A stretch of DNA of 64,000 nt, taken from positions 136,501 to 200,500 of the forward strand of contig NW_026516245.1 of assembly GCF_025602895.1 (NCBI RefSeq). Direction: 5' to 3'. Origin of the DNA: Polychytrium aggregatum (lineage: Eukaryota; Chytridiomycota; Chytridiomycetes; Polychytriales). The notes under the pieces were generated by a model. It had not been told where the DNA came from. It did no database searches and saw nothing but the letters and a program-made list of their open reading frames with translations. A program made the translations under genes and the position numbers. Shown piece after piece: positions 1-64,000 of this stretch; position 1 is the stretch's first letter; each line of letters opens with the position of its first letter.

Positions 1-1035
1 CTCAAGGAACAAGGTGATGACGGCATCAACAACCAGGATCGACTCTGGCGCAGTTGCTTCAAGCTGCGTAGTTCCCTCTTCCAAGAGCGGGTCAGGGACA
101 AGAAGCTGTTCAACTACGAGATCAGCACCGATGGCATTGGATGCACCATCGGTCTCGTCAAGTTTGTGCGTCGAACCGATCACACCGAGACCATCGAGCC
201 TCCTCCGACTGCCGAGCAGCGTATCCAGGCCCACATTGGCGACCCAGACCCCAACCGCACCACTTGGATTGGCATCGATCCTGGAGTCGGCTCCATCTTC
301 ACGGCGGTCATCCAAGCACCGGGCCACCAAGACGAGGTGGTCTCGTTCTCCAATGGCCACTACCAGCACATGTGTGGCCATACGTCCAACACAAGGTGGC
401 ACAACACCATGAAGTATCGACTCGACATCGAGACCTGGATGTCGACCACTCCCTCGCCCAAGGTGTCGTCCTCGGAGGCTTTCAAGGTCCATCTCACCCA
501 TGTCCTGCGACCGGAGCTGCGAGTGCAGCTCGACTTCCACCTTGGCAAGAAGGCCCGTCACCATCGATTCACAGGCCGCAGGAGACGCCAAGTGGCCGTC
601 GACAGGATGTGCAAGGCCGTCCTGAAGCACGCCCCGATACGGACCGATGTGGTGATCGCCTTTGGCAATGCGTCATGGCGGCAGGGCAAGGGCTATGCAT
701 CCAGCCCGAGGAGGCAGCGGTTTGCTCAGTACTTTGAGCAATTCGAGCACCACCGACGCCGTCCCAATCACCCTCATGGAAGCGTCAAGGTAGTCTCGAC
801 GAACGAGTTCAACACCTCGCAAGTGTGCTCCAAGTGCCTGGAGCCAGTTCGGTTGGAAGGACTCGATGCGCCCAGTGTTGCGAATTCCCACTTTGTCAGG
901 AGCTGCAAGAATCCCAGCTGCCGGACAGTGTGGAATCGCGACGTCAATGCGGCGCGCAACATGATCACAGTATGCAGGTCGATTGTGGAGATCGGAGAGC
1001 GACCGGTGGTCTTCACTCGGAGGCTGCCAAAGTGA
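1..1035 (+). CDS. Fanzor (TnpB-like RNA-guided nuclease), C-terminal 344 residues, open at the 5' edge
   Basis: Frame 1 is open from base 1 to a TGA at 1033-1035, so the start lies outside the window. The product matches residues 447-790 of the full-length copy with only scattered substitutions. It contains the RuvC-I block with Asp in GIDPGVGSIFTA, the conserved FGNASW block, a C-terminal zinc ribbon (CSKC then CKNPSC) and the RuvC-III Asp in NRDVNAARN. No frameshift or stop appears in the visible part, so this copy could still encode an active nuclease. In the known Fanzor/TnpB family these proteins cut DNA at sites chosen by an RNA transcribed from the element's end. Activity here is inferred from motifs only. 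A methionine at 166 is in frame, but the homology extends upstream of it. Confidence 0.85.
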   Translation, partial: LKEQGDDGINNQDRLWRSCFKLRSSLFQERVRDKKLFNYEISTDGIGCTIGLVKFVRRTDHTETIEPPPTAEQRIQAHIGDPDPNRTTWIGIDPGVGSIFTAVIQAPGHQDEVVSFSNGHYQHMCGHTSNTRWHNTMKYRLDIETWMSTTPSPKVSSSEAFKVHLTHVLRPELRVQLDFHLGKKARHHRFTGRRRRQVAVDRMCKAVLKHAPIRTDVVIAFGNASWRQGKGYASSPRRQRFAQYFEQFEHHRRRPNHPHGSVKVVSTNEFNTSQVCSKCLEPVRLEGLDAPSVANSHFVRSCKNPSCRTVWNRDVNAARNMITVCRSIVEIGERPVVFTRRLPK

Positions 1036-1132
1036 TCTGTTTTATTTCTTGTGGCTTTGCTTGACGCATGCCATCACATACTACATGTTCATGGAAACGG
1101 CTATATTGTCCCGTTTTTTTCTGAATAAAGTG
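1036..1132 (+). ncRNA. Candidate omega-RNA scaffold / 3' tail of the Fanzor element
   Basis: These 97 bases run from the Fanzor stop to the element terminus. They match the corresponding tail of the full copy (13572-13669) except for a patch of about five bases, and their distal part recurs in two short derivatives. In Fanzor and TnpB systems the guide-RNA scaffold is encoded at this place, next to or overlapping the 3' end of the gene. If that holds here, the guide would be read from the flank starting at 1133. The terminus also holds AATAAA, a likely polyadenylation signal. Assignment as RNA is inference. Confidence 0.4.
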
Positions 1133-1184
1133 TACACATGAGCAAGAGACACTCCAAAACCTCCACCATTGTGTGTTTGAATGA

Positions 1185-1290
1185 TGTGTGGCGAATGATC
1201 ATGGCCAGCGCTCATTGGTTTTGGATGGATGACAATAATCGATCGATGCTCAAAACCCGAGGCGTCCGTGTATTATTGAATCGCATGCAT
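1185..1290 (+). mobile_element. Diverged transposase-side end of the same transposon family (relic)
   Basis: The sequence from GTGTGGCGAATGATCATGG onward aligns by eye with the transposase-side end of the complete element (about 16938-17042). Shared blocks include GGCGAATG-TCATGGCCAGCG, an AT-rich stretch with CGAT, TCAAAACCCG and a terminal ATTGAATCGCATG. It lies only about 50 bp beyond the terminus of the copy at 1-1132 and has many substitutions. It is probably the remnant of an older, separate insertion. Confidence 0.6.
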
Positions 1291-1647
1291 TCCAGACGAC
1301 GGATCCTTCAGGACAGTGCACCACTGCCTCCACCAGCGCTTCCTCCACTCAGTCGGACAGCGAATCGGCACCATCGCCATGTACAGTCGCGAGATAGGCG
1401 CAGCGAGGAGCTCGCTTCCGACTGTGCGGGTTCAGCGTCATCAAGGTCGACCGTGCTCGCGACCAGGGCTATCGGCAGAGCCCTGAGGCAGTGGAAATCC
1501 GACGCCGCGGCGACGGTTGCTCGGATATTCAAATCTGCGGCCATCTCAGGACGAGCGATGCAGTGTCGAGATGTGGACCGATCGGGTATCTTGTCGACAA
1601 AGCCTGCCACACAGGAAAGTTGAAGGGCAGATCCTCGGTGCCCGAGA
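1291..1647. other. Intergenic, 3' flank of the dsRNA-binding protein gene
   Basis: No gene, repeat or RNA is recognised. Open frames here are short and lack family features. The segment lies downstream of the minus-strand stop at 1648. Confidence 0.5.
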
Positions 1648-4600
1648 CTACTGTGAATCGGGATGCCTCTTGTGGGGATTGCTGGGGTGATGATATGGCT
1701 GCAGTGCCGGTCGCTGGAACGGATAGTAGGGCATTGGCGGCTGCATCGGATAGGTGGGATGCGCGAGCGGGTTTACCACGGGTGACAGGCCTTGGGTTGG
1801 AGGCAGTGGGCGCAAAGCCGGTCGCGGAGGGACTCCGGCATGGCCGACAAACCGGTCTATTGAAAACGGAGCCGGTGCTGGTCGTTGCGGCAACGAGGCG
1901 GGTGCGGCCGTCGTCGAGGGAAAACGGGGTGGTGCTGTTCCTGAATGGCTTGCTGATGCTGAGGTCCACAGGGCATTTGTCCTGGGGCGCTTGTGTGGTC
2001 TGTTCCTATCGCCACGAGCGTCATCGCGCTTGGGTTCCGGAGCCCGCTGTGCCGGCCCGGGGATTTCGTACTCGGTGCCGACCAGATCAACGAGCGCACG
2101 CTGGGTCGCATGATTCTTGGCATCTTGCTTGCGCACAAAGTCGGTGTCGCTTCGATACTCCCTCTCGCCGATGCGGAGGATGCAGCCAAAGGAATTGAGA
2201 CGACGACTGTGGAGAAACTCAAAGTTGGCAATGTAGTTGTGGGCCCGAATGTATTCTTGCAGATATCCTCCGATAGGTTTCTGAGCCATCGGGGTGTGCT
2301 TCGCCTCAAGGCCAAGGCTCTTACACGCCACCTGAGCGAGGACGATCGGCAGCAAAACAACGATGAGCGTTAGCGTGGGTCCAGCAATGTGCCAGCAAGA
2401 CTCCGCACGGAGACCGTGTGAATGCACAGATCCGCCAAGGGCGCTGCCAAACAGCACACGATGCGGATGCATCTGACATGGCCGTGATATCTCTGCATGC
2501 GCACACACAAGAAACGCCATGGCACGATCGAGCCGATGATCTCGCATGGGCTACGTCCAGCAAAATAAGGCATCTCAGTACCTTTGCGGCACTCTCTCGG
2601 GCCAACTTGTTGGTTTGGAGGGCTCCGATCGAATGAAAGACATCGCGATTGACAGTGAGCGTGCACTTGAAGCCCTGCAGTCGGGAGCCAGAGCACTGAA
2701 ACGAAGGAGTAGCTGTCTTCTCGGACTTGGGTAGCTGGCGCCACCACGACATGACCGTCTCGATGTAATTGGTTTGCACCGTGACGCCCTCGGCCAGAAT
2801 CTTGGACTTGTCGACATCATGCGTTGAAGAGAGGCTCGAGCCGGGGTGTCCAGGTGGATCGTATGTCGGCTCCACGATCTCGCCGTACTCAAGATCGTCC
2901 TTGAAGAAATCCTCGAGAGTGCCCCGGAGGTTTCGGGTGCGCTTGGCGGCTTCGAAAAAGACCTGCATGAACTGGCAGGCCAGCCGCGATGCATCCTCCT
3001 CGGCCTCGATGACGGTCTCGAAGGCACGCGCATTCTCGATATGTTGGTCGATCACAACGATGCTGCAGCGATATAGCGTGCGCGGCACAGCGGACCACGA
3101 CAGCAACGAGGAATCGGAGGGGACGAGCTCGTAGCGCGGGGGGTCTTCGTTTGGATAATGGACCGACATGAACTCGAGAAGCTTTGTTTTGAATGACGAT
3201 GATGCTTCGTGGGTTGCGTGTTTCTCCAAGGATGAATGGGAAACGGAGTCGACATTGGTTGGCCTGATGGTCATGCTGACATCGACATCGGCACCGGCAT
3301 CGACATCGGCATCAGCATTAGCATCAGCATCGTCATCGTCATCGGCATTCGTGTCCCTCGTGTCCAGCATCTTGTCGATGCCGTCCGAGTCTTTGCCGGC
3401 ATAGAGACTGTCTGTATCAATCGACGCCCCCTCCCACACATCCGAGTCGGCAAGTGGAGGCGAGCCGGGACTCTCGTCCTTTGGATGACTGGAGAACGCC
3501 ACTGACGGGCCCGATACAGGAGTGGGATCTCTGTGGAGATCGATTACAGCTAGCGCAGATGTGGTCCCTGGATAATGTTCTGCGGTGGTCGATTGCGCTG
3601 CAGTGTCGAGTGGATCCGGCGCACCTGATCGATGCCATGACTCGGATCCGCCGATCGGATGCTCGGTACCTAGAGCATCATGAAGAGTCGGATCTCCAGG
3701 AGAATGGGTCGGCAGATTCGATAGAGGATGTGCATCCTCGCCCGAGACGGTGGTTGAGGCAGCAGTTGAGGCAGCGGTTGAGACAGCGGTTGAGACTGTG
3801 GCCGTCGCTGCAATTCCGCTGTGCTGATCTGGCGAAACCATGCGGCTGTTCCGCAGATCCAGGGTCGAGTGGACAAGATGAAGCAGATGTTGGAGACAGG
3901 CTCTTGATCCAAAGCGATATCGGCGGACCCGATCCCAGCTCTCGGCGAATATCAGGGCTCTGTGGACGACCAATCGATTGACCAGGAACGCCCAGAGATT
4001 CGACGCATCATCGAGCCCGGATGCCGATGCCAGGCGTGTGCAGAGACTGACGATATCGAGTCCGTCGAGGTTGAGGGCATCCGTGGGGTTGGCTTCGAAC
4101 AGCCCCAGAGCAAACTGACAAACCAGGATGGTATATCGATCGAGGTCGGTAGACTCGTCTGGCCGCAGTGCCTGCGTTTCAAAGTGGGCAGGGAGATTCT
4201 GCCAGGGACTCGGTGGTAGGCAGTCTGGCTCGACAATCGATATCGAACGAGAGTGGCTACTGGAGGCGACCTGGTACTGCAGCGTCTTTTGGAAGTCTGG
4301 AGAGCTCTGGGAGAGCAACACGACAAAGGACACCGAAGCCGGGGCGATGAGGTTGAGAGCCGAGATATGGATCGTCATCAGCTGCGGATGAGGGAGGTAA
4401 TTGAGTCAAACGAGGCAGACGAGGATGTAGCCGATGCAGTCGACAGCGAACAATCTGGCGAGTGGGCGATTGGGATTAGAGGCGAGTTAGCCTCAGGTCG
4501 ATACTTGCCTGCTCGGCGGATTGGGTGGCATCGGTGGTGAGGAGAAGAATCGTGGGCGAGTCTTTGAGGGAGGGGGGCGTCCGCTTCAGCGAGGCCGAGG

Positions 4601-4805
4601 CAGCAATGCAGTGGTCCAGCGGGACCAGTGGATGGGACTCGGGCGATGCGTAGACGAGAAGGACGATATGGGGAGGGACAAAGCAGGAGCAGGCGAGGAA
4701 GGCAAGAGCCGCTGGAGCCGACTCGGACGGGATGAAGTAGAGACACCGGATAGTGGACGCATCGGGGCGGGCGAAGAGGCCAAAGACCTGGTGATGGAGG
4801 GCCAT
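1648..4805 (-). CDS. Protein with three dsRNA-binding-like domains (three exons)
   Basis: The proposed exons are 4805-4509, 4381-2582 and 2331-1648, giving 926 residues. Intron 1 (4508-4382) is of GC-AG type with donor GCAAGT. Intron 2 (2581-2332) is GT-AG and splits a dsRBD helix, so splicing joins ESAAK to VACKSLG, the classic alanine-rich end of that fold. A second dsRBD follows (about 2270-2110, ending in KNHATQRALVDLVG). A weaker one precedes them (about 3180-2950, ending in ASRLACQFMQVFF). Between residues 230 and 460 is a long acidic, Ser/Asp-rich linker, and the C-terminus is Pro-rich and basic. The fold binds duplex RNA; the cellular role is unknown. The first exon (MALHHQVFGLF...) is less certain, and a fallback start is 4378. 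Confidence 0.65.
3290..3345 (-). repeat. Degenerate hexamer repeat in coding sequence (acidic Asp/Ala tract)
   Basis: An imperfect GACATCGGCATC-like repeat encodes a run rich in Asp, Ala and Asn inside the dsRNA-binding protein. It appears to be a microsatellite expansion kept in frame within a disordered linker. Confidence 0.6.
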
Positions 4806-4834
4806 CGGCGGCTGGGGAGGATGGGCTGGAGAAG

Positions 4835-4918
4835 ATGACGGAAGGGAGATGACGGGAGGGAGAAGATGATGGGAGGGAGAAGATGATGGAAGGGAGAAGA
4901 TGATGGGAGGGAGAGGGA
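4835..4918. repeat. Purine-rich tandem repeat upstream of the dsRNA-binding protein gene
   Basis: About five imperfect copies of a 17-base unit resembling GGGAGGGAGAAGATGAT lie just 5' of the proposed ATG of the minus-strand gene. On the coding strand this is a pyrimidine tract, common near fungal transcription starts. Confidence 0.7.
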
Positions 4919-5017
4919 GCCAAAGATCGCGGTTGGCGGATGGGCTGCCATGAGATCAACCCCGGGACCTTCACTTTCAAGAGATGCATCCGGAGATACG
5001 TCCCGAGACATGCGATA

Positions 5018-5201
5018 CGCTTTTATTCAGAAAAGAAACCGGGACACCACAGCCGCTTCCATGAACATGCAGTATGTGGTGGCATGCGTCCAACTGAACC
5101 ATAAGAACGCAGAATGGTCACGGCCATGCACGATATTTTGAGGCAACAGAACATTCGGTCAATGACCAAAAAGCCAGGGTGTCCTGTTTCATTCTGTCTG
5201 T
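5018..5201. mobile_element. Short non-autonomous derivative (MITE) of the Fanzor transposon
   Basis: The left end, starting after TA at 5016-5017, reads CGCTTTTATTCAGAAAAG then ACCGGGACAC, matching the Fanzor-side terminus. Bases 5030-5100 match the Fanzor 3' tail (GCCGCTTCCATGAACATGCA). From about 5105 the sequence matches the transposase-side end (GAATGGTCACGGCCATGC, then GGTGTCCTGTTTCATT). All coding sequence between the ends is missing, leaving about 184 bp. The Fanzor-side subterminal bases TGCGTCCAACTGA are shared with the derivative at 33399-33744 but not with the full element, so the two derivatives form their own subfamily. Confidence 0.8.
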
Positions 5202-5670
5202 CAATGAACGATCGAGACATCCGATTTACACGATGCAGTTTAATGCGATTCAGCTCAATGCAATCGCTTCTATCGTCGCCTGGAATGCACATCCGCTCGC
5301 AGCGACCGCATCCCTTGCACCCCGGCACAGACCCTGCGCTGGCCCTCACAGACCCCTCCTCCCGCAGAGGACTCCTCCCGCTGCTCCCGTCGCTTCTCTC
5401 CCGCCGTTGCCGCCATTTCTCGGGCATGCATCGGAGCATCTCAGCCGGCGGCAGAAGCGCTCCCCGGGGACGGCCAGCACCCACCGCTGCAGACCTTCTT
5501 CCCGCTCGTCGCCGCTGCTGCAGGCGCTGGACTTTCCTGGGCTGCTCTGGACTGCTCCGCGATCCAACTCTTTCCCGGCGGGACAAGTAACTGCCTCTGA
5601 TCAGCTCCATCAGCTCCATCAGCTCCACTTGCTCCATCAGCTCCACTTGCTCCATCCGCCCTCAGTGATC

Positions 5671-7807
5671 ATGTCGCCAGACTGCAACTCGGACGATGAG
5701 GGCCAGGCTCCTCGCTCCGTCTCCAACCCGCCGCCGTCCCTCGACTACTGCCTGGTGCCTGCCATAGCCAAGGCATGCACAAAGCGCATTCAAGAACACA
5801 TCGACGACACCGTCCGCCTGGACCCAGCCTCGCTCTGCGTGGACTTGGACTACCCTACCGAAAAGGTCAGTTTGGCTCTCGCATTGGCGTTTGCACTTGC
5901 AGATTGGGGCTCGCACTTGCATATTGGGGCTCGCACGGACATTTGCTTCATGTCTGCACGTCGCCCTGCAGCATGGCATGGCCTCGCTCTCTTCGGGCTG
6001 CTGGATGCACTTTCCTTGCGCTTTCTCTTCCCGAACCTCCAACAACCCCTGGCATATCCCCACCCTCAAACGGCCCCAAAGGCTTCTCTCGCACCAATCA
6101 TGCACTCGTTCTGGCCGGTTGCATCTGGCCCATCCTCAACTTTCCTCATACCGTTATAATATCGCCCAGCACCCAAAAGGAAGATGCAAGACCTGGGGCC
6201 GCTTTGGAGCCAGCCGGAGTGCCGTGTCCCCCGCGAATCCCCGCCCCAGCCGAAGGACATGCAGCCCGGATTCCCAGGCTCTCTTCGACCGGCCGGACCC
6301 CATTCCGTCGCCGCCGCCTTCGGCACCGGTCTGCTGCTGGATGGAGCCGTCGGCCTCCGCCCCTGGCTGCAGCCCTTTCGACCTGGCCTCGCCGTCGGAG
6401 GCGTCGTCCTGTCAGCTCCGGGCGACGCCGGCCATGGATCCGTCTCATGGCCTCCGGCACGACTCGGAGGATCTTCCCCGGGCCCAGCCCTCTCGGATTG
6501 CTTCGTTCCCGGCCGAGCTGCTGATGCAAATCTTCCAGCAGTTTGTGCCGCACTACCACGAGTACCACACCTTGATCTCGAGAGAGTCGACGGTACTGTC
6601 GCTCTACCACTGCACGCTGGTGAGCCGCCGCTGGCACTCTGTCGCCCAGGAGGTGCTCTGGAAGTGTCCACGGGTCTATACCCTCGGCCAACTCGAAGCC
6701 CTGGCCGACTTTTGCAGCACGGACAGACCCGATACCTTGGGCCGTTGTCGTTCGCTGCGACCCGAGCCCACTACTGCCGAGAACTACCACCTCGTTCGCA
6801 GCTTCACGCTCACGGCCACCCTTTCGGAACAGCATCGCAATCACCACTCGCTTTCAAAGATCATCCCACGGTTCCTGATGCATCCCAATATCCACCTCAC
6901 GGTCTTGGACGTCAGCTTCCTGCGGGGCCTGTCCAACTACGCCTTGATGAAGTGCTGCCCGTATCTGCGCTCCGTCGTGGCCCTCAACCTGGCCGGAGGC
7001 AACCGGAGCGCAATCTGCATCACCAAGTGCATCTCGAGCATGCCGAAGCTCACCCGACTCTCGGTCGCCTGGAACGCCAACGTCGACGACATGGTTCTTT
7101 ACGAGATTGGAGAAAAGTGTCTCGGGCTGGAGTGGATCGATCTGAGCGGATGCGTCAAGATCGGCGACTCGGGACTCTTTGGGCTGGCCCGGCTCAACAA
7201 CTGGACCGAAGGCGCCCGCGGCCTAAGATTTGTGGATCTGTCCTTTTGCTCCAACATCACCTATGTCGGTGTCTTGGAGCTGGTGGAGCGCTGCGTCGGC
7301 ACCCTCGATGTCCTGAATGTCATTGGCTGTGGTGACGTGGGCCTGGGAAAGTATGCAACCGATCCCCTTCCGGCTCCCGCACAAGCCCAACCCGGCTCAT
7401 ATGTCGCCCCGTCCAAGACTCAGTCCCTATCCAAGCAGGATCCGCACGAGTCCTTGCTCGACCAGGACAGCGGATCCGGCAAAAGCCGGCCTGTCTCTGG
7501 CATGCCATCGTCCCCGAGCCCAAGCACAGATCCCAATGCGACGGGAGCATCCGGACAGCCACAGGAGCCCGGTTCTGCCACCAGAAGCCTCGCTGGCCAC
7601 AAAAGCTGCTCCGCTCCTGCAGCCTCGGCAGACCGAAACAGCCCGGCAGACCGAAATGGCCCGGCTGGAGGCGGCCCATCGCTGGGCGATCAGAGCGCGG
7701 AGCACTCCAACCCCCCGCGGACAGCAGCCGGACCTGGCCCCGAGGAGATAGAAGGCGAGGATTGGCGGCGGGTCATTGTGAACCTGCCCGGGTTCGTCCC
7801 GTTCTAA
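5671..7807 (+). CDS. F-box / leucine-rich-repeat protein (5' end uncertain)
   Basis: An F-box lies at about 6495-6690 (PAELLMQIFQQF ... VSRRWHSVAQEVLW). It is followed by LRR-type repeats at about 6780-7330 (LKHCPYL-like units, LVELDLSGC-like EWIDLSGCVKIGDSGLF and RFVDLSFCSNITYVG). A Ser/Pro/Gln-rich tail runs to the TAA at 7805-7807. Such proteins usually bind Skp1 through the F-box and present substrates to an SCF ubiquitin ligase through the LRRs. The 3' exon is open from about 5890. The first ATG inside it is 6434, which would give a 457-residue protein. An upstream exon 5671-5865 ends at a good GTCAGT donor in compatible phase and can join at 6170 or nearby. That exon could instead belong to a separate small gene. 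Confidence 0.6.
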
Positions 7808-8102
7808 GCGAAGGATGGTTGAGCAGAGAGCCATACGACCTCCCTCTCTCCCCACCCACACCCGTCTGCCTGTTGGGAGGACACTTGAATAGACTTGTGG
7901 CTACTTCTTCCTCTGTGACTACTTCTTCTTCTGCGGCTGCTTGCCCCTCTGCCTGAGCATTGATATCGGTCCACAGTCCGTCGTGCCTCGTCGTGCCTGT
8001 TGCGTTGCCGGCGGCTCCGTATCGGCTGCCCGAGTCATCCGAGTCACCAGACATGACGCCGTCACGTGCGCCGGCTATCGCCCGCTTGTGGCCTTGGGAA
8101 AA
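7808..8102. other. Intergenic between the F-box gene and BCKDK
   Basis: This short GC-rich spacer on the same strand as both neighbours is presumably the 3' UTR of one gene and the promoter of the other. No motif stands out. Confidence 0.5.
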
Positions 8103-10774
8103 ATGGCTCCTTGGCTCCGAGCCGACTGGCTTCTGTTGAGCCAAGCGCCGTCGCCCTCTCTCCTCCCTCCTCCGGCATCCAAGCGCACGAACGTCCCGGA
8201 GCGGCCTCCCCTCGTCGATTCCTCCCTCTCTGCCGCGATGAACAGCCTGCCAAAGGCCCTCCGGACCTTCTCCTCCGAGTCGGCGGCCTGGCACGTCGGT
8301 AAAAAGATCGGCCTCGTCGGCAAAGAGCCGACCACACCCGTCACTCTGCAACATCTGATCAAGCTCGGCCAGGCAAAGGACAAGCTCGCCTCCGCGCAGT
8401 TTCTGTATGAGGAGCTGCCCAGGCGTCTGGCCCGTCGGGTCATGGGTGCGTTCTGGATCCGCATTTGGGAGTTGCGTCAGGATCGGAATCGAGGATGGGT
8501 GGGAGGGAAACGAGGATCGAGAATTGGGATCACGATGAGACTCAGGATCGGTATCAAGGATCAGGATAAGGACTGGGCTGTCTCTGGACTCTCTGTTCGT
8601 GCACCTGTCGCAATTGCCCATGCTTGGGCGGCACTGCACAGCATCCACAGCGGCGAATTGGGGAGGAGGAGGAGCATTTTTCTCGCTTGACAGAGCCAAA
8701 CAGACTCGTGCATGGAGTTTGGGCCGCCGGCTCTGCCGACATCCCTCCTCCTCCACCTTCTCACCATGACCTCTTGGCCTTCCCCCCTTTCATCAACAGC
8801 GATCCAGAAACTGCCATTCATCGTCGGCGTGAATCCCTACATCAAGAGCATCTACAACCTCTATAGTCACTCGTTCGAGACCCTGCAAAAGATTCCCAAG
8901 CCCGTCGATGAGCCCACTCTGAACGTGTACTCGGAGCAGCTGCGAGAGCTTGTGGATTCGCATCAGGACGTCATCCCGAACCTCGCCAAAGGTACCGTTC
9001 GTGAAAGCGCGAGAGAAGGAGGAAGAAACGACGAGATACACCTGCGAGGCTTTGGGTTGCCGTCGGGCTGGATCTTGGAGCACTGTCGGAGAGGAGGCTC
9101 TGGATTGCAGGCACGCACACGCCAAGCAAGATCACCTCCGATCTGCCGAATGCGATGCAGTTTCTGCGAGGACACTGCAGCATCCCCTGTGCTTGGCAGT
9201 ACCAGAGTGCCCCCCCCCAGCGTCTCATGCGCAACCGTTCATTATGGGCTGATCCCCTGGGTACGTCACAGGTTTCTTGGAGTGCGGCAAGTACATGGAC
9301 AAGCAGAGCGTCACCGAATTCCTGGATGGCATGATCAAGGCTCGCATCGGCATTCGAGGTGGGTTTTCTGGAGACCACCCAGGCACTTGGCTGCAACTGC
9401 AGTGGCAGATTCTCACTGGTGACATGCTCGCTGGATGGGCTTGTTGGCTGGATGTGGTCGTTCGCTGGATGGGCTTGTTGGCAGAAAGGATTGCCACTCT
9501 TGCAACTCGACTGCCTCTGCTGTCTCTGCTGCCTCTGCTCCTCTGCTGCCTCTGCTGTCGCCCTCCCCGCACTCACATCATACATCATACTGTTTTACCA
9601 ATGTCGCTGCTTGGATGGTTGTCTTGCCTCGTATCGCCTCGCCTCGCCTCGCTGCTGATCGCAGTGCTTGCCGAGCACCACTTGGCCATGACCGAAACCC
9701 ACCATAACTGGGTCGGCGTCATCGACACAAAGCTGTCGCCATCGATCCTCATCCGCTCGGTGGCCCACCGGGTCTCCGACATTTGCGAGATCAACTACGG
9801 AACCGCACCCGAGGTCGAGCTCAAGGGACACACCTCCACGACTTTCAGCTACCTCCACGTTCATCTCGAGTACATTCTGATGGAGCTCCTCAAGAACTCG
9901 ATGAGGGCGACGGTTGAGCACTCCATGAAGCTCCGCCGTCGGGAGCAGCCGCCGGTCGAGATCACGATCTGCGAAGGCAAGGACGACATTCACATCCGCA
10001 TCCGCGACCAGGGCGGCGGCATCTCGTCGGAAGGTAACTCCATCGGCTGTCCTCTCGATGTACTGCTGGGGAGGGAGAACGGATGAAGGCGGTGTGAATC
10101 GGGACTTGGCCACAGATGCGTCCGCGGCCTCCTCCCTCTCGCGAGTGACACTAATGTCTGCTTTGCCGCGGCCGATATACCCATTAGATCTGCCCAAGGT
10201 GTTTGATTACAGTTTCACGACCGTTCCAAAGATCAACGAGGACGAAGGCATCTTTGAGACGCAGGCCAGACTCGCGATGCAGTCGGGCGTTGGCGGGCCC
10301 ATAGCCGGTAAGCGCCTGGTTGACTGGCGGGGTTGGCTGACTTGGCTTATTAATTGAGTGATTGGCTGGCTGACTGACTGACGCTGGATGTTCGATTTCT
10401 CACCCACTGTCTCTTGATGAACTCGAACCCCAATGGCCAGGCCTGGGCTTTGGTCTGCCCATGTCCAGGATCTATGGTGAGCATCCGCTGCATCTCGTCG
10501 CACCCGGCTGCATCTGGCATCATCGAATGGCAGCTAGCACTGCTTGCCGCTACATCGGGCCAAAACAACCACAAACGCTAACGCTCTGATTTTGTCCGTT
10601 GGACCTGCCCGCCTATCTCATCCATCTCCGCCGCGCATATCTGCCACGCGCCCTGCAGCCAAGTACTTTGGCGGATGCCTCGAGCTGATACCGGTCGCTG
10701 GCCATGGCTGCGATGTGTTTCTGACGCTGCCAAACATCAGCGGAGCCGCCAGCGCCCAGAATGTGAAAATCTAG
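8103..10774 (+). CDS. BCKDK: Branched-chain alpha-ketoacid dehydrogenase kinase (mitochondrial), seven exons
   Basis: Exons: 8103-8445, 8800-8991, 9272-9358, 9665-10033, 10188-10307, 10441-10476, 10659-10774. All phases agree, giving 420 residues. The N-terminal four-helix domain has YEELPRRLARR and LPFIVGVNP. The latter resembles the mammalian BCKDH kinase block more than the pyruvate dehydrogenase kinase one. The GHKL ATPase domain has the N box (ELLKNSMRATVE), the G1 box (DQGGGI) and the G2 box (GLGFGLPMSRIY). These kinases phosphorylate the E1-alpha subunit of the BCKDH complex in the mitochondrial matrix, limiting Val/Leu/Ile breakdown. A start at 8103 gives a longer leader; 8238 (MNSLPKALRTFSS) is an equally plausible start with a targeting-like N-terminus. 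A pyruvate dehydrogenase kinase is the main alternative. Confidence 0.88.
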
Positions 10775-11228
10775 TCATGGGCAATCCGTTCACAATATAG
10801 AGCATCGCATGTCTGCCCCCCCCCTCCTACACTTTCTCCCTCGTGTCCAGCCACAGCTTTGAATCGATGAGGGAGTCTGCCCGATGAAGGCCGAGTGAGT
10901 AATGAGTTTCCCCGAATGACAATCACAAAATGCCCCCCCCCTGTCTCGAATCACACCAGGCGATCTTTCAAGACAACTGACTATGTACACACGGATGGTG
11001 GAAGCGAGACCACCGGCCGCCTTGAGTGATTCGGAACTCGGCTGTGCAGCTCAAGAGCCTGTGGTGATTGAATGAAATGGCTGAATGATCTCACCAGCGA
11101 CCAAGGACAAGTGACGTTGCCACCGGCAAGGAACTTTGCCGAGAGGGAATCCGTATTTGATCTTGCCGCTGTCCTTGCAGCTGCCCTTGCACTTGCCCTT
11201 GCTTCTACCCCCCCGGTGATGTCGAACC
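10775..11228. other. Intergenic between BCKDK and the membrane-protein gene
   Basis: The 450-bp spacer holds C-runs and a CTTGC-rich tract at about 11160-11205. No gene or RNA is recognised. Confidence 0.5.
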
Positions 11229-13489
11229 ATGTCGTTCCCGAACGAAAAGTCGCAGGAGCCCCAAGGAGACAAGGCAGACAAACTTGCGCTTCCCACGATC
11301 CCTGACGGCGATGTTGGGCCGGCTTTACCAACCGAGGACGCCCATGCCCAAGAGGACGCCCATGCCCAAAACACCAACCCGAGGCCCTCAAACGTCATGG
11401 AGCAGACGCAGCGACGGTCCTTTCTCAGCTGCCTGTACTTTGTGGTCAGATACACACTCGCAACGTCGCTGATGGTGTCGATCGCCGCCGGCCTGATCGT
11501 CGCCGGGCTCTATACTCTGGAGCGGCAGCTTTCGGCCGGCCCGCTACCATTTTCCGGGATCCTGGTGTTCCGAGTCCATCTGCTGCTCTACTTCAGCATG
11601 GCAATGGGGACATATCTCAAACTAGGGCCCCTCCACAACATCCATCTCCTGCGGGCATCGATGGCGGTCGAGGTCATGATTGTCGCCGCGATCGTCGGCG
11701 CCCTTGGCTTGACGGTCGAAACGGCACTCATCATCCGCCCTCTGGTTCCCGTGGGGCGATGTATCGTCGAGGCTTTTATTATATTCCGGAAGGACTGGAA
11801 GTCGCTTGTCGGCTGGATCGTGGTGTGGACCATGCTCGCCATCAACATCGAGGTGGCTGCCTATGCGATTCTCGGCTGCTTCTACTTGTTTCAGCAGTTC
11901 AAGAACAGTCCCCAGATCATCAATGTGCTGCTCATTGGGCTGGTCTATCCCCTGATTGCGTGGTTCCAAGCGCTCTTGGGAATCATTCTGTACGAGAAAA
12001 TGCCAGGGTCAAATCGAGTGCCCAAGGTCTGCGAGGACGAAGACTTTCGAGGCAGCCGGCAGAGCTTCATCTACACAGACTCGGGTATGCGCTCCGGGCA
12101 TAGACAGCGGGCCGTCTACTCGCCGGTACAGTTAGATTGAGTGCCAATTAAGACGCTGGCTGACTTTCTGCGTTCAATCGCCATCATCCTTCCGTGCCTG
12201 TCGGTACCCATCGGACGGATGGGCGACGATGAACTCTGCTGCAACCGGCCATCGAACGGGTGCACCCACAGAAACCCTAAAGCGAGGTACATACTTTACT
12301 TTGCTCGCACTTTCAACGTGGCTCGAAGCAATGCATGGGAATGCAGCCAAAACGAGACCGAGCCAAGGCATAGCTAACAAACGGCTATGCTCCCGCTGGG
12401 TACGCATCAGGCTCGGTGCTGGTTCTCACCACCATCAGCCCGTTCATCAAGCTGATTTCCATGGAGTGGACGACGGCGTCGTGGATAATATCGCTGTTCG
12501 GCATGGGCGCGAGCCGGGTCCTGATTTCGCTTGCACAATACGCCCTCTTCCGGCTCTACCTTGCGAACGAGATGGAGCAACTCGCTGCGAATCGCAACCA
12601 GAGGCCGACCAGGACCGGAAACCAAACCAACAAGAGCAAGGACCTCGAAGCCAATGCCAATGCCAATCCCAATGCCCATGCCAACGCCAGCACCGACCCC
12701 AACGCCGATGCCGATGCCGCTGCCAGCGTCAACGTCCATTTCGATTCTAAGATGACAGGTGGCTCGACCAGCCAGGCGGGCGTTGTTTCCGGCAGATGCG
12801 CCGCCATGCTGAGCCAACCGCCCAGCAGGAGCTTCAAGGAGGCAGCAGAGGCATCCACAAAATCCAGAGGGGCACAAAGCAGACCCGATCAACGCTCTAT
12901 GAATGAATTGGCTATAGAGGACACCACAATCGAAAGCCGGAAGAGCACTGCGTCGTCGCGGACCGGAATTTCGACCATCCGATATTCGATCGCAAGAGGA
13001 GGAGAGCGGCTGGTCAGCCAGGCTAAGGCGGCCATGGTGAAGACCGTCAGTCGAGATGGGACCAGTGAAAGCGAGGGCATCACGATCTACATGAGAGTGT
13101 CGATCCGGGCTGTGCAGGAAGTGGATGCGTGCATCATCGAGCAGAGCTCGATCTTGTGCAGCATCTTTGGCGTTGCAGCAGTCGGGCTGATTCCGAGCCT
13201 CAACTTTACCGACAACAACTCGGGCTGGGGGCCGTTCCTGCTGGATCAGTTTGTGTCCCGGGCTCTTTCGATCATCATCACGGAGATCTTCCTGGGAGCA
13301 GCGATCATGTATGTCAACGAAATGTATGGATTCCGGTATCTCCCGGGGATGGCAACAAGAAAGCGACTCGAGCGGATCGACTATGGAATCATGGTGGCGC
13401 ACGGCATGGGCATCATATGCCTGTGTCTCAAGGCCCAGCAGTTCTGGCAGAGCCTTCTCCAGCAGCCCGACAGGACTTTCGTCAAGTGA
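11229..13489 (+). CDS. Multipass membrane protein of unknown function, two exons
   Basis: Exons 11229-12084 and 12411-13489 join in phase across a GTATGC...CAG intron, giving 644 residues. The N-terminal 70 residues are polar and disordered. Several hydrophobic segments follow (about residues 75-100, 110-130, 140-165, 190-220 and 225-255), with more after the intron and three near the C-terminus (LCSIFGVAAVGLIP, LSIIITEIFLGAAIMYV, IMVAHGMGIICLCL). Between them is a long loop that is Asn/Ala/Asp-rich and low in complexity (12650-12722). The topology resembles an integral membrane protein with the loop on one face. I do not recognise a family. The Fanzor element starts 83 bp after the stop. Confidence 0.7.
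12650..12722 (+). repeat. Coding microsatellite (Asn-Ala / Asp-Ala repeats)
   Basis: An imperfect GCCAATGCCAAT-type repeat encodes NANANPNAHANAS followed by DADA-like residues in the loop of the membrane protein. It stays in frame. Confidence 0.75.
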
Positions 13490-13571
13490 AGCAGGGTGAT
13501 CTGCATAATATATTGGGTACGGTTCGTCGGAGATGGACTCATCGATGCTGTCCACCTGTGAATATATCCTA

Positions 13572-13597
13572 CACTTTATTCAGAAAAAAACGGGACA
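13572..13597. repeat. Terminal inverted repeat, Fanzor side
   Basis: It begins CACTTTATTCAG and continues into AAAAAAACGGGACA. It pairs imperfectly with 17017-17042 in inverted orientation. Read on the minus strand, it also holds AATAAA, which probably ends the Fanzor transcript. Confidence 0.8.
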
Positions 13598-13669
13598 ATA
13601 TAGCCGTTTCCATGAACATGTAGTATGTGCTGTGCTTGCGTCAAGCAAAGCCACAAGAAATAAAACAGA
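13598..13669 (-). ncRNA. Candidate omega-RNA scaffold of the full-length Fanzor element
   Basis: This is the non-coding tail between the Fanzor stop and the terminal repeat. It is almost identical to the tail of the copy at 1036-1132. The block CATACTACATGTTCATGG also survives in both short derivatives, which have lost all or most of the gene. By analogy with known Fanzor/TnpB loci, the scaffold would run through the terminus, with the guide taken from the flank below 13572, read on the minus strand. No transcript evidence is available. Confidence 0.4.
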
Positions 13670-16042
13670 TCACTTTGGCAGCCTCCGAGTGAAGACCGCC
13701 GGTCGCTCTCCGATCTCCACAATCGACCTGCATACTGTGATCATGTTGCGCGCCGCATTGACGTCGCGATTCCACACTGTCCGGCAGCTGGGATTCTTGC
13801 AGCTCCTGACAAAGTGGGAATTCGCAACACTGGGCGCATCGAGTCCTTCCAACCGAACTGGCTCCAGGCACTTGGAGCACAATTGCGAGGTGTTGAACTC
13901 GTTCGTCGAGGCCACCTTGACGCTTCCATGATGGTGATTGGGACGGCGTCGGTGGTGCTCGAATTGCTCAAAGTACTGAGCAAACCGCTGCCTCCTCGGG
14001 CTGGATGCATAGCCCTTGCCCTGTCGCCATGACGCATTGCCAAAGGCGATCACCACATCATTCTCCCTCGGGGCGTGCTTCAGGACGGCCTTGCACATCC
14101 TGTCGACGGCCACTTGGCGCCTCTTGTGGCCCGTGAAGCGATGGTGACGGGCCTTCTTGCCAATGTGGAAGTCGAGCTGCACTCGCAGCTCCGGTCGCAG
14201 GACATGGGTGAGATGGACCTTGAAAGCCTCCGAGGACGACACCTTGGGCGAGGGAGTGGTCGACATCCAGGTCTCGATGCTGAGTCGATACTTCATGATA
14301 TTGTGCCACTCAGTATTGGACGTATGGCCACACATTTGCTGGTAGTGACCATTGGAGAACGAGACCACCTCGTCTTGGTGGCCCGGTGCTTGGATGACCG
14401 CCGTGAAGATGGAGCCGACTCCAGGATCGATGCCAATCCAAGTGGTGCGGTTGGGGTCTGGGTCACCGATGTGGGCCTGGATGCGCTGCTCGGCAGTCGG
14501 AGGAGGCTCGATGGTCTCGGTGTGATCGGTTCGACGCACAAACTTGACGAGACCGATGGTGCATCCAATGCCATCGGTGCTGATCTCGTAGTTGAACAGC
14601 TTGTGATTGATATCTCGGTCACGGAAGAGGGAACTACGCAGCTTGAAGCAACTGCGCCAGAGACGATCCTGGTTGTTGATGCCGTCCTCACCTTGTTCCT
14701 TGAGCATGTCCCAGGTGAGGTCAAGACGATGATCGGTGTCAAGGAGTTGCCGGAGAGTGACCGTATCAATCTTGATGTACTTGGCCTTGGCTGTGCACAG
14801 AGGGACCATCGTGCACACAGCCGGAGGAGTGTCGACAGAGAGCTGCTTGAGAGCCCACTTGATCCTGGATGCCAGCTTGTTGATCTTGGACGTGGTGGTG
14901 CCGAGCTCAGACTTGGCCTTGGTGAACCTCTTGTCGTCGGAGGGAATGCCTTGGGTAGTGAGCTTGTCCAGCTTGGCCTGGCGCTGCAGCTCGGTGACTC
15001 GGAGGGCGGGCATGTCACAGTCGATCCACTTGTGGACATTGTCGACCATCTTGTCCCGGGCGAGGATTCTCACATGGTGTGAGAGGCGATGGAGGGCCCG
15101 GAAGCGGTCCTGGTCGTTGCTGTACCGAAACTCGTCCAGGATGTGGCCAAAGTCTGGATAGAGGAACTCGAGATCGGCCTTGGGTGGAGTCTGCCCTGGT
15201 TTCTCGAAGAGCTCGAGACAGGCCTCGATGGCTTCGTGCTTATGCTTGTTGGCTGGGAAGACGGCAGCGCAGAAGCGGCGAAGGAGTCGCCAGTAGGCCA
15301 GGTTGAGGTGGGTGGTGCAGTTGGTAGCATAGGCATTGACAGCCAGTGTGAGAAGCTGACTGTGAGCACCATCAGGCAGACGAGGGGCCGGAGGCAGGTC
15401 TGCGTGCCGAGTGGTCTGATAGTCGCGAAAGGAAGCGACCAGATGCTCGTTGTATTTCTTGGTGTCCCTGGCCGTCGAGAGGGCACCGGCCTCGACAATC
15501 GTGAAGCACTGGCGGATGAAAGCAGGGGTGGACTTGGAGATGACGGGGATGGGAATATCCTGCTCGATGCACCGGAGGATGTGCAGGTTGAGCAGCCTGG
15601 ATGCCTCGAACTGGATCTGGGTCATGGCCTCGACGGTGGCCTGGATCTTGTCGCGGAGAGCGGGATTGAGACAACAGCCATCCATCGTCTGCTTGAAGCA
15701 GCTGAACTGAGGGGCGGATGACCTTCCATCCACGAGTGGGACGACAGAACTCTTGAGGGGCCGGTATTTGGGACATTTGCTAGTGTTGCAACGTTCGTGA
15801 TCGGTGCCATCGCACTTGGGACATCGCTTGCCGGTACTCGAGGAAGTAGATGGACCAGGCTCGGTGGGATCGACATCCATTGGATCTGCAGAAGCAGTGG
15901 TGGTGAGCGACGGAGCAACAGACGACCAAGCATGCGTGAGATCAGAATACGAACCAGAGACAGGCTCCGACTGTGACTTGGCTTTCTTGGGCCTGGGTGG
16001 CCGAGGCTGGCCATCACCGGTACCCTTACGCTTCGGAGGCAT
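13670..16042 (-). CDS. Fanzor, TnpB-like RNA-guided DNA endonuclease (full length)
   Basis: The gene is an uninterrupted 790-codon frame. The N-terminal 60 residues are basic, with a possible nuclear signal (PPKRKG, PRPKKAK). They are followed by a Cys cluster at about residues 73-90 (CPKCDGTDHERC). Helical middle domains lead to the RuvC-I Asp539 (WIGIDPGVGS), the conserved VVIAFGNASW block, a C-terminal zinc ribbon (CSKC ... CKNPSC) and the RuvC-III Asp760 (NRDVNAARN). I could not place the RuvC-II Glu with confidence. Proteins of this family use an element-encoded RNA to choose the DNA they cut, which probably helps the transposon persist. Lying inside a TA-flanked transposon with matching termini supports the call. 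Sequence, zinc ribbon and context argue against an ordinary OrfB fragment. Nuclease activity is inferred. Confidence 0.92.
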   Translation of the reverse strand: MPPKRKGTGDGQPRPPRPKKAKSQSEPVSGSYSDLTHAWSSVAPSLTTTASADPMDVDPTEPGPSTSSSTGKRCPKCDGTDHERCNTSKCPKYRPLKSSVVPLVDGRSSAPQFSCFKQTMDGCCLNPALRDKIQATVEAMTQIQFEASRLLNLHILRCIEQDIPIPVISKSTPAFIRQCFTIVEAGALSTARDTKKYNEHLVASFRDYQTTRHADLPPAPRLPDGAHSQLLTLAVNAYATNCTTHLNLAYWRLLRRFCAAVFPANKHKHEAIEACLELFEKPGQTPPKADLEFLYPDFGHILDEFRYSNDQDRFRALHRLSHHVRILARDKMVDNVHKWIDCDMPALRVTELQRQAKLDKLTTQGIPSDDKRFTKAKSELGTTTSKINKLASRIKWALKQLSVDTPPAVCTMVPLCTAKAKYIKIDTVTLRQLLDTDHRLDLTWDMLKEQGEDGINNQDRLWRSCFKLRSSLFRDRDINHKLFNYEISTDGIGCTIGLVKFVRRTDHTETIEPPPTAEQRIQAHIGDPDPNRTTWIGIDPGVGSIFTAVIQAPGHQDEVVSFSNGHYQQMCGHTSNTEWHNIMKYRLSIETWMSTTPSPKVSSSEAFKVHLTHVLRPELRVQLDFHIGKKARHHRFTGHKRRQVAVDRMCKAVLKHAPRENDVVIAFGNASWRQGKGYASSPRRQRFAQYFEQFEHHRRRPNHHHGSVKVASTNEFNTSQLCSKCLEPVRLEGLDAPSVANSHFVRSCKNPSCRTVWNRDVNAARNMITVCRSIVEIGERPAVFTRRLPK

Positions 16043-16169
16043 GGGGGCAGAGGGTGCTGGATGTCTGCCAGTGGTACTGGTCAGAGCAGAGACTTCTCTT
16101 TATCGTACAATAGCGCGATGATCAGATCAAGGCGAGATGAGGGAAGAAAGCAGCAGGACAAAGGTGTGG

Positions 16170-16180
16170 CATTTATACCC
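16170..16180 (-). promoter_or_regulatory. TATA-like box upstream of Fanzor
   Basis: The minus strand reads GGGTATAAATGCC about 130 bp before the Fanzor ATG at 16042, inside the element. It would let the nuclease gene be transcribed separately from the transposase. Confidence 0.45.
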
Positions 16181-16294
16181 GAGAGCAGGAGCCCGTCGTT
16201 GCGGGCTGGTTGGGGAAGTGACCCTGTTCAAAAATCGCCGAGAGGTTCAAGCCAGGGATTTGAGCGTGAAAATGGCGGAGTGATTGGAGGGAAC

Positions 16295-16958
16295 TCAACC
16301 CCAAATCGGTGGGGACTCAACCCCAAAGAAGTTCTCGATGGGATTGAAGTCGGGCGAGGCAGGTGGGGTGAAGATCACTGACCATCCTCGGCGCTCGATG
16401 CAGTCCAGGACAGCCATTGTCTTGTGCATGCTGACATTGTCCATCGCAATCACAGAGTCGTCTGAGAAGCACCCTTCGGTGAGTATCCGTAGAGAGGAAA
16501 ATGGATCTCCTGATCCCTGTCTCGTCGACAAAAACGAATCGTCGTGGGTCGATGGAGCGGACCTGGTCCCTGAACTGTGCCACTCGCTCATCCAGTCGCT
16601 TGGACTTGTAGAGGTGTGTTGCCCTCTTGTGTGAGAGACCTGCTCGGTGGATGGCAGTGTGGCAGAGTGAGAGTGATACTTTCCTCTGGAGGATGGACTC
16701 GAGCTTGCATCGCAACACAGGACCAGTCTGGAACGGATCCTGTTCAATCAGGGTGCGAATGACTGGACATGCCTGCTCGAAGAAAGTGGATCTGCGAGCT
16801 GGGACCCGGGATGGGTCATCCAGCTTGCATCCTCGGTGCCATCGATGGATGGTGCTCTTGGATACACTGAATATGGAGGCGACCTTACGCAGGCTATGGA
16901 TGAGGGCGTAGCATCGCAATGCGGCGGTGCGAAAGTCGGATGTGTGGCGAATGGTCAT
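16295..16958 (-). pseudogene. Tc1/mariner DD34E transposase, frameshifted and internally deleted
   Basis: The frame opening at 16958 begins with a helix-turn-helix region (VASIFSVSKSTIHRWHRG) and reaches the first catalytic Asp in FVFVDETG (codon 16526-16524). The second Asp (VIAMDNVSMHKT, codon 16441-16439) and the Glu (PDFNPIEN, codon 16336-16334) lie in a different frame. They have 34 residues between them, the DD34E signature. The first two Asp codons are only 85 bases apart, whereas active Tc1-like enzymes have roughly 85-95 residues between them. A large internal deletion with frameshift has therefore removed part of the catalytic core. The 3' end is also truncated, with a short duplicated ACTCAACCCC sequence near 16300-16325. 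This copy cannot encode a working transposase. Confidence 0.88.
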
Positions 16959-17016
16959 GGCCAGCGTGCGATAACATTGGGTAACAAAATATTCGATGAA
17001 TGGTCAAAAACCCGGG

Positions 17017-17042
17017 TGTCCCGTTTTTTATTGGATTGCCTG
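17017..17042. repeat. Terminal inverted repeat, transposase side
   Basis: The plus strand reads TGTCCCGTTTTTTATTGG and ends GATTGCCTG, followed by TA. It is the imperfect inverse of 13572-13597. Confidence 0.8.
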
Positions 17043-17044
17043 TA

Positions 17045-18490
17045 AGACGACGGGATACTGATATCATGTTCCCAGCTGGTGGAATACTGGTGGGATACTG
17101 GAGTGATACTGGAGTGTGGTGCATGTATTCGACTTTCAAGTACTCCGTGGTTTCTGGATATCAAGATGGTCGGGTGTCCGTTTCGCTTTGGGTACTTTGC
17201 AGCGATTCCAATCGTCAATCACACATCCGTGCCGCCGACGAGAGAGCCAGAGAGCCTTTGAGCGGTTCTGGCGGCCAGGTCCGCCGTATCCGAGCGATTG
17301 ACCGGGCAATCGACCGGGCAATCAACCAGTGCGAGGGAGGCAATGGCGGGAGTATGCATTCGAGACCGCCGCAGACGGAACATGGTGCGGCATGACGATA
17401 GCCCCGAGCAAGTCGAATAACAATCGATTGCCTTCCCCGACCCGCCCTTTGCCCCATCTCTGATCTCGGCATTCGCATTGCATAACGGCGCACTGCATCA
17501 CGGCGCATCGATCTGCCGCCGTCGGGCCGATTGTTGCGTTTGCCGCCGTCCCCCTTGGCCTGCTCAATCTGCGCTGCTCTCGTCATCCTGCTCTCCGCGC
17601 TCGCTCCTGGCCCGGCACTCGCCGCCTTTCCCCAGGGACATTCGCTGACGCATCGGTGCATCGTCATCCAGTCGGCTCTGCGACCCACGGCCCCCGATCA
17701 TATATCCGCGCTGGGCACCCCGGTTGTGATCTCATTCCCCCCTCCCTGCCTCTCGACCGGGAGATCATCCCTTCCGCCTCAGCTGAAACGATCGCATCTG
17801 CACCGTGGCCGGCAGACCCGTCATTGCGGTCCAGCAGCAGCAGCAGCTCCTGCTTCACTGTTTTCGCAAACTGCTTCGTATCTCGCCGATCTGCTTCGTT
17901 TCTCGCCGAACCTGCCTTCGCGTCTTGCGTCCTGTCTTGACCCAAGCACATTCTGGCACTTTCCGGCACCCTCCCTTCGCCTGATCACATCCCCCATCTC
18001 GACCCACTACCCTTACGGATTCCATCGCCGGGACCTGATTCTGCTGCCGTTGCGCTGTGCTCCGAAACCGGCCCTGTCGGATCGCTTGCTCTGGCTCTTG
18101 GGGACCGCACATATTTCTTTTTCTTTCCTCTGCCCGCTACTCCATCCAACCACCTGCCCCACACACGCACCGAGAATCGCCAGCGAATGTCGCATCACTG
18201 GATCGGAACTGATCTGGGAAAGGGATTTTCAATCGTTGGTCTGCGCTGCGACTGTTTTGTCTGAGTATCTACTTTGCTTTATCTCTGCAGTTCCTTCTCT
18301 TCCTCCCCCCCCTCCTCATTTCCACCTTCCTTCTACCTTCCTTCTACCTTCCTTCCACCTTCCTGTTCGTACCCTGTCTTCTCCATCTTTCTGGCTCTGT
18401 CGATCCGCGTTCCGTCACAGGAATCCCTCGGCCCTTGTACGAGCGACGGACAGGTCGGTTCACCCGGTTTCGTCGCAACTCTGCTGGAAG
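17045..18490. other. Intergenic and probable long 5' leader of the Ecl1-like gene
   Basis: No supported gene. A short imperfect repeat of GGGATACTGGAGTGATACTG lies at about 17080-17115. A large pyrimidine-rich stretch precedes the next ATG, with a CCTTCCTTCTA-type repeat at 18321-18367. This is typical of fungal promoters and leaders. A long open frame across 17531-18550 has the low-complexity composition expected of chance in such DNA. Confidence 0.5.
18321..18367 (+). repeat. Pyrimidine tandem repeat (CCTTCCTTCTA-like) in a leader region
   Basis: About four imperfect 11-base units lie about 130 bp upstream of the Ecl1-like start codon. Confidence 0.7.
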
Positions 18491-19491
18491 ATGGACTACC
18501 ACATCGGGTGGTGTCTTGTCTGCGAACAGCAGCTCAAGGTAAGCCCGTAGAACCTATGTCCCGTTGCCTTCATGCGAGTTGCCCTGCAAGGGCTTGGGGC
18601 TGGACTCTGTGTCGTCGAGATTACATCTCGATCCAGCAACGGCAACCGCAACCGCAACCACAACCACCGCAATCCCAACCCCAATCCCCAGTTCGCTCAT
18701 CTGTCCTTCCTCTCGACCGCCGTTCCCATCGCCATCGGTCTGTTGTCCTTGCTGCTCGCATCCCTGGATTCGGCCTCAAGCACAACCAGTTCGTCTACTG
18801 CTCCCAGACTTGCCAGCACCGAGACCTCTATGCCGCCGCCCTGCTGCCCCCAGGCCCGGTGATGCGGCCGCGTGCCTTGTCGTCCAATGCCGCATATCCA
18901 ACAGCCCTTCCTTTCCATGAGCCCCAGAAGGCCATCAAAAGGGCCGATGCTGTTCATATCCCACGCCAGTCCAGCGATCGCTGTGATGTCGATGCCGCGC
19001 TGGCCGACCACCCACATCGCAGACCAGCCCAGCAACCAAACCATGGCCTGTCCGATGATCTCCCGCTCGGTTCTCTCATGGGCGAATCCGCCCCAATCGG
19101 CTCTGTCCACCGACTTCCTTCGCTCTCCATCCATCCGACTCCCCCCCAGATGCAAGAAACTTGGCCCAGCAGCCCGCCGTCATCCTACAAGGGCATGCAA
19201 GAGGCTCCCTGGCTGGGCGACCTCGCGACCAAGCTCTCGCTGACACCCACGGCGTCCTCGACCTTCTTCCTCTCGCAGTCGCACTTCAAACGAAGCTTCA
19301 GCATGTACGATCTCGGGAGCATCTGCACGCTCCCGGTCACGGACCACTGCTTGAAGCGCTACGATTCCCGTCCCCTCAAGCGACACTACCATGCCAACTC
19401 CAGGTCCGAGCTGGACCTCGCTAAGCGCAAGTTTATTCCGTTTTCCAAGCTCGTCACCGACGACCGACTCTGTGTGGGCGGTTGGAGCTAG
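18491..19491 (+). CDS. Ecl1-like zinc-binding protein (life-span regulatory family), two exons
   Basis: Exon 1 (18491-18538, 16 codons) encodes MDYHIGWCLVCEQQLK and ends at a GTAAGC donor. Exon 2 (18781-19491) begins HNQFVYCSQTCQHRD. Joined, they give the pattern C-x2-C-x12-C-x3-C with YCS, as in the small fungal Ecl1 zinc-binding family linked to chronological lifespan, nutrient stress and zinc response. The rest (252 residues in total) is Ser/Pro-rich and poorly conserved, ending with a basic stretch (KRKFIPFSKLV). The acceptor at 18780 was chosen because it keeps the frame and the Cys spacing; earlier acceptors are possible. The functional assignment rests on the short Cys motif only. Confidence 0.6.
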
Positions 19492-19662
19492 CTAGTGGTT
19501 TGTGCTGTCTGCCTGTCGAGCAAGTCCCCCCCCCATTAGTTGGCAATCTTTGTTATCCGCCGAATCAGCCCTCGGTCGCCGGCCTATTCGACCACCATTA
19601 GAGCTATTCCCCTCTGCTGCCTGGAGTTCCTCCGCTGCTATGAGCTCAAGCCACCTCCGTCA

Positions 19663-19699
<37 letters not shown>

Positions 19700-20452
19700 C
19701 GGGCCTCGTTTCAAACAGCCCACTCTCGTTTCTTTCTTTCTTTTTGCTTCTCATTTTGGACGCTCAGCAATCCGCAACTGCGTCACCCACGAGGACAAGC
19801 AACCGCCTCGATTTGCTTTCAATTTTGTAATCGGCCTGTGTGTGTGGGGGGGAGCGTTTTTTGGGATATTGTTCTCCACCTGTTTTGATCCATAGATTCA
19901 TTTTTTGGGGGAGGGGGTTGAAGGCGAATGCGTCGGGCATGCCAATAGCGATGAAAAACCCTGATCCAGATGAGAGCCCGCGCCAATCAACAGCCAACAA
20001 TCAGCCCAAAGCGGCGAGACAGAGGCGGGTTTGGATGTGAGCCGGCTGGCATGGCGGGCTCCGGGCCTTGGGCGGGAGGGCGGTCTGTTGGGATCCGAAT
20101 CGGGGCTGGCAGCTGGGAGACTGACTTGACAGGCCAGCGTCGTCGTCGTGGGGGAGTGCGGAGAAAGTGCATCGTCTGCGACTGCTCTCCCAAGAACAGA
20201 GCGCACCGCCGCTGTCTCTCGATTGCAGCGGAGCACGCCAGCCGCAGTTGATCCAGAGAGCTCAAAACTCGGACACGATCGACTGCCGATGGATTTCGGA
20301 GCAGCCGCTGCGAAGAAAGGGTCCGCCGGATTGCAGGACCGATGCGAAATCAATGTTCCGGTCGATGACGCAGCCAAGGAGACAGCGAGGGGAGGGCAGG
20401 AAGAGGTGTGAGTAGCCGAGACATATGGGCAGGTCGCCGAACGAGCCGTCCA
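19492..20452. other. Convergent intergenic region, Ecl1-like gene and RAD50
   Basis: It contains a CAGC microsatellite (19663-19697), T-rich and G-rich tracts near 19840-19920, and no gene I can support. Confidence 0.5.
19663..19697. repeat. CAGC microsatellite
   Basis: About eight perfect tandem CAGC/CCAG units. Confidence 0.9.
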
Positions 20453-23400
20453 TCAGCAGGACATTGTGCTATGAACCACAGCACTACACCAGTGCGGCAC
20501 AAATACATACTCGCTGTTCTTCAGCACCCGCCAGTAATGGTCGCAGAACTCGGATTTGCCCAGCAGCTGCATAAACTCCTCGTCATGGGTGATGATGATC
20601 AGCTGGAAGTTGGACTGGAGCCTCCGCATCTTGATGATGCTGTTTCAGCCCGAGATTGCAACCGCAGCGATGAAAAGTACGCGTGAGAACAGGAATGCTG
20701 GCCCCACGCTTCAACGAGTGCGGCTCTGGTCCACGACGCTGAGCGGGCTTGGATCGTGCGCCCCTGAAATCGCACGGCAAATGCCGCAGAGCATGAGCTT
20801 CCTCACCGCTACGCTCGGCTCCTTGGCACCCCGCCCCAGACCTACTTGACCAGGCTCTCTGCCAGGCTCTCGATGTTGGCGCGATCGAGGTTCGTCGTGG
20901 GTTCGTCCAGGGCAAGAATGCCGCAGTTCAGGCAGAACGACTCGGCCAAAGCCAGTCGGATGATCAAGGATGCCAGGACCTTCTGTCCGGCGCTGCACCG
21001 TCCTCGCATATCGAGTTCGATGTCGCTCTTGATCATGACAACCTGGACAAGAAGTGCCGCGTCAGCACATGGATGCCAAGCTTGTCACTCACGGATCGCT
21101 GGCTCGACAATGACGGGAACGACCGCAAGAGGAGCACTGGCAGCTTACTCTGTAGTTATAGGACTGGTTGCCTCGTATGCCTTCGTTGTCAGAGCGGATC
21201 TCAATCGTGTCGATGTCTGTTGCAAACACTTGTCGCTCAGCAAGCTGCGATGCGCATGCAACACTCCCACCACATCAAGGCAGCATAACAGTGCGGTACC
21301 ACACCGCCATAGCACCGCGGGATACTCACCCGCCCCTTGGTAGGTATTGGTCCAGAGCTCACGGATCGTCTTGTTGATCTCCTCCATCTTCATTGAATGA
21401 TACTTCATGATTGCGCTGCACAGCGATACCATCCGGAGCCGAGTTGAGCAATTAGCCGATACGATCGACACGTCCATAGCCACTCCATCCGCTTGTAGCG
21501 GCGCCGCCAGTTCGCACTGATCTGATAAACCAGCGTACGGAAGCCCTCGTGCTGCACACCCCAGATCGGTTACCTGTCCAATGCCTTTGCGTACTTTTCC
21601 AGATCGTAGTAGGCCAGCTCTTCGGTCTATGGGCAGAGTAATAAGCAATCAGACACATGGCGAGCAGATACGAGGATGCGCGTCCGAGCATGGAGAAGCA
21701 GATCCGACCTTGAGCTTGATTGTGCCCTCGTGGAACTCTTCGTCAATGTTCTTGTAGTCGCTGTCAAGCTGCTCGAGAAGATGCCGCTCTTGTTCCTCCA
21801 GTTGCTTCAGCTCGCCAAGAAGCGTGGCTCGCTAGTGTTGGTGGCGACAAGAACGGCGAGTGTAGCGACGGCAGTAATGGTCGTCGGCGATAGTAAGAAT
21901 CAAAATAACCTCGACCGAGTAGCACAGCGGATGTCCCCTGTTCCTACAATGGGCTCAACCACCTATCCATCCACTTTACCTCGCTGATCAGTTGATCGTG
22001 CTTCTTCTTCACCCGCGCGTAATCCGCGGCAAACTCGGCGCCTTGCTGTCGCTGCAGCTCGGCCTTTGCAGTGTCCAGACTCCTGCTGATCTGCTCGATC
22101 TTCCGCTCCATCTGGCGGTACCGCAGGTTGTCATCGATCCCGCGCTGTAGAACCTGGATCTGGCTGTTGACCTTGAGGACCGACTCGATCTCGTTGCTCA
22201 GGCCAGCGATTTGCGTCTCGATGTTCCGCTTCTGGGTTTCTACGGCTCGGACTTCCTTGATGCACCGCTGGAGCCGCTCGTCGCCCCGGGAATTGACGTA
22301 TCTAGCTCGCAACCCACAAAAGACCACCATTAGCCGCGGCTGGCGCACATCAGGGCCCGGCTTCCAACCCCAAAATCGGGCCTGGTATACAGCTGTGCCC
22401 TGTCGGTATGCGCGTCGATGTCCATACCGTTGGATATCCCGCTCGATGGCTTGGATTTGGTTGACAGCGTCACGGAGCTGCGCAAGGTCCTTGACAAGCA
22501 CGCTCTTTTTGGCCTCCAAGTCACTCCGGAAGCTTGAGAGCTCCTTCTCAGCCGCGCGGATCTGGAGCGAACTGCTGCTGATCTCGCGCTCGGCGTTCTA
22601 GAAACACCATCCCGATGCCGATGTAGCAGATGAGGCTGTTAGATGTGTATCCTGCGCGTAGTGCTGCCTTTTGCACGACATCGCTACGTTGCCATCACTA
22701 CGCTGTCAGCACTACATTGCCATCACTACTTGCCATCACTACGCTGGTACCGTACCTCAATTTCACGATTAAAAGCACTCGTCTCCTTCTGAAGCTCGTC
22801 CATAGTCTTGATGAGTTGAGCCTTCTCTGCATCTTTCAGCTGCTCCGCATTGAGCCGCTCGCGCAGATTGCGGATATGGACTTCTTTCGACTGGATTTCT
22901 CGCTGCTTAGCGCGAATGTCCCCGTTGGCTTGTTCGAGGCTCTTGCGAAGTTGCTTGCTGCAGGTTGCGGAAATGCGCATTAGAGCAGGTGGCTCTCGAA
23001 TAACTCGGCAGCTGGCTGATGGGCACATACTGCAGACGCGGCCGCATAGGAAAAAACACAATACCATCGCGACGAGCACTCCTCTTGCTCCTGCTGGAGC
23101 TCGTCCATGGTCTTCCCACTACCACCAGCCTCAAGGTCCTTGGAGAGTCGATCGACCTCCTGGCCCAGAGCAGCAAGTTCGCTCTTGAGCCGCGTGTGCT
23201 CTCCGATTTTCGTCTTCAGGAGTATCAGCTGGTCGTGCTCGACACCGAGGAGCCCCAAATTGCCGAGAACCTGACAAAGTATGTGGCATGAGCAGATCGC
23301 CAATCTTATATCCTCCCTTTCCAGGCTCCGTGGCCAGACGCCAAGGACTGGCAGAGAGGTCGCACCGATCTGCAGCACACCTCCATCTCTTTGTGCACAA

Positions 23401-26400
23401 GCTCACATCGTCGTGGTCTGACCGACAGGCTTCGAGCTCTTCTTCGCACTCGCCGATCGATTTCCTCAATTCCGGGATCACGCTTTTCTTGAGCTTCTCG
23501 ACCTCGTCGGCAACTCCACGCAAATTCAGCAGCTGCGTGCGGTGCTTCTCGAGACTGGCTAGCTCCTCCTGTGCATCTTTGACCTGGCCAGGAACCGCTT
23601 GAATGACTGCTTTGAGCTGCAGAGCCCAAGAGAGTCGTGCAAATCAGTCGAATGGCCCGTTGGGAGACGAGAGGCTGCCTTCCACGGTGCGTATACATTT
23701 CGGATGCATCAAACGATCACGAAATGCGCATTTCCTTGCATCGTTGGTCAACCCATGCGAGCCACTGTCCGCCCGAGCCTCTTCGCAGCTACATACTCGG
23801 GATGTAAACTTCTTTTCCTCCTCGCGGGTGCCAAACTGCCTGACGCACAGCGGACAGTGTTTCTTGGACTCGAACACAGCCAGAAACTGCTCGTAAAACT
23901 TTGCTGCACTCGTCATCGACGACGAGACCCTGGCAGCGAGATCAGTCAGCACAACTCAGCCAAAGTCGCAAAAGCGATGCTGCTGCGACACAAAACATAC
24001 TCAAGATAGTCCTGGTACTCAATCTCGGCCTTCTCCATGGCGGTGGCGTAGTCGCTCTCGCCGCAGGCTTGCTTGAGCTGGGCCACCTTATCTGAATGCA
24101 AGTCCCAGCCCGCCCAAGCAAAGTAGGATTAGACCGGAGTGCTCTCCAGGGCGAGGACAGAGTGGCGAGCGATAGGCAAAGCGCTGGACAGTGCGACGAA
24201 AGTGGCACTCTTTGGCGCAGTTCTTCCGGAGACACAAACCTCGCAGTTCGCCCTTGGACTTTTCGTAGCTGCCTTTCATGATACCGAGCTTGGTTTGACA
24301 CGCCGTCATTCGCTTCTGCTCCTCCTGCTCTTGCTGCTCCATTTCCTTGATTGCCTTCTCGGTTGTGCTGTATACACGGTACCGGGCCGGGTATGCAATC
24401 GCAAACGATCAAAGCACACAGCCAACCATCGTCAGTGTACCAAGTCAAAACGCTCGGTGAGATCGGACCGATTGACGACTCTTTTGGACAGCAACTAGCC
24501 GCATGCCAACATCTGTGTCGGCCCAATCGACCAGCTGGCAAGGATACCCACGCAATCATTGCCAAGACCGACTGCTCCATGCTGCTGGGGTCGGCCGGCG
24601 TGCCGAGCTGTCGCTGGTATTCGCCCGAGAGCTGCTTGAACCTGCTCCAGATAGATGCATGGTGAGTGCATGGTGAGTGCGTGGTGAGTGCATGGTGAAT
24701 GGCATTGCCGTGAGCGGTCCATGTTTGACGTGACCAACTGTCGGATGCGTCGATGCTTATGTCGCATGGAGCCACAAATGCATTTGCCCCACCCCTATGG
24801 CCACGAGCATCAGCCCAACCATACATCTTTTCAAGAGCATCGGACTTGCGCTTGTGCTCGCTCTTCTTGATACCAAGTCGGGCGCGCGTGTCGGATTGCA
24901 TGTTCAGCATCGTGAGTTCGTCGGCGAACTGGTGGAGCCTCGCTTCCTCGGCCGCGAGCTCACGCGACTGCTTGACAATGGCCTGTTCGAGGTCCTGTAT
25001 CTGATCTGAGTGACCAGCCGCTGACAGCATCGATTCCTATTGCACATCCAAGTCGGGGTCGCAGCGACGGGTATCAGCACAGGCCACCACAGATTGTGCA
25101 CCAAGGATACTGAAGCAGCGGAGGCTTAAGCAGGCCACAATTCGATAAAACCCAGTGGCTTGTCACGCATACCTCTTTGGCCAGGGCAGCGGCAATCTCC
25201 TCCGCCCCCCTGCCGGAACCTGACACAGCCCTCAGTCTGCTTGACGCCGTATCAAGTTTGGAGCGACTAGCTTCCTGTGGGGCAATTCGGTCGTCAGCAA
25301 CGAATGTTATCGCCATCACGGGGGAAGGACGATACCGTGTGATCAGCACTCGAGACTGCAAGATCACCACTCGACCACTCGACCTCTCGCCAACACAGTG
25401 CAAGCCTCTCACCAGCTGTTTATGAGTGAGGTTTTTTCTTTCGATTTTGATGGACCACGCGGTTCGGTGATCGTGTATCGCCGAACGAAGTGCTTCTTCC
25501 TTGGCCCTTCCGTCCGTCTCCAAGTCCTTAAGGGCGCGCTCTTGAGTCTCTAAAGCTTCACGGGTCCGTTGGATGAACTGAGGCGTCGATGCCGAGTCAA
25601 GGCCCTCGATTCCTTTGAAGCAGCTTTGAGCGGCCAGCTCCTGGGCCAGATGATCGCGCTCCTTCATTCGTCGTTGGAAGGCCTGGCGAGACAGTCCACA
25701 TTTTAGCCCATGAGGTGACCTCCCGAGTCGCGCTGCTCCAGTGCGCACACAGCAAAGTCCAGCAGCCTGTGGGGACGAACAGACAATGTCGTTGAGGAAC
25801 CCGCGCGCCTATACTAACACTTTGCTCGGCCTGCAGTTGCCCTTGGGTTGTCAGCTTGAGCGACATGTCTTGCTGAAGATGTGATAGCTCGGCGGTCGCA
25901 GAAGCCTTCTGCCGCTCCTTATCTTCCAGGTCTTGTTTCTCATTTGTGATGCGCTCGCTGTAGGTCCGGAGCAGTGCCTGCAGTTCCTCGTCCGACTCTG
26001 AGGCATGCAATTCATAGTAAGAAACGACGTATCAGAAGCACATCGGATCGAGCCGATGGATTCTCCGCCCGCAAAGCCAATCGAATCCATCGGGCAGCTT
26101 TGTGAGAAATCGAATCTCCAGCCCCGGGACATCCGCTAGTCGGCACAAGTGCACTCACCGGCGTACTCCTCGAACGTGCCCTTCATGCCCTCCATACTCG
26201 CCACAACCATCTCATGCTCCTTTGCAAAAGTCTGGATCTCGAGCCGAAGCTGCTCTGTGCGGCTGTCTTGGGCTGCATAGTCCTTGAGCTGCTGCAGCAA
26301 AACGTTGATTTCGCTCCCTTCGATTCGGTCATACCGTTCTTTGGCGATGCGAATGTTTGTCTGGATGCCGCTAAGCAGGACCCGGGTCTGTTTCGGGATG

Positions 26401-27759
26401 GAAAGGCGGCGTATCAAGAGGCTGCTGATGGCTCGAGACAACTTTGCACAGCACTCGCAGACCACAATGCACTCCCGGCACACCGACCGACTCGCGAGAG
26501 GAAGCATGTCGCTCACTTTGTTGGCTTTGTCTCGGTTATCTCCAAGGTGCTGGAGCCGCTGTCGATCGAGCTTGAGGTCGACGGCTTGGTCTTTTCGGAG
26601 GGCCTTGATGTTCTCGATTGCTTTGGTGTATCTGCGTCAGCGGCAATTGAGGCCGTCAGAGTCTGCCCATGACACTACTGTCGCAGCAATAGCGGACAAG
26701 CCGGACCTGCCATCCTCCTTCGCGTGGCAGTGTCGCTGTGCCGATCGAGTCGCTACGGAATATGTATGCAGTGGGCAACAGACAAACCTGGTCGCCGCAA
26801 AGATGGCATCGAACTTTTTCTTCAAGACCGAGGGCTCGGAGAGCGGCCTGAATGGGACGACATGGCCAGATCAGTCGACAAGCAAGCGGCTGCCTGTTGC
26901 GTGACTTGCGATCGGGGACTGAGAGGACAGCGCTGCTGCAAAGTCGTCAACTTGCCAGAACGAATCCTCCTGGTGGCAAAAGATGACGTTCTCCAGGATG
27001 GCCTTGGAAACACCCAAGCGATCGGGCATCTCGGCATCCATGTCGGCGCAGCGGTTGCTGATGCTGATTTCCTGTTGAGCAACAGCAGCACCTGGGTGAG
27101 CGGCATGGCCGAGACCTGGTCCATGCTCTGGTCGTCGGATCGGCCACCCTCGCCGTCAGATCGGCCATCCTCACTGGATCGGCCGAGTTCCATCTGCTCG
27201 CCACGGCCAGGCCATTTACCTCCCCGTGCTCGTTGACCATGTGGAGGATGTTCTCGAGCGTCTTCATAGAGACAGTGGCCTTCTTTTGGGTCAGCGACAG
27301 CGATCGGGTCATGTCCATAACCTTGCCGTCCACCGAGCGAAAGAGCAGCTTGACCTGCGCCTTGACCTCGACTTCCTTGGCAATCTGCGAGCATAGCAAA
27401 GCACAATAGCCATTGAGAAATGTGGATGCTCAAAGGAAATGAGCTGATCGCTGAACGGGTCCGTGTTGGCTTGCAGCTTGCAGCTTGCAGAAACAGCACC
27501 CATCTGCCGCACGAAGACCGCGAAGTGCTTCAGAACCCTGCAGGCATACCTTGGGATCGTGGATAAATGCGCCGCTCTTGGAATTGGGAGGCAGGTCGCC
27601 AGTGGTGGCATACTTGAGGCACTCGATGACGGTAGTCTTGCCGGCGCCGTTGTGGCCGACGATGAGCGTCAGGGGGGTGTAGAACCGGATCTTGCTCCCT
27701 CGGCCGTCGGGTGAGAAGGAGCGGATGCCCTTGATGACGAGCTCTTCGATGGACGACAT
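20453..27759 (-). CDS. RAD50: DNA double-strand-break repair ATPase RAD50, more than 20 small exons
   Basis: The start at 27759 gives [15 protein letters not shown], with Walker [10 protein letters not shown] at residues 35-43. Early exons resolved in phase: 27759-27550, 27384-27220, 27071-26956, 26847-26788, 26631-26517, 26387-26159, 25997-25819, 25682-25413, 25274-25173, 25000-24825. Intron 3 has a GC donor (GCAAGT) and restores SFWPLSEP. Long coiled-coil exons flank the zinc hook CPLC (about 23845). The ABC signature ([11 protein letters not shown]) and Walker B ([11 protein letters not shown]) lie at about 21000-20900, followed by IITHDEEF (about 20600). The last exon, 20468-20453, is tiny. 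RAD50 works with MRE11 and NBS1/XRS2, tethering and processing broken DNA ends in the nucleus. Intermediate exon borders were not all fixed. Confidence 0.9.
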
Positions 27760-28239
27760 GGATGCGGATGCCGGTACAGAGCAGCTCTGGTGCGGTTCTG
27801 GCGATGGGAGTCGGCGTTTGGCCGTCGTTCGCTGGGGATGCGATGCAGGACAGAGCACGATCGGAGATGGTGCTGCATGTTCCCAGGGCTTTGCCCAGAA
27901 CCGAATCCTCCAAAGCAGACTCTGCCCATGGCTGCCCAAACCCGCTGCTGATGTCCTGGGGCATCGCCGGGCTACTCGGATGCACCATGCAGACGCTGCG
28001 GCCTGCGAGCAGCACTGTCGATCCTGCCCATGCTGATCCCGATGCCCAGGCCCATGCCAATCCCGATGCCGATGCGGATGTCGATGCCGATCTCGATGTG
28101 TCAGCCCGCCCCAAAACTAACCCATGCCCCAAACGCATCAGGCTGGTTCGGCAGCTCCCGCCGCCTTTGGCTCCATCTCGGCTTCGATAGCCCTCCAGAC
28201 ACCTCTGCACTCCTCTACAAGCATCCGTCTCCGAACACC
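27760..28239. promoter_or_regulatory. Shared divergent promoter region, RAD50 and acyl-CoA thioesterase
   Basis: The 480 bp between two divergent starts carry an imperfect GATGCC/CCGATG hexamer repeat at about 28025-28100. No clear TATA box was seen. Confidence 0.5.
28025..28100. repeat. Degenerate GATGCC-type hexamer repeat in a divergent promoter
   Basis: Repeats such as CCGATGCCCAGG and CCGATGCCGATG extend over about 75 bp. Confidence 0.65.
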
Positions 28240-30441
28240 ATGGCCGACCAGCAGCCCCATTCCGACAGCTTCGTTGTCGATCCCGCGCGCACCTCGACTC
28301 CGAGAGAGGCGTCCAAGTCGAGGTAGGCGATCGTCGGACGCAGCAATCCGGCTGTTGTCACGAACGAAATGCTATCGAGCCGTGCGGGCACTCATAAGCC
28401 TCGCCTTCCAACCAACCCAACCCTCGCAATCTTCCCAGAACAACCATGACCCAGATGATCCGCCCAGAACACACCGATAACCGAGGCAAGTCGTCGGGTG
28501 GATTGCTGCCGGACTCGAACTGATGCAGCCTCAGCTCTCCGGATCGGCTCTCCGGATCGGCTCTCGGTGCAAGGCCTTCGGATCGCCTCGCTCACCCACG
28601 CCATTTCCTCTGCTCCCAGGGTTCTGCTACGGCGGCACGATCCTGTCCTGGGTCGACATCTGCGCCGGCATCGCCGCCAAGAGACATGCCGTATACCCTT
28701 GCGTTACTGCCTCGGTATGGCCAAAGGCGGACCCGCATACGAGTCTGCTGTAGAATGCCAGTCAAAGTGCTCGGATTGGCGTTGCCAATTGATGCCTTGG
28801 CCCCTACCTGCATGTCTACGACGGGTCTGATGGACCCTGGCCTGCGGTCGCTGATGCCCACTTGTTCTTCAAAGGTCGATGCCGTGCACTTCCTCCATCC
28901 CGTCAAGTTGGGCGACATCTGCAACTTGGTGGCCACGGTGAACCGCTCCTGGAGAAGCTCGATGGAAATCGGTGTCCGGGTCGAGACAGAGGACATGCTA
29001 ACTGGTAGGGGCGCATACTTCTCGCATCCCAGCCATCCTCGGTCGAACGCCATCGTAGCAATCGGGACTCATCACAGCCGTTTCATTGTCCGGTTTATCC
29101 AGGCGAGCGCAGATACTGCTGCCATGCCTATCTCATCTTCGTGGCCATCAAAGACGGCAAGTCTGTGCCTGTGCCGCCGGTTGTTGCCGTCACGCCCAAC
29201 GAGATCCGCCGCTTCGAAGAGGCCGATATCCGTCGCATGGATCGCACGACCCGCAAGCGACTCTCGCAGGCCCATGTTCCCAAACCGATCACGGCCCCAG
29301 CGCAACTCGAGAGCACCGAAACTCCCCGCGACTCGACCATCAGAGCGCCGGTCATCGCATCGACATCGCAGTCCGAGCGCACTTGCGACGAAAGGTGGGA
29401 CTTCCTGAATGATACTGCCTTGACTTGCACCTGACTGACCAATCCTGACGCCATTCTACAACCAGCTATACTGAGGTCGTCGAGATTGTGTTTCCAGAGC
29501 ACGCCAACAGGTAAATCGGCGGTGACAGCCTGTACTTCTTGCTCGAGCCCGTACTAACGGCCAACCCCGACGACGCGTAGCTATGGAATCACATTCGGTG
29601 GCCAGATCATGAAGTGGATGGAGTATTGGTATGGACCCGACTACTTGCTCTGAAACAGCGCTGATCTGCTGTCTTTGCCAACAAACCATGGACCCATCGG
29701 CCTGCTTCGCGATTGTACAGACGGCGGCTGATTCAGTGTATCTGCTTCTTGAATCATCTGTAACCAGTGCTGCTATGGCTGGATATCGCCACTGCCGATC
29801 GCATCTCTTGACTGCCGGACTGGATAGCCTGACCTTTATGCGACCAACAAAGGTCGGCGATATCGTGTGCATCCGCGGTATTGTGTCCAAGGCTTTTGAT
29901 CACTCCGTCGAGGTTAGTATCTACTGATATCACCGTGGTTTGAGAAGCCTATGTGCGAATGAACAGTGCCATAGCCATGGCCGTTCCAAACGCAATGTCA
30001 ACCGCCGGGAGCAAGCCGCGCAAGAATTCACATTGAAGCCGCCCACACACTCCGGCGTCTGAGGACCGCCAGTACGCTGACTTTCAGCCAATGTTGCTCG
30101 CCCCCAGGTCTACGTTACGGTCGAGATCGAGGACATGCACACCGGCGAAGGCGTGATAACTGTAAGCGTCTCGGGACAGGATTAACGAGCAGCTTCAGGG
30201 CACCGCTGCATGCAACACGCGGCCCTTCTATCGCTGTCGAAAGCCCTGCTAACATACTCCTACAACCACATCGGCCCGTCAGAATGATGGCTGGCTCACC
30301 ATGGTCGCAGTCAACGACGCCGGCCAGCCCCAAAAGATCCCAGCGACCGTCCCAGCAACCGAGGAGCAAAAGTCTCGATTTGCTCGTGCTGGCGAGCGCC
30401 GCGAGCGTCGTCTCCAGGAAAAGGCCAACATCCGGGGATAG
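28240..30441 (+). CDS. Acyl-CoA thioesterase with two hotdog domains, ten exons
   Basis: Exons: 28240-28322, 28439-28485, 28620-28714, 28875-29004, 29103-29394, 29466-29510, 29581-29628, 29768-29912, 30108-30161, 30283-30441. Every junction is in phase, giving 365 residues. Intron 2 uses a GC donor (GCAAGT) and joins PEHTDNRG to FCYGGTILSWVDICAGIAA, the first hotdog motif. The second hotdog has EIVFPEHANSYGITFGGQ and then FMRPTKVGDIV. The pattern of two N/D-x-x-G-x-x-FGG/YGG blocks with an ERR-x-C-x-x-A-Y-like segment fits the type II ACOT (BFIT/ACOT11-12, ACOT9-like) group, which hydrolyses acyl-CoA to free acid and CoA. No START domain is seen. Substrate length and compartment cannot be read from the sequence. 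Confidence 0.85.
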
Positions 30442-31078
30442 CCAAGTCGCTCGGAACAGGGCGACCTCGGAAAGTCGATCGCCTGACTTGCACTTGGGAT
30501 GCTGCCGCTTGCTGATCATCGCCATCGACCAATGGCTCCTCAAGTGTGCCGCGATGATACAGGCACCTCTAATACAGTCCTTCCACAAGCAAGTGGGGCA
30601 GAGCTGTGATCGCCGGTGGATCTCGTCGAGATGCGGTCTGGCTCGTGGTCCTGTCTGGTTGATTTGAGCGGGGCACAGCGTTGCATGAACCAGGGCCGAG
30701 GCTCGTTTGTTTCATGGTCCTGGGCAACGCGAATGCTGGCCGAGCCAGAACTCCGTGATTGCCACGTGGCATCACGTGGAGTTGACCAGGGTCGGTGCCT
30801 GTCTGGGTGGTCGGCGTCCTTGCCTGCAACCTCCATCGGCAGCGAGAGAAAGCTCTGCTGCCAATCTGTCCACCCAGGAGCGCAAACACACAGGTGGGCG
30901 AGGCGACCGGGCCGGCAATGCCGAGTGCAGGGCACAGGAGCTCCAGCGTTGCTGCGACGGCTCTCTGCAAGACTGCTGACCCTCTTTGTCTGGCATATGC
31001 AGCGGCGGCAAAGAACACTTGCAATCGGTCCAACGGCGTATCACGCAATCAGCGCTCATATTCAAGCCCAATACTACG
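30442..31078. other. Intergenic between the thioesterase and RPT3
   Basis: The 640 bp contain no supported gene or repeat. It is probably the 3' UTR of the thioesterase and the RPT3 promoter. Confidence 0.5.
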
Positions 31079-33278
<2,200 letters not shown>

Positions 33279-33398
33279 GCGACAGATACAGTCGGAATCG
33301 GTGGATTGGCATGGATACAGTTGCCCGAGACCGATGCGGGGAGAGGGCGCAGTGCATTTCGAAATATAAAGTGCCCAGAAGATATGACATGCCTATTT

Positions 33399-33744
33399 CG
33401 GCCAATCCAGAAATGAACGGGATGCCCTGGTTTTGGTCGTTGACCGAATATTATGTTACCCAATGTTATCGCGCGCTGGCCATGACCATTCTGTGATGCG
33501 GTGATACACTGCCATCCATGCCTGAGAACCGTTGCCTCCATACTCAGTGTGTCCAAGAGCAGCACTCACCGCTGGCACTCTGAGACCAGTGTGCAGGTCG
33601 GTTGTGGAGACGGGTGAGCGACCCAATTTCTTCACTCGGAGGTGATCTGCTGAATTGCATATGGCTCAGTTGGACGCAAGCTCATCACATACTTCATGTT
33701 CATGGAAGCGGCTGTGGCGTCCCAGTTTTGTTTTGAATGAAATG
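33399..33744. mobile_element. Internally deleted Fanzor transposon derivative (about 346 bp)
   Basis: The left end (GGCCAATCCAG, then ACGGGATGCCC, then CCCAATGTTATCGCGCGCTGG) matches the transposase-side terminus in reverse complement. It runs into the first transposase codons (GCCTCCATACTCAGTGTGTC). At about 33590 it switches directly to the end of the Fanzor gene (TGCAGGTCGGTTGTGGAGAC ... TTCACTCGGAGG) and its tail. It ends GTTTTGAATGAAATG before TA at 33745-33746. Both genes are therefore reduced to stubs around one deletion junction. It lies about 120 bp downstream of the RPT3 stop. Confidence 0.85.
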
Positions 33745-33778
33745 TAAAGTGCAAATAGGGCCCAGTAATCAGCCTGGT

Positions 33779-33821
33779 GATGGTGGTGGTGATGGTGGTG
33801 GTGATGGTGGTGGTGATGGTG
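33779..33821. repeat. GATGGTGGTGGT minisatellite
   Basis: Three and a half perfect 12-base units lie just outside the short Fanzor derivative. Confidence 0.9.
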
Positions 33822-35896
33822 AAAGAAGAGTTCCTTGGAGAAATGCATCGTCTGTGAGAGCATTGCCATTGGTATCCCGGTCGTTCTGCACTGCTGCGAT
33901 ATGAAGTTGTGCCAGTCCGTTGTGCCAGTCAGCTGTCAGCTATGTCATAATGCACTGTGGCTGCCACCTGTCGAGCAAGACATCCGGGTGACTCCGTCCC
34001 GAGCAGATACAGGGTTCATGATGGTCCATTTCCTGGGGCAGCTGGCTGGAATGCTCTTGGTCATGAATGCACGGCACTTCCTGTGCTGGTCGGTACTTGT
34101 GCTGGGGGTGAGTGAGTGAGTTGCCCGATACAGACACCGGCCGCTGCTGCTCCTGCATGATGGTGATTCTTTGCTGTTGAGGTTGATTTCGTGAGATTGA
34201 CGCCGCCAGAGCGAGCCGGGGAACTCATTCCCGACACCATGATTGCTGGGACTGCCTTGGATTCGACATACTTTGGCTCCCCAGCGTCGACGCTGCTGCA
34301 TTCGCCAGCTGTAGATACACATACCTGAGCCGCAGACGAGCGGGCGTGCTGCCTGCAGTACTGCCCGGCAGTTCTTGACATTCCCGGCTGCCGTCGACAC
34401 AAGCTGCTTGCTCACTCGCTCGCAGGCATCTCAACTCCCGATCCGCGCCTTGGATGGCCGCGCCATTGTCCTTTCCCCTCATCTGCCCAACCGTTCCCCG
34501 GACTCGTCCCTCCCTCGGATTGGCTGCTGATCGATGCCCTGGCTGTCCCCAGCCCCCTTCTCTGAGGCAGGCTACCTGCAGCCAGGACCAGCAGAATGTC
34601 CGTATCCTGCTCGTGCTCTTGCCACAGTCCCTGCTCGGTCCTTGCTGTGCATTGTTGCTGTGATGTTGGCTGTCTCGTTCGATCCAGCGACTCTGGCTGG
34701 TCCGAGGCATCGTCTGCTTCTCATCGACGATCAGCTTGCTGTGCGTATCCTCTGTGCTCGAAAGATGCTCGCTGTGGTCCTCGCTGTGATCCTGAATCAT
34801 CTTGATTGGCTTCTGGCGAGTCTGCCGTCGCCGGCGGTATCCTGTCCTTCATGGCCCGAGAGAAGCACCACCCCTTCGAGCCCACCCTCAGCACCACACT
34901 GCAAGCCAGACAGGGCTACGAACAGTCCAGATGGCTCGGAAGGCTTCGGAGACATACGGGTAATGTAATTCATATGCTTGCTCGTGTTGGAAGGCGGGAA
35001 AGGGAGGAGGGGTTCCCGGTCGGCCATCGTGGGTTCAACCGCAGCTTCCTCCAGACATCGAACGAGGTATGTCTCTCTAGATCTAGACTGTCGCACACAC
35101 GGGCTGCCTCCACAAGCAGAGGTGAATGTAAGTGATGCAGATGGGATGCTGGTGCAGATTGAGGCGGCAGTAGTGGCGGTGGCCGGTATGAGGGTGTCGA
35201 TGGGCAACTGACAGCGAGTGCGTCATTGCGTCCCAGCATTCGGCCTCGCCTGGGAGTACTACCGGATGGGATCCAAGCCACGATGGTTCAGAGAGGCAGA
35301 TGCGATGGCCACGGAAGAGCAGCCCTCGGTGAACCACAGGGTTTGTGAAGGTGAAGGAGTGGGAATGCGGGTGAGAGACAGATGTGGACTTGCTGGCCAG
35401 GGTGGTTCAGTTCAGTCGAGGATTGAGAGGCATGGTCGATCTGTTTGGATTGCAGATTGCAAGGATGCATGCTGACGCTTGATCGGAAACGAATAGCTCC
35501 GTCTTGTGGTTGTTGTTGGGGCTGGATGTGGATGAGACTGGGAAAGCGAATGGCAGGATCACCGGCGATGCGGGTGAGATGGATGGCGACGATTGTCAAC
35601 ATGCCCAGATGCCATCGTCAAGCACCAGCACCCCGGCTTCCACAAGCCAGGATCGAGAGATGGCAGTCGAGGGACGGCTTGGCTCTATCCTCCACCCTGC
35701 ATCGGGCCAATGCGCTGATATCTGGCAGCGTCGACCAGGGTCCTGCTTGGATGTCTCGCGTTCACAGTGTCTGCTTGGATGGTCCGTGCTGCTGGTGCCT
35801 CTGGAAGATTCGGAATCAAGATCAGGACCAGGATCAGGAACATACCTACTTGAAGATGCACATCGAGCGAGTCTGTGCCGGCCTGTCTGGCGCGAG
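33822..35896. other. About 2 kb with no gene I can support
   Basis: Open frames of 70-190 codons occur on both strands (for example 34225-34800 minus). They are rich in Gln, Ser and Arg, and none shows a family motif or a convincing chain of splice sites. A diverged or lineage-specific gene cannot be excluded. The right part may be the 3' UTR of the Zn2Cys6 gene. Confidence 0.45.
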
Positions 35897-38800
35897 TCAA
35901 AGCCGGTCGTCGGGAAGGGTGGTCTTGATGGTGCTCCAGCCGGACGGCATGTCGGTGCCATCGACGACACTCGGATCCCAGTCCGCCATGGCCATGCTCA
36001 TCAGCGAGCCCAGGTCGACTGCTGACCCGGCAGCGGCCACGTCAAAGACGCTCGGGTGTTCAGAGTAGCAGAGACCGGTGGGTTTATTACTCGGACCAGT
36101 CTCTCTGTTAGTCTGCATCAGAATGGTGCTGTCATGGCTGGCTGGGACGACGGCGCTGTCGGCTCCATGTCCGTTCACTTTGTCCGGGATACGATCAACG
36201 AGCCCAGAGGAAACTGGAGTCTGCAGCCCTTGCGGCAGATTGATGGCTGGCATCTGGCCGACCAGGTTGGTGTCGACGTTGGCAGCGTCTTTGAGACTTG
36301 GTTGTTGAATGCTGTCCTGACGAGAGCCGATATCGTCCGTCGCATCCGTGGTACTTCCCATACCAGCTGCCACGGCCGTCTTGGCTGCTGGAGCACCAGG
36401 GATCGTCGACAGAGAGTGTCTCGATGAATCAGGGGTGCTTCTTGGGTCGATATGGATCTGGTCGTCGCAACCGCCGAGTACTTCACCGACCTCCATGCTG
36501 GATGCATCTCCAGCAAAAGTGCTTCCGAGAACCGATCCAGTGCCGATGTGGGAGCTGCTGTAGTTGCTCAGGCGGACAGCACCTGGCATCTTGTTCCAGC
36601 TCCTGCTCGGACCGACTTGGTTGGTGCCTGTGGTCGCATTGGACAGAATTGGTGACGATTTGAGATGATGTGGTGCTTGTGCAGCGAGTGGGTTGGCATT
36701 CGACGGCGTTGATACACCCATTGGGATCAATGGTGTCAACACTCGCACTGGAGTCGATGACGATATGCTGGAGATACCAGGCTTGGACACATGATCGGAG
36801 GCAAGAGGCGGCACCAGAAAGCCTCCATGGCCAGCGAGCCTGGTTGCAGTAGTATCGATAGCTGCCGAGAGCCGACTGGAGCCTGTGGCTCTGGTGGTGT
36901 TGCTGAGATGCTGGAACAGGGCCAGGTGATTTGGTGGATATGCCTCGGAGAGATCATGACCAAACCCTGGCGGATCGCTTGGAAACGAGCCAGGAAGCCA
37001 GTGGTGCATTTGATCAAACGAATGGACTGCCTTGAAGAAGAATCCGTTGGCTTGATCGCCAGCACAGACAGATCCGGCGTTGAGAAGGCTGTTGCTGTTG
37101 ATACCAGGGTCGTGGATGGACTGACGAGGCTGCGACTGATACGGATGTAGCTGATGCTGAGCGGGATGCGAGTGGCGCTGAATATGCTGCGATTGATGCT
37201 GAGTATGCTGAGTATGCTGCAATGGTGTTTGGCCCTCGATGGAGTGAATGGGGAGCGAGCGGCGGCGATAGGGATGAGGATGGAGTCGGGAGTGGCGAGT
37301 GATCGACTCGACAGCTACAGGGTCGGGTGCTGCAGTCGGAGCCATCAGCGACGATGCCGGCCAGGCAAGCGAGTCGTGGACAGAGTGTGGATGAGAAGCT
37401 GTCGGAAATGGTCCAGCAGCAGTGGGACATTGTCCAAGAGTCGATGCCGGGATCGAGAATGGATTCATCGAGATGTCTCCGTGGCGAGCAGCCATTGTCG
37501 TCGAGAATAGTGGCATCGTCCCTGGTGATGAGACTCCATGAGCAGGGAGCCTCGACGGCCGACCAAGCACCAGTGTCTCTCCCAGCGGCGACACATGCTG
37601 GTTGCTGTCTGGTGCCGAAAGAACAGCACCGATCGTGGGTAGAGTGGAATGACCAGGGAGAAGCCAGACGAACTCATCCAGATGGCCGCGAGGATGTGCA
37701 TCAGACACGCCGACGGCCGATCCTGCAAGCGGCATTTGCAGACCGGCGGCATCGTGGCATCCAGATGGAGGCAATTCAGCGGCAACAGAAGCAGCAATGT
37801 CCAGGATATGTGCAGCGGGCCGTGGTCGAGATGCTGTTGGCGACAGAGTGGGGCGAGCATGAGCGGAAGAGGCAGCGCCGATGCCAGGCTCGTCGGCCGA
37901 CGTCATTGCGAGCCCGCCAGGCCATAGCGGCGTTCTTGTGCCAGGACTGACACTTGCACCTGCATCTCCGCCATTTGTCGGCGGGCATGGAGACCGATGT
38001 GCATTCTCAATGGTCGCTCTGATCAGGCGAGCATATGTCTCGCCACGGTGGTGTGCTTGATCGAGATAATCGAGGATGGAGTCCAGAACCGAGAGGGCCA
38101 GATTCCTGTCGGACGAGTGGCCCAGTGTGTCCAAGTACACCGTAGCGGCGGTCATGACAAAGTAGGACATGCCCGGGAGGAGCAGGGAGGATGGGCCGGA
38201 AGGCATGTTCTCCTGGAGTGTGCGATCAGAATCAAGCAGACCCGACCCGAACGACGCTGATGTCGATCCGATGCCGACGCAGGAGAGAATGTACTTTGCG
38301 CTCTCGAGGGCCCTTGTGTGGTTGACGGAGACACTTGCCCGAGTGCTTGGATGCGTCTCATTCGACGAGAGAGTGCTGCTTCCCGTGGTCTGGTCGCCGA
38401 TGGCATCGACCGAGGATCGGCTTGCCGAGTTCGCATGCGTTTCCACGGACTCGGCACGCTCTTCCGACGAGGCGCTTGTTGGGGTCGCAAGACGGTTCTC
38501 CAAGAGATCGCCAGCATCGAGTTCAAGAGAGCGACGATCTGCTACCGACGAATGGATGATGGCGGTCGCAGTGGGTCTGTTGTGGAGTGATGCCGGTGCT
38601 TTGCATGTGTCGGGCTCGCCAGCGACCGGGCTCGATCCCGACACCGTCTGGGGCAGAGGGCTGCTTCTGCTCTCGAGCATGCCACCCTTTGCTGCTTCTC
38701 CACGGCCGCTATGATGTCGTGGATGTGGATGTGGATGTGGATGAACCAGGAGCCCTGGATCGGCGTTGGTCTGCTTTGGGTGTGAGCTGAGCGGTGTTGT

Positions 38801-41800
38801 GTCGCTGTTGGTCCTGTGCAATGGCTGGCCGTGGGAGCGACCCGCGAGGGCCGTCGAGGCGAGGCGCTGGGCAATGATGTTGAGGGAGTGAAAATACGAG
38901 TGCAGGTGGTGATGGAGGCCGAGGGCACCTTTGGGCGATTGCTGGTGCTCGGGCGAGAGACTGCTCCACCACTGGCGCAGACCGACAATGACCTCGGCGG
39001 CACCCATCTGCCGCTGGTGGCTCGTCAGCACCGGGGACACCATCAAGGACGAGAGCCTGCCACTGATGTGGGCGAGGTGGACGTATATGCACATGTCCTC
39101 GTAGAGCGAGTCGAATCCATCGAGCAGGAACGACGAGTCCCAGCCTGGTGCGGGCGCCGATGGTCAGATGTGCGGGTCCGGGATCAGGACAGGGTTGGAT
39201 GGCCGATGCACCGGCACGGTGTTGCAGCGACGGTGGTTGGCGAGCGGAGCCATCGAGTCATCCAGAGTGTTGTCGCCGAGTTGCACCGTTGAGCGAGGCG
39301 ATGGAGGAGACAGGATCAGCGGGATGGATCAAGGGGAGCAAAGGCATCGGCACGACCGAGACGCCTGCCCGCCTGCACCAGCAGAATGCATCTCGGACCA
39401 GCGTGCGCCACACCCCATCCGTGCCTGCATCTGTGCGGGAGCGATGCAGCAACGGGGAGCCAGGGCCCTGGGCAGCAGCAGCACCGCCAGCCCGCCCTGG
39501 CCGGCATCCTGGCTCATGTTCGCAGCGACAGCCAGGGCCGTGTGGCGTGGCGCATGCGCCTCACGGGGTGGTGTCACAACGCGACGATCCCTTGAGGCGC
39601 TGCGTTTCAGGGGGAATGGTGCAGGGGAATGCTGCCACAGAGACCCAAGCGACGGCGACGAGGCAGGATGGGGGCTCTGTGGTTGCTCGCAGACTAGATG
39701 GCGCTCGGTGTCGGGCGGCTGCGTCCTTACCATCGTCGGGAATGGCCGGGCATCGCCCAGCCATCAGAGCTCCGAGACGATCAAACAGAATCAGGGCGAG
39801 AAGCGTCATCCGGCGATATCGCAGCTCCGAGGACACACGGCTTGTCGTTCCAGATCGTGCCATGGGAATGGATAGTGACTGGCATTCTGGGTCGGGGCGT
39901 GCAGACTGCGAAGAGGCGGATGCCGTGGGTGCTTGTGGCAGTGGGGTCTCGGATGGGTGACTCAGGGCCGATCCTGTGTGGTGCGGACCCGGAGCAGTCC
40001 AACTGCCGTGGCTGTCGAGACTGAGATGCAGCCCGAGATCCTGGGCCATGTTCCAGGCGAGCCCTGCATGATGGGGATCGAGTCACTCCCATGAACAGCG
40101 AGGCATCGCGAGCCAGGATCCAATGATCAGCAGTGTGTGTTACCTGTGTAGTAGGTGTGGCCGGTGCTGGCGCCGGATCCAGTCGACAGACTCGTTCCAC
40201 AGATGATGACCACGGCTTGCAAGACTTGCAGACACGGGTGGTCGTGGAGTCGCTGGGTGTAGATGCGGCACTGGTCGGCCAAGGCTTTCCGGGTGTGGGC
40301 GGGGTCCGAGAGGCCGAGGGATGCGCTGAGACGGTCGTCGTGAGCGACCGCCAGACACATGGACCAGACGAGGAACAGGAAGGGCTTGAGTGTGCGTGTG
40401 GATTGGAGATGCAAGAGAGTGGCGAGTCGTCAGTGTCTGCTCGGGAATCGAGGCGCATGGCGAGGCAGATGGAGACATGGGTGGGCTTGTGGGAGAGGCA
40501 GTCGAGGACGTTGCGGCTGTCGATTGGCTCCCGACCGATCACCGAGACAGCGACGCCATCCAGATCCACAATGCCATCCTGATTCGTTCCACAGCATCGA
40601 TGCCGTGCTCTGGTCGTCCTCTGGATCGCCTTGCTGTTCAGAGCGGCCGCCGTTGCCTCCATATGGCCAGATGTGTGCTCGGTGTCATCGACGACTTCTG
40701 CATCGCGACCATGCACAGCATCCGGCGGGCATCGATCAGAGCGACTTGCTACTGTCTGGCTCGCCAATCACACACCTATCTCCACGACCTCCGTCTCCGT
40801 CTCCTCCTGCGAATCGTCGTCCAAACCACCCGCTGTCGCCCTGTCCAGAATCGCCTGTACCTCGGAGTAGCGTTCCCTGGCCAGCTCGGCGCGGAACGCA
40901 GCCGGGTCGACAAAGTCCATTGTCAGTCCGAGGTGCTCAAAGAACATCCCAGTGATCTGCCCGGTGGCATTTAGTGGGAATGGAAGGACCTCGGATGTCG
41001 GTGCCTCGGGCTTGCCCGTCGGACGGCATGCGATGTCAGAGTCAATGTCGATGGCTCCTCGTGCAGACCGAGGAACGCTGACGACGAGGGTGGCTCCGCC
41101 CATGGCAGTTGCCCCCATGAGCACTGCCGAGTTGCTGGTCGTGCTCTTGACTGTGCGAGCGAGCGGTGAGTCCACCGGCATCGATTGGATAGTTGTCGGT
41201 GTGGATCGGGTCAGGCAGGTCCGATGCCAGATCGACGAGCACGATTCCGGGTGGCAGCCAGGGGCGGTATCCGATCAGCACGTTGGAGTGCCGCCCAATG
41301 ATGCCGAGCGTGATGGATCAACGGCGAGGCGGCATTGGTGGTCGGAGCGGGCCAGGACAAAAGCAAGTCGGGTGAGTGGTCGGCTCCAGCGATCACGGCT
41401 TCCTGGTCGTCATGGCAACTCGCGGTGCACATCAGGCAGCCGGCGCCACACCCACTCCCACCAGTATTCATTCTGCCACAGCAAGCCGATGTCGATGCCG
41501 ATGCTGATGCTGATGCTGATCTGCCCCAGAGGCCGATGTCGTCCGTGCAGCGCAGGCTTGGGCCATCCGCCGCAGCACCATCTGCAGCATCAGCAGTCGG
41601 TCACATACCCCAGTAAATGCCGAGGGTGTTTTGGCCCTGCATCGGTTGAGGATTCCGTTGCGAAGACGGCGGGTGGTTAGTTTTACATCCTCTGCTTTGT
41701 CCTTGGTCGAGCCAAGCGAGTGCGATCGGCATGGAGGCGCACCATGGCCAAACGGCGTCGATCGATCGGGAGCAGCCACGGCGTCCTGTGCGAGCCAATC

Positions 41801-42442
41801 TGCCAAGGCTGCATCAAAGACTCGGATCGAAGGGCTTTGATATCCGGCAAATTGGAGGCCGTCGCGCTGATCCACGAGTTGGACGAGTCTCCTGCAGCTG
41901 GGTGATGGCGAGTCTTCTGCGGTCCGCGTTTCCTCGGAGGAGTGTAGTAGGCTGGAGAGCAAGCAGGCATGCGGATCAGCGGGGACGCAGGCCAGCATGG
42001 AGATGTGCACAGTATGAGGAAGATGTCTGGCTGGTGCCTGCAACTCGATGCAGCTGCACGTCGTGAGCAGTGATTGCGAGGGCCCAGAGCCAGACACCTG
42101 GGTTGACGTCGTCGCATCGCGATCGATGGGATGGAGTGAGGCTGCTCGCCTGCTCGATACTCACTGCAGAGGATTCCGCTTGCCCGACAGGCTTCGCATG
42201 GGTATTCGCCGATGCACTTGACCCGCTTGATGCGGCAGACTGTGCAGATGCAGATGCAGATGCAGATGCAGGCGTGTGGTTGTGAGCGGCGACTCGCGGC
42301 TAATCTGGGCGTTTGGCAGTCGACGGACATATCGGCAACGGGGCCGGGAGCGATCTGGGGGCAGATGGGATCGGCACATACCATCACACGCCCGCTTGGT
42401 TTTCGGGGTGGGGGCGGGCTTGGGAGGACCCGGTGGGTCCAT
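35897..42442 (-). CDS. Zn2Cys6 fungal-specific transcription factor with a middle homology domain, multi-exon
   Basis: Exon 1 (42442-42382) and exon 2 (42239-42165) join to give CDVCRIKRVKC ... CEAC ... C, with Cys at residues 19, 22, 29, 35, 38 and 45, the binuclear zinc cluster. Later exons carry middle-homology segments: about 41000-40860 (FFEHLGLTMDFVDPAAFRAE), 40710-40650, 40400-40170 (KPFLFLVWSMCLAVAHDD), 40045-39950 (AWNMAQDLGLHL) and 39840-39740 (LFDRLGALMAGRCP). A long 3' exon starts before 39094 and runs to 35897. It adds more than 1,000 residues that are His/Ser/Pro/Gln-rich, probably an activation or scaffold region. These proteins bind CGG-type DNA sites in the nucleus. The target pathway is unknown. 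Not all middle exons were resolved; two adjacent genes are a remote alternative. Confidence 0.72.
41485..41522. repeat. GATGCC/GATGCT hexamer repeat
   Basis: About six imperfect GATGCT units lie within the Zn2Cys6 gene, probably intronic. Confidence 0.7.
42242..42272. repeat. CAGATG hexamer repeat at an intron end
   Basis: Five units lie directly before the 3' splice site of intron 1 in the Zn2Cys6 gene. On the coding strand the repeat reads CATCTG and forms the pyrimidine-rich approach to the acceptor. Confidence 0.85.
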
Positions 42443-44178
42443 GCTGGATCCGGTCTGGAGGGCAGCAAGATGGAAGAGGAGGGCTCTGGGACGAGGCCTG
42501 AGGGCGAGTCTCGCCAGCGCTGCGAAACGCGAGGATTTGCTCAGAAATGCAGGTGTCGGAAGCGGCCTGCACCGTAGCCAGTTTTGCGGTACACCCGCCC
42601 AGCCAGCCAGCCAGCCAGCAATCAGCCTGGCAGCCCAAGACTCACAGTCAGCACACCGCACAACAGCATCGACAGCATCGCAGACGACAGAGAGTCGGCG
42701 GGCTTACAGCGCAGCCTCGTTTGCAGGGCAGTTGGCGCGGGATCGGCTGGGGATGGCGATACTCGGTCCAGTTGTCGCTGTGCAGTTACTCCGGTTCAAC
42801 CGAAGAATGCCCATGGCCGGAGCCAGTCTCTGGCTCACAGGCCCGCTGGCCCGCAGGGAGCGCACCGTGATATATGGCGGCCGCACTCAGACGGCCCAGC
42901 ACAAACAGCCAAGCGGGTCTGCTATATGCGGCAGATGATCGCTGATTGCCCAAGGCATCGAGTGCTCAGCCCAGCCCAGCAAGAGGCATGCGAGCGAAGC
43001 GTTATGCGCCAGCACCGGCTATTCCTGGGCTCAGACGACTGCCTGCTTCAAAGCGGGTAGCCGAGGCACCTGCCGGGCGGAAGGCGCCAACAGTGGCATA
43101 CAAGGGTCCAGATGCTGGTGCTGTTGTCGCTCGACGACGAGATCGCACGGGTATGTCGGGGAGAGCAGGCACCCGATCGTCAACAAAAGGGGGTGGATGT
43201 TGGATCGCTGGGAGGTGCCAGGCATGGATGCAACTGCACCCGACTCAGCCCACAATCCCCGGCGGTGTGATGCACGAGGATGTGGGGGGTGGATGTGCAT
43301 TTGTGGTGTCAGCTGGATTCAGGGGGAGGGGTGGAGAGGAGTGGTCGGCAGTGGTCGATAGAGTTGGGCCAATGCCGGTGTAGTTGGTGCTCGGCACAGG
43401 GCGCTGCTTGGGCTGCTGGTGTGTCCTGGGTGTTGATGTTTGTGTTGGCCGCGAGACAGCAACGTGCTGGCGGGGGCTTGGGTTGATGTGGCCAGAGTTG
43501 GACGACAGGGGTTGTGGCCGCCAGGGGTTGTGTTGTCGAGGATTGTGGCTGTCAGGTGGCCGCTGTCAGGGGGTGGATGCATCTCGGTCACCAGCACCAA
43601 TGATGTGGCTGGTGTGGTGCTGGGGAATAGCTGGTCAGAGGGGTTGCTGGTCTCGAGCTGGATCGAGAATGTGGACTGGGTGTGGATGGAGAGACAGTCG
43701 GGGTGTCCAGATGGAGTGAAGGGAGTCAGTGCGATCCAGGGTGCAGCTAACTGGCAGGGACGAGTGCTGGTGTCGAGCGGGATGCAAGAACAGGTCGTGG
43801 TAGCTTCGTTGAGTACAGATGTTATGCTGATGTTGTGCTGGTGTTGTACATGAGTGGACCAGGCTCCAAGACGATCCAATGCGAGACACCCGCTGGATCG
43901 AGCATAGATTCGGCGCATCTCGTACAGTCCAAGGCTGGGGATACACATACGACCAAGTCGGTATTATTATCTCTGCTCCATAGTGTCAAGCCCAGTATCT
44001 GCCGCCCATATCCCACCAACCCAGCACATCATAACCGTGTGAGTGCCCATCAACGCCATTCAACCAAGCGGCCGAACAATATTATCCGTGTCCAGGCCGT
44101 CGTCGAGTACAAGCGATCACACTCCGCATCGAATGCATCCACCACAACGAAAGTTTAGCAGGCCTCAGGCCACTGATG
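42443..44178. other. About 1.7 kb with no gene I can support
   Basis: It contains the upstream region of the Zn2Cys6 gene and G/T-rich low-complexity DNA (43260-43850). Long frames there are His/Thr/Pro-rich and look like composition effects. No RNA gene is recognised. Confidence 0.45.
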
Positions 44179-44215
44179 TCCATAGAAAGCGGGACGCTGT
44201 CCCGCATTCTATGGA
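44179..44215 (-). terminator. Near-perfect inverted repeat 3' of the C2H2 gene
   Basis: Two 17-base arms (TCCATAGAAAGCGGGAC and GTCCCGCATTCTATGGA) differ at one position and are separated by a 3-base loop. The stem-loop lies 33-69 bases after the stop codon of the minus-strand zinc-finger gene, so it would be in its 3' UTR. It may act in 3'-end formation or mRNA control, or be a tiny mobile relic. Confidence 0.5.
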
Positions 44216-44247
44216 TTTGACTATATTACTCAAAAACTTTAGAGATG

Positions 44248-46115
44248 TTACTCGAGGTCTGCAGCAGCCGTCCCGCACTGGCGGAGGACATGGCGAGCAA
44301 GGGCATCCTTGCGTGTGAATTCTTTGTCACAGCTCTCGCACTTCCACTCCTTCACCTTGGTGTGGACAGTCGAGTGTCGCGTCAGATCTGGAGAGGGCAG
44401 CAGCACAGCAGCATCAGTACCAGTCGAGGCAGAATCGGGCCGGACAGGGAAAGAAAGCTATCGTGTGAGGCTGGACGGAGGAGAGACTCACCATGATTGC
44501 GGAAGAATCGCTGGTTGCAGATTGGGCACTCGAAGGGGCGGTCGCGGCAATCTTCGTGGGTCTTCTTGTGCGCCTTGAGGTTGAACTGGCGCGAAAAGGC
44601 ACGGCCGCAGCCCTCGTAGTCGCAGGCATATCTGCGTTCCTGCAGCTTCTCCTTCATCGCAGAAGGAGCGGCAAGGCGGGTGGACTCTAGAGGCGACATG
44701 GCCACAACAAAGTCGTCGGCGCTGCCAGGTTCTGAGGAGGACGACAGGGCAGCTTCGGCGGCAGAGGTGAGCTCCGCGGTCTTGTCCTGGAGGGCCTCGA
44801 TCACAAGGTTGTTGAGGACGGTCTGCAGCCTGGCCTTGACCATGTTGTCGAGCAGGGCGCCGAGGGACGGGTTTCCAATCAGGCTGGAGGCGTCGATGTT
44901 GTAGGGCACGCTGGACGAGCCGGCAAAGGCCGGGAGGGCCGACACCAACGGCGTCACCATGGGGGTCTCGAGGCCGGTCATCAGAGGTGTGTCACTCAGG
45001 AAGGGCAGGAGGCCGGTATCCGGGGTGGACTGCGACGCAGACAAGGCGGCATTGAGGGCCGACAGATCGTGCGAGGTATAGCACGGGCCCGGAATCGACA
45101 GGGGCAGAGTGTTCTGGGACGGAAAGACATCGGAGGGAGCAACAAAGGGGGTCTCGACAATGTCGTCGATAGAAGAGAAGAGAGGAGTGCTGTCGAGCAG
45201 AGGCGTCGACAGGACGTTGTGGCGGAGCGAGTCCGCCAGGGGCGTGGCGCAGGCCGAAGGAGCCCAAAACAGGGACGACGACGCCGAGGCCAGAGGCGAG
45301 GCGCAGGCCGGAGCAGCAAAGTCAAAGAGCGGGGTGTCGGCGACGGCGCCAAAGTGATCCAGGGAGGCGGCGAACGGGGTGACGGCTGGGGTGAGGTCCA
45401 GAACGGAGGCGGCGGGGGTGGCGACGGTCGAGGCAAAGGGCGAGTTCAGAGCGCCAAAGAGATGGGACGGGTCATCGAGCGAGGGCTGCTGCGAGGCAAA
45501 GTCGGTTTCGAAGGAGAGCAGCGGGGTCAGGTCGACGGCGCCGCCGGTGCCAAAGTCGGGCTCGAGAGCGTCGGCAGGCGAGGCGTACAGGATGCTTGGG
45601 TCGAGCGACGGAAACTTCAGGATGGAGGCAGCGTCGCCAGAGTCCGGGATAATTCGAGGGGGGAAGAAGTCATTCAGATCGGTAGCGGGGGTCAAGAGCA
45701 TTGCAGCGGTTGCGATCGGGTTTGTGGCAGGCTGGATGGCCGACACGGGTTCGGCGATCCGGCCCGCGACTAGAGCGGCGGCGGTTGTGGCGGCTGAAGA
45801 TGAAGATGCTGGAGCGGCGAATCCTCCAACAGAGACCACAGGCCCGCTTGTGCGGGCGAGCAGGTCAGCCAGACGGAGTCGCTTGAGGTCATGCAGTTCA
45901 TGAGGCCGCTGCTGCTGGAGGGAGCCGGCTTGGGGCTCGCGCAGGGAGGAGGCATTTGAGTAAGAGGAGACATTGCTGGGGAATGAAGAATAGCTACTAA
46001 ATAAAGGGCTGTGGTTGCTTAAAGTCTGGGCAGATACGCTTTTTAACGAGGAAGTAGGATTCGTCAGAAGCGAGTACGACAGGTCTTGTGAATTATGAGA
46101 AGAAGCAAAGGGCAT
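44248..46115 (-). CDS. C2H2 zinc-finger transcription factor, Ace2/Swi5-like finger block, two exons
   Basis: Exons 46115-44492 and 44387-44248 give 587 residues. A long Ser/Ala/Pro-rich region is followed by three C-terminal fingers from residue 498: CDYEGCGRAFSRQFNLKAH, CPICNQRFFRNHDLTRH and CESCDKEFTRKDALARH. The intron (GTGAGT...CAG) splits the second finger, and splicing restores NHDLTRH. Order and linkers recall the fungal Ace2/Swi5 group, which controls cell-separation and cell-cycle genes; the assignment to that group is tentative. A longer open frame exists upstream (to 46712), but a minus-strand TATAAATAT at about 46527-46519 lies inside it. I therefore take the in-frame ATG at 46115 (MPFASSHNSQ). 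Confidence 0.78.
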
Positions 46116-46518
46116 AAAAGAATCAACGACGGGGGTAGAGAGGGAGGAGGTGGAGGAGGAAATGGTGGAGGGGGTTGGGAGGGTGACGGTGGCGGGAGTT
46201 GCGGTGGTCGATGGGATAGTGTGCGTTGAAGCTTGGGGAGACGGGAGGAAACCGGACAGCGGGCGGATTTGGCCGGACGAGCTGGTGGTTTGGGAAGCCT
46301 GGGGAGCGATTCTTCGGGGGGGAGCCGATGCGAAGAACCGCGACGAAAGCGGCGGAGGGAGGCGGACTGGCTGAGCTTGTGCTTGGTGGGAAAGCGCAGG
46401 AAATGCGGCTGGACAGAGCTCTGGAGTTCCCTCGAGACAGAAGAAGGGAAAACAGGACCAGCAGAAGGGCGTCAGATGGGAAATGAGAGAAAGGAGGGCG
46501 ACTGCGGCAGGCTGGGCG

Positions 46519-46530
46519 ATATTTATAAAA
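46519..46530 (-). promoter_or_regulatory. TATA box of the C2H2 gene
   Basis: The minus strand reads TTTTATAAATATCG, about 400 bp before the chosen start codon, with a pyrimidine-rich leader between. Confidence 0.5.
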
Positions 46531-47535
46531 CAAACGAGCGCAAGGCAAGCGAGGGGCGGTGGCGAGGCGGGAGCGGGGCGAGAGCGCGGCGAGAGCCAGC
46601 GAGAACACGGCACACACAGCGGCGAGAGCAGCGGAGAGGCAGCGGGAGCGAGCGGGAGCCACCGAGAGCCACCGAGAGCCGCCGAGAGCCGCCGTTCCCA
46701 CGCCGTTCCCACGCCGATCTGGCTAATTGGTCACGTGGCGGGTGGGACAGCACGTCGCACAGACCTTGGCGGGCGGCGATTGGCCGGCGGGCACGACAAC
46801 AGGCGTGTGCAGGCCGCGGCGACACAAGGGCCTGTCCGCCCGGCGGCCGCGTCCCACGGCCAAAGCGGTCCCGGCTTGTCGTGCAGGGCCGCGACGATGG
46901 GGCCGTGTGGCCGTCCATGGGCGGCACCACCATCCCATGCTCGCGAGCGACAAGCTCCCCAGGACAAGGGCCCCGCCATGAACAGCAGGCGGCCGCGACG
47001 GGCGGAGCCTGGTGCGTGGTTCGCGTGACACGGCGCTCCAGCGCGGGCTGTGTGGTTGTTGGCGTGGCGCTGCTGGCCAGCTTGTCGATGTCCTTTGTGC
47101 ATCTCCATGGCCATGAATCGAGGGACAGCGATGCCGACAGCACCGGCAAGCACTGCGAAGCACAACCAGAGGACGCATCGCATCGCATCGCATCGCATCG
47201 CATCGCATTGGGTGCTGCTGCTGCGCCAACGATTGGGGATGGCGGTCGGGCTCTCGTGATCCGGCAGAACGGTGTGCAGTGCCGCACATGTCAATGTCCG
47301 CAGCGGCGTTTGTGATGACGTCCGTACAGCCGCTTCATTTCGGATAAGACTGCCCGACACTTCTTTCTTTGCCAAAACTCACTTCCCCAAACCGCCCCTC
47401 TCGCGACTGTCTCTTCTTCCTCCCAATTGAACGCGTTCCAGTCTCGTGCCGCTCTTCCCGAGGTGCTTCTCCACCGCAACCAACCTTCGCGACAAAATTG
47501 GATACTCCGTCTGGATACTGTTCATTCGCCGGCTC
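46531..47535. promoter_or_regulatory. Divergent promoter region, C2H2 factor and pseudokinase
   Basis: About 1 kb of GC-rich DNA contains CGAGAGCC-type repeats (46640-46690) and a GCATC pentamer repeat (47174-47208). No gene is supported. Confidence 0.45.
47174..47208. repeat. GCATC pentanucleotide microsatellite
   Basis: About seven tandem GCATC units. Confidence 0.9.
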
Positions 47536-50135
47536 ATGTCGACGCGTCACCGCAAATCCTTTTCCAGCGGCTCGCAGAACAAATCAAGCATCGTCCGTAT
47601 CTGATGGTGCTGCTGGTGGAGCTGCTCGCGGTCCATCCATCGTTGGCAAGACTCGGCTGTCTTTCTGCCGATCGTTCTCGTCGAGCCAACTGCAGCAGCC
47701 GCACTCATCCCAATTCCTCATTCTGCATGTGCAGTCGGGTCTGTTCCGAAACAAGACTCAGGACGAGCCAGTGCACTTTTCTTCTTCGATAGCGGATTAT
47801 GAGCTCCTTGGCGACATTGGTAGGCTGGGCGACCAAGTGGACTGGTGGCGATGAAGGGGTCTGGATAGTACCCACAGGCCAGCCCACCACCGTATTCGGG
47901 AATGAGATCGTGGGATCTTGGTTGACGCCGACTCGTTTGACGCCGACTCGTTTGACGCCGACTCGTTTGACGCCGACTCGTTTGTCCCCTCCCGGCCCGG
48001 CCACAACAGGGGGAATCGATGATATCTCGTATCTCTACCTGGCTCGGTTCAACCCAACGCAGGAGCTGGTCGCTCTCAAATACACCGATCTGACGCTGTC
48101 GCCCGACTTTGAATTCGTCGAGGAGCTGATTGTATGGCATGCGCGATGTGTCTGGATTTGCATCGGCAAGCCATTCGTGGCGCACACCCTGCCTCGGCAT
48201 CCAATTCCTTGGGATAGCATCGCATTTCGGTGGAAGTATCGATCTGTTGGCGGAAGCATCCCCGCTGATTCACCAATCCCATTCGCCTGCCTTTCGTTTC
48301 CCCTCTCTCCGCTCCGCAGAAAACCATTCGAAATGCATCACTCTGCCGACACCCCAACATCCTGCCTTACTATCGTTCGTTTGTCGAGAACGAGCGCCTC
48401 TGGACCGTAACTCTGCCGATCAAAGCAGGTTGGTCGTCGATGTCAATGATGATGTCAATGATGATGGTGGTGGTGGTGGTGGTGGTGGTGGTGACAACTT
48501 CATGTCGATGCGGATGCCGTCCCGACACCGATAACGATGCCGCATCAATACCACATCAATACCACATCAACGACACGGCAAACCAAACCGCTTTGTTTGC
48601 GTTAGTCCCTCCGGAATCAGATGCGCAAGCAATACTCATGCTATTCGAATACTCTCCCGTTGCATCAGGATCGTGCCGTGGAATCATGAAGAGCTACTAT
48701 CCCAGTGGCTTCTCTGAACCTGTTGTCGCCACCATCTTGCTGGAGGTTCTCCGCGCCATCCAGTATCTGCATGCCAACTACATGATCCACAAGTGGGTGA
48801 CTGTCGGGTGCTGATGTTGCGGTCGGTGCCTGCTGTTGCGGTCCTGTCCGCTGTTGCTTTCTGTTCTCCTCGGCTCTGATTGCATCGGCTGTGTCCGTCC
48901 GACGGACACCTTCTGACCTTGCCATGCAACTTCCCGTGTCGCGGCAGCGATGTCCGTGCCGACAACATCCTGCTGGACCTGACGGGCGAGGTCCGCCTCT
49001 CGGGGTTTCGCCAGCTTGCCACCCTGAGTCGGAACGGAGAATACCAGCAATCGGTCTTTTCGCTCGTCGGCGACAATATCGAGTGGGCAGCGCCCGAGGT
49101 CATGGCACAGGTGCGTGCGCTTGCCGTTGTGAGCCAGGCGACTGATGTGCTGTGATGGGCGAGCGGGGATGAGTCTTGAGTTGGAGTGAGCTGGTGGGGA
49201 CTGCGAGATGGCAGCCACACATTTGCTGATTCGGTCCTGTTGCGCAAATACGTGTGGGTGGTGTCTCCTCCCCTTCCCATCGCTAGAATTCCAACTATGA
49301 TGAGAAAGCTGATATCTACAGCCTGGGCATAACCGCACTCGAGCTGGCATTCAACCAGACACCATTCGACGACTGGCCGCCGATGAAGGTTCGCATCGCT
49401 TGAAGGGGAGAAGAGGCGCCGGCTGGGCTGTGTGGCTCCGGTGGGAATGCCTCGCCACCAGTCGAGGGCTGCACACAAACTGGTTGGCTGACCGGCAAGT
49501 GGATTGTGTGCGGAGCGGCGATAGGTGCTGCTGAGCAAGCTCGAGTATCCCTGCCCGGGCATCGCAACCGACAAGATCATGTCCAAGGCCTTCTTCCAGA
49601 TGGTGGCAGCTTGCCTCCACAAGGATCCGGCCAAACGGTACAGAGCAACAGGAGGGGGATGGGGACAGCGCAGCAGCGGGCGCCGAGGGCTGCTGAGCGG
49701 GTGGACGGAACACAAATCGAGACTGACGCGAGCTTCTGGGTGGATGCAATCTACAGCTCTTCGGCCCAGGAGCTGGCCGCACACGCATTCTTCAAGAACG
49801 CCAGGAATGCGCACTATTTGGAGACGCACCTGGTCAAGACCTGCGATCTCGCTGTCAAGCACGGTGCGTGCGGGCTGGGCTTGACGGACGCCTCTGATCC
49901 CGACAGCGCTATCGACGCTGGCGCTGACGCTGCGACTGACACGAGCACCGACGCCGCTGTTCTCATCGCAGGGGTCGCTCTGGGCCAGAAATGTCTCTCG
50001 GCGCCGAACAACAACTTCAAGACCGAGAGCAGCCACAAGGGATCGCCCTTGCGCGATGTCGACGACGAGAGCCAGATGGTACCTCGAGGGCGCGGCAGCT
50101 CATTGGGCGGCGGGAACAGGGTTGTGCCAGTGTGA
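47536..50135 (+). CDS. STRAD/STE20-like pseudokinase, nine exons (first exon tentative)
   Basis: Resolved exons: 47735-47819, 48010-48131, 48320-48428, 48669-48792, 48948-49110, 49287-49388, 49525-49637, 49757-50135. The best start is 47536-47592 (MSTRHRKSFSSG), giving 417 residues. The Gly loop is short (LLGDIGGGIDD). The ATP-site Lys is kept (LVALKYTDL). The catalytic loop reads HNDVRADN. The DFG triplet is replaced by SGF (VRLSGFRQL), so metal binding is lost. IEWAAPEVM and KADIYSLGITALELA are typical kinase-fold blocks. The GSCRGIMKSYYPSGFSE segment is close to the STRAD type, whose animal members allosterically activate LKB1 with MO25. A partner in this organism is unproven. The C-terminus adds an Ala/Asp-rich tail. 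Confidence 0.75.
47931..47989 (+). repeat. 15-bp tandem repeat in a pseudokinase intron
   Basis: About four copies of GTTTGACGCCGACTC (the first lacks one T) lie just before the acceptor at 48009. Confidence 0.9.
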
Positions 50136-51671
50136 GCGACACAGGGCAGCACCGGCTGCGGCTGTGGCTGTGGCACGGGGTGGGGGCGCTTGCGACGCGC
50201 TTTGGCTGTACGACTGCGCCGTGCAACACGGTGCGCGGCACAACATAGCCAGCGCCGCACAGCACGCGTCGGGACGCACTGCATCGCCACAACGCGTGTT
50301 GGGTTTCAAGAAGGTGCGCGGCCACGGCGACCCGGAAACAAGGCGGCCAGGAGGCGAAGAGGAAAGGCTGCGCGGCAGTCTTGTTGCCGGCTTGTTGCTG
50401 GCTTGTTGCTGGCTTGTTGCTGGCTTGTTGCTGGCTTGTTGCAGCTGTGCCTCGGCATGGATTCGGCGTGGACTTGACATGGACCCGCCCCTTGCCGGAG
50501 TGTGCATGCTGTTTCACTTGCTGTTTCACTTGCATTGCTTACTTGCATTGCTTACTTGCTTGCTGGTCGTTCGTGTCCCTCTCTTCCTCGCCCTGTGCGA
50601 GAGCGGCGGCGTCGCGTCCACCGCCCTCTTGTCTCGGCCGCCTCCTGTCGCCGATCGGATGCCGATCGATCCGCCGAGCTTGGCTGCTGTTTCTCTGCCG
50701 AGGCCGCTCCTGTCGCTGCTGCTGCTGCTGCCTGAGCCCTGGCCTGAAACACCACCACCACCACCACCACAAGTTCCACCACCACCGCAAGCATTCCTCT
50801 TCCCCCACTCGCTGCCGCCGCAATTTGTCTCTTGGCCTGTCGGCTCCCCCGCCGCTGCTCTCTTCTGTCTCGCTGCGCTGCTTAGACCCGCTGTCCTGCA
50901 TCGCTCTCTGGTCCCGCCCGTCTGCCGTTGCTGGCCCTCTCTCAATCCCAACAGGCAGCGGCTGTGTCAGCCTTTCCGCTTTATTCGGGTCGTCCTGGGG
51001 CTCCTCCTGGGCTCCTCTGCTGTCCTTCCCGCCTGGCCTTCCTGAGATCGCTCTGGACTGGTCCCGCAGCCTTTTGTTGTCCTGCTGCGAGCCGCCTCGG
51101 TCATTCCCAACGTTCCCCTCATCTCTCTTTCTCGCCCGGGGCTTTCGCCAAGTTGCTTCGTGTTCGCTCTCGCCCCCTCGGCCTGCTTCTATGCACAACT
51201 TGTACATCGATTTTCTCGTTCGTCCAAACGCACTCTAATCCGTCGCGAGGTACTCCAGTGTTCTATCGCATGCATGGAAGGATGGGGAGGCCACGGCGTT
51301 GTTTCTGTCCTGCCTTCGTTGCCCCATTGCTCCGAGGAGCGGCCGGCTCTGGCACCGACCCCCATCCTTGCACTTGGCCATTCTGGTGTCCAGCAACAAC
51401 ACCCGGGGGCGCTTCCTGTGCCCCTGCTGCTGCTTCTGCTCGGCCTATCTGTCCTGCTCCTCTGCTCCTCGCTCCTAACCTGCATTTCCACTATCCCCTG
51501 TCTTCCTCGCCAGCGCCCTTGCTCAGACGCTTCTCGTCAGCCATCTAAGCCTGTCCATCGGCCACTCGCCCACCTCCCGCTCGTCTCTCCACACTCAATA
51601 ATCCGCGTCCGTTCGGGCTCTGTCTATCCCATCTCGCCCACCTCGAGTCTCCGTTTTTCGACCTGCCACCA
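50136..51671. other. Intergenic and pyrimidine-rich upstream region of the Kre9-like gene
   Basis: It contains an 11-bp tandem repeat (50380-50443), a CCA-rich run (50750-50790) and about 1 kb of C/T-rich DNA. Long frames here (for example 50056-51045 and 50381-51238) are Ser/Pro/Leu-rich by composition and lack motifs. Confidence 0.5.
50380..50443 (+). repeat. 11-bp tandem repeat GGCTTGTTGCT
   Basis: About five and a half units in tandem, the first imperfect. Confidence 0.9.
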
Positions 51672-53735
51672 ATGCGTCTCTCTTCGCTGTGGCTCGCCGG
51701 GCTCGCGGCATTCATCCCAGGCTTGACACGAGCCGCCAATGTGCAGCTGACCGTAAGTCATTGTTCCACCATTCCCCATTCCCGCTTGGCTTATCTACGC
51801 ATCGAATGGGGTCCTGTCTGCCCCTTGTCCCCTGTCTCCATTCCGTGGGTATGCTCAGGCGCCTGTGGACGATCGTGTCGCTGATCCATGCTTTTCCTGC
51901 AACTGCGCAAATCCTCCAACGTCCATCGGTTCACACCATTCTCACGCCCGACACGCCCGACATGCCCAACTCCCAAACCGTCGAATTGCTTGCTTGGTCC
52001 ACAATCGGACGGGTGTCTTGGTGCCTCCCTCCTGCAGTCGCCGCAATCCGGAGCCATCTGGACCCTCGGTGTTCCGTACACCGTATCGCTCGTCGTTGAT
52101 CCCAACAGCGGCCCCCTGATCATGGGGTCGCAGTTCGATCTCCATGTCGGCCTTGTCACCATCGCCGAGAACCAGATCTTGGGCGGGTCCGAGTCCTATA
52201 CCGTCACCTTTGGACTGGGCGACCTGCGCGACGGCACAACCTATTCCATCGTCCTGGCCAGCACGAACCCCGACGGCTCCCCCATCCGCCTCTCGATCGG
52301 CTCCATCTACTTTGTCACGACACCACCTCCTTCCCCTCCACAACCACCACCTCCACCACCACCACCACCACCTCCTCCTCCTCCTCCTCCCCCGCCGCCA
52401 CCACCACCACCGCCGCCGCCGCCGCCGCCAGCTGCATCTTCATCAGTCGCTCCTCCGGAAAATTCATCAACATCGGCCCCGGGATCCGTTTCCCACACCT
52501 CCGCCACAATCTCGGCTACGGCCACGACCTCGTCCTTGTCCAGAACTGTGGCTTCGTCAGGGGCTTCGTCCAGAGGCTCTTTGACAGATCTCCCTACTTC
52601 CAGCACTGCCATCCTCGTTGGCAGTGCCATCAGCAGTCCCAGCGCTCCTATCCCATTCGTTACATCTGACTCCTCTGCCGCCATCAAGATCATCGCCATC
52701 GTCTGCTCTGTCCTCGTCGCCATCATCATAATTGTCGTCATTGTCTATCTGCGTCGTCGCCGACAGTCGCCTGGGTTCCAGAAAATGTCGTCGCCAAACG
52801 AGTTCACCCCTCTGCCCCTGGACAAGTACAGCCTGGCGGACGATCTTGCTGCGCCCCAGCCCCCTCGACCATCGCACCAAGGCAGTGCTCAAAGCTCAGT
52901 CCGGTCGCCGACCTCGTTCCGATCGACGCTGCGGAGTCCCGGTCAAAGTGAGCCCTCGATGCCCACGCAGCCTGTCCCGTTGGTCGTCCAGGCGCAAGGG
53001 GCCACCAGCTCTGTCTACGAGTCGCCAGAGATTGTGCTTCAGCGACACACGCCGAGCTCGACCAACAACTCGCAGGTTGCTCTGAACAACCTCGGCGCGA
53101 GCCCGCTTCGCAATCCCTTCGAGTCGCCCAGCACCACGCTGTACTCGTACGGGATCACAGGTCTCACGGCCTCGTCCGCCTCGGCATCCGCCTCAGCATC
53201 CCCGGCTGCTCCCACTTATCCGGCGCCTTTCACGACCATCACCGCCATCATGCCGCCTTCCCCGGCCGAGGCCACTGTTGCCAGCTCCACCCTGACCCAC
53301 GTCAGCCTCAGCCTCGACCAGTTCTCGGCCGATGAGACCGCCTCGACAACAAGCAGTGGATACAATAATCGGCTCCGGAGCGACTCGACCTTTGGCAGAC
53401 CCCTCTTTGCCAACCCCGAGGCCATCTCTGCAATCGCCCTGTTCGACCCGCTCACCACGACCCCCGCCAACGCTATCACTGTCACGGACGTGTCCCCTCA
53501 GGTCATTCCCAGCGCCCCCATCCCTGGCTCGGGCCTGTCTGCTGGCCCGCCGACGCTGGACATGGGTGCTCTCTATGCCCGCCACCTCTCCCAGCCGATC
53601 AACACCGTCGACGGCTTCAACACCGTGTCGATCGTCAACCCGAGCCCGATCACCGACGGCGCCTCCTTCACAATCGACCAGGCGACCGCTTCCGAAGCAA
53701 GCCGGACCGATGACGAAGGAAGCCCGAAGCTATGA
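51672..53735 (+). CDS. Kre9/Knh1-like secreted domain, polyproline stalk, one membrane span
   Basis: Exon 1 (51672-51752) encodes a signal peptide (MRLSSLWLAGLAAFIPGLTRA). Exon 2 (52038-53735) continues in phase, giving 592 residues. The junction forms VQLTSPQSGAIWTLGVPYTV, the start of the Kre9/Knh1-type domain of fungal wall proteins (SP-x-x-G-x-x-W-x-x-G). Residues 123-158 are almost pure proline. A Ser/Thr-rich stretch, a hydrophobic span at about 240-263 and a basic stop-transfer RRRR follow. The rest is a cytoplasmic tail rich in Ser, Thr and Pro. The layout suggests a cell-surface protein with the domain outside and a signalling or anchoring tail inside. In yeast Kre9 is needed for beta-1,6-glucan; no enzyme activity is implied here. 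Confidence 0.78.
52322..52432 (+). repeat. Coding CCA/CCT/CCG repeat (polyproline)
   Basis: Mixed proline codons encode about 35 near-contiguous prolines between the extracellular domain and the Ser/Thr region. Confidence 0.9.
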
Positions 53736-54709
53736 GCTCTGCTACAAGGCCTGTCCTCCCCGGACCCTATTGTTTCTCTACTCTCTCTTTTTTTTTTTTT
53801 ACCCCCTCCCCTCCACTCTCTTCCTGCCATCTTTCCTGGTTGCTTTCCATTTCTCTCTCCCTTCCCTTTTCCTTTCTTGTTCCTTGTGTGCCGCTTCTCT
53901 GTCGGACTCACTCGAGAATACCACCCTCTCCTCTGATCTTCCATATACATATATACAAAAAAATATATACATTGCCTCCCGTGTATCTTCATCGATCATT
54001 CGCGATCCACAATGGTCATCTCCCCGTCGAGGTCAGGCAAGGGCGTCGCACCCCAAGCTGCTCGCTTGACCCGGCCATCGTGATGTCGAGAAATGGAATT
54101 GTGTGTGGGACTGCCCGAGTCGTCGAGTACACGCCAGATGTCAACAGAATACTGTCCCGAGACCTACAACGAAGCCCCTTCCCGGCTGTCAACCAATACG
54201 AGAGACAATCGCACGGGCACATGCTGCTCCCATCCCCCCCTCTCCCATCTCTCCCATCCCTTCTGCACACGTTCGTTACGCGGTTTACGACCAGGAATGA
54301 ATATGAGCTCCCGCCAGCATATATTGAGAATCAAAGAATGTAAAGTGATCACATAAATGGTGCAAGGTTGGGCCGGGCAAAATCAAAGGAACACCGCAAG
54401 AGGTTTATCAAGGACAAAGATCGGTGGGGACTCAGTCGTACTGGCAAAGCAACAAGTACGGAAGCTCTGGCATGGTCATGTCTCTCCCCTCCCCACTCTC
54501 CTCGGAAGAAGCTGCTGTATGGCAAATACTTCCCCCCGTCTCGGACTTCTATCCTCTCAGCACGCTCCATTACCAGCCACTGGTCTCCCCACCCTTCTCC
54601 ACAACCCAAAGCTTTCCCCTCACAGACGATGTGCACATAATCGCTATCAGCGGGTTCGTTCGTGGGAGGGGCGTGGCGGGAAACATGCCGCCCGTCGCCG
54701 CAGATCCGC
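53736..54709. other. Convergent intergenic region, Kre9-like gene and GFA1
   Basis: It contains a T-run (53786-53799), pyrimidine-rich DNA, an AT-rich stretch with ATATATAC repeats (about 53940-53970) likely involved in 3'-end formation, and no supported gene. Confidence 0.5.
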
Positions 54710-58564
<3,855 letters not shown>

Positions 58565-59283
58565 GGCTGGCTACAGAAGTGGAGACGAGGAGGGGCAGAG
58601 AGCGATGCCTGAGTGGCCGTGGACGGAACGGAGACGAGGCGGGCGACGTGATGGGAGGGAAGAGAGCCAGAGGAGCGGAGCGAGGACGGTTGGAGGCGGG
58701 CTTGTATTTAAGAGGCTGGGACGGAGAGGAAAGGCGCAAGAGGCTCGACAAGAGGGGCGAGACCACGGTGGTTCCCGCCAAAGCGAAAGACAGCCGGGAG
58801 AGGGGACCGGGAAGGGCGGCGCTGCGGATGGCCGAAACGACGATGATAACCAGAGCGATGGCGAGTGGCACCGAAGCGACGAACGGTTAATGGTTACGAA
58901 TGATGGCGCGAATGGCCCGAGTATCATTCATCGATGTGATTTATCAAACATAGTTCATCGATAGGGGTGATCAAACATAGTTCATCGATGCGAATGATCA
59001 AACGCAGTTCATCGATGTGAGTTATCAAACGCAGTTCATCAATGGGAGTTATCAAACGCAGTTCATCGGGCGCATGTCCTCCCACGACCGGCTTCATGGT
59101 CGCCCCGCAGCCAGTCCGTTTCGGCCCGAACAAACCGGCTGCTCGGCCGCGTTTTTTTCGGCTTGGTCCTGCGATCGGCTGGTGCTGGCCGTTCCACTCT
59201 TGTTGCTGCGGATCTGCGCTGGCTGGGACAACTCTCGCCCGATCGCATTCCTGGCGCCAGTCGCTGAAGCAAGATCGCTCCAA
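58565..59283. promoter_or_regulatory. Divergent promoter region, GFA1 and TRM2
   Basis: The 719 bp between the two chosen start codons contain the 27-bp repeat array at 58927-59068. A TTAAATAC element (minus strand, about 58710) lies about 145 bp upstream of the GFA1 ATG. Confidence 0.55.
58927..59068. repeat. 27-bp tandem repeat with ATCGAT cores in a shared promoter
   Basis: Five full units and one partial begin at 58927, 58954, 58981, 59008, 59035 and 59062. Each starts TTCATCGAT (one has CAAT) and holds a TGATCAAAC or TTATCAAAC block. There are no spacers, so it is not a CRISPR array. Regular spacing and the palindromic core suggest repeated protein-binding sites. Confidence 0.9.
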
Positions 59284-61104
59284 ATGTTCGCCGCACGCAT
59301 CGCCCAGTCCCTCCGGCACCCGGTCCTCCTCTCGTCGCCGCCGATCGCCATCAGGCCGAAGCGGTTCCAGCACAAACATGCTTCCTGGCCAGCCGGGATT
59401 TCGCAGCTCATCAAGGAGTCCATTCTGCCCTCGGACTTCCTGTCCAATTTCCGACCAGGGCTCGCATCGCTGCCGCCGCCTGTCGCCCAACGGCAGGAGA
59501 TCGACCTGGTCATTGTCGGGATCGGGCCGCGCGGCGATGGCTTTGGGTTTGCCTCCGAGGCCGCAGACGCACTGGTGGTGGTCCCGACGACTCTACCGGG
59601 AGAGCAAGTTCGAGTGCGGGTCGTCAAGATCGCCCGGGACTACATCTACGCCGACCTCGTCAAGGTCATCGGCCCGTCGCCTTCTCGGATCGAGCCCAAG
59701 TGCAAGCACTACGATCTCTGCTCAGGATGCAATTTCCAACACATGTCCTACGAAAACCAGTTGAAGCACAAGGCCAAGGCCGTCGAATCGACCTTCAAGA
59801 CCATCCGGAACATGCGCGGCATCGACTCGACCGGGGGCCCAGCCGTCTCGCCCATCGTCCCGTCGCCGCTCACGTACGGCTATCGCACCAAGATGTCGAT
59901 CCACCATCCGCCCGTTCGCCCAGGCGGAACCGTCACGGCCGTGGGATTCAACCGGCGAGGGAGCTCGAGGGTCGTCGATATCGAGGAGTGTCCGATCATG
60001 ACCCCGGCGATCAATGCCCGGCTGAAGTCGCTCCGCGAGCTCCTCCTGAATACTCCCCAGTCAGAGGGCTGCTCCGGAGACACCCATTTGCTGCGGCATT
60101 CGCTCGTCGTCGACACCTCTGACCTGAAGCACATCACCCAGACCGAACGACTGTCGAGCCCGGACGATATGCCAACGCCATGGCCTCCCAAGAAAGCCGG
60201 CTCTCGGGTGATCACGAACCGCCGCCAGGCTTCGCTCGAGATCATCAATGGCATTCTGTTCCAGTTCAACTCCAACTCGTTCTTCCAAACGAACCCGTCG
60301 ATCCTGGGGTCCTTGACGCAGCACATTGCCCAGCAGATCGAGGCCTGCAAGAAGATTGTGTCGGCCGCTAGTCTCCCGCCGATTCGGTTCCTGGTCGACA
60401 CCTACTGCGGCACAGGGTTCTTTGGGCTGCAGCTGCACCACTACTTTGAGCACGTCCATGGGATCGAAATCGACCACCATGCGCTGCAGTCGGCCCGGTC
60501 GAGCGCCACCATCAACGGCATCACCAATGCCACCTTTTACGAGGGCAGCGTCGACCACGTCTTTGGAACTGTGCCATGCAATCCCGACGAGACCGTCGTC
60601 CTGGTGGATCCGTCCCGCAATGGCTGCAGCCCTGATTTCCTGTCACAGCTTTCGATCTACGGGCCCAGGGCAATTGTCTATGTGTCCTGCAATCCGGTCA
60701 CCCAGGTCCGGGATCTGACGACGCTGCTCGAGGCACCCTTCACCGGCATCAACAGCAAGGGTGTCAGAGTCCGTGCTGCCCCGTGGCGCAAGACGATGCT
60801 GGAGTCCTTCACCACCGCTCCAGATGCCTGGACGAGCCCGCCACTCAAGAACGGTGCCCTGTACATTGACGGCAAGAGGATATCGTTGAAGGGCGTGCTC
60901 CTCCCGCACGACGAGGATCCGCTTCCCGATCCCATCAAGACCCGCTCCCACTGGTACCGAATGCTGTCGATCCAGCCGTTCGACATGTTTCCTCAAACGG
61001 CCAGCGTCGAAAATGTCGTGGTGCTGATCCGCGAAGATTGCCCTGCCGTCGACAATAAGGACGGATCTAAGGAGCTTGAAGGCATCACAGAGGAGATTCG
61101 ATAG
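59284..61104 (+). CDS. TRM2: tRNA (uracil-5-)-methyltransferase, TrmA/RumA family (TRM2-like), single exon
   Basis: Counting from MFAARIAQSLRHPV, the protein has 606 residues. A TRAM-like RNA-binding segment (about 70-130) is followed by a Cys cluster at 140, 146 and 149 (CKHYDLCSGC), as in Fe-S-bearing RumA relatives. Next come QTNP, the SAM motif I (VDTYCGTGFFG, Asp372), LVDPSRNGC and the catalytic Cys469 in VSCNPVTQVRDL. The enzyme methylates C5 of a tRNA uridine (U54 in yeast Trm2) using S-adenosylmethionine. The basic, Arg/Ser-rich N-terminus could be a mitochondrial signal. The frame is open back to 59017, but that extension reads through the 27-bp repeats (SYQTQF units), so I prefer 59284. 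Confidence 0.88.
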   Translation: MFAARIAQSLRHPVLLSSPPIAIRPKRFQHKHASWPAGISQLIKESILPSDFLSNFRPGLASLPPPVAQRQEIDLVIVGIGPRGDGFGFASEAADALVVVPTTLPGEQVRVRVVKIARDYIYADLVKVIGPSPSRIEPKCKHYDLCSGCNFQHMSYENQLKHKAKAVESTFKTIRNMRGIDSTGGPAVSPIVPSPLTYGYRTKMSIHHPPVRPGGTVTAVGFNRRGSSRVVDIEECPIMTPAINARLKSLRELLLNTPQSEGCSGDTHLLRHSLVVDTSDLKHITQTERLSSPDDMPTPWPPKKAGSRVITNRRQASLEIINGILFQFNSNSFFQTNPSILGSLTQHIAQQIEACKKIVSAASLPPIRFLVDTYCGTGFFGLQLHHYFEHVHGIEIDHHALQSARSSATINGITNATFYEGSVDHVFGTVPCNPDETVVLVDPSRNGCSPDFLSQLSIYGPRAIVYVSCNPVTQVRDLTTLLEAPFTGINSKGVRVRAAPWRKTMLESFTTAPDAWTSPPLKNGALYIDGKRISLKGVLLPHDEDPLPDPIKTRSHWYRMLSIQPFDMFPQTASVENVVVLIREDCPAVDNKDGSKELEGITEEIR

Positions 61105-61760
61105 TGCCGAGGAGATTCTATCAGGGGTGCCGAGCAGGTCACAGGACAAGGAGAGGCGATAGCGCCACTGCAGTCAGAGACAACCGCCCTCTCCTCTGTA
61201 TTCCAATCCAGAGACCTTCAACGACACGGCTGGGCAATCCGACACCTCTAGGCTGCTCATCACTGGCCCATCAGGAGGGCCGGCTCAACGGGGTCGTGGA
61301 GATGGTCGTGCCACCCGACGAGGCAGGTTTATGGAGTGAGACCATGATAGAGTGAGACCATGACGGAGTGAGACCATGATGGAGTGAGACCATGACGGGC
61401 CGGTGCCCGACACGCCGAATGCGATGATAATATATAGACTGTTCGTCGGGGTGGAATTACAACAAAATCGAGAGATGGGACCTCATTGATGGGCGACAGC
61501 CACGACCGAACAAGGGGCGGTCGAGGAAGGTCATGCTGGGAGCGGGGGAAGGAGACAATAGTGAAGCTGTGAACAGCAGACGAGGAAGAAATATTATGGT
61601 CACAGTCAGCGGGAGTGAGGAAGGTGCGGCTTGCGGCAATTGGGACGGCACCGAATGGAGGGCCAAAGACGAGTCTGGTGGCCCTGGCCGTCGCGGTCGT
61701 GATGATTACGGTCGGTTCAGATGTAGGTGCGACAAGGCAGCGGGGACAGGAAGAGACATT
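61105..61760. other. Convergent intergenic region, TRM2 and FIBP-like gene
   Basis: It contains a 16-bp tandem repeat (61334-61397) and an ATAATATATAGAC stretch near 61425. No gene is supported. Confidence 0.5.
61334..61397 (+). repeat. 16-bp tandem repeat GAGTGAGACCATGACG
   Basis: Four units; alternate units end in ACG or in ATA/ATG. Confidence 0.9.
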
Positions 61761-63586
61761 CTAGTCCGCTTCTGGAGGGCTGGAGGGCAACTCGGGCTCT
61801 GACATCGTGTGGGTTTGCTGTCCGGTGATGGACCCGGTCCCGCCGTCAGTGTTGCTTCGGGACAGGAGCGCAATGGTCACCAGCCGAGCAGTACAGAGCT
61901 TCATGGCCGTGACCAGACGAGTGAACGACTCGAGATACTTTTTCCGAAAGGTTGGGTTCACGGTCTCGAGCAGCGGAAAGCAGTCCAGGACGATGCCAAA
62001 GACCAGGCCGACGTACTCAGAGTCCCAGCACATGGTGAAAGTACAGGGATCGACCACCTTCTCGACCAGGTTGGTGAAGAGATCGCGCAGGTTGCGCCCC
62101 TGCGATAGGTTTTGGCCGATGGTGAGGATGTTTTTGATGATGCTCTTGAACGCCGCCGAGGAGTTGCTTGGGTTCTTGCCGAGCTCGAGAATGTTGCCGA
62201 GGCCCATTGCTTCGAGTCTCGTCTTGACGAGCTGACGGTATTCTTCCATGACCTCTTTGTTGTTGAACAACAGATTCTTGATGTAGGTCGAGTCCGACAC
62301 CAACGCCGGGTCCAGGTCCTCGAGAGCCGAGGCGGAGGGCAAGGTAAAGTATTGCAGAAACACCGATGCGCAGTACTCAAAGTCCGAGAAGCGCAGATGC
62401 GAGAGGCGCTTCTTGGAGGTGTCGAGCCGAAAGTTGTTGATGAAGATGATGTTTCCGTATTGTCTGCGCCAGCGCCGCGGGAGGCAGGATGCACACGCAC
62501 GGAAGCGCGGGGGTCGAGAGCAGAGCGTTAGGATCGAGTAGATTTGCCAGACACAGGCCTTGGGTCCTGTTTTGACTCGAGCTTGCCACAAAGCTTGGCT
62601 GGGTCGATGCGTATGGCGCTCGGGTGCGTGCCAGTGACTTGGTGATGAATCGCACTGCTGCGTGCGGCCTGCACGGTCAAAGAGCGTCTCTCTTACCTCG
62701 CGAGATGCTCAGGGAGCAAAAAATCGGTTTGGATGATGGAGTAGATGTTGCCGTCCGAGTCTTCCACTTTCTTGGTGATGCGCTTGAGGTTGTCAAACAT
62801 GCGCCTGCATCCGCCAAGTGGGACCCGACTCTTGAGCGACACCTCCTCGAGCTCCTTTCTCGACCGGGCCGTCATCTTCTTGCCCAGGATTCCTCGCATC
62901 ACATTCGGGTCGAATGAGTAGTACGACTCGATCAAGAAATGCTTTGTCTCGGGCGTGAGCTGGAAGATGAGCTGGCCCAAGAGATGCTTGGGCCGGTGCA
63001 GATACGTCTCGAGGAGCTCATAGTTTCGATACTGTATTCGAGGGGAGAAGGGCGTAGGGTTGGCTTTGGGTTTGTCGAGCGTCTGCATCCCCTGCGACAG
63101 CATTGACCGTGCATGTCATGGTCCACCATGCGAGTCGGCGATGCGAATCCCGGGCTCTTCACATCGGCCAGTCGCAGTGATTGGCACGGCGCTGCACACG
63201 ATATCGAGACAGGCGGCAAGCACCGCATTTCTGGGCACTCCAGGGGTGACACTGCCTTTGCTGACCTGGGATATCACAAAGTTGCGAACGATGGCCGGCG
63301 ACATGTCGGGCAGATTGGCGCGCTGGGTGGTGTAGGATGCGGCTTTGTCGACTGCCATGGCGCGGGACGAGATGGATGAATCGCGGAGCGCATCAGCAAA
63401 TGCGTTCGAATCGACGGCAAAAGACCGCCGCAGGTCGCCAGGTGGCTGCCAGGGATCGTTCGTCGATACGTTGGGTGCGAGCGACGAGGTAGCAAATCAG
63501 TCCTCACCATTGAGACCCATCAGCCAGAGATGCCATATCGCCTTGTCGAGGACGACGGTGTTGCCGACAAAGACAGAATATTCCAT
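61761..63586 (-). CDS. FIBP: FIBP-family protein (acidic FGF intracellular-binding-protein-like), about four exons
   Basis: Exon 1 (63586-63508) encodes MEYSVFVGNTVVLDKAIWHLWL, the family's N-terminal signature. A second exon lies at about 63410-63260. Further ones carry LHRPKHLLGQLIFQLTPETK, GKKMTARSRKELEEVS and GGCRRMFDNLKRITKKVED (about 63030-62700), then KKRLSHLRFSDFEYCA and LRDLFTNLVEKVVDPC (to 61761). The order and the spacing match animal FIBP, an all-helical cytoplasmic/nuclear protein whose molecular activity is not well defined. A Ser/Thr/Pro-rich C-terminal extension follows. Finding it here supports a non-Dikarya fungus. Borders of the inner exons are approximate. Confidence 0.82.
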
Positions 63587-64000
63587 TGCGCAGGCGGGTC
63601 TGTTGCGGGATTGTTTGGATCGGGCGTCGGTCGGGAGGGCAAGCAGTCGCAGGACGAGCCGGTGGTCTGTCCTGAGCGATGGGGGATCGACTGGGTTGGG
63701 TTGGGTTTTGGGTTGGGTTGGGCGAGATCGCATCCAAGCCCGACTCTGAAAGCCCGGCTCGGCCAACCAGAACACAGCCTCGGTGTTCCGTGCGGCTGTT
63801 CTGTGCAGTCTGCCGGGACGGATTGCATCGCGCCGGTTCGATCCGCCACGTGTGACGTGGAGCATGGGTCCCTGGCGGCCATCTCCGACCAGGGCCAGCA
63901 GCCCTCCAGCACGTCGCCCTTGGGTCGTCCGTCCTCCAGAGTCCACCCGTTGCCCACACAGCTCTCCATCTGCTCGACAGCGATTCGCCCGTCATGTCCA
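63587..64000. other. Upstream region of the FIBP-like gene to the window edge
   Basis: It includes a GGGTT-rich tract (63691-63723). No gene is supported before the window ends. Confidence 0.45.
63691..63723. repeat. GGGTT pentamer tract
   Basis: About six GGGTT/GGGTTTT units in tandem lie 5' of the FIBP-like gene. Confidence 0.85.

Follow-up and report, generated by a model that had tools for sequence, protein, structure and literature searches.

A high-copy Tc1/mariner-type transposon of Polychytrium aggregatum with a Fanzor1 cargo that is probably its RNA-guided homing enzyme

Among the known systems closest to the element analyzed here is Spu-1 of Spizellomyces punctatus (SpuFz1), for which the consulted parts of two papers give 42 loci, 19 of them full-length, plus 134 ghosts (PMC3627910, PMC10432273). 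As in Spu-1, a Fanzor1 lies within an element bounded by terminal inverted repeats (TIRs) and TA duplications (PMC3627910, PMC10432273), two conserved bases outside the left TIR form part of a motif (CATA in Spu-1, TTA here), and Fanzor-less 'ghost' copies retain the ends. Spu-1 has a guide RNA at its right end, according to the same part of PMC10432273, and one is predicted here. Unlike Spu-1, which lacks a transposase between the repeats, our element has a DD34E transposase. Target-copied scars are not mentioned for Spu-1 in the consulted parts of PMC3627910 and PMC10432273.

The Mariner elements PGv-1, PUl-1 and PUl-4, from viruses and other hosts, likewise combine Fanzor1 with a Mariner transposase or Mariner-type TIRs and TA duplications (PMC3627910, in part). 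PGv-1 and three relatives are given there as single-copy (PMC3627910), whereas the present element is high-copy, and the same part of that paper contains no flank-motif or scar analysis of the PGv-1 and PUl elements. In IS200/IS605 elements, whose TnpB is linked to retention and plasmid drive, a guide records the insertion site, a motif lies adjacent to it, and a break at the empty site is repaired from the filled one, as the consulted part of PMC11870625 describes; we infer the same here. Those elements are bacterial and have a 'peel-and-paste' transposase (PMC11870625), whereas ours is a eukaryotic DDE element with a TA duplication. The biological role of Fanzor cutting was described as unknown by Saito et al. 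in the part consulted (PMC10432273).

The anatomy of our element, its copy number, the selection on its Fanzor frame, the TTA at its left end and the target-copied scars at that end only are direct observations; the family is a high-copy DD34E Tc1/mariner-type transposon, and its Fanzor1 cargo is probably an RNA-guided homing enzyme. The window, 64,000 nt in length, is the whole stretch of P. aggregatum DNA that was analyzed, and the following features were placed in it.

13572..17042, minus strand: whole Fanzor-bearing Tc1/mariner-type transposon, 3471 bp (termini, TA flanks, copies)
13570..13571, unstranded: TA target-site duplication, right (Fanzor) end (sequence)
17043..17044, unstranded: TA target-site duplication, left (transposase) end (sequence)
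13572..13597, unstranded: right TIR, Fanzor end (terminus comparison)
17017..17042, unstranded: left TIR, transposase end; no scar in the window copy
13670..16042, minus strand: Fanzor1 open frame, 790 aa (open frame, Pfam match, motifs)
16317..16958, minus strand: remnant of the transposase, a frame of 213 aa containing the HTH and D1 (DET) (frames, Pfam)
16295..16747, minus strand: further remnant of the transposase, in a different frame and with the DDE_3 residues D2 and E (frames, Pfam)
13572..13737, minus strand: region of the predicted guide-RNA (omega/reRNA) scaffold, the element's final 166 nt (short copies, synonymous diversity, fold)
13550..13569, minus strand: predicted guide source of the window copy, flank after TA (Spu-1 analogy, scars elsewhere)
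17043..17045, minus-strand reading: predicted target-adjacent motif 5'-TTA (genome-wide left ends)
1..1132, minus strand: second copy (L022), right-end part, truncated by the window edge, with TA at 1133-1134

The limits 13572-17042 given in the original prediction are exact to the base, with TA on both sides, and its description of a complete TA-flanked Tc1/mariner-type element with an open Fanzor frame and a broken transposase was confirmed on the sequence. TIRs and TA target-site duplication are hallmarks of Tc1/mariner, and both are present. The 26-bp termini of the window copy, CACTTTATTCAGAAAAAAACGGGACA and CAGGCAATCCAATAAAAAACGGGACA, are identical at 19 of 26 positions. TT or TG replaces the right-hand TA in two of the 28 elements measured (L010, L020). 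Related copies with a full transposase are about 3740 bp long, versus 3471 bp for the window copy.

The 790-aa frame matches Pfam Cas12f1-like_TNB above the cut-off (E = 6.6e-9) and contains TDG (489-491), DPG (539-541), a zinc ribbon and NRD (758-760), with E715 six residues ahead of the first CxxC (E715-FNTSQL-C722). The Fanzor1 pattern D-X(125,275)-[TS][TS]-XX-C4 zinc finger-X(5,50)-RD, from the consulted part of PMC3627910, is found as D539, T718 S719, C722 C725 C748 C753 and R759 D760. Other marks of Fanzor1 are a RuvC-I DPG, a catalytic E that precedes the first CxxC by six residues, and the TDG motif of the WED domain (PMC10711439); the first two correspond to D539-P-G and E715, and the third, at the level of a sequence motif, to residues 489-491. 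The exact regular expression of PMC10711439 is unmatched, as both the D-to-E spacing and the zinc loop are too long for it and the second knuckle has the form CX4C. The carrier is a eukaryotic non-IS607 transposon, as expected of Fanzor1, with its DDE transposase, TIRs and TA. Motifs, Pfam match, TIRs and TA together support a Fanzor inside a Tc1/mariner-type element, as predicted. A phmmer search of the protein against the PDB returned no Fanzor chain and only matches with E > 0.4; the best of these, Csm5, looks like chance.

Copies of the element are abundant. Counting related families, the 64.7-Mb genome contains the core AAAAAACGGGACA at 376 + 367 places, and this is not chance, because the reversed-pattern control occurs only 2 + 0 times in the same genome. 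The window element belongs to a family of about 200 copies or more. Among the first 100 core places listed, 28 of 33 paired termini are spaced 3.3-3.74 kb and so, unlike in Spu-1, enclose a Fanzor-length element; five are short. This spacing count is a less biased view of intactness than our sample of 30 fetched copies, which were chosen by Fanzor score and are biased toward an intact Fanzor. A stop-free Fanzor frame is present in 48 of 57 copies among the matches listed. No close relative was found in the viral contigs searched.

Purifying selection acts on Fanzor whether or not a copy has a full transposase frame. Pairwise dN/dS across copies is 0.30, being 0.299 among eight copies with the 310-aa transposase frame and 0.323 among 19 copies without it (L014, L030 and L034 excluded from this split). 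Across the 30 copies D539 is kept in 30, E715 in 29 and D760 in 29, and TDG 489-491 is kept in all 30. The original prediction was to be given up if no copies had matching termini, if RuvC residues were lost on alignment or if Ka/Ks was neutral; since many copies with matching termini were found, the RuvC residues are retained and dN/dS is about 0.30, it stands on these points. Its suggestion that the copy is young is not supported, mean dS between copies being about 0.09, unless assembly has turned the copies into mosaics.

The contrast drawn there between an intact Fanzor and a decaying transposase holds for the window copy and fails for the family. Compared with copy L021, the window transposase has three deletions, of 142, 105 and 21 nt; its D1-bearing frame lacks D2 and E, and its remnants match DDE_3 (E = 5.2e-10), with an HTH_23 match below the cut-off. 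The assigned DD34E class was borne out in the two full-length copies checked, L011 and L021, in which 34 residues separate D2 from E. The 310-aa frame is retained in 8 of the 30 fetched copies, and among these eight the transposase pN/pS is 0.205. A transposase value of 0.50 over 160 codons may be too high, as small indels were left unrealigned. All deletions of at least 5 nt in 28 aligned elements fall within the transposase half. The transposase is not generally dead in the family, and its decay is confined to particular copies.

Most informative on function are three features that the original prediction overlooked: the bias to TTA in the flank, the predicted RNA region at the right end and the scars at the left end. 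Genome-wide, TTA flanks 190 of 198 exact left (transposase-side) ends, and another base plus TA flanks the other eight. At 25 loci, T precedes the left TA in 24, and the equivalent base (A) is found at the right in six; this set omits L037, L038 and L027 as same-site duplicates of L025, L033 and L026, includes L026 with its left end shifted by one base, and leaves out L016 and L019, whose elements were unmeasured. A motif adjacent to one end is expected of RNA-guided homing, and TTA, at the transposase-side end only, is the predicted target-adjacent motif, its recognition by the nuclease being a prediction. The T before TA could also reflect transposase preference. Short copies (L007, L055) carry the TTA flank too, and therefore TTA alone cannot tell transposase from nuclease.

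The putative guide RNA lies at the opposite end. Its predicted scaffold region overlaps the final ~22 codons of the Fanzor frame, and about 160 nt or more of it is kept in the short main-family copies that were read. Synonymous diversity is low in Fanzor codons 721-790 and falls to 0.008 in codons 721-760, as expected of an overlapping RNA; it is also low in codons 41-80 (0.020) and 121-160 (0.029), with L016 excluded from these windows besides L014, L030 and L034. The RNA fold of 13570-13700 has a z of -3.52, and the last 70-84 nt alone (z -1.1, -1.3) fold no better than many shuffles. By analogy with Spu-1, 13550..13569 is the predicted guide source of the window copy.

The left-end scars suggest that Fanzor helps the element copy back into an old site. 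The search pattern was TTA + non-C + 4 bases + RATCCAAT + core, with changes allowed at five bases only, and it found 24 left ends with altered first base(s) of the element; by their flanks these are 15 independent sites, with the right flank read at all 15. In a register fixed by the search pattern itself, the uninterrupted target has the same base at 23 of 25 changed positions, and 13 of the 15 sites match fully. Shuffled targets gave a mean of 8.7 matching bases and a maximum of 21 in 100,000 trials. At the eight sites with two or three changes, 17 of 18 bases match; the seven single-change sites, six of them matching, are each weak alone. The changed base at L134/L135 is unlike the target, one of two matches at L121/L070, and L138/L142 has CA in place of TA at its right flank.

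Scars also occur outside this pattern. In a positional sample only two of four clear scars were in register; shifted scars exist, which makes register a weak argument, and the shifted scar of L049 is preceded by CTA, not TTA. Known scars are short, that of L018 being about 8 bases. Short Fanzor-less copies with at least 160 nt of the right end are scarred too, as would be expected if their guide uses Fanzor in trans. A listing of changed second bases gave 17 left places, with the right flank read at C46, C377, C399, L002 and L032 only; the changed base equals the target base in L032 and differs in L002. The terminus variant CGGGCG accounts for 13 occurrences among these places and was set aside as inherited.

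At the right, no end with a changed first base was found with a pattern for one A-run length, beside 211 exact ends. The difference between left (24/198) and right (0/211) gives p = 7e-8 by Fisher's test, with two-contig sites counted without correction. The right-end bases could be under stronger mobility constraint.

We consider it rather more probable than otherwise that in nature this Fanzor serves a DDE transposon as an RNA-guided homing nuclease, acting in trans for the short copies that lack it, and that past Fanzor cuts can be read as target-copied bases on the motif side. The guide RNA would run from the end of the Fanzor frame through the terminal repeat and TA and continue into the flank on the right, giving each copy the address of its own site. 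Transposase from intact copies would move elements in and out at TA. On an empty chromosome TTA would directly adjoin the guide-matching sequence, and Fanzor would make its cut within the latter, downstream of TTA. The filled allele or the sister would then serve as repair template, restoring the element to the site. A short tail of target sequence would persist on the broken end at the left; where this tail is incompletely trimmed before it primes on the left terminus of the template, a few target bases would replace the first bases of the element; the right end would be copied through and hence be clean. TnpB of IS200/IS605 reportedly achieves retention by 'cut-and-copy', as described by Meers in 2023. 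Strong trimming must be assumed, because the scars are short and the SpuFz1 cut lies 16-21 nt away from the motif, according to the consulted part of PMC10432273.

There are other ways to explain these data. The strongest, which we judge unlikely while taking it seriously, makes Fanzor a passenger, TTA a target preference of the transposase, and the left scars a result of the transposase treating the ends unequally: left-end breaks might be repaired by copying a few bases of the empty allele, or the left end might be mis-cut on insertion, with a longer target duplication. Fanzor-lacking short copies do follow TTA (L007, L055) and bear scars, two of four clear scars are shifted, and termini alike at only 19 of 26 bases could be handled unequally. 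However, the fault must then be restricted to the left end, and it is left unexplained why Fanzor is under purifying selection even where the transposase is broken.

Ordinary allelic recombination from random breaks between filled and empty chromosomes, with no role for Fanzor, is very improbable. Any such exchange could leave bases of the empty allele in the scars, as is observed, but random breaks would scar both ends equally, while one falling to the guide side of TTA would scar the left only; with 24 left scars and none at the right, this explanation was already disfavored.

We give still less credence to an assembly artefact, in which false duplicate contigs and mis-corrected repeats create a mosaic look. 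The interiors of same-site copies differ by 2.0-4.9% in all nine pairs compared (eight with both flanks in common, L015/L159 with the left flank only), which is suspiciously general, and by divergence the pair L033/L038 stands at about rank 270 of 378. This divergence reflects conversion or assembly error, and it is not used here as evidence of homing because mis-corrected repeats could produce it. An artefact could account for the interiors, but hardly for target-derived bases at one end that appear on both assembled copies (two contigs) at 9 of 15 sites. Both copies being scarred alike there, no donor-recipient pair is visible. Queries joining 70 + 70 bp of flank detected no empty allele at the 16 sites searched, with 40 of the 309 candidates scored and no match spanning a junction; seven of these sites have second flank copies, and the five read on both flanks are all filled.

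Retention of Fanzor for host service or for family defense against other elements, with homing incidental, fits a dN/dS of about 0.3 with and without a full transposase and is just as improbable, since the guide-side scars and the large number of nearly identical copies carried on elements speak for use by the element rather than for one domesticated gene.

If the scar is indeed a directional record of break repair, it would provide natural evidence, at the scale of a genome, for Fanzor driving the retention or spread of eukaryotic transposons, as TnpB does in bacteria. A 'Fanzor footprint' could then be scored in any genome, assemblies alone would suffice to test the question, and a TTA motif plus guide would be predicted for every copy. 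Homing also bears on how an abundant element persists despite many defective transposases.

For the window flank 17043-22000 there is no second assembled copy. Neighboring genes in the window have F-box, LRR, C2H2, SIS and tRNA methyltransferase matches.

The TA-flanked transposon with an open Fanzor frame that had been predicted from sequence was recovered exact to the base:

13572-17042, transposon, bounded by a TA dinucleotide on each side

12461-13489, plus strand, 342-aa frame, stopping ~80 bp short of the element, with no Pfam match above the cut-off

The 26-bp termini are identical at 19 of 26 bases, and a transposase and Fanzor lie in tandem, both in minus orientation. Below, left means the transposase end (high coordinate) and right the Fanzor end (low coordinate). 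The Fanzor frame is open for 790 aa with a TnpB/Cas12f-type domain (Pfam, E 6.6e-9), and the transposase remnants match DDE_3 (Pfam, E 5.2e-10). The accessible text of PMC3627910 indicates that Fanzor1 has been known alongside Mariner transposases since 2013, so the element itself belongs to a known kind; what is new is its footprint, scars copied from the target site.

Further copies are plentiful in the 64.7-Mb genome, in which contig C357 contains the window. Counting related families, there are 376 + 367 occurrences of the terminal core (reversed control, 2 + 0), with 211 exact right and 198 exact left ends, some on duplicate contigs. The first 100 core places listed gave 33 convergent pairs, 28 of 3.3-3.74 kb and 5 short (208 bp to 1.1 kb). 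A protein search scored the best 57 Fanzor copies out of 1268 first-look candidates; these share 92-95% identity (the window copy itself excepted), and 48 lack a stop. We read the 30 top-scoring (L009-L038), of which 28 have an uninterrupted Fanzor and 8 keep a 310-aa transposase frame (L010, L011, L018, L020, L021, L024, L026, L027). Deletions of at least 5 nt relative to L021, across 28 aligned elements, all fall within the first 1150 nt, the transposase half; one of 105 nt is common to 10 copies, and the window copy has deletions of 142, 105 and 21 nt.

The original prediction held that the nuclease may be selected on its own while the transposase decays. Selection on Fanzor is borne out, as mean pairwise dN is 0.028 and dS 0.092 (ratio 0.30), with similar ratios in the 8 copies with the 310-aa transposase frame (0.299) and the 19 without it (0.323). 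The contrast with the transposase held only in part, since intact copies show selection on the transposase as well: the 8 full ones give 0.205. Its first 160 codons give 0.50 across 25 copies, to be taken as an upper estimate with small indels left unrealigned. Fanzor pN/pS, excluding codons with more than one differing base, is 0.39 for singleton and 0.15-0.25 for shared variants. The RuvC residues are retained, D539 in 30/30 copies and E715 and D760 in 29/30 each.

The left flank is biased. At 25 non-duplicate loci the base outside the TA is T in 24 on the left, and the equivalent base is present in 6 on the right; genome-wide, 190 exact left ends follow TTA and 8 follow A/C/G-TA. Such a one-sided bias is unexpected for symmetric TA insertion, and in Spu-1, according to the portion of PMC10432273 available, the two bases conserved beyond the left repeat belong to the CATA motif needed by SpuFz1. 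On these grounds TTA is the predicted target-adjacent motif. A preference of the transposase itself would look identical, and TTA is also present at short copies, which have no Fanzor.

Some left ends depart from the CAGGC start. A search for TTA, then any base but C, then a terminus normal in other respects gave 24 places, representing 15 independent sites by their flanks (9 on two contigs), and the right flank was read at all 15. The changed bases match the uninterrupted target in 23 of 25 cases, and all of them match at 13 of 15 sites; shuffling targets among sites gave a mean of 8.7 matches and at most 21 (100,000 trials). A single base is changed at 7 of the 15 sites, and 6 of these match.

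Examples of scarred left ends and their uninterrupted targets

L026, L027: left AGAGCGATCC; target AGAGCACCCT

L116: left GTGGCAATCC; target GTGGCAAATC

L122, L125: left TAGTCAATCC; target TAGTCAATCG

L143: left TGGTCAATCC; target TGGTCCGCCG

The mismatches lie in L134/L135 (0/1 matching) and L121/L070 (1/2). In L138/L142 the scar agrees with the target, yet the right flank has CA in place of TA. Beyond the search pattern, L114, L151 (contig C377) and L152/L153 (C399) match and L150 (C46) does not; target-derived bases also occur in L065, L049, L018 and a short element in L003, some of them with the register shifted or belonging to related families. A positional sample comprised 29 elements for which both ends were read; TTA precedes 27 of the left ends (exceptions, L103 and L049). 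Clear target derivation is seen at four left ends, two in register (L114, L116) and two shifted (L065, L049); two more are weakly target-derived (L054, L070) and two otherwise altered (L002, L095). A left-terminus variant, CGGGCG, at 13 places (e.g. L002, L032) looks inherited, as a subfamily.

TACAC is present at 29/29 right ends of the positional sample, and a changed first base was found at none genome-wide, beside 211 exact ends (one A-run length covered). Another 20 right ends are altered elsewhere within the first five bases; the alterations among the matches listed are single substitutions at positions 3-5. The difference between left (24/198) and right (0/211) has p = 7e-8, with sites on duplicated contigs counted separately.

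For target bases to stand in the left terminus, the left flank would have to have been continuous with empty-site sequence before it joined the element. We infer that the nuclease would read TTA and cut within right-flank sequence, leaving a target tail on the left broken end and no left-flank bases on the right one, with repair and trimming to follow; such a cut would scar the left alone. The accessible part of PMC11870625 describes a cut-and-copy scheme for TnpB, which we would extend to this eukaryotic DDE element. The main rival is a transposase that mistreats the left end alone, which would likewise give left-only scars. Random breaks involving a filled and an empty chromosome would also put target bases in a terminus, but at either end. 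A literature search covering titles and abstract openings, with subscription journals thinly represented, returned no report of natural Fanzor homing or of such scars; Saito et al., in the text available, describe the role of Fanzor as unknown and raise one like that of TnpB as a possibility.

Those short copies of the main family that were read retain at least ~160 nt of the right end and at least ~80 nt of the left. Synonymous diversity in Fanzor is 0.008 at codons 721-760 and 0.033 at codons 761-790, and it is low elsewhere too (0.020 at codons 41-80, 0.029 at 121-160). The 131 nt at 13570-13700 (minus strand), in the predicted guide-RNA region, fold with z = -3.52; the last 70-84 nt alone fold unexceptionally (z -1.1, -1.3). 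In some predicted folds the TA lies inside the outer stem, as the available part of PMC10711439 reports for Fanzor1 reRNAs.

Nine pairs of read loci occupy the same insertion site: L025/L037, L033/L038, L026/L027, L017/L154, L023/L155, L011/L158, L034/L156 and L029/L157 share both flanks, and L015/L159 the left only (flank alignments are imperfect for the last three). Three pairs with long flanks show at most 3 flank differences per ~1.6 kb and elements differing by 2.0, 3.3 and 4.3%; elements of the other six differ by 2.3-4.9% (70 bp of flank compared). L026/L027 have zero substitutions over the first 1187 nt and 75 afterwards. At each of two sites the two contigs bear the same scar and elements of unequal length: one has its right end at full-length distance, the other a copy of ~307 bp (L130 and L137) or ~1.1 kb (L121 and L069/L070). 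Same-site interior differences would mean intense conversion among copies; mis-corrected repeats in the assembly could also give them. The right flank is common to L014 (C334) and L106/L107 (C23) but their left flanks differ, a pattern that ectopic recombination between elements, or a chimeric contig, would produce.

At L018:3971-4190 a short related-family element abuts the right-hand TA of the Fanzor element and is bordered on each side by the 10-bp repeat TATTCTTCGC. In diverged relatives (L042, L043, L046, L052, L059, L060, L073, L074, L075, L091, L094, L108, L110, L112) the left ends carry the AAAAAACGGGACA core with other termini, and TTA, judged by eye, precedes 7 of these 14, a much lower share than the main family shows.
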